Below are positions 1 through 64,000 of a stretch of 64,000 nt of DNA, piece by piece (the stretch's first letter is position 1; each line of letters starts with the position of its first letter). The notes under the pieces were generated by a model, which saw only the letters and a list, made by a program, of their open reading frames with translations, was not told the DNA's origin and did not search any database. The translations under genes were made by a program, and so were the position numbers. The stretch spans positions 1 through 64,000 of the forward strand of contig JANXBU010000012.1 in the NCBI GenBank assembly GCA_025060505.1, in the 5' to 3' direction. Source of the DNA: Candidatus Calescibacterium sp. (GTDB lineage: Bacteria > Calescibacteriota > Calescibacteriia > Calescibacteriales > Calescibacteriaceae).

Positions 1-3000
1 AAAGACCAACTCATTTCCTGGATTACTACCCAGAACATCTCCAACTGATAGATTACTTGTTATCCACGACATTGAATCCGTATAACTTACACTAGACAGA
101 ACGGAACCAGATGGCTTAGCTATGAAAACCCAATCCGTGAAGTTTGTTGCTGAAAAGCCATAGTATACACTTCCCGCAAAGCTCACAGGAGTTGGAGCAA
201 TGTATGTTACAGTATCTGCGAAGCAAATTCTGAAATCCTCCTTCAGACCAAGAATAACATCTCCACTGTACTCGTTGTTGGAGTATATATTCCCGCCAAC
301 TCTGCTCCAAGCTACCTCTGGAACAGCACCTCCTCCAGCCAAAATCCTCAGGTTTCTTCCCTCACCATAAACCAAAAGTCCATCTATAGATAAAGGCGAT
401 GTTCCTACAGAAGAAGTTCCAGTTGTATTAGAGAATATCTGAATTCCATCTGTCAAATCAAGTGTGTAGATGTGTCCGCTTGAATTCCCAACACTCACAC
501 GGTCTGACTGTATCAACGATGGAGAAGCTGGTGAACCTCCAAGGTTTCTCCACCAAAGAACTCTTATCTCAAATGTTGTATCAACTGGTGGAACTCGTGT
601 TACCTCAACTGCATAGAATCTTCCACCCTGTGTAGAAACTCCCAGAAACTTCTGACCTCCTCTGTTGTATACGGAAATAACCCCGGAAATATTTTCTAAA
701 ATACTTGTTAAATTCTTTGAATAGTTCATCCCAGAATGTGTAACAAATATTATTTGTCCGTTTGATGTTCCAGCATAAATACCATCATCATCAGCAGAGA
801 GGGATGTGCTTATTGAAAACGGTGCAGAGCATCCACCGCCAGAAAGGTTCAGATTCCTCCAGCATATACTTCTGTTTGCACCAGTACCTAATATATAATA
901 AACTTTCCCACCAGCTAGTATTGGTCCAGATGTAATATTAGATTCCTCAGCTGCGGAACCAATTAGAGATAGATTGGAAATATTCAATCTGATTACCGAA
1001 ACGCCAGCTGTTATATAAACCGAGTCAGATACCGCACACCCCAGAACATTAGAACCAGCATTGTAGGTATTTTGAAGATTCAAATTGCTATCTAATCTCA
1101 AAACAGAACCACCAGATGTCACAGCTATAACCGTTACAACTCTCCCATACTCTTTGATACACAGTCCGTTTATAGCAGTTGAAGCATTATATACACCTGC
1201 AATCTGGTAGTTTGTTATGTTGACTGCGTATATGTATCCTGTTGTTGTTCCAACATATAACCTTCCAGAAACTCCCGACGCAGATATAACAGATATTGCA
1301 CCCGTGGAGCCAAGAGTTAGTGATGAAATTTGCGTTCCGTTACCAAAAGTTGAAATACATTTTACCTCAGAATATGCTGAGTTTGCAGATGGAGTCGTTC
1401 TGTAAGCTCTCACTCGGTAGCAGTAGTTTGTATTTATAGCAGTTGAACTATCTATATAGAACGAAGTATTTGCTACGGTTGTTGCAATTTGTGTCCAAAC
1501 TCCTCCACTGAAACGTTCTATTGTGTACCCATTTTCTACTGCAGATCTATCTACCCAAGATAGTTTGACAACACTCGTTTCCTGCTCAACATACAAAGGT
1601 GTCGGTCTCAAAATACCATATACAGAAATATCGGGAGTTTTACCATAAGCAAAAACACCTACTGCTTGATAGTACGAGCTTACACTGTAAGTATAAGTAG
1701 TCCCCTCAGAAACTGCGCCATCTGTATATGAAACAGTGTTGGAACCAACTACCGCAAGCTGGCTCGTACCTTTCCTGATAACATACCCAGTTTCATTTGC
1801 TGAATTATCCTGCCATGTTAAAATAGCTGCTGCAGAAGAACCAAACTCTTCAAACGAAACTTCAAAGTTCTGTGGGACCGCTGGAGCAACAATACATCTT
1901 GATACACCATCTGCCCACTCAGATAAACTTGTTGTTCCCGCACCCGGTATATCTATAAAACTTGCAACACGAAAACAATACTGTGTCTCTGGCAAAAGTG
2001 TATATGTTCTGGTTCTCTGCACACCTGTTTGAGACTTAGTAGTAGCATCAGAGTACCAATATTCACGAGTCCAGGAGCTATCACCAGCTTTTATTCTATC
2101 TATTACAAAGCCGTCCTCGTTTGTAGAATTATCAACAAACGTAACAGTAAATACGGTTGGACTTATTCCCTCCGTCACAGCAGTAACTCTCAGGTTGAAT
2201 GGTGGATTTGGAGGTCTAGCCGTACACTTGACTGCTGTATAAGATGAACATCCTATTCCGTTACAAGCAGCCAGCCTGAAACAAATAGTCTGACCAGCTC
2301 CCAGCGGAGCGTGATTGTAAAGAGTTGAATTCTGACCGCAGTTCTGTCCCGGTGTTCCTGTTGTGCAGCTTGCAACAACTGTAAAAGGACCCGAGGAAGT
2401 TGGAGCAGATATAAGACTGTAGTATGTCTCTCCGACAACATCATTCCAAACAACACGAGCTATGTTTGGATTAACGAAATACACATCAAAACCAGTTGGT
2501 ATCGGCGGAACACCTCCAACCCTGATAGCAATATCGTCTGCCTCAAATTGTGAATCTGTTGAACAAGTTCCCGTTCCACCCATTGCTATTCTTATCACAT
2601 ACCAGTCATTTGTAGAAGGAGTGAAACTAAATGTTTTGTTCTCAACTGCTCCGGAACCCGAGCAGGTCTGAGTTGTTCCAATCTGAGTGAAGTTGATAGT
2701 TGAAGTTCCAGCAGAAACATAAGCTCTGATCTGAGTTCCAGCAGTTGCACAATATACTCTAGCCGTGACACTTATCGGATAACCGCTCTGGAATGAAACT
2801 GGGGATGAGACAATTATCCTTTCTATTGAATTACCTGTTCCAAAGTATGTTCCTCCTCCTTGATCCACACAGGAGTTGAGCCAAGTATTCGGTGTGTTTG
2901 TTTCATTTCTACCAAGTATTGAATCTCTTGAAACTACAAGCTCACAGGTTTGACAATTACTCACACCTCCTCCGCAAGCAGGAACCCGCCAACTTGGATT

Positions 3001-6000
3001 ATATGTAGCACAGTTTGTATTATCAGATGGAACAGTAGCACAATCCCAAACATATGAAGAACAACCACTTGCATTGCAGGCACGCAAAGCATAACATCTA
3101 TAAGTTCCCTCTGGCAGAGGTTTATCTATATAAAAGGTTGAGTTTGCAGCTAAGGGAGAAGCCGGATGCGGATACCAAGACGAGTAGTTAGTGTTATACG
3201 TATCTGTCCACCTCAACTCGTAATAGGTTTCACCAGATACATCTATCCAAGATAGGGTTAATGTGTCCGGAGCAACACCATGAACATCAAAGTTTATAGG
3301 TGCTTGCGGAACTCCGACTACAAAAACAAGATCGTCCGTATCCCCATTTATTCCTGTTGCACAAACCTGACCTGATGCGAAATCTGAGCCCTGAAACATA
3401 ACACGAATAGCGTGATTCCCAACAACATTCGATAAGGTTATTATCTTTGTGTAAAGAACATAACCCGGTCCCGAACAAATCGATAGATTGTTCTCCACAA
3501 CAGACCATGTAGTAGGATTATTTGCATTACTTGTATATAGAACTCTCAATCTATCATTGAAGTAGTTCGGGTAAATCGTATTGCAATTTACAAGAACTCT
3601 GATCTCAGCAGTAGCACCCGGACTAAATGTTCCAGCAAAGCTTTTTATTTCTACCCTTTCCACACTTTCTGTTTGAAGATAAGTCCCAGCAGCTGTACTA
3701 TCTTCACATTTTGCTGTAGAGAGCGTATTTGGCTGATTTGTCTCCGGTGTAGATATATTATCTCTTGATCTTACCAGATCACAAGTTGAGCACTGAGATG
3801 CACCACCGGGACATTTTGGAGTATTATAAGCAGGATCTCCATCTGCTGTCGTATTATCAAAACCTGCACAAACAGGAAGAGAAGAAGGCGGGACAGCTTT
3901 TACATAAAATATGGTATCGTCAGCATCTCGGTAATTTAGGAGTGAAGGGGCTGGACAAATTCCATTTTGAGCAGATGCTCCCGGAGCGTAAATAATAATA
4001 GATCTTATAGCATGCCAACCCTCCGCATTATCCAATTGTTGAGTAGAGGTAAAAATAAAAGGCTCTCTATTAGATGAACCACTAGTTGGACAGAAAATTG
4101 TACCCACATGTTTCCAGTTTACATTTGGCGAAGAAGTCGTAACTCCTGAGGCATAGTGAAAGATTATCTGGTTTGCAGCTGGAAAACAAAAAGCAAGAGC
4201 CGAAATTTCTATCAACTGCCCACCTTCAAAATTTCCAGATGCAGCCAAACTCTTTATACTCACTCGCCTTATCTCCTCATCTTTCAAGCCAGGATCATCT
4301 TCTGGCGTATCCGCGCACCCGTTATATATTGTATTCGGAGTATTCGGTTCAGATGGATCTGCGGTTGTTCCAGCTCCACAGTTCTGATAACCAGCTAAGT
4401 TCTCACCGCTTGTAACAGTAGTATTTCTACACCTTGCAATCCCACAAGTTCCACACCATCCCTTTGTTGAATCTGAACAAATCGGGGCTAATAAAGCCGA
4501 ATTATAAGTTGCACACTGGAATGACGTCGGTAGAGCCTGAATTTTGAAAACAAAGTCATCGTGATCTCTTACAGCTGGTGTGTTGAAGCAAGCAGTATTG
4601 TTTGCAGCATTAGTACTTTGATACCTAGCTCTTATAGCAATTGCTCTATTTGCTGGAAGGTTTGCCGGAAGTGTTACAAAAGCAACACAAGTTTTCCAAC
4701 CCCCCCCTACACCAACAGTATTACAGTAAAAAGTAGCAGTTCCCGGATTTTGATTACAGACAGCTGAACCAAAGTAAGTCCATGATACAGTGTTAGCAGT
4801 AGCATCTGTTGTGTAAAGTATATCAATTGTATGACTTGCAGCAGAGCAGTAAGCTCGAACTGTAAGCTTCACAACTTGCTGAATAGGTCTATTTGCTTCA
4901 AAAAATCCGCTCTCTGACATAGCTTCAACTTGTATTGACTCTATTCTACCTGAATCAGTTCCACCTACATCAGCATTAGCACAGGGACTTGTACTTATGA
5001 CATTAGGTTGGTTTGGCTCAACAAGACCTGTTGCATTGTCTCTTCCATTGAGCAATCCGCACGACGAGCAGCTATCCTCGTTTGCAGGACACTTTGGTAC
5101 ATTGAAAGCAGGATCACCATCAGAAGTTGTATTATCAAAGACAGCACAGACCAAAGATTTTGGAGCCAAAAAACCACCCTTGCTATCTTCTACCTGTGGT
5201 ATATACGGCAAAGAGGTCTCCACAGAAACAGAAGATTTTGCCTCCATCTCCTGAGCTAACCGAAGTGAAAGATATGCATCTGCAACAAATCTATTATCAA
5301 AAAAACGTTCGCTTATGTTCCCAGAGGTTTGTTTGTCTCTTACAACTCTCACTATTGCATTTTTGACATCCGGAGCTCTCAGATCTGGTCTCATACTTCT
5401 TATCAAAGTTGCTAATCCCGCAATAAGCGAAGCCGCATACGATGTACCAGTCTTCAGACAATACGTATTATTCAAACACAGAGTAAAAATACTTTCTCCC
5501 GGAGCATATACATCAACTATCGGACCGAAATTTGAGAAACCAGATATGTATCCATTACCAGTTGAACCAACTATGATTATATTCTCTGGAAAAATATCTT
5601 TTACACTCGCAGCTACTCCCGCATACCTTCCATCTATTGACTCATTCCCAGCAGACTGCACAAACAGAACATCATAATACCTCACATACTGAAATACCAA
5701 AGAAAACACCTCTCTGTGATATGCTATAATTTGCTCTGATGGAGAGCCGTTCCATCTTAATCCACCAGCAAAAAGAATAACTTTGACCTTATCTACCAAA
5801 TATAGTATGTCCTCAACAAGTGAGCTCAGTGTAGTTTGTGATACCCTCACAACTATTCCAGAGTTTCCCGACCAACGCCAAACTGCCCCAGCTATTCCTT
5901 TTCCATTAGCTCCAAGTGCTCCGAGAACTCCTACAACAGATATTCCATGCTCTACCAAATCCTCCGCTCCGCCTAAACTTTCGTATTCAACAACTGGGGG

Positions 6001-6633
6001 TAAATCCTCATGCAAACCGAATCCAAATTCTATAACTCCTACCTTTATATCTGACCTATTATGTATTTTCCAAGCGAGTGGAAAATTCATGTATTCAAAG
6101 TACCAGTTGTTTCCAGCAGGTGTTTGCTCCCACGTATCAAAAAGTGGATCTGGCGGAACCTCTGCTCCATTTATGAAAAACGGCTCAACCTTCATATTCG
6201 GAATAGCTTTTATATCACCATCAAGTGATCTCAATTCGTTTATAGCTCCGAAAACTCTTTCTGGACTATCAAAATCACCAATAATCTGCAAAATAGCTCC
6301 GGGTTTTTGACCATAAAGTAAAACCTTTCCTCCTATTCTCCATCCCCGTGCAGTTACTATATTTCTGATATTTTCCAATTTTTGATCTAACGACTCCTGT
6401 GAGTCAGACAAAATAGAAACAAGCACCTGATTTTTAGCAAATTCCAAACCAGATTCATCTTGAATAAAATCTTCTGCTGGCTCAAAACTGGATTCAAAAT
6501 TTATAAATTTTTGTTCAACTACTCCCTCCTTCTTTGCTGTCTTACAAGAAGCAAAAAACAGTGGCAAGGAAAACAGTGAAGTCAATAAACCATTTAAGAA
6601 AAATCTATGTAATCTTGTTCTTTCTCCTTTCAT
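1..6633 (-). CDS. giant subtilase-like (S8) lipoprotein with Cys-motif modules, FN3 domains and propeller-like C-terminus (3' partial)
   Basis: The frame is open from an ATG at 6633 to the left edge, giving 2211 residues without a stop; the C-terminus lies outside. Residues 1-30 look like a lipoprotein signal with a lipobox-like FFASC. Residues about 60-150 resemble an I9-type propeptide. The peptidase core shows GVIEFGFG with Glu202 where S8 enzymes have the catalytic Asp, His229 in EHGISVVGVLGA, Asn330 in SAGNES and Ser398 in GTSYAAS. From residue about 490 come four copies of a Cys-motif plus beta-sandwich module (first Cys 496, 707, 922, 1198), with one fibronectin III-like domain before the fourth and about four after it (about 1375-1750). 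From about 1760 to the edge there are propeller-like blades of the type LYVGTTTGYIYAVN. Likely an exported, lipid-anchored surface protease or adhesin. Whether Glu202 supports catalysis is unknown. Confidence 0.85.
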   Translation of the reverse strand, partial: MKGERTRLHRFFLNGLLTSLFSLPLFFASCKTAKKEGVVEQKFINFESSFEPAEDFIQDESGLEFAKNQVLVSILSDSQESLDQKLENIRNIVTARGWRIGGKVLLYGQKPGAILQIIGDFDSPERVFGAINELRSLDGDIKAIPNMKVEPFFINGAEVPPDPLFDTWEQTPAGNNWYFEYMNFPLAWKIHNRSDIKVGVIEFGFGLHEDLPPVVEYESLGGAEDLVEHGISVVGVLGALGANGKGIAGAVWRWSGNSGIVVRVSQTTLSSLVEDILYLVDKVKVILFAGGLRWNGSPSEQIIAYHREVFSLVFQYVRYYDVLFVQSAGNESIDGRYAGVAASVKDIFPENIIIVGSTGNGYISGFSNFGPIVDVYAPGESIFTLCLNNTYCLKTGTSYAASLIAGLATLIRSMRPDLRAPDVKNAIVRVVRDKQTSGNISERFFDNRFVADAYLSLRLAQEMEAKSSVSVETSLPYIPQVEDSKGGFLAPKSLVCAVFDNTTSDGDPAFNVPKCPANEDSCSSCGLLNGRDNATGLVEPNQPNVISTSPCANADVGGTDSGRIESIQVEAMSESGFFEANRPIQQVVKLTVRAYCSAASHTIDILYTTDATANTVSWTYFGSAVCNQNPGTATFYCNTVGVGGGWKTCVAFVTLPANLPANRAIAIRARYQSTNAANNTACFNTPAVRDHDDFVFKIQALPTSFQCATYNSALLAPICSDSTKGWCGTCGIARCRNTTVTSGENLAGYQNCGAGTTADPSEPNTPNTIYNGCADTPEDDPGLKDEEIRRVSIKSLAASGNFEGGQLIEISALAFCFPAANQIIFHYASGVTTSSPNVNWKHVGTIFCPTSGSSNREPFIFTSTQQLDNAEGWHAIRSIIIYAPGASAQNGICPAPSLLNYRDADDTIFYVKAVPPSSLPVCAGFDNTTADGDPAYNTPKCPGGASQCSTCDLVRSRDNISTPETNQPNTLSTAKCEDSTAAGTYLQTESVERVEIKSFAGTFSPGATAEIRVLVNCNTIYPNYFNDRLRVLYTSNANNPTTWSVVENNLSICSGPGYVLYTKIITLSNVVGNHAIRVMFQGSDFASGQVCATGINGDTDDLVFVVGVPQAPINFDVHGVAPDTLTLSWIDVSGETYYELRWTDTYNTNYSSWYPHPASPLAANSTFYIDKPLPEGTYRCYALRACNASGCSSYVWDCATVPSDNTNCATYNPSWRVPACGGGVSNCQTCELVVSRDSILGRNETNTPNTWLNSCVDQGGGTYFGTGNSIERIIVSSPVSFQSGYPISVTARVYCATAGTQIRAYVSAGTSTINFTQIGTTQTCSGSGAVENKTFSFTPSTNDWYVIRIAMGGTGTCSTDSQFEADDIAIRVGGVPPIPTGFDVYFVNPNIARVVWNDVVGETYYSLISAPTSSGPFTVVASCTTGTPGQNCGQNSTLYNHAPLGAGQTICFRLAACNGIGCSSYTAVKCTARPPNPPFNLRVTAVTEGISPTVFTVTFVDNSTNEDGFVIDRIKAGDSSWTREYWYSDATTKSQTGVQRTRTYTLLPETQYCFRVASFIDIPGAGTTSLSEWADGVSRCIVAPAVPQNFEVSFEEFGSSAAAILTWQDNSANETGYVIRKGTSQLAVVGSNTVSYTDGAVSEGTTYTYSVSSYYQAVGVFAYGKTPDISVYGILRPTPLYVEQETSVVKLSWVDRSAVENGYTIERFSGGVWTQIATTVANTSFYIDSSTAINTNYCYRVRAYRTTPSANSAYSEVKCISTFGNGTQISSLTLGSTGAISVISASGVSGRLYVGTTTGYIYAVNITNYQIAGVYNASTAINGLCIKEYGRVVTVIAVTSGGSVLRLDSNLNLQNTYNAGSNVLGCAVSDSVYITAGVSVIRLNISNLSLIGSAAEESNITSGPILAGGKVYYILGTGANRSICWRNLNLSGGGCSAPFSISTSLSADDDGIYAGTSNGQIIFVTHSGMNYSKNLTSILENISGVISVYNRGGQKFLGVSTQGGRFYAVEVTRVPPVDTTFEIRVLWWRNLGGSPASPSLIQSDRVSVGNSSGHIYTLDLTDGIQIFSNTTGTSSVGTSPLSIDGLLVYGEGRNLRILAGGGAVPEVAWSRVGGNIYSNNEYSGDVILGLKEDFRICFADTVTYIAPTPVSFAGSVYYGFSATNFTDWVFIAKPSGSVLSSVSYTDSMSWITSNLSVGDVLGSNPGNELVF
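2525..5148 (-). repeat. four copies of a Cys-motif plus beta-sandwich protein module
   Basis: Within the giant protease gene, a unit of about 180-210 residues occurs four times, starting near nucleotides 5148, 4515, 3870 and 3042. Each has a CxxC followed by a conserved R[DN] (SCSSCGLLNGRDN, WCGTCGIARCRN, QCSTCDLVRSRDN, NCQTCELVVSRDS), then ExNxPN and a further Cys (EPNQPN, EPNTPN, ETNQPN, ETNTPN), then a strand-rich stretch starting with a motif like R[IV]xxIxV and ending in a Cys. Copies 1 and 3 are closest: both contain FDNTT[SA]DGDPA[FY]N. I do not recognise it as a named domain. The even Cys content suggests disulfides or metal binding outside the cytoplasm. Confidence 0.7.
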
Positions 6634-7018
6634 TTTAATTAACCATCTTTCACTTTTTTATTTTAATAATTCTTATCGGAAAGTGTTAAAAACAATAAAG
6701 TTTTATCTTTTTTTGTTTTATTTATCTATGCTAACTTTTCAGAAGAAATTGTTCAATATAGAAAAAGCCGATATATTAAAAATGAAAAAAACAGAGAAAA
6801 AATCAAACTGAGAATCAAACTCCTACAACCATATGCTCTCAAAAATGCTCTAAATTTTTATCTCATGCCTACTTCGTAAAGAAGGAACAATGAAAGAAGA
6901 AGTCTATAAGTTATCATCTGAATCTAAAATGTAAGAAAATCATTTTTGAACACAGAGTGATCTTAACAAAGTGGAGAAACAAACGAATGAGAAAGCAAAC
7001 TCATATAGTTAAACCGAT
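6634..7018. other. intergenic stretch, no gene seen
   Basis: AT-rich spacer between the 5' end of the giant protease (reading left) and the stop of the methyltransferase. On the minus strand a TTGTTT and an AATTAT about 18 bases apart lie upstream of the protease ATG and could be a promoter, but the match is weak. No RNA gene or repeat recognised. Confidence 0.4.
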
Positions 7019-7612
7019 CTAACGAGAATTGTTTTTGCTGACTATGAATTGAAATTCAATCTCCTCAAAACCGCCAACGAAAAAAGACCAAAATCTCGAA
7101 CAAAAAGCAGGAGAAATATTTGCAAAAAAATCTATCATCTTACCCATCAAAAGCGCACTGTAGAAGACAGGTTTATTCAAAACAGTCTTTTTGAGATAAG
7201 GCTGAGCAAACCATTTCAAATTCATTCTTTCCAAAACAAATTCAACTCCCTGATAGCCCCCTCTAAAATCAGATCTAAAATAATAAGGGAATGTAACATC
7301 AAAACCTCTCTTGTGATCCGGATGAGTGAAACCTCTTGAAAAATGAGGAACTCTTATTACAACTTTTGCTCCTTCTTTTGCTATCCTATGTATCTCCTTC
7401 ATTGCTCTGAAAGGATCTTCAAGATGTTCAAGAACGTGATCTGCTTCAATCAGAGAAAAAGTATCGTCCCTAAACGGCCAGGGATACCTGTTGAGATCAG
7501 ATATTATATCCGCACCTGAATCAAAAGAAAAATCAACATTTATATATCCTTGCTTTGGGAATTTTCCACACCCAAGATTCAGCTTGAAAATCTTCTTTCT
7601 TTTATCTCTCAT
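7019..7612 (-). CDS. class I SAM-dependent methyltransferase
   Basis: 197 residues. The N-terminus holds the SAM-binding motif I (LNLGCGKFPKQGYINVD, about residues 13-29), followed by the acidic stretch DLNRYPWPF and the EADHVLEHLEDP segment typical of the Methyltransf_11/23 group. The C-terminal part has HPDHKRGFDVTFPYYF, seen in small methyltransferases linked to sugar or surface-polymer genes. The substrate cannot be told. It follows the acyl-CoA synthetase (stop at 7632) by about 20 bases on the same strand, so the two may be co-transcribed. Confidence 0.8.
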   Translation of the reverse strand: MRDKRKKIFKLNLGCGKFPKQGYINVDFSFDSGADIISDLNRYPWPFRDDTFSLIEADHVLEHLEDPFRAMKEIHRIAKEGAKVVIRVPHFSRGFTHPDHKRGFDVTFPYYFRSDFRGGYQGVEFVLERMNLKWFAQPYLKKTVLNKPVFYSALLMGKMIDFFANISPAFCSRFWSFFVGGFEEIEFQFIVSKNNSR

Positions 7613-7631
7613 CTGTTCAACTACCTGATTA

Positions 7632-9512
7632 CTAATCTTTATATAGTCTATCTATAACATCTTTGTATTTTTTCTCTACGACCTTCCTTTTTATTTTTCT
7701 TGTTGGAGTTATATCTCCTTCTTCTTCATAGAGTCTTTTTGGAATAAGATAAATTTTCTTTATTGATTCAACTTGTGATAGAGTCTTGTTGACATTTTCC
7801 ACCTCTTTCATTATGAGCTTATAGACCTCCGGATTTTTTGCAAGGTCTTCAAAAGTTGTGTAAGGTATTCTGTTTTTCTGTGCCCAGTTCCCAACATTCT
7901 CTTCATCTATCAGAATAAGAGCAACGAGATATTTTCTTCCATCACCTATCACAACCGCGTCCTGAATGTATGGGGAAAACTTGAGCTTATTTTCAATGTA
8001 AGACGGAGTTATGTTTTTGCCACCAGCTGTTATGATAATATCTTTTTTTCGGTCAAGTATTCTCAGATAACCAAATTCATCCATTTGACCTACATCGCCA
8101 GTATGCAACCAACCATCTTCTATTGTCTGAGCAGTGAGTTCTGGATCTTTGAAGTATCCTTTGAAGACATGCGGACCTCGGGTTAGTATTTCTCCATCTT
8201 CTGCAATCTTTACCTCAATACCTTCTATTTTCTCACCAACATAGCCGAACCTTTCCTTTCCTATCTTTGTTATAGTTATCACACCAGAAGATTCAGTTTG
8301 ACCGTATCCCTCTGCAAGAGGAATTCCCAAAGAGTTGAAAAAAATGTAAAGTTCTGGTGATGAAGGAGCAGCACCACACAGAGCAAACTTTATACGAGAA
8401 AAACCCAACATTCTCTTGACATGCCTCAAAACAAGATTATAAGCTACAAGATACTTCAACCTCCTGTTAAAAGGAATTTTTGATTCTATATACCTCCTTC
8501 TTTGTTCTCCTGTCTCAAACAAATCAAGCTCTTTTATATGCTTTTCTTTTATATCTTGAAGTTGTTTGACATATTCTTCTCCTATTTTTCTTGCTGTTCT
8601 CCAGATCATTTTTTTGAACTCAGTGGAGTCATCCATAAGAACAGATATTTGAGAAGCTATTTTCTCCCAGACTCTCGGAACGGAGAAGAATATTGTCGGA
8701 CGAATCTCTTTTAGGTTTTCAAGCAAAGTTTCAAAACTCTCAACGAAATTCACAACATAACCAACTCTTGCTGGAAGATAAACCGAAAGCAATCTTTCAG
8801 CTATGTGGTTTAGAGGGAGGTATGAAACGACCTCATCTGTTGGTTTTGCTTCATTTGCACTCCCCAGAGCTTTTGTCATAAAAACTATGTTCCCATGAGT
8901 TATCATCGCACCCTTTGGAGGACCTGTTGTTCCGGAAGTATAAACTATAAATGCAGTATCGTCTGGATTCGTTTCATCTTTTATGCTCCTGAGCTTTTCA
9001 TCAAAACCATCAGAACTAGCCTGCTCCAGAAACTCATCAAAAAATATAACGGCTTCATTCTTATAACCCCATATTCCTTTTCTATCCCATATTATTGCCT
9101 TTCTGATTTTCGTTTTTCTCCATATCTCAATAAGCTTATCAAGTTGCTCCTCCCCCTCAAGAAATATGATTTCTGACTCCGAGTGATTTATGGCATACTC
9201 CATTTGCTCTGGAGAAAGCGTTGGATACAGACCAACCGAAATCCCTCCAGCAAGAACTATACCTAAATCTGAGACAACCCACTCGTATCTGTTCTGTCCT
9301 ATCAGAGCAACTCTATCACCTTTTTTGACTCCAAGTTGAATTAGCCCACAAGCCACTTTTCGTGCCAGATCATAGTATTTGCCCCAGGTTATCTCCTTCC
9401 ATATACCCTGCTCCTTATATCTCATAGCAACTTTCTCCCTGAACTTTCTTGAGGTATCTTCAAACATCTCAATTATGTTTCGGTAATCCAAATAGTTTGT
9501 ATCCGAGCTCAT
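7632..9512 (-). CDS. long-chain acyl-CoA synthetase (AMP-forming)
   Basis: 626 residues, the usual length of FadD-like ligases. It activates fatty acids to acyl-CoA through an acyl-adenylate. Visible ANL-family motifs: the P-loop YTSGTTGPPKGAMITH (about 190-205), the adenine-site motif GYGQTESSG, the hinge region GWLHTGDVG and RKKDIIITAGGKNITP, and a C-terminal Lys-rich tail after TPTRKIKRK. The long central insertion (about 290-370) is that of long-chain enzymes of the FadD15/ACSL type. No membrane segment. It is cytoplasmic, and probably heads a two-gene unit with the methyltransferase downstream. Confidence 0.9.
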   Translation of the reverse strand: MSSDTNYLDYRNIIEMFEDTSRKFREKVAMRYKEQGIWKEITWGKYYDLARKVACGLIQLGVKKGDRVALIGQNRYEWVVSDLGIVLAGGISVGLYPTLSPEQMEYAINHSESEIIFLEGEEQLDKLIEIWRKTKIRKAIIWDRKGIWGYKNEAVIFFDEFLEQASSDGFDEKLRSIKDETNPDDTAFIVYTSGTTGPPKGAMITHGNIVFMTKALGSANEAKPTDEVVSYLPLNHIAERLLSVYLPARVGYVVNFVESFETLLENLKEIRPTIFFSVPRVWEKIASQISVLMDDSTEFKKMIWRTARKIGEEYVKQLQDIKEKHIKELDLFETGEQRRRYIESKIPFNRRLKYLVAYNLVLRHVKRMLGFSRIKFALCGAAPSSPELYIFFNSLGIPLAEGYGQTESSGVITITKIGKERFGYVGEKIEGIEVKIAEDGEILTRGPHVFKGYFKDPELTAQTIEDGWLHTGDVGQMDEFGYLRILDRKKDIIITAGGKNITPSYIENKLKFSPYIQDAVVIGDGRKYLVALILIDEENVGNWAQKNRIPYTTFEDLAKNPEVYKLIMKEVENVNKTLSQVESIKKIYLIPKRLYEEEGDITPTRKIKRKVVEKKYKDVIDRLYKD

Positions 9513-9708
9513 TTTATTAAATTAATCATTTTTTATGAAGCAGAAAAGCTCTAATTGAATTTTGCTGTTCCGAAACCACAAAAACTTTTGTTGCACTGAT
9601 TTTCAATTCACATACGATTCTATTGCAATCAAGCAAATCTTCATCCGATATTCACAATCCGTTCAGATTCACGTATATTATTCCGCACCAAATCCTAAAT
9701 TTTTAAAT

Positions 9709-10461
9709 ATGTCAAAAAACATAAGAAACAAGAAGTCAAATAGAAGAAGAACCAGCAGATCAGCTCAACCAAACAGAATCAGAGCAATAGAAGAAGCAAT
9801 AGCCAAGCTCATAAAACAAAACATGGAAACCTCCAAACAAATTCAAAGAACATCAGAGGAAAACAATTTAGCAATTCAGAGACTTCACAAAGAAAACGAG
9901 TTAGCAATTCAGAGACTCCGTGAGGAAAACAATTTAGCAATCCAAAGATTTTCTGAGGAAAGCAAGCTCGCTATCTCTAAACTCTCGGAGGAAAACCGAA
10001 AGACATCAGAAGAGCTCAGACTTTTTAAAGAATCTGTAAAAAGAATAACAGATAGCTGGGGAAGATTTGTAGAGGGGATGGTTGAACCTTCTGTTATAAA
10101 ATTTCTGGAAGCGCAGGGCTTCAAGATTCTTGAAATTCTCCCGAGAGCTAAATTCTCTAAAAACGGAAAAAACAAAGAGTATGACCTTATTGTTGTTTGC
10201 AATAAAAACTCAGTTTTTATGATTTCAGCAAAAACTCATGCAAGTTCCAAAGATGTCAAAGAGCTTCTCCTTGATATGAAAGAATTCTCCTTCTTCGGCC
10301 AAAGGTACGAGGGCATGAAACTGTATGGTATTATAGCGGGTATGAGCTATGGAAAAGGTGCAGATGTATTTGCCTTGAGATCAGGTCTGTATGTTATGAA
10401 GGCCTCCGGAGAAATCATGCATGTCCAGACACCCAAAAAGGTAAAATTTGTAAGCTTATAG
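9709..10461 (+). CDS. coiled-coil protein with a degenerate PD-(D/E)XK (DUF3782-like) C-terminal domain
   Basis: 250 residues from the ATG at 9709. The frame is open further upstream (from 9562), but that stretch looks non-coding and the basic N-terminus (MSKNIRNKKSNRRRTSR) makes a natural start. Residues about 20-105 form a Gln/Glu/Asn-rich coiled coil built from 11-residue repeats (EENNLAIQRL-like). Residues about 125-250 resemble the nuclease-fold domain of DUF3782-type proteins: VEPSVIKFLEAQGFKIL, then EYDLIVV with the expected Asp, but the next strand reads MISAKTH where active members have an ExK. The Glu is Ser, so cleavage is unlikely. Single gene; function unknown, perhaps structural DNA binding. 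Confidence 0.7.
   Translation: MSKNIRNKKSNRRRTSRSAQPNRIRAIEEAIAKLIKQNMETSKQIQRTSEENNLAIQRLHKENELAIQRLREENNLAIQRFSEESKLAISKLSEENRKTSEELRLFKESVKRITDSWGRFVEGMVEPSVIKFLEAQGFKILEILPRAKFSKNGKNKEYDLIVVCNKNSVFMISAKTHASSKDVKELLLDMKEFSFFGQRYEGMKLYGIIAGMSYGKGADVFALRSGLYVMKASGEIMHVQTPKKVKFVSL
9853..10017 (+). repeat. five 33-bp (11-residue) repeats in the coiled coil
   Basis: Five consecutive hendecads: SEENNLAIQRL, HKENELAIQRL, REENNLAIQRF, SEESKLAISKL and SEENRKTSEEL. The first three are close at DNA level, which points to recent unit duplication. An 11-residue period gives a shallow right-handed coiled coil, unlike the usual heptad. Confidence 0.8.
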
Positions 10462-10611
10462 ATATACTATCCACCCTCTACCAATCAATCTACGGAGAAC
10501 CTCGGAATATCTTCACGAGAGATCTCTTTATTTTTTATAGCTCGGGTTAGACCTCAGTATGTTTCAGAAATTTGTTTCGTTCCTCTACTTGCTCTTTTTT
10601 CATGACAAACC

Positions 10612-11334
10612 CTACAAAATCTTTCTATTGCAAATCCTATAAAAATGACAGTTATTACATATATCTTTTGAAAAAGCCACATTAGGTTCTCTTCTTCCAG
10701 ACCAAAAATCAAGTATATAATCAAGCTTTTTAGAGACATATTTCTTTATTTCTTTGAATCTGTAACTTTCTGAAATATTTATTTCAACTTTACTTGAATA
10801 CGCAGAACCATTATGTTTTCTTGAACCCCTATCTACTCTTTGACCTACCACTATTTGTATTTCAAGGTCATCTAACTCCTTGCCTATCATCTCTTCAAAA
10901 GAAAGAGCATATATACCAGCTTGGAGTATATCTGATTCATAGATCTTTGGATTTTTTCTTGTCTTGAACTCCAAAATCTTGACTACACGGTCTTGGTAGA
11001 AAAAAGCAGAATCAACTTGCCCAGAAACCATAAGCTTTTTTTCTTTGTGGATAAAACCTACCTTCGCTGGGAATGAAACACTTCTCCCAGACTGTATCTG
11101 AATTTCAGCTTCGTCTATGTCAGAGATGTTGAATGATAGAAATTCTTTATGAATTTTTGTTCCTTCTCTCATCTCTTTTGTTCTAACTTTTCCGTAATTC
11201 AATTCAAGAACTTTTCTCCATTCACAGTATAATGAGTCCGAGATTTCTGAAACATATATCTTTGGATATCTCAAAATCTTCGATATAGAGTTTGTATAAT
11301 TAAAAACCTGATTTATTGTTCTTAATATACCCAT
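10612..11334 (-). CDS. Cas4/Exo5-like PD-(D/E)XK nuclease with a four-Cys Fe-S site
   Basis: 240 residues. The nuclease core can be followed as His62 (GTKIHKE), Asp108 (SGQVDSA), Glu122 and Lys124 (LEFKTRK) and the Gln138/Tyr142 pair (LQAGIYAL). Four Cys frame the domain: Cys37 (LYCEWR) and Cys226, Cys229, Cys235 in CNNCHFYRIC (Cx2Cx5C), the layout that holds a 4Fe-4S cluster in Cas4, AddB and Exo5. Members are ssDNA exonucleases. No CRISPR array or other cas gene lies in the window, so this is a stand-alone member, nearer in role to a repair exonuclease. It is divergent from tatD, whose start is 31 bases away. Confidence 0.75.
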   Translation of the reverse strand: MGILRTINQVFNYTNSISKILRYPKIYVSEISDSLYCEWRKVLELNYGKVRTKEMREGTKIHKEFLSFNISDIDEAEIQIQSGRSVSFPAKVGFIHKEKKLMVSGQVDSAFFYQDRVVKILEFKTRKNPKIYESDILQAGIYALSFEEMIGKELDDLEIQIVVGQRVDRGSRKHNGSAYSSKVEINISESYRFKEIKKYVSKKLDYILDFWSGRREPNVAFSKDICNNCHFYRICNRKIL

Positions 11335-11365
11335 TTCTAAAGTATAATAATTCTTTTTTTGACAT

Positions 11366-12115
11366 ATGATTGATTCTCACGCCCACCTACAACTCTTATC
11401 TGACCCAAAGGGAGCCATAAAAAGAGCCTTTGAGATAGGACTAAAATATATTTTGTGTGTTGCAACAACATCAGAAGATAGTAGAAGCGTTCTTGAATTT
11501 TCTAATTTTAAAGGAATATTTTGTTCAGTAGGTATTCATCCGTTGAGCAAATGGGATGAAAAAGACCTTGAAATTGTAGAAAATCTATCAAAAGAAAAAT
11601 CTGTTATAGCAATAGGAGAAACAGGACTGGATTTTTACAGAACATCTGATCCAAACGAAATACACAAGCAAATAGAACTTTTCAGGTTTCATATTGAATT
11701 ATCTTTAAGACTACAAAAAACAATCATTATACACACAAGGGGCGTTAATTCTGAATACGGTTCAGCTTTTGATGTTTGTCTTGAGATGCTCAAATCAAGT
11801 GGTGTAAAAAAAGCTGTTTTTCATTGTTTCAGCTGGAGCGAAGAAGAACTCAGAAAAGCTCAATCCTCTGATTTTTTTGTATCTTTCTCAGGTATGATAA
11901 CATACTCAAAAAGGGTACAGAAATCTTTGCAAGTTTCAGATATTGAAAAAACTCTTGTTGAAACAGATTGTCCTTTTTTATCTCCAGTAAAGGATAAAGA
12001 AAATGAACCTGCTTACATCAAACTTATATCGGAGAAGATTTCCGAGCTGAGAAAAATAGATATTTCTGAACTTTCCTCTATATTTGTAAGAAATTTTGAA
12101 AAAATTTTTCTATGA
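11366..12115 (+). CDS. tatD: TatD-family metal-dependent hydrolase/DNase
   Basis: 249 residues, the family length. The metal-binding motifs are in order: HAH near the N-terminus (MIDSHAHL), GETGLDFYR with the bridging Glu, IIHTRG, FHCFSW and ETDCPFLSP with the C-terminal Asp. TatD proteins are 3'-5' DNases or exonucleases of the amidohydrolase fold, linked to repair of damaged ends. Its stop overlaps the malQ start by four bases (ATGA), so the two are translationally coupled, although their functions are unrelated. Confidence 0.92.
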   Translation: MIDSHAHLQLLSDPKGAIKRAFEIGLKYILCVATTSEDSRSVLEFSNFKGIFCSVGIHPLSKWDEKDLEIVENLSKEKSVIAIGETGLDFYRTSDPNEIHKQIELFRFHIELSLRLQKTIIIHTRGVNSEYGSAFDVCLEMLKSSGVKKAVFHCFSWSEEELRKAQSSDFFVSFSGMITYSKRVQKSLQVSDIEKTLVETDCPFLSPVKDKENEPAYIKLISEKISELRKIDISELSSIFVRNFEKIFL

Positions 12116-13599
12116 TTTTCTACAAAAGAAGAGCAGGAGTTCTAATGCATATTTCATCAATACCATCAAGATATGTTGTTGGAGATATGGGACCTGAAGC
12201 TTTCAGGTTTTTGGATTTTCTCTCAGATTCTGGTATAAGAATATGGCAGGTTTTACCTCTTGGGCCGACTTCTTTGGAATTTGCAAACTCTCCATATCAC
12301 CCCCTTTCATCCTTCGCTGGAAACTATATTTTTATAAGTCCAGAGAAATTATATGAAAGCGGACTCATAAACAAAGACGATCTTGAACATTCCTACGAAT
12401 TTTCGTCCAAATCAAATAAAACAGATTACATCACAGCTTACAGATTCAAGAAAGACATTCTGAAGAGAGCTTGGGAGAATTTCAGATCAAATAAAAACAC
12501 AGTAGATTTTGAATTATTTTGCTACAACAACGGTTGGTGGCTTGAAGATTACGCTCTGTTCAATTCCCTAAGAGATAAATCAAAAAAACAATGGCATCAG
12601 TGGGAAGAAGAGATAAAGCATAGGAGGGAATTAGAATCACTCAAAAAAGTTCTTAAAGAAGAAATTGAATTCTCAAAGTTTGAACAATTTGTTTTCTTCT
12701 CACAATGGAACGAACTGAAAAGATATGCAAACTCAAAAGGGATCCTTATTATGGGAGATACTCCGATCTATCCATCTTACGATAGTTGCGATGTTTGGTG
12801 CAACACAAGAATTTTCAAGTTAGATCAAAACCTTGTTCCAAAAGTTGTCGGTGGCGTTCCACCTGATTTTTTCAGTCAAACTGGTCAGCTTTGGGGAAAC
12901 CCTGTATATGATTGGGACGAACTTGAGAGAGAAAAATTTGATTTCTGGATGAAGAAACTGACTTTTCTGTTTTCTATATATGATTTGGTGAGATTAGATC
13001 ATTTCAGAGGATTCGTTGCCTACTGGGAAGTCCCATATGGTGAGGAGACTGCTGTGAACGGGAGATGGGTGAAAGCTCCATCAGAGAAATTTTTCTCAAA
13101 AGTTGTTGAATATTTTGATAGAGAAAGGATTATAGTTGAAGATCTTGGATTCATAACAGATGATGTGAGATATACAAGAGATAAATTTGGATTTGCCGGA
13201 ATGAAAGTTCTTGAATTTGCTTTCTATGAAAAAAATAGCGAGTATCTCCCACACAACTATACGCAAAACTCCGTTTGTTATATAGGGACACACGATAATC
13301 CACCAGCTAAACTTTGGTTCAAGCAAATAGATGAACACACCACCAGAAATCTTTTCTCTTACATAGGAAGAAATATTCCAGAAGACGAGATCAACTGGGA
13401 ACTTGTGAGGTTAGCTTTTTCATCTGTTTCAAAGTACGCAATAGTACAGATGCAAGATTTTATTGGAAGTGAAGACCGAATGAATACTCCTTCAACAACA
13501 GAGGGGAACTGGTTATGGAAGATTCCTCATGGGTTTGAATACAGGGAGCTTGATGAAAGAATCAGGAATCTATGTGAAATATATGGAAGGGTTGATTGA
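12112..13599 (+). CDS. malQ: 4-alpha-glucanotransferase (amylomaltase)
   Basis: 495 residues, typical of GH77. Transfers alpha-1,4-glucan segments in maltodextrin and glycogen metabolism. The catalytic nucleophile Asp is in VRLDHFRGF, the acid/base Glu in IVEDLGFIT and the transition-state Asp in GTHDNPPAKLW. Also visible are IWQVLPLGPT and SPYHPLSSFAGN near the N-terminus and the VPPDFFSQTGQLWGNPVYDW lid region. The ATG overlaps the tatD stop. No other glycogen genes are in the window. Confidence 0.95.
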   Translation: MIFYKRRAGVLMHISSIPSRYVVGDMGPEAFRFLDFLSDSGIRIWQVLPLGPTSLEFANSPYHPLSSFAGNYIFISPEKLYESGLINKDDLEHSYEFSSKSNKTDYITAYRFKKDILKRAWENFRSNKNTVDFELFCYNNGWWLEDYALFNSLRDKSKKQWHQWEEEIKHRRELESLKKVLKEEIEFSKFEQFVFFSQWNELKRYANSKGILIMGDTPIYPSYDSCDVWCNTRIFKLDQNLVPKVVGGVPPDFFSQTGQLWGNPVYDWDELEREKFDFWMKKLTFLFSIYDLVRLDHFRGFVAYWEVPYGEETAVNGRWVKAPSEKFFSKVVEYFDRERIIVEDLGFITDDVRYTRDKFGFAGMKVLEFAFYEKNSEYLPHNYTQNSVCYIGTHDNPPAKLWFKQIDEHTTRNLFSYIGRNIPEDEINWELVRLAFSSVSKYAIVQMQDFIGSEDRMNTPSTTEGNWLWKIPHGFEYRELDERIRNLCEIYGRVD

Positions 13600-13689
13600 G
13601 CTTGGCTTGAATGTTGAAGCGAAGTATTTGTCAGATACACACATTCATTTAACTTTTTGAACTCACTCCTATTTACTTACACTCTTTTT

Positions 13690-14223
13690 TCACCTTTCTT
13701 TTATACCACCGAAAATTTTTTCTCTTATCTTTCTGAGTTCTTCTCGTTTCTGCATACTTTCAAGTTCATTTATGACCTTTGCATATTCTCTATCAAGTAA
13801 TATAAGCCTTTCCATTTCTATTTTTGCAATGAGTTTGTAGAGTGTTGATGTAAATCTTGGACTTTTTCTTTCAAGCTGCTCTATTCCACCCCTTATTATG
13901 TATACTACTTCAACTTGGTCTGAGTCTGCTTTTACCGTTGCTGAAGCTGGATTTTGTAGTAATATCTCTCCTTCTCCAAAAAACTCTCCTTCGTTTATGG
14001 TTCCAACTTGTGTGTCTCCTTTTATAACCCTACATCTTCCAGATATAACTACAAACAGTCCTCCTCCTCTTTCTCCCTCCCTCACAATATCTTCGTCTTT
14101 TTTGAACCTTATTATGTTTATGTATTTTTCAACCTCAGGGAAATCATTATTTCCTATGTATTTGAATATACTTATGTTTTTTATTCTTTCAACCTTTTCT
14201 TTTGTTTTATTTATTATTTCCAT
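13690..14223 (-). CDS. cyclic nucleotide-binding-fold protein without output domain
   Basis: 177 residues. One cNMP-binding beta-roll covers about residues 15-125: GNNDFPEVEKYI, then IVREGERGGGLFVVISGRCRVI and the phosphate-binding cassette region INEGEFFGEGEILLQNPASATV. The cassette has Glu, but the Arg that normally contacts the cyclic phosphate (PRxAT) is replaced (PASAT), so it may bind another ligand or none. The remaining 50 residues are helical, with no HTH recognised. Not a Crp/Fnr regulator as far as can be seen. Transcribed divergently from the tRNA-Met just to its right. Confidence 0.75.
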   Translation of the reverse strand: MEIINKTKEKVERIKNISIFKYIGNNDFPEVEKYINIIRFKKDEDIVREGERGGGLFVVISGRCRVIKGDTQVGTINEGEFFGEGEILLQNPASATVKADSDQVEVVYIIRGGIEQLERKSPRFTSTLYKLIAKIEMERLILLDREYAKVINELESMQKREELRKIREKIFGGIKER

Positions 14224-14283
14224 CTACTGTTTTATTTTGATATTGTATTTTGTTTTTTCATTTTGCATAAATATTTTTATTTG

Positions 14284-14358
14284 GGCGACGTAGCTCAGCG
14301 GTAGAGCAGGGGTCTCATAAGCCCTGTGTCGTGGGTTCGAATCCCGCCGTCGCCACCA
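14284..14358 (+). tRNA. tRNA-Met (anticodon CAT)
   Basis: Full cloverleaf: acceptor stem GGCGACG pairs with CGTCGCC, D-arm GCTC/GAGC, anticodon loop CTCATAA, T-loop GTTCGAA, discriminator A and an encoded CCA ending at 14358. The first pair is G-C, not the C/A mismatch of initiators, so it is an elongator type. A tRNA-Ile2 with lysidine-modified CAT cannot be fully excluded. The next gene begins five bases after CCA. Confidence 0.93.
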
Positions 14359-14363
14359 TTTTT

Positions 14364-14762
14364 ATGAAAATATACACCATTGAAGAAGCCCGAGAACTTG
14401 TTCACAAAATCAAACCTGTTATAAGAGATATAAAGTCAAAAGCTTATGACTACTCAAAATACCACATGGAAACATCACGCCTTGTATTCAATTTCAGAAA
14501 CTCACCTTATGATAAAGATGGAATACTTGACAAGATAATAAACACAAGGAAAGAACTGAAAAAACTCATAGATGAAGTCGGAAGTCACTCCGTTCTGCTC
14601 AGAGATATTGAGTCAGGTACAATAGATATACCCTCCCAGATGAATGGAGAAGAAATATTTTTTTGCTGGAAAATTTTTGAGGAACAAGATGTTATGTGGT
14701 GGCACGGAGTCAATGAACATTGCTCAAAAAGAAAACCTCTGAAACAAAAGGAAAACCTCTAA
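14364..14762 (+). CDS. DUF2203 family protein
   Basis: 132 residues. The true start is the ATG at 14364; an in-frame upstream ATG lies inside the tRNA. The family pattern is clear: MKIYTIEEARELVHKIKPVI at the start, helical middle, LLRDIESGTIDIPSQMNGEEIFFCW and MWWHGVNEH, with the conserved final RKPL followed by a six-residue tail that nearly repeats the preceding codons. DUF2203 has no established role. The gene begins five T residues after the tRNA CCA, leaving no room for a Shine-Dalgarno site, so it is probably read as a near-leaderless message after tRNA processing. Confidence 0.8.
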   Translation: MKIYTIEEARELVHKIKPVIRDIKSKAYDYSKYHMETSRLVFNFRNSPYDKDGILDKIINTRKELKKLIDEVGSHSVLLRDIESGTIDIPSQMNGEEIFFCWKIFEEQDVMWWHGVNEHCSKRKPLKQKENL

Positions 14763-15019
14763 AAAATAAAACTTTCTTCTCCTCCAAATCCGGCTATGCA
14801 TCAGTATGATGAGAAAGCGCCGAAGATCTCAAAATTTCTTGCAAGCTCTGTCATATTAAAAAACCTATCCATCCAGGGCAAAAACACGTTTCATCACAAA
14901 CAGTACCTTGACAAAAAATACTGAAAAATTAATACAAAGTATATCGCTGAAGAAATAGGGAAAACAGATATAAAAAATATTGAAAACTAATGCGGAAGAA
15001 AAAATATCTCAAGAAAAAT

Positions 15020-16060
15020 CTACACGAAAAGAGATACAATAAGTGCAATAATATACGATATTGAGAAATCTACATTGAAAATGAAAGTCGCACCGACATA
15101 CCACATAGGCCAGAATTTTTTAGGATATAGATCTGGGGTCTCGCTTACATCTTTTGGTTTTGGAATATCAAGTCCCCCGAACAAACTCAAGGCTCTGGGA
15201 AAAGATATCAAAGCCATAAGAAAACCATACTTCTGACTCAAAAACGCGAGCGTCAATGCTACAATGTAAGGAACAAAAATCAGAATTTTACAGAGTTTTT
15301 TAGTTTTATCTTCACCCAAAATTACAGGAAGCGTGTATGCTCTTTTTTGCTTATCTTGTTCAAGCTTATCAAGATGTTTACCAAACAGAACTAATGAAGC
15401 GGTTATTCCATAGGGTACAGAAGCCAAAAGTACCATCCAGTCAAATTCTCCGGTAATTACAAAGAAAGTTCCACATATCATAATTGGTCCCCATACAAGA
15501 AAAACAACAAGTTCACCAAGCCCTATGTATTTGAAACGAAATGGCGGACCCGAATATGAAAACAGAAAAATAAAACCCAAAATAGCGAGAACCAGAACCC
15601 AAACACCTCTTATCAAAAAAAGATATAAACCAGACAAAAAAGCCAAAAAAGAAAGAAGCAAACCCAATGCAAGAGCCTTCTTTTCTCCAAGAGCATAAAC
15701 CGGATGAATCCCGTATATGTTCCTGAAATACCCTTCTGAGTCTATACCTTTTTTGTAGTCCCAGTAATCGTTTATAACATTGCTTGCTGAATGAGCAAGA
15801 AGAAGTCCCAACGTGTTTACAAGAAAAAGTAGAGGATCAAAGCTATCAAAGACAGCAGAAAGAAGTGCCCCAATAATAGCAGAAAAAAGTGTTATAGGAA
15901 GCGATACAACTCTTATGATTCCTAAGATTCTGTTGTTCTCAAAACCTCCAACCTTATCTAAAAAATAACTCCATACCTTTGCCTCAGCGATCGCAAACTT
16001 AGAAAAACTCAGTGGAATTCCCTTTTGCTCAGAATTTCGTGAACTCAAAGGAGACTGCAT
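15020..16060 (-). CDS. UbiA-family prenyltransferase, MenA-like
   Basis: 346 residues with eight or nine membrane helices. The first Asp-rich motif is in NVINDYWDYKKGID (about 110-124) and the second is in DKLEQDKQKRAYTLP (about 228-242), both needed to bind Mg and the prenyl diphosphate. The NDYWDYKKG form and the order of motifs resemble 1,4-dihydroxy-2-naphthoate polyprenyltransferase, which makes demethylmenaquinone, but other UbiA substrates are possible. No other men genes are nearby; a polyprenyl synthase lies far away at 62.7 kb. Confidence 0.75.
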   Translation of the reverse strand: MQSPLSSRNSEQKGIPLSFSKFAIAEAKVWSYFLDKVGGFENNRILGIIRVVSLPITLFSAIIGALLSAVFDSFDPLLFLVNTLGLLLAHSASNVINDYWDYKKGIDSEGYFRNIYGIHPVYALGEKKALALGLLLSFLAFLSGLYLFLIRGVWVLVLAILGFIFLFSYSGPPFRFKYIGLGELVVFLVWGPIMICGTFFVITGEFDWMVLLASVPYGITASLVLFGKHLDKLEQDKQKRAYTLPVILGEDKTKKLCKILIFVPYIVALTLAFLSQKYGFLMALISFPRALSLFGGLDIPKPKDVSETPDLYPKKFWPMWYVGATFIFNVDFSISYIIALIVSLFV

Positions 16061-16286
16061 ATTACATCACAGATAAGTAATACTCACTTCGAATGTTCAA
16101 ATTTCTGAATCTATTGCCACACCTCCTTACAAAATTTCGTCTCAAGCTTCATTTAAGAGATGAGAAATAACACAAGAAATGAGAAACAACACAAGCAGAT
16201 TTTTGGTCAATAAGGAATAAAATTTTCTGCTGAATCTCCTAGATACATTTTGTTCTTATCTTCATTTATCGGAATAACACAATAGT

Positions 16287-17240
16287 CTATCTACTGTTGT
16301 CCAGAGATTTGAGCTTTTTCTCAAATTCTTTCAGAGTCTTTGATTTTATCACTTCCTTCTTCAAAAGCCTAAGTCTATCTACATCATCAATTCGCATTAT
16401 TTCTTTTTTGATTGATGTGGGTGTTTTGCGGAACTTAGTTTGTATATCTGATAGCAACGCTTCCTTCAATCCTCTCTTTATTCCCTCAATTATTCCTTCT
16501 TCTCTTCCTTTCCTTATCCCTTTTTGCATACCTTCCCTCATTCCTTCTTCTCTACCCTTCTGTATTCCCTCTTGCATTCCCTCCTGATATAGCCACGTTT
16601 TAGTTATATCTATATCTATCACTGATTTTTCTACCTCCTTCCTTAAATCTTCTCTTATGTCTCTTAACTCCCCAAATACTCCTAACCTATTTATATATTC
16701 TAACAAATCATGTTTGCTTATTTCTCCTTTCTCAAAACTTTCCCTAAGTCTTGATATTATATTCGTTATAACTTCCGATATGTTTTGAGTTTTGCCAAGT
16801 ATTCCAAGCAGATACACATCTGGATTGTCTGACTCCAAAAATTTTTCTGCTTCAACATTTTTTATGTCTATTATCTCATACTCATACAGAATAGATGTTC
16901 CCAAATTTCTCATCTCTATCCTGTTGCTCATCCTGAGTTCTTCCTTTCCTAAGTAAATAACAATCTGCTTCACAGGAAGATTATATCTTGAAATTACAAC
17001 ATAAAAATAACCAAGCATTCTCTTTGGCATATCGGGATCATTTTTCGTCTGAAACTCTATATGCAAAATGAACTCTGTTCCATCTTTGAGTTTTACGATG
17101 GCCAAAAAATCAGCTACAAGTTTTCCAAACTGCATCTCAAGTGGAATCGGTTTTATCTCAACAACCTCGTATCCAAGAATTCTCAGAACACCAAGAGCTA
17201 CCTTCTCAAATGTGCGCTTTATCTCCCTATCATATCTCAT
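16287..17240 (-). CDS. Rpn/PD-(D/E)XK family putative transposase-like nuclease
   Basis: 317 residues. The N-terminal nuclease fold shows VADFLAIVKLKDG and FILHIEFQTKNDPDM, the D...ExQ pattern of the Rpn (transposase_31/DUF4351-like) group, followed by MLGYFYVVISRYNLPVKQIVIYLG. Residues about 225-265 are a Gly/Glu/Lys ladder with a four-residue beat (EGMQEGIQKGREEGMREG), a hallmark of this family and prone to unit expansion. E. coli Rpn proteins are DNA endonucleases that raise recombination. No inverted repeats or target duplications seen, so there is no evidence of a complete mobile element. Confidence 0.8.
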   Translation of the reverse strand: MRYDREIKRTFEKVALGVLRILGYEVVEIKPIPLEMQFGKLVADFLAIVKLKDGTEFILHIEFQTKNDPDMPKRMLGYFYVVISRYNLPVKQIVIYLGKEELRMSNRIEMRNLGTSILYEYEIIDIKNVEAEKFLESDNPDVYLLGILGKTQNISEVITNIISRLRESFEKGEISKHDLLEYINRLGVFGELRDIREDLRKEVEKSVIDIDITKTWLYQEGMQEGIQKGREEGMREGMQKGIRKGREEGIIEGIKRGLKEALLSDIQTKFRKTPTSIKKEIMRIDDVDRLRLLKKEVIKSKTLKEFEKKLKSLDNSR

Positions 17241-17587
17241 TGAATTGAATTTGAGAATTCAGGAACAAACAATCAAAAATCTGAAAAGAGAAAGATGCGT
17301 TTCTCGTACACCCAAATCATAATCGTTGATTATCTTAAACACAGAATTCTCTTTGCGGGAAAAATTTTGAAACCAACATAAAAATTTCATAGGTGCTATT
17401 CTTGGAATCTTTGTGTCTTATTTTTTAGAAATCATAATAAGTATTTTGGCAAAAATCAGGGAAGTCAACATAAAGGCAAATAACGTAATCTAATTTATGT
17501 ATCATCGCAAATATCATATTCTCTCCGAATTTTCAGAGCTGATGCAAAATGAATTTTGCAGTTAAAATTTCAACGCTCTGTAAAATC
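17241..17587. other. intergenic stretch, no gene seen
   Basis: AT-rich spacer upstream of the Rpn-like gene and downstream of the PNPOx-like gene. It contains ATTTTGGCAAAAATCAG at 17443-17459, found identically at 29873-29889 ahead of dapL. Otherwise nothing recognised. Confidence 0.4.
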
Positions 17588-18469
17588 TTAACTCTTTATC
17601 AACCAGGAGCTTCTAGATCTTCCTTCATATATTTTCTCCCATCTGAATCTTGAAAACCTGTATATCTCTTCCGGATGGAATACATTCACTTTAATCGCTT
17701 TGACATCAAATCCTTTTGATTTCCAGTAATCCTCTGTTTTTGTTTTAAGATTTGGATCAGTAGATTGCTCAACATATCCTACACCAACATAACCCTCGTT
17801 TGTACGCGGATCCAAAAATACAATGGATACCGGACAAGGTCTTTCTGCATTTATCTGTGTCTTGTGTCTTGTTCCATCACCAAATACCCAGGATTTCGAA
17901 TCCATTTCAGTTATCCATCTTGGAGATACATTTGGAACACCGTTCAGAGGATCTATTGTCAATACGAATGACGGGAAACCAGAACTATGAACTTTTTCCC
18001 TGAAGTTTTTGACCTCATTGTAAACAGAAGCCGGGACATCTTTTGTATCCTTACTGAAGCTATATCTTGCATAAAATGGTTTTTCAATCCACATAAGCTT
18101 TTTCCTGTATATCGGAATATTCAAATCCAGTCCTGCCTTTGGAATCACGTCATATATCTCAAATATTTCAAGAGAAAACTTCTGACCAGCAAGCTTTGAT
18201 ATACCTTTGACCTGAAAACCTTTCGGGTCTTGCCATCTCCAAACTGACTCTATGTCATTCAAAGAAAGTGAAGTTTCCGGAGACTTCTGTATAAGGTCAT
18301 AAGCGGGAAAATTTCTCGGAACAGAATAAGTTATGCTTTCACCGTCAACAGATGCATCTGATAACAAAAATGGAAAAGGAACGCCATCCGAATCCCTGAC
18401 CGCGCCAATAAAAAACTTTATATTAACTGACAGAACACTCTTTATAGTTTCTATCTGTTGTATCGCCAT
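17588..18469 (-). CDS. tandem split-barrel (PNPOx-like) flavin/cofactor-binding protein
   Basis: 293 residues. The C-terminal half (about 150-285) looks like a pyridoxamine 5'-phosphate oxidase-like split barrel: FPSFVLTIDPLNGVPNVSPRW, a basic turn GDGTRHKTQIN, then CPVSIVFLDPRTNEGYVGVGYVE. The N-terminal half has a similar but weaker run (IKFFIGAVRDSDGVPFPFLL, ITYSVPRNF), suggesting an internal duplication. Such proteins bind FMN, F420 or heme; the ligand cannot be told. Single gene with long spacers on both sides. Confidence 0.55.
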   Translation of the reverse strand: MAIQQIETIKSVLSVNIKFFIGAVRDSDGVPFPFLLSDASVDGESITYSVPRNFPAYDLIQKSPETSLSLNDIESVWRWQDPKGFQVKGISKLAGQKFSLEIFEIYDVIPKAGLDLNIPIYRKKLMWIEKPFYARYSFSKDTKDVPASVYNEVKNFREKVHSSGFPSFVLTIDPLNGVPNVSPRWITEMDSKSWVFGDGTRHKTQINAERPCPVSIVFLDPRTNEGYVGVGYVEQSTDPNLKTKTEDYWKSKGFDVKAIKVNVFHPEEIYRFSRFRWEKIYEGRSRSSWLIKS

Positions 18470-18911
18470 ATCAAATTATTAATCATCTCTGAGTAATTTT
18501 TCAAGGATCTATATGCCTCAAATAAACAGAGTTCGGCTTTGCTGACGCGATAAATTCTAATTGATTCAAAAAAATTATGTATATCTATTTACATTATTAG
18601 ATATTTCAATGATTTTGTAAAAATCTTTGTCAGTCTCATCATTTTAATTTCTCGGTAGAGCGATGAAAAATTCCTGGCGGTTTTGATTTATTGAATCCAT
18701 AATATGAACTCAATGTGATTCCTAAATATTTTTCTCAGGGAAAAAAAGATTTTCGCAACAAAACGGAAGTTTTTTTATCTCATTTTCTTGAGCTCAATAC
18801 AAACAGATTCGTAAAACAGATTATTGCACTCTGCTAGTTTTTCTGTTGTAAAAGTTGAATAATATAAAACTCAAAATTTTTAAGACAGTTCTACATAAGA
18901 AAAGTAATCTT
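18470..18911. other. intergenic stretch, no gene seen
   Basis: About 440 AT-rich bases with no convincing frame on either strand, no GC-rich fold and no repeat. It holds the upstream region of the PNPOx-like gene and the 3' end of the secretin gene. Confidence 0.35.
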
Positions 18912-20024
18912 CTACTCCAAAATAGAAGGAGTAAGAAAGACGGCTATTTCTCTTTTTTCTTTGCTCCTCTTGTAGTTTTTGAAGAGAAATCCTATAATTG
19001 GAACAGAAGATAAAATCGGAACTCCTTCATAAGATTCACCATTTGTCTCAATAATTATACCACCTATCCCAACGGTTTGTTTTTCTTGAACTATTATTTT
19101 GGATAAAATCTCGTTTCTTGATATAGATGGAATTCCTCTTGCTGAAACCACCTCGAAGGTTGGGAAATTCTTTGAAATTTTTAACTCCAAAACTATTTTT
19201 TTGTCATCCGAAACTTTTGGAGTTACTTCAAGAGACAAAAACGCATCATAAAATAGAGTGTTTATAGCAAACTGTGTTGATACATCATATGGTACAGAAA
19301 TCCCTTGTCTTATTTCTGCTTTCTCACCATCTGTTGTCAATATTTTTGGAGATGAAAGGGTTTTAGCTTCTCCCTTTTGTTCAAGCATACCTATTATATA
19401 CTCTATCTTTTCTGTTCCGATCATAATTTGAGCTTTGCCTCCAGAAAAATTGAATCCTCCTTCAAAGTCTCCCGCCGCAAATTTCAGAAAATTCCCAAGT
19501 TCATAAGCTCCTCTTGTTGTAAGCTCAACAATCTTTGCTTCTATAAGTACCTGCTTTGGTATCCTGTCTATTTCCTGAATAACCTTCTCTGCAATATTTA
19601 TTTTCTCCTCCTCTCCTTCAAGGAATATAATGTTCGTATGAATAAGAGATGTTCTGACACCAATTTGAGATATTGCATCAACTATATTCTTTGGCGGATA
19701 AAAACGAAGTTTGACAATTCTTGAACCTCTGAATTTTGACTTCGGAACAACTACCAAATTTCCTTCTAATTCTACAAAAGATATACCAGCTACATCTTCC
19801 AAAATCTTCTTTAAATTCTCAAAACTTGTTCTTATTCTCAGAGATACCTTTCCCGTGATATCAGGGGACACTATTATGTTTTTCTTCTGAACCTTTGATA
19901 TAATTATGAGAACATCTTTTATATCAGCATTTGAAGCAAATAGAAATATATCTTGCGCCAGAGCATTTTTCACAATGAACATAAGAAAAATGAAAAAGAG
20001 AAAAAGTCTTATTGAACATAACAT
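18912..20024 (-). CDS. short secretin (type IV pilus PilQ / type II GspD family)
   Basis: 370 residues, short for PilQ. A signal peptide (LFLFFIFLMFIVKNALAQ) is followed by the STN/N0-like domain (ASNADIKDVLIIIS...NIIVSPDITGKVSLRI) and one N1-like domain ending in VLIEAKIVELT. The secretin channel domain follows: LSSPKILTTDGEKAEIRQG, TPKVSDDKKIVLELKI and VGIGGIIIETNGESYEGVPILSSVP with the terminal KREIAVFLTPSIL. It should form the outer-membrane pore for type IV pili or DNA uptake. No pilMNOP genes adjoin it; pilD is 4 kb away, pilin and comEC are 28-30 kb away. Missing are the AMIN and extra N domains of typical PilQ. Confidence 0.85.
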   Translation of the reverse strand: MLCSIRLFLFFIFLMFIVKNALAQDIFLFASNADIKDVLIIISKVQKKNIIVSPDITGKVSLRIRTSFENLKKILEDVAGISFVELEGNLVVVPKSKFRGSRIVKLRFYPPKNIVDAISQIGVRTSLIHTNIIFLEGEEEKINIAEKVIQEIDRIPKQVLIEAKIVELTTRGAYELGNFLKFAAGDFEGGFNFSGGKAQIMIGTEKIEYIIGMLEQKGEAKTLSSPKILTTDGEKAEIRQGISVPYDVSTQFAINTLFYDAFLSLEVTPKVSDDKKIVLELKISKNFPTFEVVSARGIPSISRNEILSKIIVQEKQTVGIGGIIIETNGESYEGVPILSSVPIIGFLFKNYKRSKEKREIAVFLTPSILE

Positions 20025-20274
20025 ATCAGATAAAAATCGGATTTATCAGTTTTTTGTTGTATCTCGGTTGAATTTAAATTCCAAAAATTCTATAGCAGGT
20101 ATATTGAGGAATAGCAAAATATATAATGGAATTCAAGAAATTCCTAACAGTTCGATTATCTCAATTTCTTGGCAAATAATCTAACCAAAGATCGTTTAAC
20201 CAAAGGATCAACAAAGAAATATCAAAGAAACCTTCAAATCCTTCAAATTAAGCAAATGTATCTTATTTCATTGA

Positions 20275-20907
20275 TCACAAAATCTTTCTGGTCCGATGCA
20301 AAAGATTTTCAAGAATTTTCTGATCTACAATATTTTCTCTGGGATCATCAAAGCTCACCACTATCTTTTTATCTTTTATCAGGAATACAGATGCAACAGC
20401 TACAAAAGGTCGTATTTTTTCGAAGAAGTTATTCAATTTTGGATTAAATGGTTTTATTCCATCTGAATCATCATGTATCACACCCTCTGGAAATATGAAA
20501 AAGTAGAATTCACCAGGCCTTTGGTTCAATATATTTATCGTTTTGACAATTGATCTTATTCTTTCTTCCTTCGTCTTAAAAGGTAGTGTGAAAGCAAGCT
20601 TTGAGAAGAAAGGAAAGGTATGAAATTCTTCCATCCATATCATTATTCTTCTATCTTTGAACAATGTTTTTCTCAATCTGTTCAATATATGAACATCATA
20701 GTAGTAAAAATGATTCGCGTAAATCACAACTTTCTGACCTCTGAATCTGTCGAATTTCGGATCATTTAATACAAAGAACTCACCAAGTTTTTTGAACTGA
20801 ATTTCCAAAAAAAGATCAATGAAGAAAGCTGGATAAAATCTTGTATCCTTCGGAGCATATTTTGAAAATAACTCCTGAAAAAGTTTCCAGTTCATATCTG
20901 CCACCAA
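20275..20907 (-). CDS. PlsC-like glycerolipid acyltransferase
   Basis: 210 residues. The HX4D acyltransferase motif appears as NHFYYYD (about 72-78), and the second motif as FIFPEGV (about 137-143), with Gly-Val in place of the common Gly-Thr. Between them, IMIWMEEFHTFPFFSKLAF matches the substrate-pocket region. These enzymes acylate lysophospholipids or related acceptors at the membrane. The protein is short and lacks a clear N-terminal membrane helix. It follows korB by 12 bases on the same strand and may be the last gene of korA-korB-plsC-like. Confidence 0.65.
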   Translation of the reverse strand: MVADMNWKLFQELFSKYAPKDTRFYPAFFIDLFLEIQFKKLGEFFVLNDPKFDRFRGQKVVIYANHFYYYDVHILNRLRKTLFKDRRIMIWMEEFHTFPFFSKLAFTLPFKTKEERIRSIVKTINILNQRPGEFYFFIFPEGVIHDDSDGIKPFNPKLNNFFEKIRPFVAVASVFLIKDKKIVVSFDDPRENIVDQKILENLLHRTRKIL

Positions 20908-20919
20908 TGAGTATTCACA

Positions 20920-21783
20920 TCAGCACAAGAAATCTCGTAGAGATTCTGATATGTCTGTTATATTACCATCTATTTTTGCTGGAAAAGAATTTTTTGGATA
21001 GCTCTGTAAAATCTCCTCATATCTCTGGTCATAAGATTCTCTCTGAACTTGATAGAAGACACCTATCCATAAGTTTTCTGTATCAAGAGCGTATTTCATT
21101 GCTTCACTGATGTTATCTCTTTCATATTCCGGAAGATTCTTTATTCTTTGTAGGTAACTTTCTTTTGTGTCAACAGTGTTGAAGGTTGGACAAGGTTGTA
21201 GAACATCTATAAAAGCAATACCTCTGTGCAAAACAGCCTGCTTTATTAGGTCTTTCAGATGCTTCACATTGTATGCAAAAGATCTTGCAACGAAAGTATA
21301 TCCAGCAGAAATAGAAATTGCAATCGGATTTATACTATCATTTATGTTCGGGAGTTTAAGAGATTTAGGTTGAGCTTTTCTTTTTAAAGTTGGGGAAGCC
21401 TGTCCTTTCGTCAGTCCATACACTCCATTGTTGTGAACTATGTAGGTTATATCGGGATTCCTTCTTCCGGCATTTACAAAGTGTCCTATTCCTATTCCAT
21501 ACGCATCTCCGTCACCACTTATTGCGATAACATTTAAAGATGGGTTTGCCATCTTTGCACCTATTGCAAAAGGTAGTGGTCTTCCGTGGAGTGTATGTAT
21601 TCCGTATGAGTTTATATAGTGCGGGGTCTTACCAGAGCAACCTATACCAGAAAATATAGCTGTGTTCCACGGTGGAATTTCAAGCTCTGCCAGAGCCTGC
21701 ATTATAGATTGTAATATTCCAAAATCTCCACATCCCGGACACCAATCTGATTCATAATCCGATTTATATAATTCTTTCTGCAT
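20920..21783 (-). CDS. korB: 2-oxoacid:ferredoxin oxidoreductase, beta subunit
   Basis: 287 residues, the usual size. Binds thiamin diphosphate and an Fe-S cluster: CPGCGDFG (about 16-23) and IGCSGKT carry cluster Cys, and GDGDAYGIGIGHFVNAGRR followed by VHNN is the ThDP/Mg motif. GLTKGQASPT is characteristic of the 2-oxoacid:ferredoxin group. With KorA it oxidatively decarboxylates a 2-oxoacid to acyl-CoA, reducing ferredoxin. The ATG has a strong Shine-Dalgarno (AAAGGAGG, complement of 21788-21800) and lies 21 bases after korA. Whether 2-oxoglutarate or another oxoacid is the substrate cannot be decided. Confidence 0.9.
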   Translation of the reverse strand: MQKELYKSDYESDWCPGCGDFGILQSIMQALAELEIPPWNTAIFSGIGCSGKTPHYINSYGIHTLHGRPLPFAIGAKMANPSLNVIAISGDGDAYGIGIGHFVNAGRRNPDITYIVHNNGVYGLTKGQASPTLKRKAQPKSLKLPNINDSINPIAISISAGYTFVARSFAYNVKHLKDLIKQAVLHRGIAFIDVLQPCPTFNTVDTKESYLQRIKNLPEYERDNISEAMKYALDTENLWIGVFYQVQRESYDQRYEEILQSYPKNSFPAKIDGNITDISESLRDFLC

Positions 21784-21804
21784 ATTTATACCTCCTTTTA
21801 TATT

Positions 21805-23658
21805 TTATTTACCAGATGTAAGAACGATTCTTTTTTCAGCTTTGCGATCGAGTATTTTACCAAAAGCATAAACGAGATCATCCCAGGACATCGGGCGACC
21901 GTTCCATTTTAGAACAAAATAATCAAAGAACTCCCCAGTTTTTTCTGTTATCAAAGATGCAAGCTGCGCAGTATAATTCTGCTCCACAGCTATTTTTATT
22001 CTACCAGATATGTATTTTTTTATAAGACTTGAATCGAGCGGATGAATCATTTTGACCTGAACAAACAGGAATTTGTCCGCAAACTCCTCCATAGCAGAAA
22101 TTATGCCACCTTTTGTTGAGCCCCAGCTTACAATTACAAATTCTGAATTCGGGTTACCAAAAACTGAAACCTTCTGTTCATCTGGTGTCTCCTCCACAAT
22201 TTGTTCAAGTTTCTTCATTCTTTTTTCGTGCATCTTTGTTCTGTTTTCTGGGTCTTCCGTAATATGGCCGTATTCATCGTGCTCATCTCCAGTGTTCCAG
22301 AAAACAAACCCGGGATATCCTAATGGTATTCTTGGAGAAACATAGTCTTTTCTATCCGAAGGAAGCTCAAACCTTTTGAATTTGCTGACTTTTACGGGTA
22401 GATCCTTTAGCAAATGATCGCCATTGGGAACCTTTGAATCAAATTTTCCTCTCTGTATTTTGAATTTTGTCATATCTGGTTGTGGTATAGTTCTCACACT
22501 GTTTGCAATGAATTTATCTTCAATGACCACAACAGGTAGCTGATATTTTTCTGCTATGTTGAAAGCTTCGGCAGTTATATACATTGCTTCCTCTATATCT
22601 CCCGGAGCAAGAATAACTCTTGGAAATTCTCCGTGACCCGCATTTATTGCGAATTTGAGATCAGCCTGCTCATGTCTGGTAGGAAGACCAGTTGATGGAC
22701 CACCTCTTTGATAGTTTATTATCACAACTGGAACCTCGTTCATTCCAGCCCACCCCATACCCTCCGCCATAAGAGAAAATCCGGGACCGGATGATGAAGT
22801 AGCTGCTCTGGCTCCCCCAAGAGATGCACCAATTGACATAAGCAATGCAGCTATCTCATCTTCTGCCTGAATCACAACAAAATCATATCTCTTCGCAAGG
22901 GATTCAAGAAACTCACTTTCATCTGTTGCCGGAGTTATCGGATAATAAGTCTGAAATCTACAACCTGCGATTATTTTTCCAAATGCAGTAGCCTGAGTGC
23001 CTGTTAAAATAACTCTTGACTGGGTTCTCTTTATTTCCGGAGCTTTTATCGGAAATTTAGAAGAAAACATTTTTCCTATTTCGTATCCTTTCATACCAGC
23101 ATATTTATTTGGCTCAAGAACTTTTCTGCGCTTGCCCACAAAAATGTAGTCCATAGACTTTTCAATAAAATGCGATGGAAGTTCCAGAATTCCTCCTGAT
23201 GCAAAAACGCTTATTGAATTTCTCATTACATCTAATTTCTTTAAATCCCCAAGCCCAAACTTCTCCGATGTCTCAGCTATTATCTTTCTGTATGGCACTG
23301 GAACCATCAGAAGATTCTTCGATTTTATGTAGTCGCTGTATTTTGATATGTCGGTTTCCTCATCGTATATAACAGCTCCACCATCTGCAACATCTTCTAT
23401 ATGAGTTCTCAAAGTTCTTTCCTCAAAAGAGACCAGAACATCTATTTTATCTCTGAACGTGCCTACATCTTTATCTGAAACCGTGACAACAAAGTATGAA
23501 TGCTCACCAATTATATTTGAGTGATATTCTCTTTTACCAAATACCCAATAACCGGCATATGCACAGGAACGAGCAAAAGAGTTAGCAGATGTATCTACTC
23601 CTGTACCCTGTGGTCCACCTATAAGCCAAGTAAATATCATTATATAAAATTTATGCAT
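21805..23658 (-). CDS. korA: 2-oxoacid:ferredoxin oxidoreductase, fused gamma-alpha subunit
   Basis: 617 residues. The N-terminal 190 residues are the gamma domain (WLIGGPQGTGVDTSANSFAR), fused to the alpha domain with the CoA/substrate loop YPITPATDESEF (about 240-251) and the QAEDEIAALLMSIGASLGGAR segment. This gamma-alpha fusion is the two-subunit form common in archaea and anaerobic bacteria. The start may be the ATG at 23658 or the second ATG at 23640 (MIFTWLIGG), which fits homologues better; neither has a good ribosome site. No delta (ferredoxin-like) subunit is encoded here, so electrons must go to a separate ferredoxin. Confidence 0.92.
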   Translation of the reverse strand: MHKFYIMIFTWLIGGPQGTGVDTSANSFARSCAYAGYWVFGKREYHSNIIGEHSYFVVTVSDKDVGTFRDKIDVLVSFEERTLRTHIEDVADGGAVIYDEETDISKYSDYIKSKNLLMVPVPYRKIIAETSEKFGLGDLKKLDVMRNSISVFASGGILELPSHFIEKSMDYIFVGKRRKVLEPNKYAGMKGYEIGKMFSSKFPIKAPEIKRTQSRVILTGTQATAFGKIIAGCRFQTYYPITPATDESEFLESLAKRYDFVVIQAEDEIAALLMSIGASLGGARAATSSSGPGFSLMAEGMGWAGMNEVPVVIINYQRGGPSTGLPTRHEQADLKFAINAGHGEFPRVILAPGDIEEAMYITAEAFNIAEKYQLPVVVIEDKFIANSVRTIPQPDMTKFKIQRGKFDSKVPNGDHLLKDLPVKVSKFKRFELPSDRKDYVSPRIPLGYPGFVFWNTGDEHDEYGHITEDPENRTKMHEKRMKKLEQIVEETPDEQKVSVFGNPNSEFVIVSWGSTKGGIISAMEEFADKFLFVQVKMIHPLDSSLIKKYISGRIKIAVEQNYTAQLASLITEKTGEFFDYFVLKWNGRPMSWDDLVYAFGKILDRKAEKRIVLTSGK

Positions 23659-23868
23659 CTTCTTTTTGTTTTTACAATGTCCCGAAATTATGAAAAATCA
23701 AAAACACTCTGAGAGTTTTTCATTCTTACATCATCCACTGAAAATTGAAGTCTGAAAAAAATTTATTCTGAGATGGGATTCCTTAGGATCTCAAAAAACA
23801 AAACCTGATAGGCTAAAATTTAAAAATTTCAAAATTACCTTCAGGGCAAATACTATTTGTTTAATCAG

Positions 23869-24687
23869 ATGACAGAAAACCTTAAAGATTTTTTTTCTCT
23901 AATATCATATGCATTTTCGGAAATTTTTTATGGAAGCTGTGTAAATCTGGTGATGATCTTGGCCTTTCTATGGGGGATCATCTGGGGATCTTTTGGAGGA
24001 ACAATTTTGTACAGATCAATTCACAACATATCAATCATTCAGCCACATTTTTCATTTTGTCCAAATTGCAAAAGAAAACTCAAATGGTTTCATAACATAC
24101 CTTTGTTAAGTTACATAATTCTTCAAGGTAAGTGTGCGTACTGCAAGAAAAAGATAGAAATAACATATTTTATATCCGAACTGCTTTCAGGAATCGTAGG
24201 TATATTCTGTGCTATCTTTTCAGAATCATTCATAGATTTTCTCGGTATGTTTTTTTTTGTCTGGGGAATACTTATAGCTTCAATATCCGATGTGAAGTTT
24301 CTTCTGGTTCCTCTTTTGAGCGTGCTTTTTTCCTCTCTTGGAGCCATTATAAAGATTGTTGAAACAAAAGATATTATGAACTCAGCTTTTGGTGCAGCAT
24401 TTGGAGCCGGGAGCTTTCTTTTTATAAAAATAGCTTACAAACTTGTAAGAAAAAGAGAAGGACTTGGTGAAGGTGATGTTATATTTATGATACCCGTTGG
24501 ATTGTATCTTGGTCTATTTGGAACTATACTCTCACTTGTTTTTTCCTCTTTTCTCGGAGGGTTAACCGGAACAATCACAACAGTCATTTCAAAGAGAAAA
24601 GAATTTCCCTTTATACCTTTCATATTCATCTCTGTTGTTATGGTGATTGTTATCAAAAAGACTTTTCCTAACTTTTCATTTTTGTGA
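23869..24687 (+). CDS. pilD: type IV prepilin peptidase / N-methyltransferase
   Basis: About 272 residues from the ATG at 23869; a TTG at 23857 in the same frame would add four residues. It is a multi-pass membrane aspartyl protease that cleaves and methylates pilins. The cytoplasmic zinc domain has two Cys pairs (CPNC and CAYC), typical of full-length PilD. The catalytic Asp residues are in IASISDVKFLLVP and GEGDVIFM. GSFGGTILYR near the start matches the GSFLNVxxxR motif. The nearby sppA-like gene, 23 bases on, is probably in the same operon. Its likely substrate is the pilin at 50.3 kb. Confidence 0.92.
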   Translation: MTENLKDFFSLISYAFSEIFYGSCVNLVMILAFLWGIIWGSFGGTILYRSIHNISIIQPHFSFCPNCKRKLKWFHNIPLLSYIILQGKCAYCKKKIEITYFISELLSGIVGIFCAIFSESFIDFLGMFFFVWGILIASISDVKFLLVPLLSVLFSSLGAIIKIVETKDIMNSAFGAAFGAGSFLFIKIAYKLVRKREGLGEGDVIFMIPVGLYLGLFGTILSLVFSSFLGGLTGTITTVISKRKEFPFIPFIFISVVMVIVIKKTFPNFSFL

Positions 24688-24710
24688 CTACAAATATATA
24701 AATTCAAGTC

Positions 24711-26216
24711 GTGCTTTTTCCATCAAAAAGAGAAAAGAATGTGCTGTATATTGAAATCTCCGGCTTTATTCCTAAGTTGAAAGGAATACAAGACATAATA
24801 TCAAAAAGACCATCTTTTTTAGACATTGTAGATTCAATAATAAAAAAAGGCAGAAAGTCATACGGAATTTTTGCCGATATATCTTCATCTAATCTAACGC
24901 TTTCTGATGCATGGGAGATAAAGAAAGCCATAGAAATAGTTAAAAGGTATGGAGTAAAAACAGTAGCGTATCTCAGAGATGGTGGAATACCTGAGGTATT
25001 TCTTTCTGAATCTTTTGATAGAGTTTATACACCTGAGAACGCGTATTTCTTTCTTGTCGGATTTTCAGCGACTTTAAATACTTTTGGAGAGTTTTTCAGA
25101 AAAATAAAGATAAAGATTGAAAGTGTCAAAAGCGGTAAGCTGAAATCAATACCAGAACTTCTGACAAAATCCGAGGTTCCAGATGATATAAAAAAAGATG
25201 TTAAAAGAACTATCTCCGAAATCTACGAGACACTATCTGAGGAAACAAGAAAATTTTCAGCACAGATATTTCTGAAAGGAATATTATCATCAAAGGAGCT
25301 AATGCTAAATGGAGTAGTTGATGCAATAACAAAAGAACCTGCAACAGAAATAATCAAAAAGGAATTTGGTTCCAAAGAAGTTGAACACATAAGAAAACCC
25401 ATACAAATTGTGAGTCTTAAAAGAGGCAAGACAGCCGCAATAATAAATATGTCTGGAATAATATCAGAAAATCCATCGCCCAATTTCATAAGTCTCTCGA
25501 GGTACTCAGATGTTATAAACAGAGTCAATGAAGATAAAAATGTAGAGACGGTCATAATAAGAATAAATTCAAGAGGAGGAGATGCAACAGTTTCGGAGAT
25601 CATAGAAGAGAAAATCAAGAGTATAAAAAAAACCAAAATTCTTTCTGTATCTTCAATAGCTGCGTCCGGGGGCTATCTCATATCGCTTGGTTCACCAAAA
25701 ATATTTTCTACCCCATTTTCTCTGATAGGGTCAATTGGAGTATTTCTGATAAAACCATACATAGGAGAGCTCACATCAACCATAGGAATAAACACAGAAA
25801 TGATCAGCAAAGGAGATTACTCAACAATGCTCTCACCGTACAAAGAACTTTCCCAGAAAGAAAAAACAGCACTGGAGAACCTCGTGAAAGAAGAGCATGA
25901 GAAGTTCATAAAACTTGTTGCAGAATCAAGAAGAATCCCAGAGGAAAATGTGAGAAAAATAGCAGATGGCTCTGTTTTCGTTGGCAAAAAATCAAAAGAA
26001 CTCAAACTTGTAGATGACATAAAATCAATATCAGAAATAATTCATGAAATAACCGATAGCTACCATATAGAAGAATATCCGAAAATATCAGTTTTTGACT
26101 TTATGAGAATAGGTACGCTTGAAAATATTTTAAATTCGCAAGATATACAATTTCTTTCAAAAATCGCAAGAGAAAAAATCTCTCTACTTTCTTATCTACC
26201 TATAGATTTTGTCTGA
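24711..26216 (+). CDS. sppA: signal peptide peptidase SppA-like, two-domain (67-kDa type)
   Basis: 501 residues from a GTG. Two crotonase-like S49 domains: the N-terminal half has the loop GKLKSIPELLTKSEVPDD where the 67-kDa enzymes carry the catalytic Lys, and the C-terminal half has IIRINSRGGDAT and the nucleophile Ser in SSIAASGGYLISLG. That SGGY signature and the following SLIGSIGV are diagnostic. It would digest signal peptides at the membrane, but no N-terminal membrane anchor is visible, unlike E. coli SppA, so membrane attachment is unclear. No Shine-Dalgarno is seen before the GTG. Confidence 0.82.
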   Translation: MLFPSKREKNVLYIEISGFIPKLKGIQDIISKRPSFLDIVDSIIKKGRKSYGIFADISSSNLTLSDAWEIKKAIEIVKRYGVKTVAYLRDGGIPEVFLSESFDRVYTPENAYFFLVGFSATLNTFGEFFRKIKIKIESVKSGKLKSIPELLTKSEVPDDIKKDVKRTISEIYETLSEETRKFSAQIFLKGILSSKELMLNGVVDAITKEPATEIIKKEFGSKEVEHIRKPIQIVSLKRGKTAAIINMSGIISENPSPNFISLSRYSDVINRVNEDKNVETVIIRINSRGGDATVSEIIEEKIKSIKKTKILSVSSIAASGGYLISLGSPKIFSTPFSLIGSIGVFLIKPYIGELTSTIGINTEMISKGDYSTMLSPYKELSQKEKTALENLVKEEHEKFIKLVAESRRIPEENVRKIADGSVFVGKKSKELKLVDDIKSISEIIHEITDSYHIEEYPKISVFDFMRIGTLENILNSQDIQFLSKIAREKISLLSYLPIDFV

Positions 26217-26449
26217 TCTATAAATATTGTAAATCGTAGGATTTGCAAAGCTTAAAACGAAAAAATAAATAGTTCGCTCCTTCACAAAAAATTCTCTGTA
26301 TAAAAAATCAACTCTTTAAAAATAAGTGAAGTTCCATCATTGCAACAAAACTGATCAGAAAATATAACAACTTCCGCAATCGGACAAAACAAAATCATCA
26401 AACAAGAAACCAAAAGAATGTATGGAACAACATTTTTAAAATTAAAAAA

Positions 26450-27517
26450 GTGAAGAGCTCTTTAATCATACTTTCAGTTCTTTTTCTAACCTTCATTGGT
26501 CTGATATTCATACTGAATATAACATACATAAGAAATCCAGCAGATCCATACATTTATGTGAAAAAGCAGGCAATAGGAGTTCTGGTAGGTTTATCTCTTA
26601 TGTTTCTTTCTACTCAAATAAAAATTGAGCTGATCAGAAAAATTTCTCCTATACTCGTTTTGATAGTTTTTGTTTCTCTAATACTAACACTCTTCATTGG
26701 AAAAGGGCCAGGTGTCAAAAGATGGATAACCTTTCCCGGATTTTCCATACAACCTTCTGAATTTTTGAAAGTTGTGTTACCTGTGTTTCTTGCGAACATA
26801 GCTCTAAAAATAAAACAAGATGGAGAACTTGATTTTTCTAAAACAATAACAGTATTTTTGATAGGTGCCATAGTATCCTTTCCTATAGCTTTACAGCCAG
26901 ATTTTGGTAATTTCGCATTCTGTATACTCATAACTCTCTTCACCTTGTTTATAGTTGGTGCAAAAATAAGATATCTTTTGCTGATCTCTTCTCCAACAAT
27001 AGCTGGTTTAATTTTTCTTGCAATTATATCACCATACAGACTCAAAAGATTACTTGTCTTTCTTGATCCATGGAAAGATCCGCAAGGTAGTGGGTACCAG
27101 ATAATACAATCTATGATCTCTTATTCTTCTGGGGGAATTACTGGCAAAGGTATAGGAGATGGTATACAAAAACTTTTCTTTCTTCCTTCATCTCATACAG
27201 ACTTTATAATCTCTGTTATAGCCGAGGAACTCGGAGTAATAGGTATAATCACAATAATAACTGCTTTATCTGTAATAACAATTGTCGGATTCACATCCGC
27301 TCTGAAGATGAAGGATGAATTCGCAAGATCATTAGCAGCATCACTCACTTTCTGCATAACTTTTCAAGCTCTGTTCAACCTACTTGTCACAGTCGGATTA
27401 GTTCCAACAAAGGGACTTACATTTCCTTTTGTAAGCTACGGAGGATCATCTGTTATAGCAAGCTTCCTATGTGCAGGTCTGTTAGTTTCTGTAATATCAA
27501 AAAATCAAAATAACTGA
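26450..27517 (+). CDS. ftsW: SEDS peptidoglycan polymerase, FtsW/RodA family
   Basis: 355 residues from a GTG, with about ten membrane helices. Family motifs: WITFPGFSIQPSEFLKV, LQPDFGNF, SGGITGKGIGDG with LPSSHTDFIISVIAEELG, and PTKGLTFPFVSYGGSS. The Asp in the large periplasmic loop region and the PTKGLTFPF form favour FtsW over RodA, but no division gene flanks it and a partner PBP is not seen. It polymerises glycan strands from lipid II. Confidence 0.85.
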   Translation: MKSSLIILSVLFLTFIGLIFILNITYIRNPADPYIYVKKQAIGVLVGLSLMFLSTQIKIELIRKISPILVLIVFVSLILTLFIGKGPGVKRWITFPGFSIQPSEFLKVVLPVFLANIALKIKQDGELDFSKTITVFLIGAIVSFPIALQPDFGNFAFCILITLFTLFIVGAKIRYLLLISSPTIAGLIFLAIISPYRLKRLLVFLDPWKDPQGSGYQIIQSMISYSSGGITGKGIGDGIQKLFFLPSSHTDFIISVIAEELGVIGIITIITALSVITIVGFTSALKMKDEFARSLAASLTFCITFQALFNLLVTVGLVPTKGLTFPFVSYGGSSVIASFLCAGLLVSVISKNQNN

Positions 27518-27729
27518 ACAAATTCTAACAAAAACAGATTAGGTTATTTTTACATCAGAAATTTCAAATACTCTCTTTGGAAAAATCATATCTAACAATA
27601 TCTTATGAACGTGGCAAACCAACAATTTACACCAGACTGAGAAAAAGCTAATTCTATCAAAGCACGAAATCAGAACAATCAACGAAATACACAAAACAAA
27701 TCACAAAAATTAAGAGTGAACATAAAATC

Positions 27730-27759
27730 TTGAATCTTGCGAAAAGAGGGAAATTTATA
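27730..27759 (+). promoter_or_regulatory. possible promoter of rplA
   Basis: TTGAAT at 27730-27735 and TTTATA at 27754-27759 are 18 bases apart and lie about 30 bases before the rplA ATG. A strong Shine-Dalgarno GGGAGG follows at 27778-27783. The short leader could also hold the L1 autoregulatory site, but no fold is clear. Confidence 0.4.
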
Positions 27760-27789
27760 TTAGCATTTAAAAACTAAGGGAGGAACGAA

Positions 27790-28494
27790 ATGAGAGGTAA
27801 AAGATACCAAGAGAATTTAAAGTTGGTAGATAGAACCAAGAGATATGTTATATCTGAGGCTTTACAGACACTCAAAAAATTGAAGGTAAAATTTGATGAG
27901 ACAGTAGAAGTTCATGTAAAACTTGGAATAGATCCAAAGAGAACAGATCAGGCTGTAAGAGGAAGCATAGTACTACCACATGGAACTGGCAAAACAAAAA
28001 GAATCATGGTTATAACCAAAGGAGAAAAATTGAAAGAGGCAACTCAAGCAGGTGCAGATGAAGTAAAAGACGAATCATTTATAAAGGAGATACTTGAAAA
28101 GAAAGAGGCACCAAACGTTGATGTTATAATTGCAACACCGGATGTTATGGGAGAACTATCCAAGGCTGGGAAGATATTAGGGCCAAAGGGTCTTATGCCG
28201 AACCCAAAATCTGGAACACTAACAACAGACATAAAGAAAGCAGTAGAAGATGCCAAAAAAGGAATGGTTGAGGTAAAAACAGACAAAGGTGGCTGCATAC
28301 ATGCTCCTTGCGGAAAGATAAGTTGGGAACTCGAAAAATTGGAAGAAAATATTGAGAATTTTGTTAAAACTCTTGTATCCATGAAACCCCCAACAGCAAA
28401 GGGAAATTTCATTCAATCTGTCACAATAGCAACAACTCATAGCCCCGGCGTTAAAATAGATGTGAATTCGCTATTCAAGAAAAAAACAAAGTAA
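27790..28494 (+). CDS. rplA: 50S ribosomal protein L1
   Basis: 234 residues, full length. Recognisable L1 segments: MRGKRYQENLKLVDR at the start, VKLGIDPKRTDQAVRG, LPHGTGKTKRI, DVIIATPDVMGELSKAGKILGPKGLMPNPKSGT and VEVKTDKGGCIHAPCGK. L1 binds 23S rRNA at the L1 stalk and usually represses its own operon. The start has a strong Shine-Dalgarno. Unusually, neither rplK upstream nor rplJ-rplL downstream is present: it stands alone between ftsW and the convergent dapL. Confidence 0.97.
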   Translation: MRGKRYQENLKLVDRTKRYVISEALQTLKKLKVKFDETVEVHVKLGIDPKRTDQAVRGSIVLPHGTGKTKRIMVITKGEKLKEATQAGADEVKDESFIKEILEKKEAPNVDVIIATPDVMGELSKAGKILGPKGLMPNPKSGTLTTDIKKAVEDAKKGMVEVKTDKGGCIHAPCGKISWELEKLEENIENFVKTLVSMKPPTAKGNFIQSVTIATTHSPGVKIDVNSLFKKKTK

Positions 28495-28672
28495 ATTCTC
28501 CCGACCACTTGTTTATATTCCTTGATATGTCCGCTACAAAGCCTCAGACCAAGCAAATAGTTGAGCTACTATTTACTTAAAAAATTATGAACAAAGATTA
28601 TTTTGAAACAAGATTCTTCAAGGAAAAAGTTTTTGAAAGCTTTGTTATTCCCTTTGTTATTCTTTTAAGAGA

Positions 28673-29824
28673 CTAAACAGAAACTCTTGCTAATATTTCT
28701 GCTGCTCTATCTATTTGATTTGTAGTAAGAGATATTCTTACAAAACCTTCTCCGCCATCACCGAAGCCAACTCCGGGAGTCAGAATTACTCCATATTTTT
28801 CAATCAGCATCTTTGCAAATTCTCTTGAATCTCCTCCACATTTTATCCATATATAAAATGTAGCTTCCGGATCTCTGAATTTAAAACCAGCTTTTCTAAG
28901 AACCGGAACAATTTTCTCTTTTCTGCTTCTATATTCTTCTCTTATTGCTGGAACTATCTTGTCATAGTTTTCAAGAGCAACTTTTGCAGACATCTGAACT
29001 GCCCGGAAAACTCCAGAATCTGTATTCGTCTTAACTTTTCTCAAAGCAGAAATAACTTCCTTGTTGCCAATCGCCATACCAACACGCCATCCAGCCATAG
29101 AAAACGTCTTTGAAAAAGAATGAAATTCAACAGCTGGAACAGATTTATCTTTCACCGCTTGAAAAAAAGAAATAGGTTTTTTGTTTTCATCAAAGTATAT
29201 CTCTGAATAGGCAAGATCAACTGCAACAACAAACCCATACTTTTTGGAATAAAAAGCTATTTTTTTGTAGTACTCCTCATCGGCACAAGCTGCCGTTGGA
29301 TTATTCGGATAACATATCCAGAGCATCTTTGCATTCAAAAGAACATCAGAAGGAACAGATTCTATATCAAGCAAAAAATCTTTCTCTTCCCTCAAAAAAA
29401 CATCATAGACCTTACCACCACAAAATCTTGACCAAATAGAATATACAGGATAAGCTGGATTCGGACAAATAACAGTATCCCCTGAATCAACAAAAGCAAG
29501 ATGAATATGCGCAATTCCTTCCTTTGAACCTATAAGAACAACTGCTTCATCGGGAGAAAAATCAACACCAAATCTCTTGGCATACCAGCTCACAAACTCT
29601 TTTCTAAAAGAGACATCACCTTCGTAAGATGGATACCTGTGGTTTTGTGGATTACTCGCTTCCTCAACCAGCTTCTGCACTACTATACTATGAGTAGGAA
29701 GATCCGGATCCCCTATTCCAAGATCTATTATCTCCTTTCCCTCTTCAATTTTTCTTCTCTTTATTTCATCAAGTTCTGCGAAAAGATACTTTGGTATTGA
29801 CTCTATTCTCGTAGATAATTTCAT
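28673..29824 (-). CDS. dapL: LL-diaminopimelate aminotransferase-like, PLP class I
   Basis: 383 residues, typical for class I aminotransferases. The PLP Lys is in FHSFSKTFSMAGWRVG; other motifs are IDLGIGDPDLPTH, NPAYPVY, YPNNPTAA and the C-terminal FVRISLT. The GIGDPDLPTH and HSFSKTF forms are those of DapL, which converts tetrahydrodipicolinate to LL-DAP in one step in lysine and cell-wall synthesis. Close relatives include alanine and aspartate transaminases, so substrate is inferred. Single gene converging on rplA. Confidence 0.82.
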   Translation of the reverse strand: MKLSTRIESIPKYLFAELDEIKRRKIEEGKEIIDLGIGDPDLPTHSIVVQKLVEEASNPQNHRYPSYEGDVSFRKEFVSWYAKRFGVDFSPDEAVVLIGSKEGIAHIHLAFVDSGDTVICPNPAYPVYSIWSRFCGGKVYDVFLREEKDFLLDIESVPSDVLLNAKMLWICYPNNPTAACADEEYYKKIAFYSKKYGFVVAVDLAYSEIYFDENKKPISFFQAVKDKSVPAVEFHSFSKTFSMAGWRVGMAIGNKEVISALRKVKTNTDSGVFRAVQMSAKVALENYDKIVPAIREEYRSRKEKIVPVLRKAGFKFRDPEATFYIWIKCGGDSREFAKMLIEKYGVILTPGVGFGDGGEGFVRISLTTNQIDRAAEILARVSV

Positions 29825-30288
29825 AATGTCTTTTGTATTGCTTGCAAATTAGAATGAGATTTTAATCAGATAATTTTGGCAAAAATCAGAGTTATAAAGT
29901 AAGGCTATGACGAACTATATACAATGAATGTATATTTCATAATGAATAAAAAAAGATCTTGGGACCCATCGGCAATTCTATTTCTCGCAAACAGCTGGTA
30001 TTCTCAAAAATATTTGTGGAAATTTCAGTATACTTTATCAACTAGTTGAATCAATTTATTATTCCTTCCCATACCAAGCTAAGCAAAAGAAACATAAAAA
30101 TTCTCTGATGTGATTTGAGAAACAATTTGAGCTGAAAATTCTTGATTGCAATACACAGAGCCCTGTACGAATTATTATACTTAAAGTAGATGGCAAGATT
30201 GAGTAGAATATTCAGCACAGAAGGGGAAAGGTCTGGAACAAAAAAATACACAAAATGTAAAAGGAACTTAACTAAAACATTGTCCTGC
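29825..30288. other. non-coding or decayed stretch upstream of dapL and of the broken zinc-ribbon gene
   Basis: Contains ATTTTGGCAAAAATCAG (29873-29889, also at 17443-17459). From about 30110 to 30288 the plus strand shows short coding-like runs in changing frames (FEKQFELKILDCNTQSPVR, then MARLSRIFSTEGERSGTKKY ending in KCKRN), which may be further remains of the decayed cluster that follows. No intact gene. Confidence 0.4.
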
Positions 30289-30745
30289 ATGAGTTAAAAG
30301 GAATCCACATTATATCAACGAAAAAACATGTCCGAAGTGCATATGTTCATGACAAGTTTGTGTTCTGCCCTTTGGTGTCGTAAAAAATTGATGTCTTCAA
30401 GCAAAACAATTATCAGACCAATAAGAAGACTTAGAGAATGGAAAATAACTGATTTCTGTCCAATTTGCTCAGGCGCTATACCAGATTATGCTATATAATC
30501 TCCCTGGTGCGGTAGCAAATTCTTTCAACCAAAAGTAAAAACTCGATTCAAATTGAGATGCACAAAATGTCAAAAATCTATGAATTATGAATGGGAATTC
30601 TGCCCAAGATGTGGTTCAGATATATCTGGTTCAAAAGAACTACGATCTGGATACATGCAAATACATACTTGAATCAATAGGAAATAAAAGATCACAACTG
30701 GAAATTCATATTGAGAAAAATGAAATCAAAATCACACAAAAATAA
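30289..30745 (+). pseudogene. broken multi-zinc-ribbon protein gene
   Basis: Reading across frames gives one continuous protein: an ATG at 30289 (deleting one T in ATGAGTTAAAAGG restores MSKRNPHYINEKTCPKC), a frame change near 30340 giving VHDKFVFCP, another giving RKKLMSSSKTIIRPIRRL and ITDFCPICSGAIPDYAI, a TAA, then SPWCGSKFFQ, KLRCTKCQKSMNYEWEFCPRCGSDI, and a last frame change to YDLDTCKYILESIGN ending at TAA 30745. The repeated CPxC/CxxC pairs are double zinc ribbons. At least three frame changes and one stop are present, so it is a pseudogene unless the assembly is faulty. Function of the parent is unknown. Confidence 0.7.
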
Positions 30746-31101
30746 AGCTGGTAGATCTATATATCCTCTACAACCATTCGTCATAAATTCATATCGTATA
30801 GATAAAGACCCGACACAAGCTATCAGTCTTACACGAAATAGGACACTCCCTTTAGTCAATATACTATAAAATATTTTGTAGATTAAAGAAATTCAAAAAA
30901 TTTTTTGGTCTTAGTGAAGAAGAACTACAAAAAGGAAAGGTTCAATGCGTATCAAAAAGAAGAAAAATAGGTAAAATATCTGCTGGAACAACAAGATATG
31001 AGAATTTTGCAGAAACATTTTCAAGATACTCTTTTGTTCATGGAGAAAAAGGAGCATTACTTATATGGCATTTTATAAACCTTAATAGAAATATGAACTA
31101 A
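30720..31101 (+). pseudogene. broken small gene of unknown function
   Basis: Starts with an ATG at 30720 overlapping the end of the zinc-ribbon pseudogene, as in a coupled operon. The first frame reads MKSKSHKNKAGRSIYPLQPF and continues through INSYRIDKDPTQAISLTRNR to NIL and a TAA near 30870. Shifting one base at that point gives a clean continuation, YYKIFCRLKKFKKFFGLSEE, then KVQCVSKRRKIGKISAGTTR to FINLNRNMN and TAA at 31101. One frameshift is enough to explain it. Basic protein of about 125 residues; no family recognised. Confidence 0.55.
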
Positions 31102-31135
31102 GCAAAAGGATATATTTACACTCACAGTAAAAGAA

Positions 31136-31306
31136 ATGAAATTATACGACAGAATAAATGAGGATATAATAATTCTCATGAAAAAGTTTGATCTGATTGG
31201 TGAACTTGTAGAACTCATAAAAAGATATCAGAAAAGTAAAATAGTAAAATCTGAAATAAGTTTCTTCAAAAAATTTCAGATGAGAGCGCATCTATTTAGA
31301 AACTAA
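31136..31306 (+). CDS. small hypothetical ORF in the decayed cluster
   Basis: 56 residues from the ATG at 31136, Lys/Ile-rich and helical (MKLYDRINEDIIILMKKFDL to the basic end MRAHLFRN). In-frame codons run a little upstream of the ATG without a stop. It may be an intact small gene or the 3' remnant of a longer one from the same decayed cluster. No family recognised and no Shine-Dalgarno seen. Confidence 0.35.
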   Translation: MKLYDRINEDIIILMKKFDLIGELVELIKRYQKSKIVKSEISFFKKFQMRAHLFRN

Positions 31307-31343
31307 TTGAGTTCAAAATCACAATAAAAATCTGCAAACTCAT

Positions 31344-31366
31344 TATAATAACTGAATAAACGGAGG
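31344..31366 (+). promoter_or_regulatory. -10 box and ribosome site of the ThDP lyase operon
   Basis: TATAAT at 31344-31349 is a perfect -10 element, but no -35 sits at standard distance. GGAGGT at 31362-31367 is a strong Shine-Dalgarno seven bases before the ATG at 31374. With so short a leader, transcription would start close to the ribosome site, so the -10 call is tentative; the ribosome site is solid. Confidence 0.4.
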
Positions 31367-31373
31367 TAATAAC

Positions 31374-33002
31374 ATGACAGGAGGAAGATTAGTTGGCAAG
31401 ATAATATCGAGATACGGGGTAAAGCATCTCCATACTCTGTGTGGCGGACACATAATGGAGATATACGAAGGATGTGCAGACTACGGAGTGCGCGTTGTAG
31501 ACTACAGACACGAGCAAGCAGCAGTTTTCGCAGCAGATGCAGCTGGAAGAGTTTCTGGAATTCCGGGAGTTGCGGCGGTGACAGCTGGTCCCGGTGTAAT
31601 GAACGCAGTTACTTCTGTTGCAAATTCCTGGAGAGCTCAAACTCCCATGATAGTTATAGGAGGACAAGCTCCCATATTTTTCAGAGGTAAAGGCGCACTG
31701 CAGGAGATGGATCATATTGAAGTTATGAAACCGATTACAAAATGGTCGGCTCAGGTTCCGGATACAAAATCTATACCAGATTATCTTTCAAGAGCTTTTT
31801 CCGCAGCTATGGATGGGGTTCCCGGACCAGTTTATCTTGAAATGCCAATGGATATTCTTTTCAATCCATCAGATGATCTTGAAGCTCTGGAATACTCTTT
31901 CAGAAGACCCGAGTGTTCCGATAAAACCGCGAGAGAAATAAAAGAGGCTATAAAGTCGTCAAAAAGACCTGTTCTCATAATAGGAGCCCAAGCACTCTGG
32001 TCAAAATATAAAGGAGAAATCAGGAAAATATGTGAGAAACTCGGAATACCCGTTTTTCTGAACAGCTTTGCAAGAGGATCACTTGGTAAGAACCATCCAC
32101 TGAATTTCAGATTTTGTAGGAAACAAGCACTTGAAAAAGCAGATCTTGTAATTTTAGCTGGAACACCTCTTGATTTCAGATTTGATTACGGAAGACAGAT
32201 AAACGATGAAGCTTTTCTTATAAGACTTGATCTTGACCCATCTGAACTCAAAAGAAACAGAGAAGGAAGAATCTCTGAGGTATGTGACCCTGTTTCTGCT
32301 CTTTACAAAGTTTCACAAATAGCAGACTGGCAACCAACAACATTTTCAGAATGGATAAAAGAACTGAATTCCTTTGAAGAATCTAGAATCAACAAGAACA
32401 TAACAGAAGCAACCTCAGATGCGAAACCAGTAAATCCATTGCGACTTTGCAAAGAACTCGCAGATTTCATAGAGGAACTTGGAGAAAAAGTGATAATTGT
32501 GGGAGATGGTGGAGACATAGTTGGTTCGGCGGCTTACTTTGTTAAACCCACACACATTGGTGGATGGCTTGATCCTGGACCGCTTGGGACACTTGGAGTT
32601 GGAGCTCCATTTGCAATAGGTGCAAAACTTGAAAAGCCAGATTATGACGTATTTGTCATATTCGGCGATGGAGCTTTCGGGCTCAATGGATTTGAATACG
32701 ATACAGCAATAAGGCTCAGAATACCCTTCGTTGGAGTCATCGGGAACGACGCAGCCTGGACACAGATAAAGCGTGCCCAGGTTCCAATGTATGGACGCGC
32801 AATTGCAACAGATCTCGATTTTGTAAGATACGATAAAGTCGTAGAGGCTCTCGGAGGCTTTGGATCATATGTGGAAGATCCTCAGAATATAAGGAAAGAA
32901 CTTGAGAAGGCTCTGAATTTCTCAAGAAAAGAAAATAAACCGTCCGTTGTGAATGTCAAAATAGGAGAAACGGAATTCAGAAAAGGATCCATCTCAATGT
33001 AA
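31374..33002 (+). CDS. ThDP-dependent lyase, acetolactate synthase / 2-hydroxyacyl-CoA lyase-like
   Basis: 542 residues with the three domains of the POX/ALS family. The catalytic Glu is in VDYRHEQAAVFAADAAGRVSG; the ThDP/Mg motif is GDGAFGLNGFEYDTAIR up to GNDAAW. GGQAPIFFRGKGALQEMDH matches the ALS/oxalyl-CoA decarboxylase type. It cleaves or ligates 2-oxo or 2-hydroxyacyl substrates through a ThDP carbanion. The absence of ilvN/ilvC nearby and the company of an acyl-CoA hydratase favour a hydroxyacyl-CoA lyase or oxalyl-CoA decarboxylase-like role over branched-chain synthesis. It heads a tight plus-strand run: two bases to the next ATG. Confidence 0.8.
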   Translation: MTGGRLVGKIISRYGVKHLHTLCGGHIMEIYEGCADYGVRVVDYRHEQAAVFAADAAGRVSGIPGVAAVTAGPGVMNAVTSVANSWRAQTPMIVIGGQAPIFFRGKGALQEMDHIEVMKPITKWSAQVPDTKSIPDYLSRAFSAAMDGVPGPVYLEMPMDILFNPSDDLEALEYSFRRPECSDKTAREIKEAIKSSKRPVLIIGAQALWSKYKGEIRKICEKLGIPVFLNSFARGSLGKNHPLNFRFCRKQALEKADLVILAGTPLDFRFDYGRQINDEAFLIRLDLDPSELKRNREGRISEVCDPVSALYKVSQIADWQPTTFSEWIKELNSFEESRINKNITEATSDAKPVNPLRLCKELADFIEELGEKVIIVGDGGDIVGSAAYFVKPTHIGGWLDPGPLGTLGVGAPFAIGAKLEKPDYDVFVIFGDGAFGLNGFEYDTAIRLRIPFVGVIGNDAAWTQIKRAQVPMYGRAIATDLDFVRYDKVVEALGGFGSYVEDPQNIRKELEKALNFSRKENKPSVVNVKIGETEFRKGSISM

Positions 33003-33003
33003 T

Positions 33004-34932
33004 ATGAATATCAGATTCATTTTCGTTGTTCTATCTTTTGCGTTTATCTTAACTATATACGCAGAAGAAAAACTCCCAATCTCTAAGAAGATAATACCAG
33101 TGATAGATTTTGTGCGAAGAGCTCTGGAAGATTACTCCGGAGTAGAACTTGAACAAGCTCGCTACTTTTCAAGAAACTCAGAAATACATCCTACTATCTC
33201 TATTTTGCTGAAAGATCCCATTTACTCTCCAATATTCTTCACAAAAATACAAGATGCTTTGTTTGATAGAAGATCCACCAGTATCTTCTTCACTATATCG
33301 AGGCTTTCCGCAGAAATAAAAAGAATAGACCTTCTTCAAGATCCTTCACAAAAATATTTTGAACCTCCGCCGGATATGAAAAACATAAATTTTTATCAGG
33401 AGACAATAACTTACCCCGATACCATTTCTGCAATATACAGCTTGGCACTTTGTATAAATGAATCAGTAAATAATCTGAAATCTTTCATTGAAAGAAATAA
33501 AAAGTTCAGTGCTGAACCTCCAAAAGAACTGACCCACATATCAGAAATAGTTCTCAGACGCAGAATCAACCAGAAAGAAATAGAAAGCTTTCTTGAAAAC
33601 CTGAACACATCTTTTTATATAGTACTTCACTGCGTAAACAGAATGATCGCGAGTAAAAGCGTTCTATACCAAATAAAAAATACAACAAAACTTGAAGCTC
33701 TCGGAGTAAACATAGAAATACATTCCGGATCAGATGATTTTGTAGTTATATCAGATATTCCGACAATTATTGTAAATCTTGGTGGGAATGATTCCTACCT
33801 TTTTATAAGGTGGGATACTACACAGAAAAAAGAAAACATAACTCCATCTTCGCTTATAATCTTGGATTTTGGAGAAGGAAATGATAGATATTCATTTTAT
33901 GACCCGCAATCGTTGAGTCTGAACCTTATTTACGATGAAGGAGGAAACGACGAATACAACTGCAATATTGCATGCTTTGGTGGAGCGATTTTTTCTGCAG
34001 ATATGTTGATCGATCTTAAAGGAAATGACACATACAAAGCTCTTGGAGTATCACAAGGAGCAGGTATAGTTGGAACAGGGGTTTTAATTGACCTTGAAGG
34101 GAACGATGTTTATCAATCAATTGCTTTCTCTCAAGGCTTCGGAGGACTTGGCGGCGGAATTCTTGTAGACTATCAAGGAAATGACAAATATATACTCAAA
34201 AAAGGGAAGGAATTTCCATCATTTCAAGATAGAGAACACAACCTGAGCATGGGACAAGGCTGCGGAACAGGAATAAGAGCAGATTACATTGCAGGCTTTC
34301 AATCTATACCCGGAGGCGTCGGAATACTTTTTGATTTTTCAGGAAACGATTCTTACTCTGCCGAAGTATTCTCACAAGGATGCGGATACTGGTACGGAGC
34401 CGGTGTTCTTGGAGACATAGAAGGAAACGATGTTTATCAGGGCTATTGGTACTGTCAAGGTTCATCTGCTCATTTTGGAGCCGGTGTATTTTATGATCTT
34501 TCCGGAAATGATTCATACTTGTGCAACTTTCAAGCTCAGGGACACGGACACGACTTTGGAATAGGAGTTTTCCTTGATCACGACTCATCGGAAGATTCAG
34601 ATAGTTTCTTGTGCGATACCCGTTGTCTTGGAAGCGCTCATGCAAACGGTGTCTCGGTATTCATAAATCAAGGCGGATCAGATTCATACAAAGCTAACAG
34701 AATAGCTTTCGGCGATTCTCTTGTTGACCTTTACGAGAGAAAAGAACACTCAGTAAGACAGATAATGCCCACAAAAGGATTTTTTTTAGATATTGGAGGA
34801 CAAAATGATAAATTCTTTATAGGAGAAAAACAGATAACAAAAGATGAAGTTAAGTCAAATTGGTATTCAGGAGATCAGATGAAAAAATATATAGAAGAAA
34901 ACTACACAATAAGAAAATTTTATAAGTTTTGA
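33004..34932 (+). CDS. exported GND-repeat protein of unknown function
   Basis: 642 residues. A signal peptide (IRFIFVVLSFAFILTIYA) precedes a helical region (about 25-240) and then a strand-rich repeat region from about 260 to 605. The repeat is roughly G-x-L-x-D-x-x-GND-x-Y followed by x-SQGxG and a Gly-rich turn, about 22-25 residues; nine copies keep GNDxY (for example LKGNDTYKA, LEGNDVYQS, LSGNDSYLC). The Asn-Asp turns recall Ca-binding RTX-like or beta-helix repeats, though the RTX nonamer itself is absent. It sits between a ThDP lyase and an acyl-CoA hydratase with 1- and 3-base gaps, so it is co-transcribed, but no shared function is evident. Confidence 0.7.
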   Translation: MNIRFIFVVLSFAFILTIYAEEKLPISKKIIPVIDFVRRALEDYSGVELEQARYFSRNSEIHPTISILLKDPIYSPIFFTKIQDALFDRRSTSIFFTISRLSAEIKRIDLLQDPSQKYFEPPPDMKNINFYQETITYPDTISAIYSLALCINESVNNLKSFIERNKKFSAEPPKELTHISEIVLRRRINQKEIESFLENLNTSFYIVLHCVNRMIASKSVLYQIKNTTKLEALGVNIEIHSGSDDFVVISDIPTIIVNLGGNDSYLFIRWDTTQKKENITPSSLIILDFGEGNDRYSFYDPQSLSLNLIYDEGGNDEYNCNIACFGGAIFSADMLIDLKGNDTYKALGVSQGAGIVGTGVLIDLEGNDVYQSIAFSQGFGGLGGGILVDYQGNDKYILKKGKEFPSFQDREHNLSMGQGCGTGIRADYIAGFQSIPGGVGILFDFSGNDSYSAEVFSQGCGYWYGAGVLGDIEGNDVYQGYWYCQGSSAHFGAGVFYDLSGNDSYLCNFQAQGHGHDFGIGVFLDHDSSEDSDSFLCDTRCLGSAHANGVSVFINQGGSDSYKANRIAFGDSLVDLYERKEHSVRQIMPTKGFFLDIGGQNDKFFIGEKQITKDEVKSNWYSGDQMKKYIEENYTIRKFYKF

Positions 34933-34935
34933 ACT

Positions 34936-35700
34936 ATGGAAAGAGTGAAAATTACACAAGAAGAACAAGGATTTCGGATAACATTGTCAAACCCCAAAAA
35001 GAAAAACGCAATAGATGAAAAAATGATAGACGAAATAACTCATTTTTTCTCATCAGACCGAAATAAATTTTCTGGGAAGAATTTCGTAGTTCTTGAAGGC
35101 GAAGGTGATATATTCTGCTCTGGCGGAGATCTCAATTGGATGCTTGAAAAAGGTCAGTCAGACCTTGATACAAACATTATTGACGCTATAAAACTTGCTC
35201 ATATGTACAAAAGTATTTGGGATTGTCCGATCCCAGTTGTTCTGAAACTTCTGGGTGGAGCATGGGGCGGAGGAGTTGGATTCATTGCAGTATCAGATAT
35301 AGTGATAGCACAAAAAAATGCAAAAATAAGACTACCAGAGGTAAAAATCGGGCTAGTTCCAGCAGTCATATCTGTATTTCTTATAAGAAAAATTGGTCTT
35401 TCAAGGTTTCTTGACTTAGCACTTCTAGCGAGAGAAATCTCAGCAGAAGAAGGAGAAAAATTCGGTCTGGTAAACTACACCGTTCCAAAAGAAAAAGTTG
35501 AAAAAATAACAAACAAAATCGTAACAGAGCTTATACAAACTCCATCCTATGCACTTGAATCAACAAAAAAGCTTTCAAGACTTGTTGTAAATGAAAGCAT
35601 TGAATCTGGAATGAAGCATGCAGCTGAACAAATAGCTCAAGCAAGAGCTAATCCAGAAACACAGAAAAAATTGATCTCGTTCTTACAGAAAAAGAAATAA
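34936..35700 (+). CDS. enoyl-CoA hydratase family, methylglutaconyl-CoA hydratase-like
   Basis: 254 residues, full crotonase length. The oxyanion-hole segments are GDIFCSGGDLNWM and GGAWGGGVGFIAVSD; the catalytic Glu is in RLPEVKIGLVPAVIS. The other Glu of classical hydratases (in GGGCEL) is missing here, as GGGVGF; that form and GLVPAVIS fit methylglutaconyl-CoA hydratase (LiuC/AUH type) of leucine breakdown. It follows the GND-repeat gene by three bases. No other leucine-degradation gene is nearby, so the substrate is an inference. Confidence 0.8.
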   Translation: MERVKITQEEQGFRITLSNPKKKNAIDEKMIDEITHFFSSDRNKFSGKNFVVLEGEGDIFCSGGDLNWMLEKGQSDLDTNIIDAIKLAHMYKSIWDCPIPVVLKLLGGAWGGGVGFIAVSDIVIAQKNAKIRLPEVKIGLVPAVISVFLIRKIGLSRFLDLALLAREISAEEGEKFGLVNYTVPKEKVEKITNKIVTELIQTPSYALESTKKLSRLVVNESIESGMKHAAEQIAQARANPETQKKLISFLQKKK

Positions 35701-36001
35701 TCTGACCTGTTGCTAATCTTGTATAAAAATATGGAATTCAAAAATAAATGAGTCAGAACTCTATAACAGAAACAAAGCATAAATAACATAAAAATTCTGA
35801 GTTTGAAAACAGTTTGAAAGCATACTACACAAAACTTCTTATAATCATACAAAAAATGTTTGAATCCATCTGTTTTGCTCAAAAGAAAACGAATGGATGC
35901 TATCAATGCAAAAATGCTTTGTCGCAAAATACTTTCTGGGAACCGCATTCAGAAATCCCTAAAAGCTCATCGCGCGAACAGAGCAAATAAAAATTTACAT
36001 T
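35701..36001. other. intergenic stretch, no gene seen
   Basis: About 300 AT-rich bases between the hydratase stop and the TRAP receptor start. No repeat, RNA fold or convincing promoter recognised, and no frame that looks coding. Confidence 0.35.
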
Positions 36002-37024
36002 TTGTGGAAAATTTTGATTTATCGTATTAAATTCAAGATTATGATAATACAGACAATAGCCACAACAATAGTTTTATCTTTCACATTAAAGTTCGGAGCA
36101 TTATCACCTGAGGGAAGCTCTTATATGAACATTGCAAACCAGCTCAAAAACGATTTTGAGAAATATACAGAAGGAAAAGTAAAAATAGCTTGGTACGCTG
36201 GAGGAGTTATGGGAGATGAACCAGAGATGGTAAGGAAAATAAGGATGGGACAACTCCATGGCGGAGGATTCACAGGATATGGACTTGGAGCAATAGATGG
36301 AATAGTGAGAATGATGGAACTACCCGGATTGTTTAAAAGCTATGATGAATTTTATCATGCTCTGAAAATACTTGAACCCGAAATAAAACAAAAGTTCAAT
36401 GAAAAAGGTTTTGAACTTCTCGCATATTTCCCCATAGGTTTTGTTTACATATTTTCACAAAAGGAAATAAATAAGTTGGATGATTTCAATGGAGTAAAAC
36501 TTTGGGTATGGGCGGGAGATCCAGTTGCAGGAGAATTAGCGCAATCTCTGAGAGGTTATGCACAACTTGTAAACCTCTCAATAGCAGATGTCCTGACTGG
36601 ACTTCAAACAGGAATGATAAATTCTTTCTATAACCTACCTTATGGAGCTATGGCTCTACAATGGACAAACCATACAAAATACATGCTTGATTATCCTGTG
36701 ACTCTCGCAACAGGTGGAGTCGTAATAAGCACAAAAGCTCTGGAAAAACTTACAGAAGATCAAAGAAAATATCTGAAAGAACTTATACAAAAAAGATTTC
36801 AGGAAGCATCCAGAGCTCTCGTTCAAGAAAATGAAAAAGCAATTGAAGAGTTCAAAAAGAAAGGTATAAAATTTACAAGAGTTGATGAGAATTCGCCAGA
36901 AATAAAGAAGCTTTTGGAAGTATTCAAGAAAGTCCATGAAAAATTCAAAGGAGAACTGTATTCATCACAAGCATACGATAAACTTATGAAAATAATTGAA
37001 GATTACAGGAAAACTAAAAAATAG
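36002..37024 (+). CDS. TRAP transporter solute receptor (DctP family)
   Basis: 340 residues from a TTG at 36002. An ATG at 36041 is also possible, but the longer form gives a basic n-region (RIKFK) before the hydrophobic core, a better signal peptide. The mature part begins TLKFGALSPEGSSY, the usual DctP start, followed by VKIAWYAGGVMGDEPEMVRK, GVKLWVWAGDPV with the Arg-binding region, and the helical C-terminus. It binds an organic acid in the periplasm for Na+/H+-driven uptake. No dctQ or dctM permease gene lies next to it, so its membrane partner must be elsewhere. Confidence 0.85.
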   Translation: MWKILIYRIKFKIMIIQTIATTIVLSFTLKFGALSPEGSSYMNIANQLKNDFEKYTEGKVKIAWYAGGVMGDEPEMVRKIRMGQLHGGGFTGYGLGAIDGIVRMMELPGLFKSYDEFYHALKILEPEIKQKFNEKGFELLAYFPIGFVYIFSQKEINKLDDFNGVKLWVWAGDPVAGELAQSLRGYAQLVNLSIADVLTGLQTGMINSFYNLPYGAMALQWTNHTKYMLDYPVTLATGGVVISTKALEKLTEDQRKYLKELIQKRFQEASRALVQENEKAIEEFKKKGIKFTRVDENSPEIKKLLEVFKKVHEKFKGELYSSQAYDKLMKIIEDYRKTKK

Positions 37025-37043
37025 TCTCCTGAAAAATCCCCGA

Positions 37044-38810
37044 TTATTTCTCTACCTTGAAAACAAAAAATTCCTCTATTTTCCCTAACTCCCTAAGGTA
37101 ACTTTCAGACTCCGATCTCGGCTTTTTCCTTACAACAATATCAATCTTGAATTTTTTCATAAGATAGCTCATATAGAATTCATCCGAATACATTTTTTCC
37201 ATAAGGTCTAAAAGATCTCCCAGAGCAGATTGAATATCTTTATATTCCATTATATTAAAGTTCTGAGGAAGTCCAAAGTATGCTCTTGAAACCCACAAAG
37301 AACTCCAACCAGTCCAAACCACACTTGTTCTTTTTGATATATCCTCAACATAACTTTTCAACTCATTCCAAGTATATCCAAGAAGTTTTGCTCTTACAAG
37401 AAATCTCTCAAAGACATCATTATCTGAAAGATCGCTGAAATAGTTGATGTTATTATGTAATACATACCTACCAGTAGCAACGGAGATCATGAGCTCTGAT
37501 GCTGTTGGGAAAACATCTAAAATTGGGAAGAAACCATACTCATCTTCCATAGTTATAACTGAATTTTCTTGAGAATTTTGCTTTACCCAATCAATTATCG
37601 AATTAAACTTTTTATTTGGAGAGAAATCCTTTAGAAGATAGAAGAATATACCCCAGTTAATAAGAAAAACTAAGAACATAAATAATGAAATGATTTTAGA
37701 TATATACCTGAATTTACCAGCAATCTTATCAATTGTAAGACCTATTGCAATTTTAGAAAAAAGTTTAAATTGAACTGTGACATGATCAACTATTTGCGTA
37801 TGAATACCCGTAACAAATGTCTGGAAGAAAAGAATAAAACCAGAAAAAACAGAAAGAATTACAAAGAAATATTTGAGAGAAAAATTACCAAAAAATATAA
37901 ATGAAAAAACAGAAATTACAAGTAGAAAAATAAATTCGCTCGGAATATCAGGTAATATTCTCTCAGATTTCACAAGCATCATTGCCCTGTTCAAACTATC
38001 TCCTAATAAATCAATCTGGAAATAATTAAAAGAAAGCACTGGAAAACCAATCAAAAGAGACAAAATAAGAATGTACAAAATATCACTCCATTCTTTTCTA
38101 AGCAAAATAGCGATAACAAAAACAAGAAAAACAGATAAATAAGCATATTGCCACCAATAAACAGTCGAATAAAATAGGAGCCCCAGAAATATACCCGATA
38201 AAACTTTGAGCTTGTTTTTATCTTTCCTACCTTCATTTTTCAGGATTAATCCAGAATGCTCCTTATTCAAGAATCTCACGAAAAATAAACAAAACAACAA
38301 AAAGAAAATTTGAAACAGAGAAGGATTAAAAATTCTAAGAGAATTTCCATAGATGTTTGCTATAGTAGAGGTTTCATCTAAATTTGATACAAAAAATCTT
38401 GCAACAGAGAAAATATTCGAAAAATGAAAAAAGAAAACAAACAAAGACGCCGATCTGCTTCCGAAAATAATGTCCAACAATTTCAAAAGCAAAAGGCAAT
38501 CTATAAAAATCAGAAATACTCTCAAAATAGAAAAATAGTATGGATCAACAAATAGCTTCAACGGATATAAAAGACAAAGCAACGGAACAATCAAACCCCA
38601 TTTCTGTTCATAAAAAGCAAATTCTCCACCGCAGAAACCAACTTGCTTAACCCAGATTATCTCATCATAGTGAAAATAAATTGGCTCACCATATTTTATA
38701 AAAAAATATATAACAAACGAATTTATAACAAGTGTAAAAAACAATGATAACAAAATGTACTCTCTATTTGCTCTTAAAAAACTCACTAACTTTAATTTTA
38801 AAAAGCACAA
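37044..38810 (-). CDS. multi-pass membrane protein, GT-C glycosyltransferase-like
   Basis: 588 residues with about a dozen hydrophobic helices, then a soluble C-terminal part of about 170 residues. The first extramembrane loop holds HYDEIIWVKQVGF; acidic pairs at that place are the catalytic motif of GT-C enzymes (PMT, ArnT, AglB-like) that use polyprenyl-linked sugars. The C-terminal part has FPTASELMISVATGRYVLH and a Trp-rich stretch. No closer family recognised. With the sugar-phosphate transferase and GDP-mannose dehydratase nearby, it probably serves in surface glycan or glycoprotein building. Confidence 0.5.
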   Translation of the reverse strand: MCFLKLKLVSFLRANREYILLSLFFTLVINSFVIYFFIKYGEPIYFHYDEIIWVKQVGFCGGEFAFYEQKWGLIVPLLCLLYPLKLFVDPYYFSILRVFLIFIDCLLLLKLLDIIFGSRSASLFVFFFHFSNIFSVARFFVSNLDETSTIANIYGNSLRIFNPSLFQIFFLLFCLFFVRFLNKEHSGLILKNEGRKDKNKLKVLSGIFLGLLFYSTVYWWQYAYLSVFLVFVIAILLRKEWSDILYILILSLLIGFPVLSFNYFQIDLLGDSLNRAMMLVKSERILPDIPSEFIFLLVISVFSFIFFGNFSLKYFFVILSVFSGFILFFQTFVTGIHTQIVDHVTVQFKLFSKIAIGLTIDKIAGKFRYISKIISLFMFLVFLINWGIFFYLLKDFSPNKKFNSIIDWVKQNSQENSVITMEDEYGFFPILDVFPTASELMISVATGRYVLHNNINYFSDLSDNDVFERFLVRAKLLGYTWNELKSYVEDISKRTSVVWTGWSSLWVSRAYFGLPQNFNIMEYKDIQSALGDLLDLMEKMYSDEFYMSYLMKKFKIDIVVRKKPRSESESYLRELGKIEEFFVFKVEK

Positions 38811-39202
38811 AATCTATCAGCACGAAACATAATTTTCTTAGCATTTAATATGGTGTAGTGAAACAAAGCTCTAATGCCTTTACTCCGTAAGCAGCCGACA
38901 TAAATTAAATCTTTTGATTAGAAGTAAAATTGTCTTATATCCCGAGTATATGAAAAATTAATCCTCTTACCAAAAGATCCAGATAGCAAATTTGCAAATT
39001 AATTTCCGAGATCTACTTAAATCATCTTCCCTTCATCCAATAGACCTGAGACGAAATTTTTGTCAAAGTGATTAATCTTATAATTTCCTGCTTTAAATAA
39101 ACATTTATCGATATAAGCCTGAAGTTTATAATTTATCTACTTACAAAAACGCATACAAAAATAAGAACAAAATAGCAAATATAGAGATAATATATAATTG
39201 TT
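38811..39202. other. intergenic stretch between divergent glycan genes, no gene seen
   Basis: About 390 AT-rich bases between the start of the GT-C-like gene (leftward) and the start of the sugar-phosphate transferase (rightward). It must carry both promoters. Several TATAAT-like words occur (for example near 39076 and 39190), but AT-richness makes them unspecific. No repeat or RNA gene. Confidence 0.35.
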
Positions 39203-40534
39203 ATGACCGTTGATTGGAGAAAACTCTCTATTGATGGAATTATAATCTCATTCTGCTGGTTTGGTGCCTACTTTATAAGAACACTTCTTGAACCTTTATT
39301 TGGATATGAAATAAATCCATTTGTAAGCTATATCATAGCTTATCCATTCATTCTCTTTGCATGGGTTATAACAGCTCTGTACTCAGGTGTCTACAGAAAA
39401 TATGGGAATAAAGGAATAAGCAGTGTTATTACTGGGTTCAAAGCTTGGATAATAAGTGTTCTCATCTCTATGTCGTTTGCATATCTTTTTAGGGAATTGC
39501 ATTTAGCAAGATCTGTTATACTTATGTTCTCCCTGATATGCTTTATCGCTCTGACTATAAAACACTATGCATCTGTTGAAGAAGTTGAAAGAAAAGCCTT
39601 AATAATTGGAACTGGCTCTCTCGCAATAAGAATAATGCAGAAAGTCGAAGATCTACTGAACATAAATATCCTTGGAATTGTTTCAATAAAAAAAGATGAT
39701 ATAGGAAAAAAAATAGACAAATACGAAGTTATAGGAAAGTTATCAGACATAAAAAACATAATAAAAGAAAAAAATATAGACACAATAATATTTGCAGAAG
39801 AAAACATACCATTCCCAGCTGTTATGGATATGATCAGCTCTCTGTCGGAGTTAGGATTATCTGTTATGGTAGCATCAGATGAATTCAAAGCTATAAAATA
39901 TGGATTTGATGTAGAATTTGTCGGAGGAATACCACTTGTTGAATTTTCAAACATATCAACTTCTCCCCTTTACGAACTCATAAAAAGAATTATGGATATA
40001 ACATTATCTTCCATATTGCTCGTATTACTGTTCCCTGTTTTTCTTATAATAGCCTTGGCTATAAAAATTGATTCCGAGGGACCTGTTTTCTTTATTCAAA
40101 ACAGAGTAGGAAAAGATGGAAAAATATTCAAAGTTATAAAATTTAGAACGATGTTTCATAAAACACCGAAATATTCTCTTTCTCCAAGAAGCCCAGAAGA
40201 TCCAAGAATAACAAGAGTCGGAAGATTTTTGAGAAGGTGGAGCCTTGACGAACTACCACAAATTATAAATGTACTCAAGGGAGAGATGAGTCTTGTTGGT
40301 CCAAGACCAGAGATGCCTCAAATAGTTCAGGAGTATCTACCATGGCAGAAAGAAAGATTGAAAGTAAAACCTGGAATAACAGGCTTATGGCAGATAATAG
40401 GTAGAAAAAATCTCCCACTCGAACAGAACTTACAGTACGATATATTATATATCAAAACAAGAAGTCTTCTTCTTGACATAATAATAATACTGAAAACAGT
40501 ACCGGCCGTTCTGAAGGGAAAAGGAGCTTACTGA
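39203..40534 (+). CDS. polyprenyl-phosphate sugar-1-phosphate transferase (WbaP/WcaJ-like)
   Basis: 443 residues. Four or five N-terminal membrane helices, a CoA-binding-like cytoplasmic domain ([14 protein letters not shown], about 130-145), then the C-terminal catalytic domain with its reentrant helix: [64 protein letters not shown] and KPGITGLWQ. Such enzymes start exopolysaccharide or O-antigen units by moving a hexose-1-phosphate (often Gal or Glc) from UDP-sugar to undecaprenyl phosphate. Convergent with gmd. Confidence 0.9.
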
Positions 40535-40610
40535 AGAATTTAAAATAGATTTTGAAAATTTGGTACAGACATATCTGATGCTATCTGGAAACAAATTTTT
40601 GGAAGCAAAA

Positions 40611-41594
40611 TTACTTTGAATAGAGTTTCAAATCTTCCTTTATCATCGTCTCTATCATCTGATAAAAATTAACGGAAGGGCTCCAACCTAATTTCTTCTT
40701 AGCCTTGGAATAATCTCCTTTCAATTCAACAGGTTCTGCTGGTCTGTAAAGTATAGGATCTTCTACCACATATTTCTTCCAATCCAGTCCCACACACTCA
40801 AAAGCGAATTCCAAGAGTTCTCTTACACTGTGAGTTTCACCGGTTGCTATGATATAGTCATCTGGTTCATTCTGTTGTAGCATAAGCCACATGGCTCTTA
40901 CAAAATCTGGAGCATACCCCCAATCTCTTTTTGCTTCAAGGTTTCCGAGCCTAAGTTCTTTTGAGAGCCCCATCTTTATTCTCACCGCTGTGTTTGTGAT
41001 TTTACGAGTAACGTATTCGAAACCCCTTCTTGGAGACTCGTGGTTATAGGCAATACCTGAACAGCAGAACATATTGTAGTTTTGCCTAAAATACTTTACT
41101 ATGTAAAAGCCAGCAGCCTTAGATATTCCGTAGACAGATCTCGGATTAAATGGTGTATCCTCATTCTGAGGCGAATACGGAGCTATACCGAAGACCTCGC
41201 TGGAACAGGCAAAATAAAATCTACACTCCGGAACTCTCTCCTTCATAGCGGAAAGAATATACATTGTACTGTTTATATTTGTATTCAAAGCGTTTATCTC
41301 CTCATCCAGTGAATAAACAACGAAACTCTGTGCTGCAAGATTATATATCTCATCTGGCTTTACTTTCTCTATAATATTGAAAATAGTGGGATAACTATCA
41401 ATTGATCCAACATGCAAATGAATTTTATCTAAAATATGTAGTATTCTCCAAAGTCTCCTTTCCGGATCTTCAAGGTTTATCCTTCTCACAATACCGTGAA
41501 CCTCATATCCATTCTCAAGAAGAAGTTCAGCCAAATAAGATCCGTCTTGTCCAGATATTCCGGTTATAAGAGCTTTTTTCTTTTTGCCTCTCAT
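40611..41594 (-). CDS. gmd: GDP-mannose 4,6-dehydratase
   Basis: 327 residues, the usual length. NAD(P)-binding Rossmann motif ITGISGQDGSYLAELL at the N-terminus, catalytic YxxxK in VYGISKAAGFYIV, Ser/Glu in CSSEVFG, and the substrate segment NHESPRRGFEYVTRKI. It makes GDP-4-keto-6-deoxymannose, precursor of fucose, rhamnose or perosamine in surface glycans. Downstream of the glycosyltransferase on the same strand, with a gap of about 55 bases, so likely one unit with it. Confidence 0.95.
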   Translation of the reverse strand: MRGKKKKALITGISGQDGSYLAELLLENGYEVHGIVRRINLEDPERRLWRILHILDKIHLHVGSIDSYPTIFNIIEKVKPDEIYNLAAQSFVVYSLDEEINALNTNINSTMYILSAMKERVPECRFYFACSSEVFGIAPYSPQNEDTPFNPRSVYGISKAAGFYIVKYFRQNYNMFCCSGIAYNHESPRRGFEYVTRKITNTAVRIKMGLSKELRLGNLEAKRDWGYAPDFVRAMWLMLQQNEPDDYIIATGETHSVRELLEFAFECVGLDWKKYVVEDPILYRPAEPVELKGDYSKAKKKLGWSPSVNFYQMIETMIKEDLKLYSK

Positions 41595-41649
41595 TAATAT
41601 ATTTACGATCCTACGATATTAAATCCAAAAGCTTGAGTTTTCGAAATTT

Positions 41650-42654
41650 TCATTGTTTACCAAAAACTATTTCGTATAGTATATCGCCTGTTTTAAACGA
41701 ACTGAATTTTTCAGCTATCTTCCGACTTTTTTCTTCCATACTTTTTCTCAAGCTACTGTTTTGGCGTAGAATTAGAATTTTATCAGATATATCTTTTGGA
41801 CTATTTGGGTCAAAAAACAGAGCACAATCACCAGCAGTTTCTCTGAAAATATCAATATCAGAAGCTAAAATTGGTTTTGCAAAGTATGCAGCCTCAATCA
41901 AGGGTATTCCCAAACCTTCCTGAAATGAAGGTAAAACAAAAGCAAAAGCATTCATATATAATTTTTTCAAAAGAGCATCATCTGGAAATCTGATAATTTT
42001 GCACTCAGGAGGAACATCAAATTTCTGCTCGTTTTTCCCTCCACCTCCAGCAAGAACAAGCTGTAGATCTTCAAATTTCTCTCTAACTATTTTAAACGCC
42101 AAAATCAGATTTTTTATGTTCTTGTGCGGATTGAAATTCCCAACATAAAGTAGGTATTTCCCTGGTTCAATACCAAGCATCTTCAGTTCATCTTTGTCCA
42201 ATTGTTTATCCTCCAAATTTCTCCCAAACTTTTCCTCCATATACGATATGTCACAATATACTCTTACAGTATTTTTTCCTATAAACCTATCTATTTTTTT
42301 CTTCCAGGTATCTGATATTGTTATTACCCTGTAAGGAAGTTTTCCAAATACTTTGAGAAAAATTTTCTGAGAAATAGAGAAGTTTATCATATCTGCAATG
42401 ATAACAAAAACCTTTACTCCTAAAAATGGAAGAATCACAGGAAATTTTGGATATATGGAGAAATACACACTCGTTTTTCGCAAAATGTTCAAGGGTATCA
42501 GGAACTGGTCAGAAACTGGGTTATCATTTTTTAGCTTTACAAATTTCACCCTGCCTCCAAGAAGCGATGATATAACTTGACAATCTGTTTTCTCATTTGA
42601 TATAACGATTGCTGATCTGTTATTTTTACCAAGTGATTCAATAAAAGAAATCAA
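41650..42654 (-). CDS. GT4-family glycosyltransferase with non-canonical or upstream start
   Basis: At least 334 residues from a TTG at 42654. The C-terminal GT-B half is clear: YLLYVGNFNPHKNIKNLILAF, FVLPSFQEGLGIPLIEAAYF with the EX7E motif, and DCALFFDPNS. Upstream of the TTG the same frame stays open and encodes KIYDIALDGREIEKGKRR and GLGRYL, the conserved N-terminal strand and loop of GT4 enzymes, until it enters the tRNA gene at 42740. No ATG, GTG or TTG occurs in that stretch; an ATA at 42727-42729 sits where Met is expected. The donor is probably a GDP- or UDP-sugar, perhaps GDP-6-deoxymannose from gmd next to it. Confidence 0.8.
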   Translation of the reverse strand: MISFIESLGKNNRSAIVISNEKTDCQVISSLLGGRVKFVKLKNDNPVSDQFLIPLNILRKTSVYFSIYPKFPVILPFLGVKVFVIIADMINFSISQKIFLKVFGKLPYRVITISDTWKKKIDRFIGKNTVRVYCDISYMEEKFGRNLEDKQLDKDELKMLGIEPGKYLLYVGNFNPHKNIKNLILAFKIVREKFEDLQLVLAGGGGKNEQKFDVPPECKIIRFPDDALLKKLYMNAFAFVLPSFQEGLGIPLIEAAYFAKPILASDIDIFRETAGDCALFFDPNSPKDISDKILILRQNSSLRKSMEEKSRKIAEKFSSFKTGDILYEIVFGKQ

Positions 42655-42739
42655 GTATCTACCAAGGCCAGTTCTTCTCTTTCCTTTTTCAATTTCTCTT
42701 CCGTCAAGAGCTATGTCGTATATTTTTATTTTAGGTAAG

Positions 42740-42812
42740 TACCCCCGGCGGGACTCGAACCCGCAGCCTGGGGATTAGAAGTCCCCTGCTCTTCCTATTG
42801 AGCTACGGGGGC
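42740..42812 (-). tRNA. tRNA-Arg (anticodon TCT)
   Basis: Minus-strand cloverleaf: acceptor GCCCCCG pairs with CGGGGGT (first pair G-U), D-arm GCTC/GAGC, anticodon stem GGGGA/TCCCC with loop CTTCTAA, T-loop GTTCGAG. The discriminator is A at 42740; CCA is not encoded, unlike the tRNA-Met in this window. The glycosyltransferase frame begins directly after its 3' end. Confidence 0.93.
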
Positions 42813-42987
42813 AAAAAGTCGGAAAATTAAGTTAAAATTTTAATAAGCGGAAAATCAAAAGTGCAGAATACAAAATTTTAAAAACAACGAGCAAAATAGC
42901 TCTGCTCTGCCACCTTTCCGAGCAAACCCATAGAATTCAAAAAATCAACACAAAGTCATTTCGACAGAAAATCAAAAAATTATAAAA

Positions 42988-43665
42988 TCATTTCAGAACT
43001 TTACCCGCTTGTTTGAAGAATATATACAGATCAAGAGCAGGAAGCGGTATTTGAGTTTTTTCTGATATATCCTCCAAAACCCGCTCCGATTCCATATAGA
43101 TGCTCGGAGTTATTGTATCTTTATATGGAACTAGTTTATGCCTGACCAGAAATCTGTAAATGTGTCTATCAACAATTGCAACATCGTCATATCCTATGTT
43201 TCTGAGAAAGTGGCTTGATTCTTTCATCCCGAGTCCTTTGACCTGCGAGACAATCTGACGAGCAATCTTTCCATTCTTCTGCTTTAAAACTTTGTCTAAA
43301 TCAAAGCTTCTTGCAAGAACTATGTATTTCGCCCTCACAGCAGGGTACCTGTGTCCCATTTTTGATAGAATTTCTGCAATCCTATTCTCTGGAAGATTTG
43401 CGAAACCGTCATCTCCGATTTCCCTCTGAATTCTTATACCGAGTTCGGCAGACGAGTTAGCAGTAAGAATACAGAAGCAAAGCTCTCCAAAAATTCCGGT
43501 TTCTAAATCTACATCTAAAAAAGGACGGAAATCAAATTTTGTTCTACCGAAAAGGCCAAGTGTTTTGAACTCTTCTACCCTCTTGTTTATGATTTCAGGA
43601 ATTTTTGATCCATTGTATGTTTTATATTTAAGAGAATTTATTTCATCAACAGCTGAATTGAACAT
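42988..43665 (-). CDS. ogg: OGG2-type N-glycosylase/DNA lyase
   Basis: 225 residues. Helix-hairpin-helix glycosylase of the archaeal/thermophile OGG2 family, which removes 8-oxoguanine. The HhH and catalytic helices read VKGLGMKESSHFLRNIG with the catalytic Lys, and DVAIVDRHIYRFL with the catalytic Asp. FGELCFCILTANSSA matches the N-terminal part. There is no Fe-S Cys cluster of the EndoIII type. It follows the degQ-like gene by one base (stop 43667, start 43665), so the two are an operon. Confidence 0.88.
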   Translation of the reverse strand: MFNSAVDEINSLKYKTYNGSKIPEIINKRVEEFKTLGLFGRTKFDFRPFLDVDLETGIFGELCFCILTANSSAELGIRIQREIGDDGFANLPENRIAEILSKMGHRYPAVRAKYIVLARSFDLDKVLKQKNGKIARQIVSQVKGLGMKESSHFLRNIGYDDVAIVDRHIYRFLVRHKLVPYKDTITPSIYMESERVLEDISEKTQIPLPALDLYIFFKQAGKVLK

Positions 43666-43666
43666 A

Positions 43667-45223
43667 TCAGCCGATTCTTATGGCAACGTATACATACCTT
43701 CCGCCCCTGTTAAGAAGAAATAGAGCAGACTTCTGGTCTTTCAATAGTCTTTCAACATCGGCAGAGTTTTTTACTTCTTTCCTGTTAATCTCAACAATTA
43801 TATCTCCCTGAGTTATACCAGCCATATTTGCAGCGGAACCGGGATCAACAGAAATAACTTGTGGTCCAGATGGTGTATCTTTAACTCTCATTCCAAAGTT
43901 TTTGATATAGATACCTTCCTCCTGAGGTTGCTCCTGCTGTTCTCCCGGCTGTTGTGCAATCTTACTTTCTTCTGGCATCTCAACCAGCACAAGCTCAAAG
44001 CTGAGTTCTTTCCCATCTCTTATAACCTTGAGATTAACTCTTTTCCCTACAGGAGAGAGAGAAACCATAAGAGGGAGTTCTTTGAAAGACTTGACCTTCT
44101 TACCATCAAATTCCATTATTATATCACCCCTTTTAATACCAGCTTTTTCAGCGGGCGATCCGCTAAGAACTTCTGTAACAAGCGCTCCCGATGGTTCCGG
44201 TAATCCCATTGCTTTCGCTATATCTGGTGAGACCTCCTGAATATAAACACCAAGCCAAGCTCTCTTGACTTTTCCTTCTTTAATAAGAGCAGAAACAACT
44301 TTGCTTGCAAGCGAAGACGGAATAGCAAAACCTATACCTGCATAAGCAGCAATACCAGATGGATTAAGAATAGCAGTGTTTATACCAACAATTTCTCCTT
44401 TCAAGTTCAAAAGCGGCCCACCTGAATTACCCGGATTTATAGCAGCATCTGTTTGAATAAAGTCTTCATATCTGGCAATACCTAAGCTTCTTCCTTTTGC
44501 AGAAACAACTCCAACTGTAACCGTATGCCCGAGACCAAAAGGATTACCTATTGCTATCACCCAGTCACCAACTCTCAGAGTCTCTGAATCGCCAAACTTC
44601 AAAAAAGGAAGATTTTTCTCCTCTATCTTCAAAATAGCAATATCTGTAGCATCATCTACACCAACAAGTTTTGCATCATAGGATCTACCATCCCACAATG
44701 TAACTTTTATATCTTTTGCTCCTCTAACAACGTGAGAGTTGGTCACAATATAACCGTCAGAAGACATTATAAAACCTGATCCAAGACTTCTAGAGAACCT
44801 CTCAATCTCAGGCTCGCCAAAGAATCTTCTGAAGAACTCTTCTCTTTCTCTCTGACCAAACGGACCAGGACCGAAGAACCAATAAAACGGATTTTGTTGT
44901 TTCTCTACCCTGGTTGTACTTATGTTTACAACTCCTTTTCGAACCTCCTCAACTATGTCTGCAATCTGAGGTAGACCGTAAATTTGTCCTCCTCCCTGCT
45001 GCGGTACTGCCTGCATCTCCTGCTTGATAACCTCTCTTCTACTCAGCTCTGTGTTCTCCTCCTTGAAACCCAAAATTTCCTTTCCCTCTTCAACTCCTCT
45101 CTGTATAACTTCTCCCGCGGAAGACAATCTCTCAAAATCTCCTCTTTTTATGCTATTGTACAGAAGATAAGCTATTCCTATTATCAAGGCTATACCTAAA
45201 AGATTTTTAAGGTTGCTTGTCAT
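43667..45223 (-). CDS. degQ: HtrA/Deg serine protease with two PDZ domains
   Basis: 518 residues. An N-terminal signal anchor (NLLGIALIIGIAYLLYNS) places it in the periplasm. The trypsin-like domain has the triad His in TNSHVVRGAKD, Asp in DATDIAILKIEE and Ser in INPGNSGGPLL. PDZ1 (about 325-410) has the loop WLGVYIQEVSP and PDZ2 (about 430-518) has GFGMRVKDT-like NFGMRVKDTPSG. A Pro/Gln/Glu-rich linker lies between them. It degrades or refolds damaged envelope proteins. Two 30-bp direct repeats lie 70-130 bases upstream of its start and might be regulatory. Confidence 0.92.
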   Translation of the reverse strand: MTSNLKNLLGIALIIGIAYLLYNSIKRGDFERLSSAGEVIQRGVEEGKEILGFKEENTELSRREVIKQEMQAVPQQGGGQIYGLPQIADIVEEVRKGVVNISTTRVEKQQNPFYWFFGPGPFGQREREEFFRRFFGEPEIERFSRSLGSGFIMSSDGYIVTNSHVVRGAKDIKVTLWDGRSYDAKLVGVDDATDIAILKIEEKNLPFLKFGDSETLRVGDWVIAIGNPFGLGHTVTVGVVSAKGRSLGIARYEDFIQTDAAINPGNSGGPLLNLKGEIVGINTAILNPSGIAAYAGIGFAIPSSLASKVVSALIKEGKVKRAWLGVYIQEVSPDIAKAMGLPEPSGALVTEVLSGSPAEKAGIKRGDIIMEFDGKKVKSFKELPLMVSLSPVGKRVNLKVIRDGKELSFELVLVEMPEESKIAQQPGEQQEQPQEEGIYIKNFGMRVKDTPSGPQVISVDPGSAANMAGITQGDIIVEINRKEVKNSADVERLLKDQKSALFLLNRGGRYVYVAIRIG

Positions 45224-45293
45224 AAGTTTATTATAGCATAGAAATTGAATAGGTTTGCGTTTTCCAGAAATATAAACTAGTCTATGGGGTTAG

Positions 45294-45353
45294 GGGTTAC
45301 ATATGGTTATATATCAAGCTGGAGGGTTACATATGGTCATATATCAAGCTGGA
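45294..45353. repeat. two tandem 30-bp direct repeats upstream of degQ
   Basis: Unit 1 at 45294-45323 and unit 2 at 45324-45353 differ at a single base (GGTTAT versus GGTCAT within the unit). Each starts GGGTTACATATGG and ends ATATATCAAGCTGGA. They lie in the 173-base spacer between yajC's stop and degQ's start. They could be paired regulator sites or a minisatellite; two copies without spacer do not make a CRISPR array. Confidence 0.85.
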
Positions 45354-45396
45354 CAATACCTAATAATTCATGTTCATCCTAATCAGATTTACAAAT

Positions 45397-45723
45397 TTAT
45401 TTATCTGAGTTTTTTTCTTCCTTCTGTTGTTTCTGTTGTTGTTTCTTATCTTGATCCTCTGTTTTCTCTATAAACGGTCCCTGCACAGTATCTCTTAGTA
45501 TCTTTAACCTAACATCTTTGGAAATTTCAAGAGTCAATGTTTTATCTGAAATATCATAAACCTTTCCTATTATCCCTCCTGAAGTATAAACTATATCCCC
45601 CTTTTTTAGATTCTTTATAAATTCTCTTCTTTTGCTTTCCAACCTACTCTGAGGTCTTATAACAAGAAAGTAGAAAATGAGAAAAATAAAAAATATCGGA
45701 AGAACTGAGAGAAGTATATCCAT
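45397..45723 (-). CDS. yajC: preprotein translocase subunit YajC
   Basis: 108 residues from the ATG at 45723. The frame is open upstream to 45813, but the extra residues are hydrophilic and absent from the family. One N-terminal membrane helix (ILLSVLPIFFIFLIFYFLVIRPQ) ends in the hallmark RPQ, followed by RREFIKNLKKGDIVYTSGGIIGKV. The C-terminal 25 residues are Gln/Lys-rich. YajC is an accessory of the SecDF complex, but secD and secF are not adjacent. Confidence 0.92.
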   Translation of the reverse strand: MDILLSVLPIFFIFLIFYFLVIRPQSRLESKRREFIKNLKKGDIVYTSGGIIGKVYDISDKTLTLEISKDVRLKILRDTVQGPFIEKTEDQDKKQQQKQQKEEKNSDK

Positions 45724-46026
45724 ATCAGATTTATTCCGAAAAGAAATTATACATTGACTTTTTTCAGATTGTTTTATTATAGAATTCGTGCAATGACAGA
45801 ACACTGTGTCCAAAAATTGCCTAATAATTTCGTACCTGATTTGTGATGGTTTTATAAAATGTCAGACTCAAATTCTGAAGTAGCTGAATATCAGACATCA
45901 GAGAGCATTACTGGACACAGCAGAACCTTATGTCTGATTCAAGCTTGATTATCCAAAAAGTGTTAGCAACAGAGCAAGTTGATTCTATACATACCTGACT
46001 AATGTCATACAAATCTTTACAGCAAA
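45724..46026. other. intergenic stretch, no gene seen
   Basis: About 300 bases between yajC's start and the stop of the MFS gene. Part of it is an open, non-homologous extension of the yajC frame. No RNA gene, repeat or clear promoter recognised. Confidence 0.35.
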
Positions 46027-47259
46027 TTATTTATTTATGTATCGTCTTTTTGCTCTCCTTATAGAATTCTCTTGAAGCATTGTGATAAAAATAGATAAGA
46101 AAGGGAAAATAGTGAGACCTGATAGAATACTCCACATGTAAATTGGTTTGTGAACAAAAAAATCGAAAACGAGTCCGCCAACATATTTGCCGAGCGCCCA
46201 CCCAACAGTTTCAAAAAATTCAAAGAATCCAAGAAAAACTCCTTTTTTGTTTTCCGGTGATATTTTCATTGCAGTATTCATAAGAGAAGGAATAAGCAGC
46301 ATCTCGCCCAAGGTCATGTAGAAAACGGAGAAAACAAGCCAAACGAAATTCTGAGAAATTCCAAACATAACAAATGATGAAGCATAGATCAAAATTCCTA
46401 AAAGAGCTGAAACAAAATTTCCGAACATTTTTGATGAAACACGAGTTATCCACAATTGCATAAGTATAACTGTCAATCCATTTGTTGTAAAAAGATATCC
46501 GATCATACGCTTGTCTATTGAATAATGAGCTGCATAAACTGGAAGAGTATTTATAAATTGCGAGAAAATAAGAGCAGAAAAAAAAGTAGAAAAAGAAACA
46601 AGTAAAAATAACTTACTTTTTAGCGGAAGAAACATATCTGAGAAATAATCTCTTATGGAAACAGATTGATTTCTTGCTTCAAACTCAGAATTATTAAGTT
46701 TTTGCACAAGTGGTAGAACTAAAAAAGAAACAATACCCGAAAAAACAAAAAGCAACATATAAGACCAGTAGTGAGATATGAAACCACCTATAATTGGTCC
46801 AATGGAAAATCCAAGGTTTATCCCAACTCTGACTTTACTTATGGCCATGATTCTCTTTATATCATCCTTTATTGAGTAGCTCAAAAGAGAGTTTGATCCG
46901 TTTATTATCAGAGAAAAAGCGGCTGAATTGAGAAAAATTGCTGGAGCAAAAAGCAGTATATCTGCTTCAATCCAAATTAAAAATGCAACTGAAAGAAGTG
47001 CTAAACTTCTCAGAAATATACCATAGAAAATCACTCTGGCAGGCGAAATGATATCAGAAAGTCCTCCAGAAAAAATACGCATAGAAGAACCAAGAAAAGT
47101 GGAAACTCCAGAAACAAAACCTATCAAAGACATGCTGAAACCTCTTTCATAAAGGTATATGTTTAAAAAAGGTATTGATATAGTAAAAACCGCAGCAGAT
47201 ACACCACGAATCACGGATAACGACAAAATATCAACACTCCTACTTCCAGATCTCTCCAT
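46027..47259 (-). CDS. major facilitator superfamily transporter
   Basis: 410 residues with 12 predicted membrane helices. The loop 2-3 signature is altered but visible around GGLSDIISPARVIFYGIFLRS, and NLGFSIGPIIGGFISHYWSY is the helix-5 motif C-like region of drug exporters. GVFLGFFEFFETVGWALGKYVGG closes the second half. The substrate is unknown; drug or sugar-like efflux is plausible. A single gene with spacers over 160 bases on both sides. Confidence 0.8.
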   Translation of the reverse strand: MERSGSRSVDILSLSVIRGVSAAVFTISIPFLNIYLYERGFSMSLIGFVSGVSTFLGSSMRIFSGGLSDIISPARVIFYGIFLRSLALLSVAFLIWIEADILLFAPAIFLNSAAFSLIINGSNSLLSYSIKDDIKRIMAISKVRVGINLGFSIGPIIGGFISHYWSYMLLFVFSGIVSFLVLPLVQKLNNSEFEARNQSVSIRDYFSDMFLPLKSKLFLLVSFSTFFSALIFSQFINTLPVYAAHYSIDKRMIGYLFTTNGLTVILMQLWITRVSSKMFGNFVSALLGILIYASSFVMFGISQNFVWLVFSVFYMTLGEMLLIPSLMNTAMKISPENKKGVFLGFFEFFETVGWALGKYVGGLVFDFFVHKPIYMWSILSGLTIFPFLSIFITMLQENSIRRAKRRYINK

Positions 47260-47426
47260 CTGATAATTTGGAAATATTTAAGACAAAATGGAAAATATAA
47301 ATGAATGTAAAATATTTTACAGATCACACCGATTCCTGAAAAGTTTCAGAAAGCTGAGATCAGAGAAAATCTCATTATACAAAAAATTTCATTATACAAA
47401 AGATCATAAAAAAGCAACAAAATACA

Positions 47427-47741
47427 CTAATTACTTTCGCCTTTCTGAATTAGTCTAACGATTTCTTCTGTATTTCTCGCTATACTGAAAAGAACTATAG
47501 CTAATTCAAGAAAAACTCTGATAAGTATAACCGAAATGATAAAACCAACAGGTGAAAATATGATAATTATAAAACCTATTATGGCAGAATCTCTCAGGTA
47601 AAACATACCTAACATTATCTCTATAAGACTCACAATAGCAGCTAATATAATTCCTATGATGTAAAGAAGTTTGGTTATAGAGATTGTTACAAAACTCCTG
47701 AAAGAAAAATCAAATAAAGTTCGCCAAAAACCTTTCTCCAT
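47427..47741 (-). CDS. DUF4282 small membrane protein
   Basis: 104 residues with two membrane helices and short polar ends. The family pattern is present: FWRTLFDFSFRSFVTISITKLLYIIG, then SPVGFIISVILIRVFLELAIVLFSIARNTEEI. A strong Shine-Dalgarno (AAAGGAGG on the minus strand) precedes the ATG. DUF4282 has no known function. It is upstream of nothing on its own strand within 160 bases and is likely a single gene. Confidence 0.85.
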   Translation of the reverse strand: MEKGFWRTLFDFSFRSFVTISITKLLYIIGIILAAIVSLIEIMLGMFYLRDSAIIGFIIIIFSPVGFIISVILIRVFLELAIVLFSIARNTEEIVRLIQKGESN

Positions 47742-47852
47742 AAAGGATACCTCCTTTATTTATTATAATTCAACTCAAATGCGTTATGCTGTTTGTGATA
47801 CAGTATTTGTAATCAAACATACGGTAGATACTACACCAAAGCATAGAGCAGG

Positions 47853-49523
47853 TTAATTTCTTATATCTCCAAAGTCGCAATTGCGATAATTTTCACATAG
47901 ATCAATATCTCCTATCTGAGAATTCTCGGCATAGCACATAACAGAACATCTTGCTTTTTCTTTCTTCAAGAAATCTTCAAGTTTCTTTATGTGATCAACT
48001 GATATATTTTCTCTAATTTGCTGGATATAGAACTCCTTACCTTCAATACTCCTGACCTCCTTTACAAGAAAAACAGAAAGCGTATATGTTTTCTCTCGCG
48101 TTATCAGATGAACCAAAGTAGGAACGAGCAGATAAAGAATAATTGACATGTGAAGAAAAAATCTGAATCTTTTAAGAATCAAAAGCCCAAGAACAAATAA
48201 CAAAACCAAGACTTCATAAGGAAAACTCACCTTTGAACTAAGAGCTATACCTAAATATCCAAAAATATCAACAAGATAAATTATCAGAGTTATAAAAAAT
48301 TTTGCAAGAGCAATAGGAATCTCAGATAAAGGTTGGAAAACAAATCCAGCGAAAACACCCGCAACTCCAAAGATTATAACAAGGTTGAAAAGAGATGTAA
48401 AAATTACGTTAGTTAAAGGAGCCACAAGAGAAACCGGAATACCAAGCCATAGAGAAACAGGTAAAACACCCAAAGATGCGAAGACAGAAGCCCAAAATAT
48501 TGTTCCAATTTTGCTGTGAGTAGGAGTGAAAAGTATTATGAATAAAACAGCTACGAAAGAAAGAACAAAAGATATATTCCAAACATCAAAAGGATTTATC
48601 AGAATGATCAAAAATGAAGAGATAAAAAGAGCATTGAGAAGAGAACCACTGCGTCCGCTCAGATAAACAGTGAAGAAAACAGTGTTCATTATAAAAGCCC
48701 TCTGAGCCGGACGAACCATACCACACATAAAAAGAAAAAGAAGTTGCAGTAGAAAAGATAAAAAGATCTTGAATAAGTAAGGTTGAAATCTCACGGAATC
48801 AATATTCCTGAATATCAAAAAACCTAAAAGGTTTGATAGAAAAACTCCCAAAAAAGCAACAGCTGTAAAATGAGAACCAGAAATAGCTATCATATGCAAA
48901 ATACCAAATTTAGAAAGTTCATACAAAAATCTCTGATCTAAATCCTCACGTCCCCCAAACAAAATAGAGTCCAAAATCTTACTCTGATCATCATCTCCCC
49001 TGACAATTCCTCTTGCCTTCTCTCTCAAACTACGAAGAAATTTCAGAAAAAATTTGAGATCTGTCTTTTCAATGAACTTTGGCTTCGAGCACATACTCCA
49101 ACCCGGTCTCAACTCACTCACATAAGAACAGTATATGATGAGCCTATCGTAGACATCAAATTCTCCTAACTTCTCTGTTCCAAATACTCTGATGTATCCT
49201 CCACTCCTTTCCCAATTGTCATCAACATCTTTCTTTACATATTCAACTGAAACCAAAATCGAGCTTGAGGAAATACTATCTACTCTACCAACAATGAGAT
49301 TTCCAATCTTTGAAAAACCTTTCGTATAGAAGAAAAAAATCAATGTAAGCAGAACAAGTGGAAGAAAATCATAAAGTTTCAGAAAAATCAAAATAACGAA
49401 GCAAACCAAGCAAACCGAAATAACAACCAGAAGATTTTTGTCTGATAGAAGAATCCCAATGTATGAAAAAGCAAAAACGGGTAGAAAAGGAACTCTATAA
49501 AAAACCTCAAAAAATTTCATCAA
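47853..49523 (-). CDS. comEC: ComEC/Rec2-type DNA uptake channel, without the C-terminal hydrolase domain
   Basis: 556 residues. The Competence domain is recognised by LDSILFGGREDLDQRFLYELSKFGILHMIAISGSHF, with the invariant HxxAISGxHF, and by CGMVRPAQRAFIMN. An N-terminal OB-like region (about 85-150) precedes it and about ten membrane helices follow. The metallo-beta-lactamase-like domain that ends full-length ComEC is missing. ComEC transports single-stranded DNA across the inner membrane. With PilD, secretin and pilin in the window, natural competence is plausible. Its start lies eight bases after the stop of the preceding hypothetical gene, so they are co-transcribed. Confidence 0.85.
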   Translation of the reverse strand: MMKFFEVFYRVPFLPVFAFSYIGILLSDKNLLVVISVCLVCFVILIFLKLYDFLPLVLLTLIFFFYTKGFSKIGNLIVGRVDSISSSSILVSVEYVKKDVDDNWERSGGYIRVFGTEKLGEFDVYDRLIIYCSYVSELRPGWSMCSKPKFIEKTDLKFFLKFLRSLREKARGIVRGDDDQSKILDSILFGGREDLDQRFLYELSKFGILHMIAISGSHFTAVAFLGVFLSNLLGFLIFRNIDSVRFQPYLFKIFLSFLLQLLFLFMCGMVRPAQRAFIMNTVFFTVYLSGRSGSLLNALFISSFLIILINPFDVWNISFVLSFVAVLFIILFTPTHSKIGTIFWASVFASLGVLPVSLWLGIPVSLVAPLTNVIFTSLFNLVIIFGVAGVFAGFVFQPLSEIPIALAKFFITLIIYLVDIFGYLGIALSSKVSFPYEVLVLLFVLGLLILKRFRFFLHMSIILYLLVPTLVHLITREKTYTLSVFLVKEVRSIEGKEFYIQQIRENISVDHIKKLEDFLKKEKARCSVMCYAENSQIGDIDLCENYRNCDFGDIRN

Positions 49524-49530
49524 GAAAAAT

Positions 49531-50160
49531 TTATACGATTTCAGAAATCACGTTTCCAACAAGCTGTCTGTTTTTCAGGTTCTCTAATCTTCTTGAGAAT
49601 TCCTTCTCTGAAATCAAACCAGAAGCATAGAGCAGATAATTTCTTATAAGCTCATCTCTGATTTCCTGATCTACAATTTGCATAAGAGCTTGAAAAAATT
49701 TGAGTTCAGATAAACTTTCTGATTCCTGCTGAGATCTCCAAGGATTTTGAGGTGATTCAGAGTGTGGGGTTTTGATCTTTATTCCGAGCAAATCTTGAAT
49801 TTTTTTGTCTTGGTTTTCCTGATTTCTCTTATTCAAAACATCCTGAATGTTTCTTATATTCAAAGGTTCATCTGTTTTTTGTAGAACCTTTGGTTTCCCA
49901 ACAACAGATACACGAGCTTCACCTCCCACAGCAACCATTTTTCCATCCACAAAAGCAAATTTCACACCAACAAAAGAAGTCACAGGCATCTCACCTCTCC
50001 TGAGAGCTTCAGATTTCATTCTCACAGCATTTCCTATTTCCCATCCAGCGACCCAACCAGCAGAAAAAGAAGCCGGAACAACGTTTATTCTCAATCCAAA
50101 CTCATGAGGCAAGGGATGAAATTTCATCATTGAAAGAGAGAAATTGCTCAAATCATTCAT
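49531..50160 (-). CDS. hypothetical protein upstream of comEC
   Basis: 209 residues, not recognised. The N-terminal 100 residues have a compact Gly/Ala/Val-rich part (NVVPASFSAGWVAGWEIG and SFVGVKFAFVDGKMVAVGGE), a Gln/Asn-rich low-complexity linker follows (about 110-150), and the last 55 residues are helical (FFQALMQIVDQEIRDELIRN). No signal peptide or membrane helix. Placed just before comEC on the same strand and downstream of the pilin gene, which hints at a pilus or competence link, but nothing in the sequence proves it. Confidence 0.55.
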   Translation of the reverse strand: MNDLSNFSLSMMKFHPLPHEFGLRINVVPASFSAGWVAGWEIGNAVRMKSEALRRGEMPVTSFVGVKFAFVDGKMVAVGGEARVSVVGKPKVLQKTDEPLNIRNIQDVLNKRNQENQDKKIQDLLGIKIKTPHSESPQNPWRSQQESESLSELKFFQALMQIVDQEIRDELIRNYLLYASGLISEKEFSRRLENLKNRQLVGNVISEIV

Positions 50161-50288
50161 AACATAAAAATATATTAATACTGTTTCTGAAACTATACGA
50201 TATTAAAAAGTGAAAGAATCGTCTATTTATTAGCTAATAGATAGTGAAATGAACAAATATATACAGAATTCTAACTGAAAACAAAGCT

Positions 50289-50783
50289 TTAGAAATCATC
50301 GTTAAATGGGCCTTTTATATCTGTTGATTCATCAGTAAGAGTGTAAAAAGAGAACTTTCCATCTCCATCTATATCGCATTTTGCTATTGCAGTTATATCC
50401 ACCCCGGGTGTTTGCTCAACTTCCACTGAATCAGATGGAGAAGCCGATGCTGGATTTGTGGAGTAGTCACCTGACGCTATCGCATACTGACAGAACGTTC
50501 CACCCTTCGCGTTGAAATTCAGATTAGAAGATATACAGTTTCCATCTTCCCAGCTGGCTTTTGTTCCCCCAACTGCTCTGCTTGGATAAAACCCACATGT
50601 TATATACTTGTTTTTCTCAGCAATGTACATCTCTTGAAGCTGCATTATAGTAGGTAGAATCGTCTTGACCTCAGCAACTTTTGATTTGTAGATAAACTTC
50701 CTGTACTGAGGTATTCCAAGCGATGCCAAAACTGCAATAATAGCTATCACAATAAGCAGCTCTATCAAAGAAAAAGCTCTCAT
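50289..50783 (-). CDS. type IV pilin-like protein
   Basis: 164 residues from the ATG at 50783; an upstream in-frame codon would add 13 residues that pilins lack. The start MRAFSLIELLIVIAIIAVLA is a class III signal: a four-residue leader, then the hydrophobic N-terminal helix with Glu5. The residue before the cleavage site is Ala rather than the near-invariant Gly. The rest has Cys residues at TCGFYP, NCIS, FCQY and KCDID that could form disulfides. Substrate for PilD at 23.9 kb and passage through the secretin at 18.9 kb are expected. It may be a major or minor pilin. Confidence 0.85.
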   Translation of the reverse strand: MRAFSLIELLIVIAIIAVLASLGIPQYRKFIYKSKVAEVKTILPTIMQLQEMYIAEKNKYITCGFYPSRAVGGTKASWEDGNCISSNLNFNAKGGTFCQYAIASGDYSTNPASASPSDSVEVEQTPGVDITAIAKCDIDGDGKFSFYTLTDESTDIKGPFNDDF

Positions 50784-50915
50784 ATATAAACTATAACGCA
50801 ACACAATGTATTTTGCACTCAAACAATTTATTTATGTTTATACCCTTTGATTACACATCGTTCTAAATATTTAATGAAATTTCACTCTGAAATTTTACTC
50901 TATAAAAAATACAAT

Positions 50916-51899
50916 TCAGGTCTGACCGAAAGATTTTGAGAGAAAATGGTAAAGATATACCGAACGCTGGAAAAAACCCAATCTACTTTTCTGTGCAAGA
51001 TCTAAAAGGTCTGGTGAGAGAGAAAATTCATCTATTGATTTGATTCTTTTCAAAATCTTATCATCTATATTTTTTATTCTGAGCTCCTGAGATATTTTGT
51101 ACTTATCAATAAAACCTTCATGCTTCGACTCTGCCTTGAGTTTGATAACCGAAAACAGAAAAAGAAGAATCTGCGGTATTGTATGTTCTAAATTTTCTTC
51201 ATCTGAAATAATATTTTGAATCTCTTTTTTATCTCCAAGAATGATTTTCAGGAGCGATTCTCTTGTACTAATTGATGCATCCGCTAAATCCACAACATTC
51301 GATATATCTTTTCCTGATATATATCTTCTTGGATAAGCATAAAGTACTGCCTTTTTTATAATTCCCACAATGTCAGCAGCCCCACGGTTTATGAGATCAG
51401 TTATAATCAGATCAGCATCCTCAAGAAACTTGACATCTGGAAACTTTGATTTAGCTACTGAAATAGCATCTTGCAACTTCCAGCTTACCCAGTATAAAAC
51501 ATTTATATCCTTTGCATATTTGTATATTTCTCTATCTATCTGTTTCATATATGATCTAACAAGAAGGAAATTCATTTTTACATTAGATTTCGACTTGATC
51601 ATATCTTCATATTTCAAAAGTATCTGGATAATCTCTTTTGACTGCTGTTTCGATGGAGAAATGAGATCCCAATCTAAAATCAATATTTTTCTACCTGAGA
51701 AAAAATCATAGTTGAAAAATTCGGAGAAAATACTAGTTTTAGGTGAAACATTGACGACCTGAGCATTTTTAGCAAAGTGAGTTCTTAGTGTATATACTAG
51801 TTCGTCGAAAAGTATTTTTGGACAAAAGGAGAAAAAGTATATACTCTTTGGATTCTTAGAAGATAATTCAATTCTTATATCCTGAAAGGATTTGACCAT
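50916..51899 (-). CDS. DNA polymerase III delta subunit-like protein
   Basis: 327 residues. The layout resembles HolA: an N-terminal part with FFSGRKILILDWDL (compare the FFGxxRLVxV strand of delta), a middle part ending in INRGAADIVGIIKKAVLYAY, the domain-III start SISTRESLLKIILG and a helical C-terminal collar part (about 215-327) with TIPQILLFLFSVIKL. Walker motifs are absent, as in delta. Divergent, so the call is tentative. If right, it opens the sliding clamp in the clamp loader. It shares one base with the gene before it (TAATG), so the two are translationally coupled. Confidence 0.5.
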   Translation of the reverse strand: MVKSFQDIRIELSSKNPKSIYFFSFCPKILFDELVYTLRTHFAKNAQVVNVSPKTSIFSEFFNYDFFSGRKILILDWDLISPSKQQSKEIIQILLKYEDMIKSKSNVKMNFLLVRSYMKQIDREIYKYAKDINVLYWVSWKLQDAISVAKSKFPDVKFLEDADLIITDLINRGAADIVGIIKKAVLYAYPRRYISGKDISNVVDLADASISTRESLLKIILGDKKEIQNIISDEENLEHTIPQILLFLFSVIKLKAESKHEGFIDKYKISQELRIKNIDDKILKRIKSIDEFSLSPDLLDLAQKSRLGFFQRSVYLYHFLSKSFGQT

Positions 51900-52696
51900 T
51901 ATGAGACTTTTTTCTTCATAACATCTGATTTAAGCTTTTTAAGAAGTATCATAAGTTCGCCATCTGAGAGAGACATACCTCTGCCAACATCTTTACCGAG
52001 AACATCGGAAGCGTACTTTTTTCTTTCTTCTGGTGTTTTCAGACCAATGGATGTCATAAGTTCTTTTACTTGATTGAAAATCTCGCTTCTTTTTGTTGGA
52101 GGAAGTTTTATGTTTTGGATATCTGACTGAGATTGCTGACCACCGTTCTCCTCAAACTCCTCTGAAACAGCCTCAGAGTAATTGAGTATCTCTTTTTCAA
52201 GCTTTCTTTCGTTTTCTTCCCATCTCTCAACAACTTCCTGCTCCTGAATTATATCAACCTGCTGAGACGGTTTGGTTTGAACTTTTGTAAAATCAGATCC
52301 AAGCTCCTCAGCTGAAAATTCTCCTGATCCAACAAAGAATGATATAGCTCGTGTATATGCTCTTGTTTGTGCGAGAGAAGAAAGATAGTTTTCACTTTTC
52401 TCTCCAACAAATTCGTCAGAAGATGCTACTCCCTCCGCCTCCGCAAATGAATTATCTGGACTAGAAACTCTAACACGATACCTCCATGTAATTTTCTTCT
52501 TTCCGCCAGAGTTTTCTTCTTTTCTTTCTGCATCTTTTATCTCAAAAGACAAACCAAAATAAGAAGCTATCTTGAACCATCCAATTCTATTGATGTACGG
52601 AACTCCATGAACGCGTTCAAAATCTTTCTCCTGTAAACTAGACCTTATAGCCTTCCATTTTTCATACTTGTTCTTTATTCTTTCATCCTGTTGCAT
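51899..52696 (-). CDS. possible ssDNA-annealing (Erf/RecT-like) protein
   Basis: 265 residues. The N-terminal 130 residues include VHGVPYINRIGWFKIASYFG, a strand pair around RYRVRVSSPDNSF, and LAQTRAYTRAISFFVGSGEFSAEELGS; the TRAxxRAIS-GxGExSAEE run is familiar to me from phage and thermophile proteins linked to ssDNA annealing. A Gln/Glu-rich linker follows, then a small C-terminal helical part with YASDVLGKDVGRGMSLSDGE. No catalytic motif. Family membership is from memory only. Its stop overlaps the start of the HolA-like gene, which supports a role in replication or repair. Confidence 0.4.
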   Translation of the reverse strand: MQQDERIKNKYEKWKAIRSSLQEKDFERVHGVPYINRIGWFKIASYFGLSFEIKDAERKEENSGGKKKITWRYRVRVSSPDNSFAEAEGVASSDEFVGEKSENYLSSLAQTRAYTRAISFFVGSGEFSAEELGSDFTKVQTKPSQQVDIIQEQEVVERWEENERKLEKEILNYSEAVSEEFEENGGQQSQSDIQNIKLPPTKRSEIFNQVKELMTSIGLKTPEERKKYASDVLGKDVGRGMSLSDGELMILLKKLKSDVMKKKVS

Positions 52697-52775
52697 AGGA
52701 TATATGATAAGTATTCTCCTGAAAATTAGTTGAATAAATAAAAGTTTCTTTATTTGTTTTGAGCTTGCAGATCAA

Positions 52776-53699
52776 CTACTTTGAGAAATCAACAAATGAA
52801 AGAAGGTGCATATATTTTTCATCTTTTCCGGTTGTCACCTTGAAGAATTTATCCTGTATTTTTCTGACGATTTTGAATTCTCCGTTTCCTATAGCTCTTC
52901 CGTCTACTTCTCTTATGGGTGTTATTTCAGCAGCAGTTCCTGTGAGAAAAGCTTCGTCTGATGTGTAAAGCTCATCTCTTGTGAATCTTTCTTCTTTGCA
53001 ATCTATACCAAACTCTTTCAAAAAGAGCATAACTACCTTTCTTGTTATACCCGGAAGTATAGAGTGAGGCGCCGGAGTTTTTACAACACCGTCTTTTACT
53101 ATAAAGATATTCTCTCCCGCTCCTTCTGCAACAAATCCATCAGAATCAAGTAATACAGCTTCGTCAAATCCGAGTTCCTTTGCTTCTTTTTTAGCAAGTA
53201 TAGAATTCACATAATAACCGCACACCTTCGCCTTTGTCATAGAAGCATTTATGTGATGCCTGACGAACGATGAAATCTTTACACGTATTCCTTTTTTAAG
53301 TCCCTCCTCACCGAGGTAAGTTCCCCAGGGCCAAACCGCAATAGCTACATGAACTGGATTATCATAAGCGTAAAGCCCCATCTCTCCATCACCAATAATA
53401 GCTATTGGACGAATATATCCAGATCTAACACCGTTTTTTTTGACCGTTTCAAGTATAGCTTTCTCAATATCACTTGGTTTGAAAGGAATTTTCAGTCCAA
53501 CTATTTTGGCTGATTCAAAGAACCTTTTGACATGCCAATCAAGACAAAAAACGCTTGATAAATTTTCACTGCACTTGTAGACCCTTATTCCCTCAAAAAC
53601 ACCAAGACCATAATGTAATGTATGAGTTAGAATATGAACTTTCGCTGAATCCCATTTCACAAATTCACCATCAAGCCAAATATATTCGGTCTTCTCCAT
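52776..53699 (-). CDS. ilvE: branched-chain amino acid aminotransferase
   Basis: 307 residues, the typical length for fold-type IV PLP enzymes. The N-terminal EYIWLDGEFVKWDSAKVHIL, the PLP Lys in TKAKVCGYYVNSILAKKEA, GFDEAVLLDSDGFVAEGAGENIF and EAFLTGTAAEITPI are all family signatures. It performs the final transamination to Leu, Ile and Val. Single gene; other ilv/leu genes are outside the window. Confidence 0.95.
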   Translation of the reverse strand: MEKTEYIWLDGEFVKWDSAKVHILTHTLHYGLGVFEGIRVYKCSENLSSVFCLDWHVKRFFESAKIVGLKIPFKPSDIEKAILETVKKNGVRSGYIRPIAIIGDGEMGLYAYDNPVHVAIAVWPWGTYLGEEGLKKGIRVKISSFVRHHINASMTKAKVCGYYVNSILAKKEAKELGFDEAVLLDSDGFVAEGAGENIFIVKDGVVKTPAPHSILPGITRKVVMLFLKEFGIDCKEERFTRDELYTSDEAFLTGTAAEITPIREVDGRAIGNGEFKIVRKIQDKFFKVTTGKDEKYMHLLSFVDFSK

Positions 53700-53784
53700 A
53701 AAACAAGTTTAAAGAATTTAACGGAAAATTTTCGAATAGATAGATTATTCAAAATAATTGCCAGAACTGCGGAATTCTGATTTA

Positions 53785-56025
53785 TCAGAAAACCTGCTCG
53801 ATTCCGAAAAATATCAGAGGCGGAGTTCCGGGTGTATCTAATCCAGAAAATCCCGGCTCCGAATATCTTTTCCCGAGCAACGAAGGAATGCTCTCTATTC
53901 TAATAAGACCAGCAGTATAGTATCCCAGTAATCTGTTGGTTTCCAATCTTGTGGAGAGACCAAGGTTAAAATACGATGGGGTGTAATATTTTTCTTCGGG
54001 ATAAGAGGTTCCTGTGTACATTTTCATAGCAACAGTTGGAGCTGAGCGTTCGCCAACAAATCTTCCAAGAACTCCAAAAGAAACCAAAGAGAAAAATCCT
54101 AAATTCTCTCTTTTGAATATGAAACTAATATTCACAATATTTTGAGGGAAAAATTCATCTTGGTACTCTATATCTTCTCCGAATTCCTCGTCAAATATGG
54201 TGAGTCTTGAAAAAGAGTAGCTTATGAATGTTTCAAAAAACTTTGCTCTTAATCCAAAACCAAAATCTGTACCTATGCTACTTTGCCTCTCAATATTTGA
54301 CGCTTTTATGAAAGCTCCTTCTCTTTCAAACTTAATTGCATCCGCAACATCTATTATGTAAAAAGATATTTCTGGCTTCAGAGAAAATTCTTGAACTTTG
54401 AAGTCTCCTCCAACGATGGCTTCAATAGTTTTTGCTTTTTCTGGTTTCAGTTCCGGGTTCCCCTTGAAATCACCCGCCATCTGCGGTTTTGTAAAAAGCT
54501 GCTCGGGCGATGGAGCACGAAATGAAGTTCCGTATATTCCTTTCAAATATGTCAGAAAACCCAATTTCTTCAAAGGTATGAGAACCAAACCGAACCTGAG
54601 ATTGAAAACATCTTCGTATATGTTGTGATCATCAAAACGAACGCCAGCAAGGCCACCAATACCCAAAACAGAAAATTCATCAAATCTCGACAACTCCTCA
54701 ACCGGAAAGAGATAAAGTTGCCCGTAAACACCGATATTTCTGAAAACAATTTCGGGTCTATCTGGTGTGCTGACCTCCTTTATCTCTGTTGGAAGCTGTT
54801 GATACACTGTAAGTATATTCTCATCATCGCTCATAATATCTGCACCGGCAAGAAAAAGGTTCTTACCCTGTTGAAAAGAAATCTCAGCTCTTCCGTCTAT
54901 TGCAGTTGAACTGAACTTCCCAATGTAAGTTCCTGTTTCAATAACTTTCCTATCCGGAGAAAAGATTCTTATACCATCTGATGGGAAATTTTCTGTAACA
55001 GGAGCAGAATAAAAAATACCAGCGTATAAAGTTGGTCTCACAGTAAGGTTCCCTATACTCAGGTTGTAGGAAAGCTCATTTGAAATGCCAGCATTTATAA
55101 GAGAAACTCTGTTTTGGGCATTGAGTATTCCGTAATCAAGGAACTGAGCTGAAGCAGAAAAACCCTGAAATAGTCCTCTTATTTTGTATTCAAGATCACC
55201 ATATCTCAAACCAGTTTTACTGTAAAGACTCAAGGTAGAAAGATCATCGTTCTGATTGAACTTATCGTAGTATTTTTCAAGATTGTTATCTCTTTCTTTT
55301 ATGTTAGTCACCAAATCTGATTCAGAAAAACCTATTGAATCAGGCGAGAATCTTATTCCATCTCTTCTCCAGCGAGTGAAATAAATACCTATTCCAAAAG
55401 GTATCTCAACAGATCCAAGGTTTGAAACCGAAGAACCTGAAACTTCTCCGAGCTGAAAGAAATTCAGTTTTTTCTCTCCAGCGAGAATACCCGGAGCAAT
55501 TTTCAGATACAGAGGATCCATCTCATCCGGTTCCTTCAGTCTTATGTTTAGTACTCCCATAAATGCGTTTGCACCGTATAGTGCAGAAGCTGGTCCCTTT
55601 ACAACTTCAACCGACTTTATCATTGAAACCGGTACAAATTCTGGTCCCAACAAAGATTCACCCGAAGGTCTGAACACAACGTAATCAGATGAATCAATCA
55701 TAACCTTGAATATACGCGATCCGGCTTTGGGTCCGCCGTGAATACCTCTTACTCCGAAATTATAGGTTGTGAAATTGTAAATTCCCCATATTCCGGGCGT
55801 CCAGTTTAGCATATCTCCTATTGAGAAGAATCCGAATTTTTTTATTGTATCAGATGAAATGATATATACTGATGACGGAGCTTCCTCTAATCTCTGTTTC
55901 GCCTTTATGGCAGATTCCACAAACTCCTGCTCAAGCGTTAGGAGCTCTATTTCTGACTGCGCAAAAAGAGAATCACAAATGCTAATAACATATACCAAAA
56001 AAAGGGCACACAGAAAAATACGCAT
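53785..56025 (-). CDS. TonB-dependent outer membrane receptor
   Basis: 746 residues. Signal peptide (MRIFLCALFLVYVISICDSLFA), then a plug domain (about 50-170: SSVYIISSDTIKKFGFFSIG, SVEVVKGPASALYGANAFMG) and a 22-strand barrel ending in the aromatic C-terminal Phe (FFGIEQVF). GTSFRAPSPEQLFTKP is the mid-barrel signature. It imports a chelate, vitamin or other large solute powered by TonB. The neighbour downstream on the left is ilvE; on the right, an ABC_sub_bind-type protein is read 80 bases ahead and probably acts with it. The ligand is unknown. Confidence 0.92.
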   Translation of the reverse strand: MRIFLCALFLVYVISICDSLFAQSEIELLTLEQEFVESAIKAKQRLEEAPSSVYIISSDTIKKFGFFSIGDMLNWTPGIWGIYNFTTYNFGVRGIHGGPKAGSRIFKVMIDSSDYVVFRPSGESLLGPEFVPVSMIKSVEVVKGPASALYGANAFMGVLNIRLKEPDEMDPLYLKIAPGILAGEKKLNFFQLGEVSGSSVSNLGSVEIPFGIGIYFTRWRRDGIRFSPDSIGFSESDLVTNIKERDNNLEKYYDKFNQNDDLSTLSLYSKTGLRYGDLEYKIRGLFQGFSASAQFLDYGILNAQNRVSLINAGISNELSYNLSIGNLTVRPTLYAGIFYSAPVTENFPSDGIRIFSPDRKVIETGTYIGKFSSTAIDGRAEISFQQGKNLFLAGADIMSDDENILTVYQQLPTEIKEVSTPDRPEIVFRNIGVYGQLYLFPVEELSRFDEFSVLGIGGLAGVRFDDHNIYEDVFNLRFGLVLIPLKKLGFLTYLKGIYGTSFRAPSPEQLFTKPQMAGDFKGNPELKPEKAKTIEAIVGGDFKVQEFSLKPEISFYIIDVADAIKFEREGAFIKASNIERQSSIGTDFGFGLRAKFFETFISYSFSRLTIFDEEFGEDIEYQDEFFPQNIVNISFIFKRENLGFFSLVSFGVLGRFVGERSAPTVAMKMYTGTSYPEEKYYTPSYFNLGLSTRLETNRLLGYYTAGLIRIESIPSLLGKRYSEPGFSGLDTPGTPPLIFFGIEQVF

Positions 56026-56107
56026 ATGATATATACCCCGACCTGAATATAAATTTATTCACAAGATTTAGAATTTTCTTAAATTTAGATGAGGGAAAGT
56101 ATAAAAA

Positions 56108-56953
56108 CTACTCCTCTCCTTTTTTTATGTATTTCACTTTTGGATAGAATAGTTTATCCTTTCTTATGTCTATTTCTTTTTTCATAATTCGGTTGAAGAT
56201 CTCACCTGATTTTCTACCAATTTCGTAGAAATCAATCTCGTATCCAAAAGAAGCTCCCAATTTAACAAGCCATCTGGAAAAAACAATAACTGGAACCTGT
56301 GAAGAAATATTTAGTATGAGCGGGACGGTATCTGGATTAACCAAAAGTGTATCTGGAAGAAGCCAGAGCGGAACCTTTTGATGATTCTGTAAAAACTCTA
56401 TTGCTTCAAGATCTGTTCTTATTTTTCTTATTGAAACGTTTACACCAGAATTTTTCCCTTCTCTACTGAGCTCCTCGGCTGCGGATTCAGAGGAATCAGA
56501 ATACGGAACAATCAATTCTTTCTCTTTGAAGTTGTTCTTGAACTGCTCAATAGCTTCTTTTGGATCTGGTCTCATAAGAACTCCGCAGAAATTTTTTGGC
56601 AACCGACCGAGTCTCTCGGGTGAAAAAACCAGAGTAAAAATTACTGGATTATTCCTTCTTTCAGCTAAAAGCTCGTTTGCTGCATAAGTCGGAATAACTC
56701 CTACAGCAAAAAGATAAAAATTTCTGTCTTTCTTCAAAACCTCAGAAATCATTGATTTAGCCCTGTCAACTGAACCGTCTGCATCTAATTCGAAAATCTG
56801 AACACCAGAAACAACATCTCTGAAACCCTTAACAACGCTGTTGTGAACATCGTCTGATTTTTGCTTCAGAATAAAAACCTTATCAGCAAAGACATAATCA
56901 GAAATAAGAATTAATAAGCCAAGTAGAATTGAAGAAAAAATGTATTGAAACAT
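56108..56953 (-). CDS. ABC-type substrate-binding protein (ABC_sub_bind, PF04392-like)
   Basis: 281 residues. A signal sequence (LLGLLILISDYVFA) precedes a type-1 periplasmic fold with NPVIFTLVFSPERLG in the first lobe and VPLWLLPDTLLVNPDTVPLIL, VPVIVFSRWLVKLGASFGYEIDF in the second. This family is often found beside TonB receptors and signalling proteins rather than ABC permeases, and none are here. It likely works in the periplasm with the TonB receptor that follows. The short spacing of about 80 bases suggests a common transcript. Confidence 0.75.
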   Translation of the reverse strand: MFQYIFSSILLGLLILISDYVFADKVFILKQKSDDVHNSVVKGFRDVVSGVQIFELDADGSVDRAKSMISEVLKKDRNFYLFAVGVIPTYAANELLAERRNNPVIFTLVFSPERLGRLPKNFCGVLMRPDPKEAIEQFKNNFKEKELIVPYSDSSESAAEELSREGKNSGVNVSIRKIRTDLEAIEFLQNHQKVPLWLLPDTLLVNPDTVPLILNISSQVPVIVFSRWLVKLGASFGYEIDFYEIGRKSGEIFNRIMKKEIDIRKDKLFYPKVKYIKKGEE

Positions 56954-57095
56954 ACAGAATTTATTTTAGTAAAATGAGAAAAAATTTGTTGAAATTGGAA
57001 AGAGTGCATTTTTATAAAAACAAGAGAAACAATAATATAAGAGTATACAACTTCCTACTATGCAAGATTTTTGCGTAAGAATCCAAAGGAAACTA

Positions 57096-58499
57096 TTATC
57101 CTCTTACAAGACCAGCAAGTTCAACGAGCATAGCATCTGAAACAGCTATGACTCTGGCTGAAGCTTGGAAAGCTCTCTGAAAAACTATCATGTTTATAAA
57201 TTCATTTGCGAGATCAACATTTGACTGCTCAAGAGATTTTGCCAGAACTTTTCCTCTACCACCAACAGTAGCTTTGTCTAATGCAGGCTGACCTGATCTG
57301 GGAGTTTCTGCAAAAAGGGTTCTTCCAACCCTCAAAAGTCCATCTTTGTTTGGGAACTTGGCTATTGCAAGCTGGGCTAGCGGACGAGAAACTCCATTTG
57401 AATAAAAACCGATAACAGTTCCATCTTCTTCCACAGTGAATTTCAGAAGAGAACCAACAGTTTTGCCATCTTGTCTAACAAAGTTAGTTGAAGAAGGAGA
57501 AGCAAACTGAGTTGTGGCATCAAGACCAACCTCAATTCCCGGTTGAGGTAGCGTTAGACCAAAATTGACCTCATCTATACTTGTTCCAAAGTTAAGTTCT
57601 ATTGTTTGTGGAGCGGTAGATTGACCATCTTGCCAGGTTATCTCAAGTCTCAGAGCTCTTTCAAGAACACCATTTATTTTTTCAGCAGAGAGCTTACCAT
57701 CTGTTGTAAATTCTAATGTTCCAATGAGAGGATTTCCAAAAGAGTCCGGCGGTGGGAAGTTTATAACCCCTCCTTCAACAGTAGCCAAAACCTCCCATGT
57801 GTTTCTTGAAGTTGGTATATTTGGATCCGCTTCCGCTATTTTTCTGAAAAACAAGTTTATAACACGCGGAGTTCCGAGGGAATCATAAACAGTTATTGAT
57901 GTGTTGAACTGATATGTCTGTGGATCATCTGGATCAAATACAGGGTAAGGCGGAGATGGAATAACCCCTATTTGTGAGCTTAAATTCAGACCAAAGTCTG
58001 CCTTTGTAGTAGCTTTTGGTGGAGAGTCTACCTGTGGAATCTTTATATCTGTAAGCGGTCCGACTCTTCTGAACTCGCCAGTTGCTTCATCCATCACAAC
58101 AGACCAACCCTGAACACGCAGCCCCTCTCTTCCATCTACCAACCTGTTGACAAGATAATTGTTCCTATCAACTTCAAACTGTCCATTTCTTGTGTAATAT
58201 ACCCCAAAACGCGGAACATCCTTCACAACAAAAAATCCCTCACCATCTATTGCCATATCTGTTTCAAGTCCCGTAAACTCAAGAGTTCCTTGTGTATGCA
58301 GAACCCTTACCTCACCAATAGTAACACCTCTTCCAAACTGCTCACCAATGAAACCAGTAGGGAGTATATCCACAAACTCAGCTCTAGATGATTTAAAACC
58401 GACCGTGTTTACATTTGCTATGTTATCTGATATTACCTGCAAGCCTCTTGAGTGGGTTTGAACCCCAGTTCTACCTACAAAAAGTGAAGGCATTGGCAT
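57096..58499 (-). CDS. flgE: flagellar hook protein
   Basis: 467 residues. The N-terminal rod/hook helix segment reads GVQTHSRGLQVISDNIANVN (about 12-31) with TVGFKSSRAEF; DMAIDGEGFFVVKD is the D0-Dc boundary, FNTSITVYDSLGTPRVINLFF the FlgE-type D1 part, and the C-terminal LEQSNVDLANEFINMIVFQR packs against the N-terminal helix. It forms the hook joining the motor to the filament. Last gene of the flagellar run, 37 bases after flgD. Confidence 0.95.
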   Translation of the reverse strand: MPMPSLFVGRTGVQTHSRGLQVISDNIANVNTVGFKSSRAEFVDILPTGFIGEQFGRGVTIGEVRVLHTQGTLEFTGLETDMAIDGEGFFVVKDVPRFGVYYTRNGQFEVDRNNYLVNRLVDGREGLRVQGWSVVMDEATGEFRRVGPLTDIKIPQVDSPPKATTKADFGLNLSSQIGVIPSPPYPVFDPDDPQTYQFNTSITVYDSLGTPRVINLFFRKIAEADPNIPTSRNTWEVLATVEGGVINFPPPDSFGNPLIGTLEFTTDGKLSAEKINGVLERALRLEITWQDGQSTAPQTIELNFGTSIDEVNFGLTLPQPGIEVGLDATTQFASPSSTNFVRQDGKTVGSLLKFTVEEDGTVIGFYSNGVSRPLAQLAIAKFPNKDGLLRVGRTLFAETPRSGQPALDKATVGGRGKVLAKSLEQSNVDLANEFINMIVFQRAFQASARVIAVSDAMLVELAGLVRG

Positions 58500-58536
58500 A
58501 ACTTCTTACCTCCTTCTATAACTAAATCTCCTCTAC

Positions 58537-59211
58537 CTAATTTCTTAACTCAATAATCTTTTCAAACTCAAACTTAATGTTCCCCATACCTACAAAAACT
58601 GCTCCATTATCTAATGATACTGAATCTACCTTCCCAAAAACAAGAGAAGATGGCTTGAACTTATTACCCGAAGAATCATAGGCTTCTACTTCAAAAGTAT
58701 ATTGACCATCCGGCATTGTATTACCAGCATCATTTTTACCATCCCAGATTACATAGTGCTTGCCGGGAGAAACATTTGAAATCTTGATTGTTTTAACAAC
58801 AACTCCGCCCGCAGTCTTTATTTTTACAAAAACATCTTTTGCCGGAATATCAAGAGAAAAAGCTGGGTTCATCTGAACTTCTCCACCAGAAACATCAATC
58901 TGATCTGCATACAAGAAAGCGTTCTTACCAATAGTGTTTGAAGCATAAAAGAAATTCATACGAGATATTGATTTAGATAGATCCTCAATCTGCTTGTTAA
59001 GATTCATTGCTTGTTCTATTTCTGTAAGAATTGAAAGCTGACTCATAAGGTCCTTGTAGTCAACAGAAGATTCAAAGTCTTGATATTTGAGTTGTGTGAA
59101 AAGGAGTTTAAGAAAATCATCTTTCTGTATTCTCGATTTTTGATTTACAACTGTTCTTTCAACTTGTTGCTGTCCAACCGAATTCAAAATATCGCTTATC
59201 GTCTGATCCAT
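58537..59211 (-). CDS. flgD: flagellar hook cap protein FlgD
   Basis: 224 residues from the ATG at 59211. A TTG two codons earlier is ruled out by the Shine-Dalgarno AAGGAGGG (complement of 59219-59226), eight bases before the ATG. The N-terminal part QKDDFLKLLFTQLKYQDF is the FlgD signature, and FVKIKTAGGVVVKTIKI with WDGKNDAGNTMPDGQYTFEV is the C-terminal Tudor/Ig-like cap. FlgD caps the growing hook and is removed afterwards. The ribosome site overlaps the fliK stop, so coupling is likely. Confidence 0.93.
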   Translation of the reverse strand: MDQTISDILNSVGQQQVERTVVNQKSRIQKDDFLKLLFTQLKYQDFESSVDYKDLMSQLSILTEIEQAMNLNKQIEDLSKSISRMNFFYASNTIGKNAFLYADQIDVSGGEVQMNPAFSLDIPAKDVFVKIKTAGGVVVKTIKISNVSPGKHYVIWDGKNDAGNTMPDGQYTFEVEAYDSSGNKFKPSSLVFGKVDSVSLDNGAVFVGMGNIKFEFEKIIELRN

Positions 59212-59224
59212 ATACAAACCCTCC

Positions 59225-60739
59225 TTATGCTACAAAATTTATTCTTCCCTTCACATTAGCAAAAGATGTTCCATAGGAAATTTTTTCCTCATACCCCTCA
59301 TAATGGTTTGAGTATGTACCGAGAAACTTGAAAATCTGGTTATCTCTTGCATGATTATTTTGATCTCCGCTATTGAGATCAAATTTAGCAAGAACAAAAT
59401 TATTTTCCTGCATAAACCTTCTGAAATCATCATAGCTGTTTGAAAGATCCTGTCTCAGAGCAGAATCTGGAGTAGTTATTGAAACATAAACTCTGTTTGA
59501 GAAATCAACATGGATCTCAAAAGAAATTCTTACACCTCCCAAATTCGTATCAACAACGGCTCTTCTCTGCTGAGAGTTCAGAGATATTTTCAGAGAATCT
59601 AAAAGCAACTCTTTGACTCTCTCTATTTTTTCGTCTTTAAGAACAGTTGAATGAACTTCATTATTCTGACCCGATACCTTATTTAAGCTTTCTGATTTCA
59701 GAAACTCAACAGTATTTGGAGTTCTTTGTACTTGTTCTTTGATCTCAACATTTTCAGACTGCCTTGAAGCTTCTTGCAAAACAAACTTCTCGGATTCCAA
59801 TTTGTCGCTTGATCTGACCTCCTTAAAGCTCTCAACTACCTTGGTTTGTTTATAGTTATCTTGTTTATAATAGTCATCACTAAGTTTATCTGATGTCTCG
59901 TAGCTCGGTTTGGAGTCACTATTCGTTTTTATCTCAGATGAGACCTTTTTTGGGTCATCTTTAAACTGAGGTTCTGTAAATTTTACAGCCGAATTCTTAG
60001 TATTGTCTTTAGCATTGGCATCTACAATCTTTCCTGACAAATCCTTTTTTTCTTCAAAAACTTGTTTTCCTGACAAATCCTTTTTTTCTTCAAAAACTTG
60101 TTTTCCTGTCAAATCTTTACCGTTCTTATTATCATTTTGAGAGACGGTTTTGTTTTCCAAATTATCTTTGTTCGCCAAATCTTTATCGGGATTCTTTGCT
60201 TTCATATCTTCCAGTAATTCTTCAGGCTGTTCCATTTTTTTCTCCGCTATTTTGCTTATTTCCGGAGATTCATCAGTAAACTCCTGAGAATCTGTTATAA
60301 GTTTCAATTCCGCTTGCTTAACACTTTTATCTATTTCTTCAAATTTTATTGCTCTGATTCCATAGTTCTCTTTGATTTCGAAATTTTCTTTTTGGAGTGA
60401 CTGCTCTCCTTCTATTTCTCCACTTTGTTGTTTTTGCGGATTTTCAGCGTTATGAACACTGTTCCAGATATTAAAAATCAACTGATTTACCTGCGGACTT
60501 TGTTTCTGCTCCCTTTCAAGACTTTCAAGGATTTCTTTGAGTTTCTGGTCAAAATCAGGATCTTGAATTTGAAATTTTTTCTTTATTATATCTGCTAAAT
60601 TTTCTTTTCCATTGTTAATCTCTGAGAGAATTTCTTTTAGTATCTGGTCAAATATATTAGAAAACTCAGATTTCTGAGATATCTCAGTATTCTGAAAGAG
60701 TATATCTATAATTTTTTGAATTATTCCAAAAACACCCAT
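59225..60739 (-). CDS. fliK: flagellar hook-length control protein
   Basis: 504 residues. The long N-terminal part (1-390) is disordered, Lys/Glu/Asp/Asn/Gln-rich, as in FliK rulers; it contains a 12-residue repeat (LSGKQVFEEKKD). The C-terminal FliK domain (about 370-470) is visible in LLLDSLKISLNSQQRRAV, GGVRISFEIHVDFSNRVYVS and the terminal switch helix DDFRRFMQENNFVLAKFDL. It measures hook length and switches export specificity. It lies between the MotE-like gene (20 bases) and flgD (14 bases). Confidence 0.85.
   Translation of the reverse strand: MGVFGIIQKIIDILFQNTEISQKSEFSNIFDQILKEILSEINNGKENLADIIKKKFQIQDPDFDQKLKEILESLEREQKQSPQVNQLIFNIWNSVHNAENPQKQQSGEIEGEQSLQKENFEIKENYGIRAIKFEEIDKSVKQAELKLITDSQEFTDESPEISKIAEKKMEQPEELLEDMKAKNPDKDLANKDNLENKTVSQNDNKNGKDLTGKQVFEEKKDLSGKQVFEEKKDLSGKIVDANAKDNTKNSAVKFTEPQFKDDPKKVSSEIKTNSDSKPSYETSDKLSDDYYKQDNYKQTKVVESFKEVRSSDKLESEKFVLQEASRQSENVEIKEQVQRTPNTVEFLKSESLNKVSGQNNEVHSTVLKDEKIERVKELLLDSLKISLNSQQRRAVVDTNLGGVRISFEIHVDFSNRVYVSITTPDSALRQDLSNSYDDFRRFMQENNFVLAKFDLNSGDQNNHARDNQIFKFLGTYSNHYEGYEEKISYGTSFANVKGRINFVA
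60031..60115 (-). repeat. 36-bp tandem repeats inside fliK
   Basis: Two identical 36-bp units (60031-60066 and 60067-60102) and 13 bases of a third, on the plus strand beginning TTCCTGACAAATCC. They encode GKQVFEEKKDLS-type 12-residue repeats in the disordered ruler part of FliK. Change of copy number would lengthen or shorten the ruler by 12 residues per unit. Confidence 0.9.
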
Positions 60740-60758
60740 ACTTATGCAATCTCCCTTT

Positions 60759-62315
60759 CTATATCATCTCCTTTACTTTTCTTCTTCTTTCAATAAGCTC
60801 TTCTGGTTCCAATTTTTCCGGCTGTTCTCTTTCAAATTGTTCAAATGGAATTTGTTCTCTCCGAGGTCTGGTTCTCTGAGGCTTCTGTAACTTTTCTTGA
60901 TTCTGCTGCTTACCTATCATAACATCTGATATTTCTTTTGCTTTGGATTCAGGAAGAAGAGAAAGAATTTTTCCAGCTCTTCTTGGATCCATCTGAGAAA
61001 GAATCAACGCAGCACTCTCACTATCTATTACAGATATTATTCTCGCAGCATCCTCCGGAGGAGAGTTCATAACAATATTCTTCATTCTCGCTATTCTCTC
61101 TCGTTTGGCCTCTTCAACTTCTTCTTTTTCTTTTTCTTCCTTCAATTTGCTCTCCTGAATCAATCTCATAAGACGCTCTATTTGTTTCTCGTATCCTTCA
61201 ACAACAGCACTTAGGGCTTTATCAAAAGAGCTCTTTATCTCTCTTATTTCATCGGCTTTCTGTCTTTCCAAGTCTTTGATCTTGTTTTCGTATTGTAGAG
61301 ATATTTCTGTAATCTTTCTTTCATAAGATGAAGCTATTTCTGTCATCCTCCTCTCGTAAGATATTCTCTGATTATCCATAGATCTTCTTAAATCAGACAA
61401 TTCCTTCTCGTAGCTTTTCTTGTTCTCATCTATAGTTCTTCTCAAATCAGAAATTATCTTTTCATAATCCCTGTATAAGTTTGTGATCCTTTCTTCATAG
61501 CTTTTTACAACATTACTTTTTTCCTTCTCAAAATTTCTACTTATGTTTTCTCTTTCTTTGCTGAATTCCCTTATAATGTCTGTTATTCTCTTTTCATATT
61601 GTTTTGAGATGTCTTTGAGACTTTTGTTATAGTCCAAGAGAATCTTTGCCACAGCTTCATTCTTACTTTTTTCAACATCTGTTAGTCTTCTCTCATAAGC
61701 AGAAACTATATCTGAGATTCTCTTTTCATACTCATCTTTAAGCTTTTTTATTTCTTCATCTTTTTCCTGCACCAACTTGTTTAGTCCTGCATTTCTTTCG
61801 CTCTCATATTTCTGCACAAGATCTGTTATGGTTTTTTCATAAGAGTTTCTAAGTGATATTTGAATATTTTTGATTTTATCTTCATAATTTGAAATGAGTT
61901 GAGCTTTTTCTTTTTCAAGAGAATCAATTTTTTCTGAACAGTCTTTTCTGATTTTCTCAATATCTTTTCTAAGCTTCATAAGAGATGCTAAGTCTGAAGA
62001 TATTTTTTCTTCAAGGCTCAGAAGATAAACCTCCTTTTCGGCCAACTTTTTCTCGCGTCTGCTTAACTCCTCAGCTCTCTGCGAAAGTCTCCTTGCTAAA
62101 TCTTCAAGCTCTTTTGGAGTAAAGATAATTTCACACTTATCTTTTCTTCTCTGATCCTCCGGTTTATCTTGAGCATAAACTATAAATGAAACTAGAGCCG
62201 AACCAAAAAATAGCAAAGAAAGATTCTTTATAGTGTTCCCATTGTCTGAACGGATGAATTTGAGAAAGTTCTTCACCGACATTTTTAATTTGTTGATCAT
62301 ACAATTTTCATTCAA
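60759..62315 (-). CDS. MotE-like flagellar chaperone expanded by a long coiled coil
   Basis: 518 residues. An N-terminal membrane segment (NLSLLFFGSALVSFIVYA, about 31-48) and the small C-terminal MgtE_N/FliG-like domain (about 415-470: SPPEDAARIISVID, ALILSQMDPRRAGKIL) define MotE, which guides motor stator proteins. Between them, about 320 residues of coiled coil carry a loose repeat YExxIxDL (for example YEKRITDII, YERRMTEIA, YEKQIERL) roughly every 14-18 residues. MotE proteins are usually around 200 residues, so this is more than twice the normal length. A charged tail (EQIPFEQFEREQPEKL) ends the protein. Position between fliJ and fliK fits a flagellar role. Confidence 0.75.
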   Translation of the reverse strand: MNENCMINKLKMSVKNFLKFIRSDNGNTIKNLSLLFFGSALVSFIVYAQDKPEDQRRKDKCEIIFTPKELEDLARRLSQRAEELSRREKKLAEKEVYLLSLEEKISSDLASLMKLRKDIEKIRKDCSEKIDSLEKEKAQLISNYEDKIKNIQISLRNSYEKTITDLVQKYESERNAGLNKLVQEKDEEIKKLKDEYEKRISDIVSAYERRLTDVEKSKNEAVAKILLDYNKSLKDISKQYEKRITDIIREFSKERENISRNFEKEKSNVVKSYEERITNLYRDYEKIISDLRRTIDENKKSYEKELSDLRRSMDNQRISYERRMTEIASSYERKITEISLQYENKIKDLERQKADEIREIKSSFDKALSAVVEGYEKQIERLMRLIQESKLKEEKEKEEVEEAKRERIARMKNIVMNSPPEDAARIISVIDSESAALILSQMDPRRAGKILSLLPESKAKEISDVMIGKQQNQEKLQKPQRTRPRREQIPFEQFEREQPEKLEPEELIERRRKVKEMI

Positions 62316-62322
62316 TTTTCGT

Positions 62323-62772
62323 TTATTCCTCCTCTGTTCCTCCTATCTTTCCTTCTCTATACCTCAGAATAACGAGCTCATCGGAAATTTTTTCCTGCTT
62401 TTTAATCTCTTCGAATTTTTCTTCTAATTTCTTTCTTTCAACAAGGTTCTCTACAACATTCCTCTCTTTTTTAGCTTCCAGAAGCTCTTGTCTTTTCTGT
62501 TCTTCAACAAGCAACATCTGAGCAAGCTCCTTTTCTTTATGCTTTTTATCTTCTCTCAAACCTTCTATATACTGCAAAAACTGTGCCAAAAACCAAGCGG
62601 AAATTCCTTCCCCCTCCCTCATATCTGAGGATAGCTTACGTTTTTCTTCTTCCAGAGACTTTATCTCTTGCTCTTTCTTGACCCTTTCAGATATAGTATC
62701 AGCGAGCTCTTTTTTTTTCTGTTTCTCTTCAAGTTCCCTTATGTGAAGCAAAATTTTGTATATTTTCTTCAT
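62323..62772 (-). CDS. fliJ: flagellar export protein FliJ
   Basis: 149 residues, nearly all coiled-coil helix: MKKIYKILLHIRELEEKQKK at the start, central Trp/Phe in AWFLAQFLQYIEGL and KRQELLEAKKERNVVENLVERK at the end, the pattern and length of FliJ, which activates the FliI ATPase of the flagellar export gate. Recognition rests on length, helix pattern and position, as FliJ has little fixed sequence. It begins inside the end of the polyprenyl synthase gene (44-base overlap) and precedes the MotE-like gene by seven bases. Confidence 0.8.
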   Translation of the reverse strand: MKKIYKILLHIRELEEKQKKKELADTISERVKKEQEIKSLEEEKRKLSSDMREGEGISAWFLAQFLQYIEGLREDKKHKEKELAQMLLVEEQKRQELLEAKKERNVVENLVERKKLEEKFEEIKKQEKISDELVILRYREGKIGGTEEE

Positions 62773-63610
62773 CTAAGGTGTAAATACACAGATATTTTAG
62801 CAATTCCGAAAAAATTGTTCTTTTTTTTACACAGTCAAAAAAATTCTCAAGATAACGAAAAGAGAGAGATTTGTGCTCCCGAAAAGTTTCAAGTGCTCGA
62901 TGATGTCCCAAAAATTCAACAATGTTCGGACTTCCCCTTTTTCTATCTTCTTCAAGATCCTTCATATCATCGAGTATCTGAAAAGCAAAACCAAAATGAT
63001 GACCAAAAAGTTCAAGATTTTTTCTGATTTTCGATTTACTATCTCCGTATTTATACAAAACAGGAATAATAGACGAAATTTTAAAAAGAGAAGAAGTTTT
63101 TAGTTCCTGAATAGAAAGAAGAAGACTTTCCGATCTCTCAATCTTTCCCTCCATCCATAAAACATCCAATACTTGACCCTCTATAACATTCTGCAAAAAT
63201 TTGGAAAAAATTTTGGAGGATTCCCCGTAAAGACACTCAAAAGATAAAGCAAAAAGCATATCTCCAATGAGTAGAGCTATGTTCTCTCCATATTCCGAAA
63301 ATAACGGAGGATGTCCTCTCCTTTCTTCAGGTTTATCTATCATGTCATCGTGCACAAGAGTAAAAGCATGTGAAAATTCTATACAACAAGCTAAATCAAG
63401 AGAAGATTTCTCTGGTATATTCAAAATTTTCGAAATGATATATGTCATAATACCTCGCAGACGCTTTCCCCCAGATGCTACTGACCTTTCAACTGCTGAA
63501 ACAGTTAGAGAAGAAAATTTGAGCTTCTTTATCTTCTTCGCAAGATTATCTTCTATTTTGTTTTTCAGAAGAGATATTCTGTTGTAGTTTTCGCCGTGAA
63601 GACCAGACAT
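62729..63610 (-). CDS. polyprenyl diphosphate synthase (trans-isoprenyl)
   Basis: About 293 residues from the ATG at 63610; a second ATG at 63613 is adjacent and an in-frame upstream start at 63652 would add 14 residues. The first Asp-rich motif is LVHDDMIDKPEERRGHPP and the second is FQILDDMKDLEED; GGKRLRGIMTY and QGQVLDV-like EGQVLDVLWME are also present. It condenses isopentenyl diphosphate to geranyl, farnesyl or longer diphosphates; chain length is not readable. It overlaps fliJ, so it may lead the flagellar transcript. Confidence 0.88.
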   Translation of the reverse strand: MSGLHGENYNRISLLKNKIEDNLAKKIKKLKFSSLTVSAVERSVASGGKRLRGIMTYIISKILNIPEKSSLDLACCIEFSHAFTLVHDDMIDKPEERRGHPPLFSEYGENIALLIGDMLFALSFECLYGESSKIFSKFLQNVIEGQVLDVLWMEGKIERSESLLLSIQELKTSSLFKISSIIPVLYKYGDSKSKIRKNLELFGHHFGFAFQILDDMKDLEEDRKRGSPNIVEFLGHHRALETFREHKSLSFRYLENFFDCVKKRTIFSELLKYLCIYTLDEENIQNFASHKGT

Positions 63611-63701
63611 CATAATGTCAAAAATTTGCGTAGCAAATCTGCAAATATGCAATATGAAAAATAGTTCTGAAAAAATATAAAAATATCTCTGAAAGCTTTT
63701 C

Positions 63702-64000
63702 TCAGATGCTCTGTCTTGAATTTTTGTACTTCTTATTTCTTTTTCCCGAAGCGTAGTAGTAATAATAATTCATTTCATATTCTCTTGGAACCTTATTCAC
63801 AACACATCTCAAATTCTTCACACCAGCCTCCTTCAAACTATTTACCAACCTCTTAAATACCTTCTTCTCCGTCCTGCTCAAATCATATACCACCAACACC
63901 AAATCTAAATTCTTCAATATCATCAGTGTATCTGGTACCACAAGTATCGGACTCGTATCTACTATAACATAGTCGTTCCTTTCCCTCAAACTCATCATAA
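63702..64000 (-). CDS. C-terminal end of a BY-kinase/Wzc-type tyrosine kinase (5' partial)
   Basis: 99 or more residues; the frame runs on past the right edge. NDYVIVDTSPILVVPDTLMI is the Walker B region of the CpsD/Wzc kinase domain, followed by the conserved LVNSLKEAGVKNLRCVVNKV. The tail EMNYYYYYASGKRNKKYKN is the Tyr cluster that these kinases autophosphorylate. They control capsule and exopolysaccharide chain length and export, in keeping with the glycan genes at 37-43 kb. Confidence 0.85.
   Translation of the reverse strand, partial: MMSLRERNDYVIVDTSPILVVPDTLMILKNLDLVLVVYDLSRTEKKVFKRLVNSLKEAGVKNLRCVVNKVPREYEMNYYYYYASGKRNKKYKNSRQSI

Follow-up and report, generated by a model that had tools for sequence, protein, structure and literature searches.

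The described structures that come closest to the module reported here are beta-sandwich domains. The C-terminal carbohydrate-binding domain of Wzt, in particular, was described as a jelly-roll that binds the cap sugar of the O-antigen (PMC9445017). The CARDB domain of PF1109 is a second such sandwich, one structure of which (3idu) was solved with two metal ions. In addition, exported peptidases carry accessory domains such as the P domain, PPC, FN3 and Big_7. We describe here a Cys-rich module, four copies of which occur in one protein encoded in a 64,000-nucleotide stretch of DNA from Candidatus Calescibacterium sp. (contig JANXBU010000012.1, positions 1 to 64,000; hereafter the window), and which constitutes a genuine domain family, not described before but familiar in kind. 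In the literature that was searched, the signature motifs occurred in no paper, and such a domain was nowhere described.

The host protein is encoded on the minus strand, in an open frame that runs from position 6633 to position 1 (2211+ aa). Its 3' end is cut by the end of the contig (G000:C19), which starts at window base 1, and the C-terminus is therefore missing. The order of its parts is a lipoprotein signal, an S8 domain, modules 1-3, an FN3 domain, module 4, more FN3 domains and a beta-propeller. The sequence of the signal peptide (6544-6633) contains a probable lipobox Cys, Cys30 (...LFFASC), and a Cys after the hydrophobic leader is also present in the relatives of the protein in the genomes G002 and G004 and in a paralogue on contig C18; this common Cys suggests that the host protein is a lipoprotein. 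The Peptidase_S8 domain (5332-5967; Pfam PF00082, aa 223-434, E=1.4e-18) is followed by a stretch without any Pfam match, aa 435-1586, and it is this gap that the four modules occupy. Further FN3-like domains (1336-2508) were recognized from sub-threshold Pfam matches (fn3 at aa 1587-1657 and Interfer-bind, also FN3, at aa 1715-1762) and, for the remainder, by inspection, and a PQQ-like beta-propeller begins at 1311 and runs to base 1 (Pfam PQQ_2, sub-threshold). The G002 relative, L023, is complete at 2547 aa, and its open frame runs on past the start of the propeller into VDVDGDG-type repeats. The C18 paralogue (L027, 4347 aa) has an S8 domain, PQQ repeats and an FN3 array and no module match; window 1-200 is 88.5% identical to L027:2099-2298, a similarity that may explain the break in the contig. 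A broken copy of the host-protein gene, with many in-frame stops, lies on a short contig of G004 (L026, G004:C132:1-3005), a genome that has two other copies of the gene.

The active-site positions of the subtilase were read from an alignment with relatives and solved subtilases. His229, Asn330 and Ser398 are present, and Glu202 (window 6030-6028), just upstream of the Pfam match, replaces the catalytic Asp, such that of the Asp-His-Ser triad of an active S8 subtilase the host protein has only the His and the Ser. Owing to this replacement, the protease of the window may be inactive. As the same position is occupied by Glu in G002 and by Asp in both G004 and the C18 paralogue, part of the host-protein family (the window and G002) probably consists of pseudoproteases.

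The original prediction placed four related units at 2525-5148, the first three in tandem and the fourth set apart by an FN3 domain, and this arrangement was confirmed. On the minus strand, copy 1 (10 Cys) spans 5151-4528, copy 2 (10 Cys, including an extra pair of which one Cys lies in an insert) 4521-3889, copy 3 (8 Cys) 3873-3301 and copy 4 (8 Cys) 3018-2518. Linkers of about 2-5 residues separate the tandem copies, and an FN3-like stretch at about 3300-3025, recognized by inspection and by its 41% identity to the stretch at 2215-2520, lies between copies 3 and 4. The units measure 167-211 residues, a slightly wider range than the 180-210 first given. They align with 19 invariant columns (four rows), and HMMs built from any three copies scored the remaining one at 51.7-92.4 bits, whereas 2000 shuffles of each copy reached at most 11.2 bits. 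The second motif proposed, ExNxPN, is present throughout (EPNQPN, EPNTPN, ETNQPN and ETNTPN in copies 1-4). The first is also found in every copy (CSSCGLLNGRD, CGTCGIARCRN, CSTCDLVRSRD and CQTCELVVSRD), but its true spacing is CxxC-x-[LI]xxxR[DN] and not CxxC-[IL/V]xxxR[DN].

To what extent these features define a family was seen in an alignment of 61 members, window copies included. With the numbering of copy 3, C28, C56, C171, E44, P48, D180 and D181 are invariant in 61/61 rows. C21 completes a set of four universal cysteines, being present in 60/61 rows; the exception, L111, looks on inspection like a misaligned CNDSPC. The CxxC itself is thus not a signature of the family, because only its first Cys is universal and the second is lineage-specific. 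A metal or redox role for the CxxC was also rejected, since relatives beyond the lineage lack the second Cys, which copy 2 of G002 lost together with the N-terminal Cys.

Non-universal cysteines are gained and lost in pairs. C97 and C132/133 occur together in 18 rows, are both missing in 43 and never occur singly, a pattern that may reflect only one or two events on the tree. In the lineage of the window, all 15 units have even numbers of Cys (8, 10 or 12), reached by separate paired changes. Besides the joint loss in G002, copy 1 of G004 on C92 has two Cys fewer than copy 1 elsewhere, and copy 2 of G004 has one more pair in addition to the extra pair of copy 2. In many myxobacterial copies, an upstream Cys is instead accompanied by an additional one in VCGCDTG. 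Given these paired changes, the non-universal cysteines probably form disulfides. The likely map for copy 3 is C2-C31 and C97-C133, both taken from co-occurrence, with C21-C28 and C56-C171, which we infer. The "disulfide-knotted surface domain" first proposed is supported in its paired cysteines, exported context and beta-sandwich, but the module seems disulfide-stapled: what is seen is joint gain and loss of cysteines, and nothing points to a knot.

The original prediction recognized no known family in these units, and none emerged. Among the 61 members scanned, no Pfam-A family reached its gathering cut-off where scores were listed. The commonest match was CBM_4_9 (PF02018), in 16/61 members with a best E of 1.4e-4; the one instance with a listed score reached 17.1 bits, below the cut-off of 25.9. 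The four window copies had only chance-level Pfam matches, with none to CBM_4_9 or choice-of-anchor families. Nor did any NCBIfam family reach its curated cut-off, as judged from the scores of the listed instances for the 61 members. CoaZ_rpt_PGGG and choice_anch_J, each of which matched 4 members (best E 4.1e-4 and 0.013), scored at most 16.8 and 15.7 bits against a cut-off of 30 for both, and membership in the CoaZ or choice-of-anchor families was rejected after single units were checked and the scores stayed under the cut-off. No PDB chain matched the modules by sequence or profile. Reelin, found with a 17-row profile (E=0.011), disappeared with the 61-row alignment and was discarded as a homologue.

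The module is not confined to this genome: HMM and profile searches found relatives in other bacteria and in archaea. An HMM from the window copies alone recovered 76/76 external units at 51-123 bits, with shuffles at 8.6 or less. Between them, a first search of nearby genomes and a profile search that covered 386 genomes turned up the module in three members of the window's family and in four other genomes, and a named scan found 58 loci with it. These belong to Myxococcus, Corallococcus, Pyxidicoccus, Archangium, Hyalangium and Anaeromyxobacter; to Acidobacteriota, including Thermoanaerobaculia; to one metagenome-assembled genome (MAG) each of Omnitrophota, Lysobacterales and Deltaproteobacteria; and to four MAGs of Woesearchaeota/Nanoarchaeota, with the reservation that the MAG assignments, that of the Omnitrophota MAG above all, may include contamination. 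By phylum, the module occurs in 3/5 genomes of the window's own phylum, in 77/193 sampled genomes of the myxobacterial phylum (that of G032, assigned to Myxococcota by a locus match to Citreicoccus), with up to 18 matches per genome, and in 14/199 sampled genomes of a second phylum (that of G086), most likely Acidobacteriota, as the G086 locus L033 has the same module sequence as the Thermoanaerobaculia MAG L094. Some myxobacterial-phylum genomes with up to 18 matches (G526, G553 and G569) show an expansion of proteins that have one accessory domain in common. The archaeal units (L099, L105, L107 and L111) form one branch (98/97), which suggests an ancient transfer between bacteria and archaea; in L105 the module is on a subtilase. 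A tblastn search with copy 3 found no module on plasmids. A viral origin was considered and dropped, since viral contigs yielded no relative of the module and no viral fold matched it convincingly.

In these relatives, the 76 units lie on 64 open frames, some of them truncated where the contig or locus stops. One unit is present in 54 frames, two in nine and four in one, and in 42/64 the last unit ends 30 residues or less from the end of the frame. The partners include S8 peptidases (L105, L104 and L109, and L071 with a propeller), M28 peptidases (L055, L056, L076 and L077), M36-like peptidases (L087, L093 and L095), kelch, Big_7, PKD, FG-GAP and others, L071 (S8, FG-GAP propeller and module) coming near the architecture of the window protein. 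In L098/L032, L048 and L050, the module directly follows the signal peptide. Because its positions and partners are this varied, the module is a mobile exported domain and not a C-terminal sorting signal.

The same distribution bears on the proposal that the units serve to lengthen secreted proteins. As a structural spacer, the modules would only lengthen and stiffen the chain, so as to distance the N-terminal part from the propeller or to keep both off the membrane, a role suggested by the three direct tandem copies and the FN3 domains between functional parts, by tandem pairs elsewhere (G411:C578 and G586:C3) and by the many disulfides, which would fit a rigid rod. However, most relatives carry a single copy, commonly close to the end of the frame, where there is nothing to separate, and in the few cases just named it stands straight after the signal peptide. 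Pure lengthening fails to explain such single terminal copies and is not supported as a general role of the family, and we consider a spacer unlikely. That the module so often ends S8, M28 and M36-like peptidases could instead point to an aid to folding or maturation, or an export or sorting signal, of the attached peptidase, in the manner of P-domains or C-terminal sorting domains. This appears quite improbable, as the module is also internal, follows signal peptides and occurs on kelch and other non-peptidase proteins, and the host protein of the window combines a lipoprotein signal with copies that lie inside the chain. Moreover, the M28 and S8 catalytic domains are unrelated, and one chaperone common to both is therefore unlikely.

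Models from AlphaFold2 for copy 3 (pLDDT 89.7, pTM 0.88) and copy 4 (pLDDT 92.3, pTM 0.90) both show a Cys-rich N-terminal cap with short strands, followed by a seven-strand beta-sandwich. With Foldseek, the best PDB match of copy 3 was the Wzt carbohydrate-binding domain (E=1.8e-4, probability 1.0, TMq 0.41, TMt 0.52), and no Wzt-type domain reached a query TM of 0.5 or more with this copy (TMq 0.41-0.44, TMt up to 0.55). Copy 4 matched CARDB best (E=8.2e-4), with Wzt 8dku at E=1.6e-3 and TMq 0.45. The models thus resemble PDB structures only at the level of the fold, with query TM values no higher than 0.45, and the best match is not the same for both copies, so a carbohydrate-binding role is a lead and not a result. 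The conserved polar residues of copy 3 (E44, N49, D58, E69, D178, D180 and D181) suggest a common site, or may be structural or metal-binding instead. The near-invariant acidic residues, found immediately ahead of the first core strand and where the last one begins, together with the metal ions of 3idu, a structure near copy 4, would fit a calcium-dependent structural or protein-protein docking domain, in which these residues would coordinate Ca2+ and the module would dock with another protein; with query TM values of 0.33 or less for the CARDB matches, we regard this as very unlikely.

We favor a non-catalytic accessory or binding module of exported proteins, a reading to which we give about an even chance and whose binding function we infer. 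The module would be an exported, disulfide-stabilized beta-sandwich of about 170 residues, in which a Cys-rich N-terminal cap with a conserved E-x-N-x-P-N loop leads into a seven-strand sandwich whose last strand opens with DxDD[LIV]. On the secreted peptidases and further exported proteins that carry it, it would bind a glycan or some other cell-surface or substrate polymer.

In a tree of 32 units, a branch with moderate support (85/86) set the 15 lineage units apart from the others. Within the lineage, copy i groups with copy i across the window, G002 and G004 (99/97 to 100/100), indicating that the duplications are older than the split of these genera and that the copies have not been homogenized since, which in turn suggests a separate constraint on each position of the array. 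In our reading, the four window copies go back to duplications in a common ancestor of the window's family of genomes and form a fixed array, flanked by a lipid-anchored subtilase domain that is probably degenerate and by the FN3/propeller region; there they would expose several binding faces at the cell surface. A bolder version, which we hold only tentatively and think rather doubtful, is that a single class of surface polymer is the target of a whole family of recognition domains, common to predatory myxobacteria, Acidobacteriota, DPANN archaea and the sparsely sampled phylum of the window, and that the four diverged copies on the lipid-anchored pseudo-subtilase make up a multivalent adhesin with distinct specificities.

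A domain that 77 of 193 sampled myxobacterial-phylum genomes encode, in many cases on secreted peptidases, is without a Pfam or NCBIfam entry. With a curated family, many stretches that now lack an assignment could be annotated in such peptidases, some of which come from predatory bacteria, and the module raises a clear experimental question, that of its binding partner.

Compared with known systems, the module is like the Wzt C-terminal carbohydrate-binding domain (6o14, 8dku) in its beta-sandwich core, this being the closest structure for copy 3, but identity is only ~16% over an alignment of about 130-140 columns, and the Wzt domain forms a strand-swapped dimer as part of an ABC transporter. 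The CARDB domain of PF1109 (2kl6, 3idu), the top match of copy 4, is likewise a beta-sandwich, but differs in its low query TM (0.28-0.33), 11-16% identity and extent of about 110 residues. The weak matches to CBM_4_9 and choice-of-anchor J / Z lie over sandwich strands where positions were listed, whereas the Cys cap and the ExNxPN loop fall outside the matched parts. With peptidase accessory domains (P domain, PPC, FN3, Big_7), the module has in common its position and its partners on exported S8, M28 and M36-like peptidases; it is nonetheless a separate sequence family, and Big_7 and FN3 occur beside it in the same proteins.
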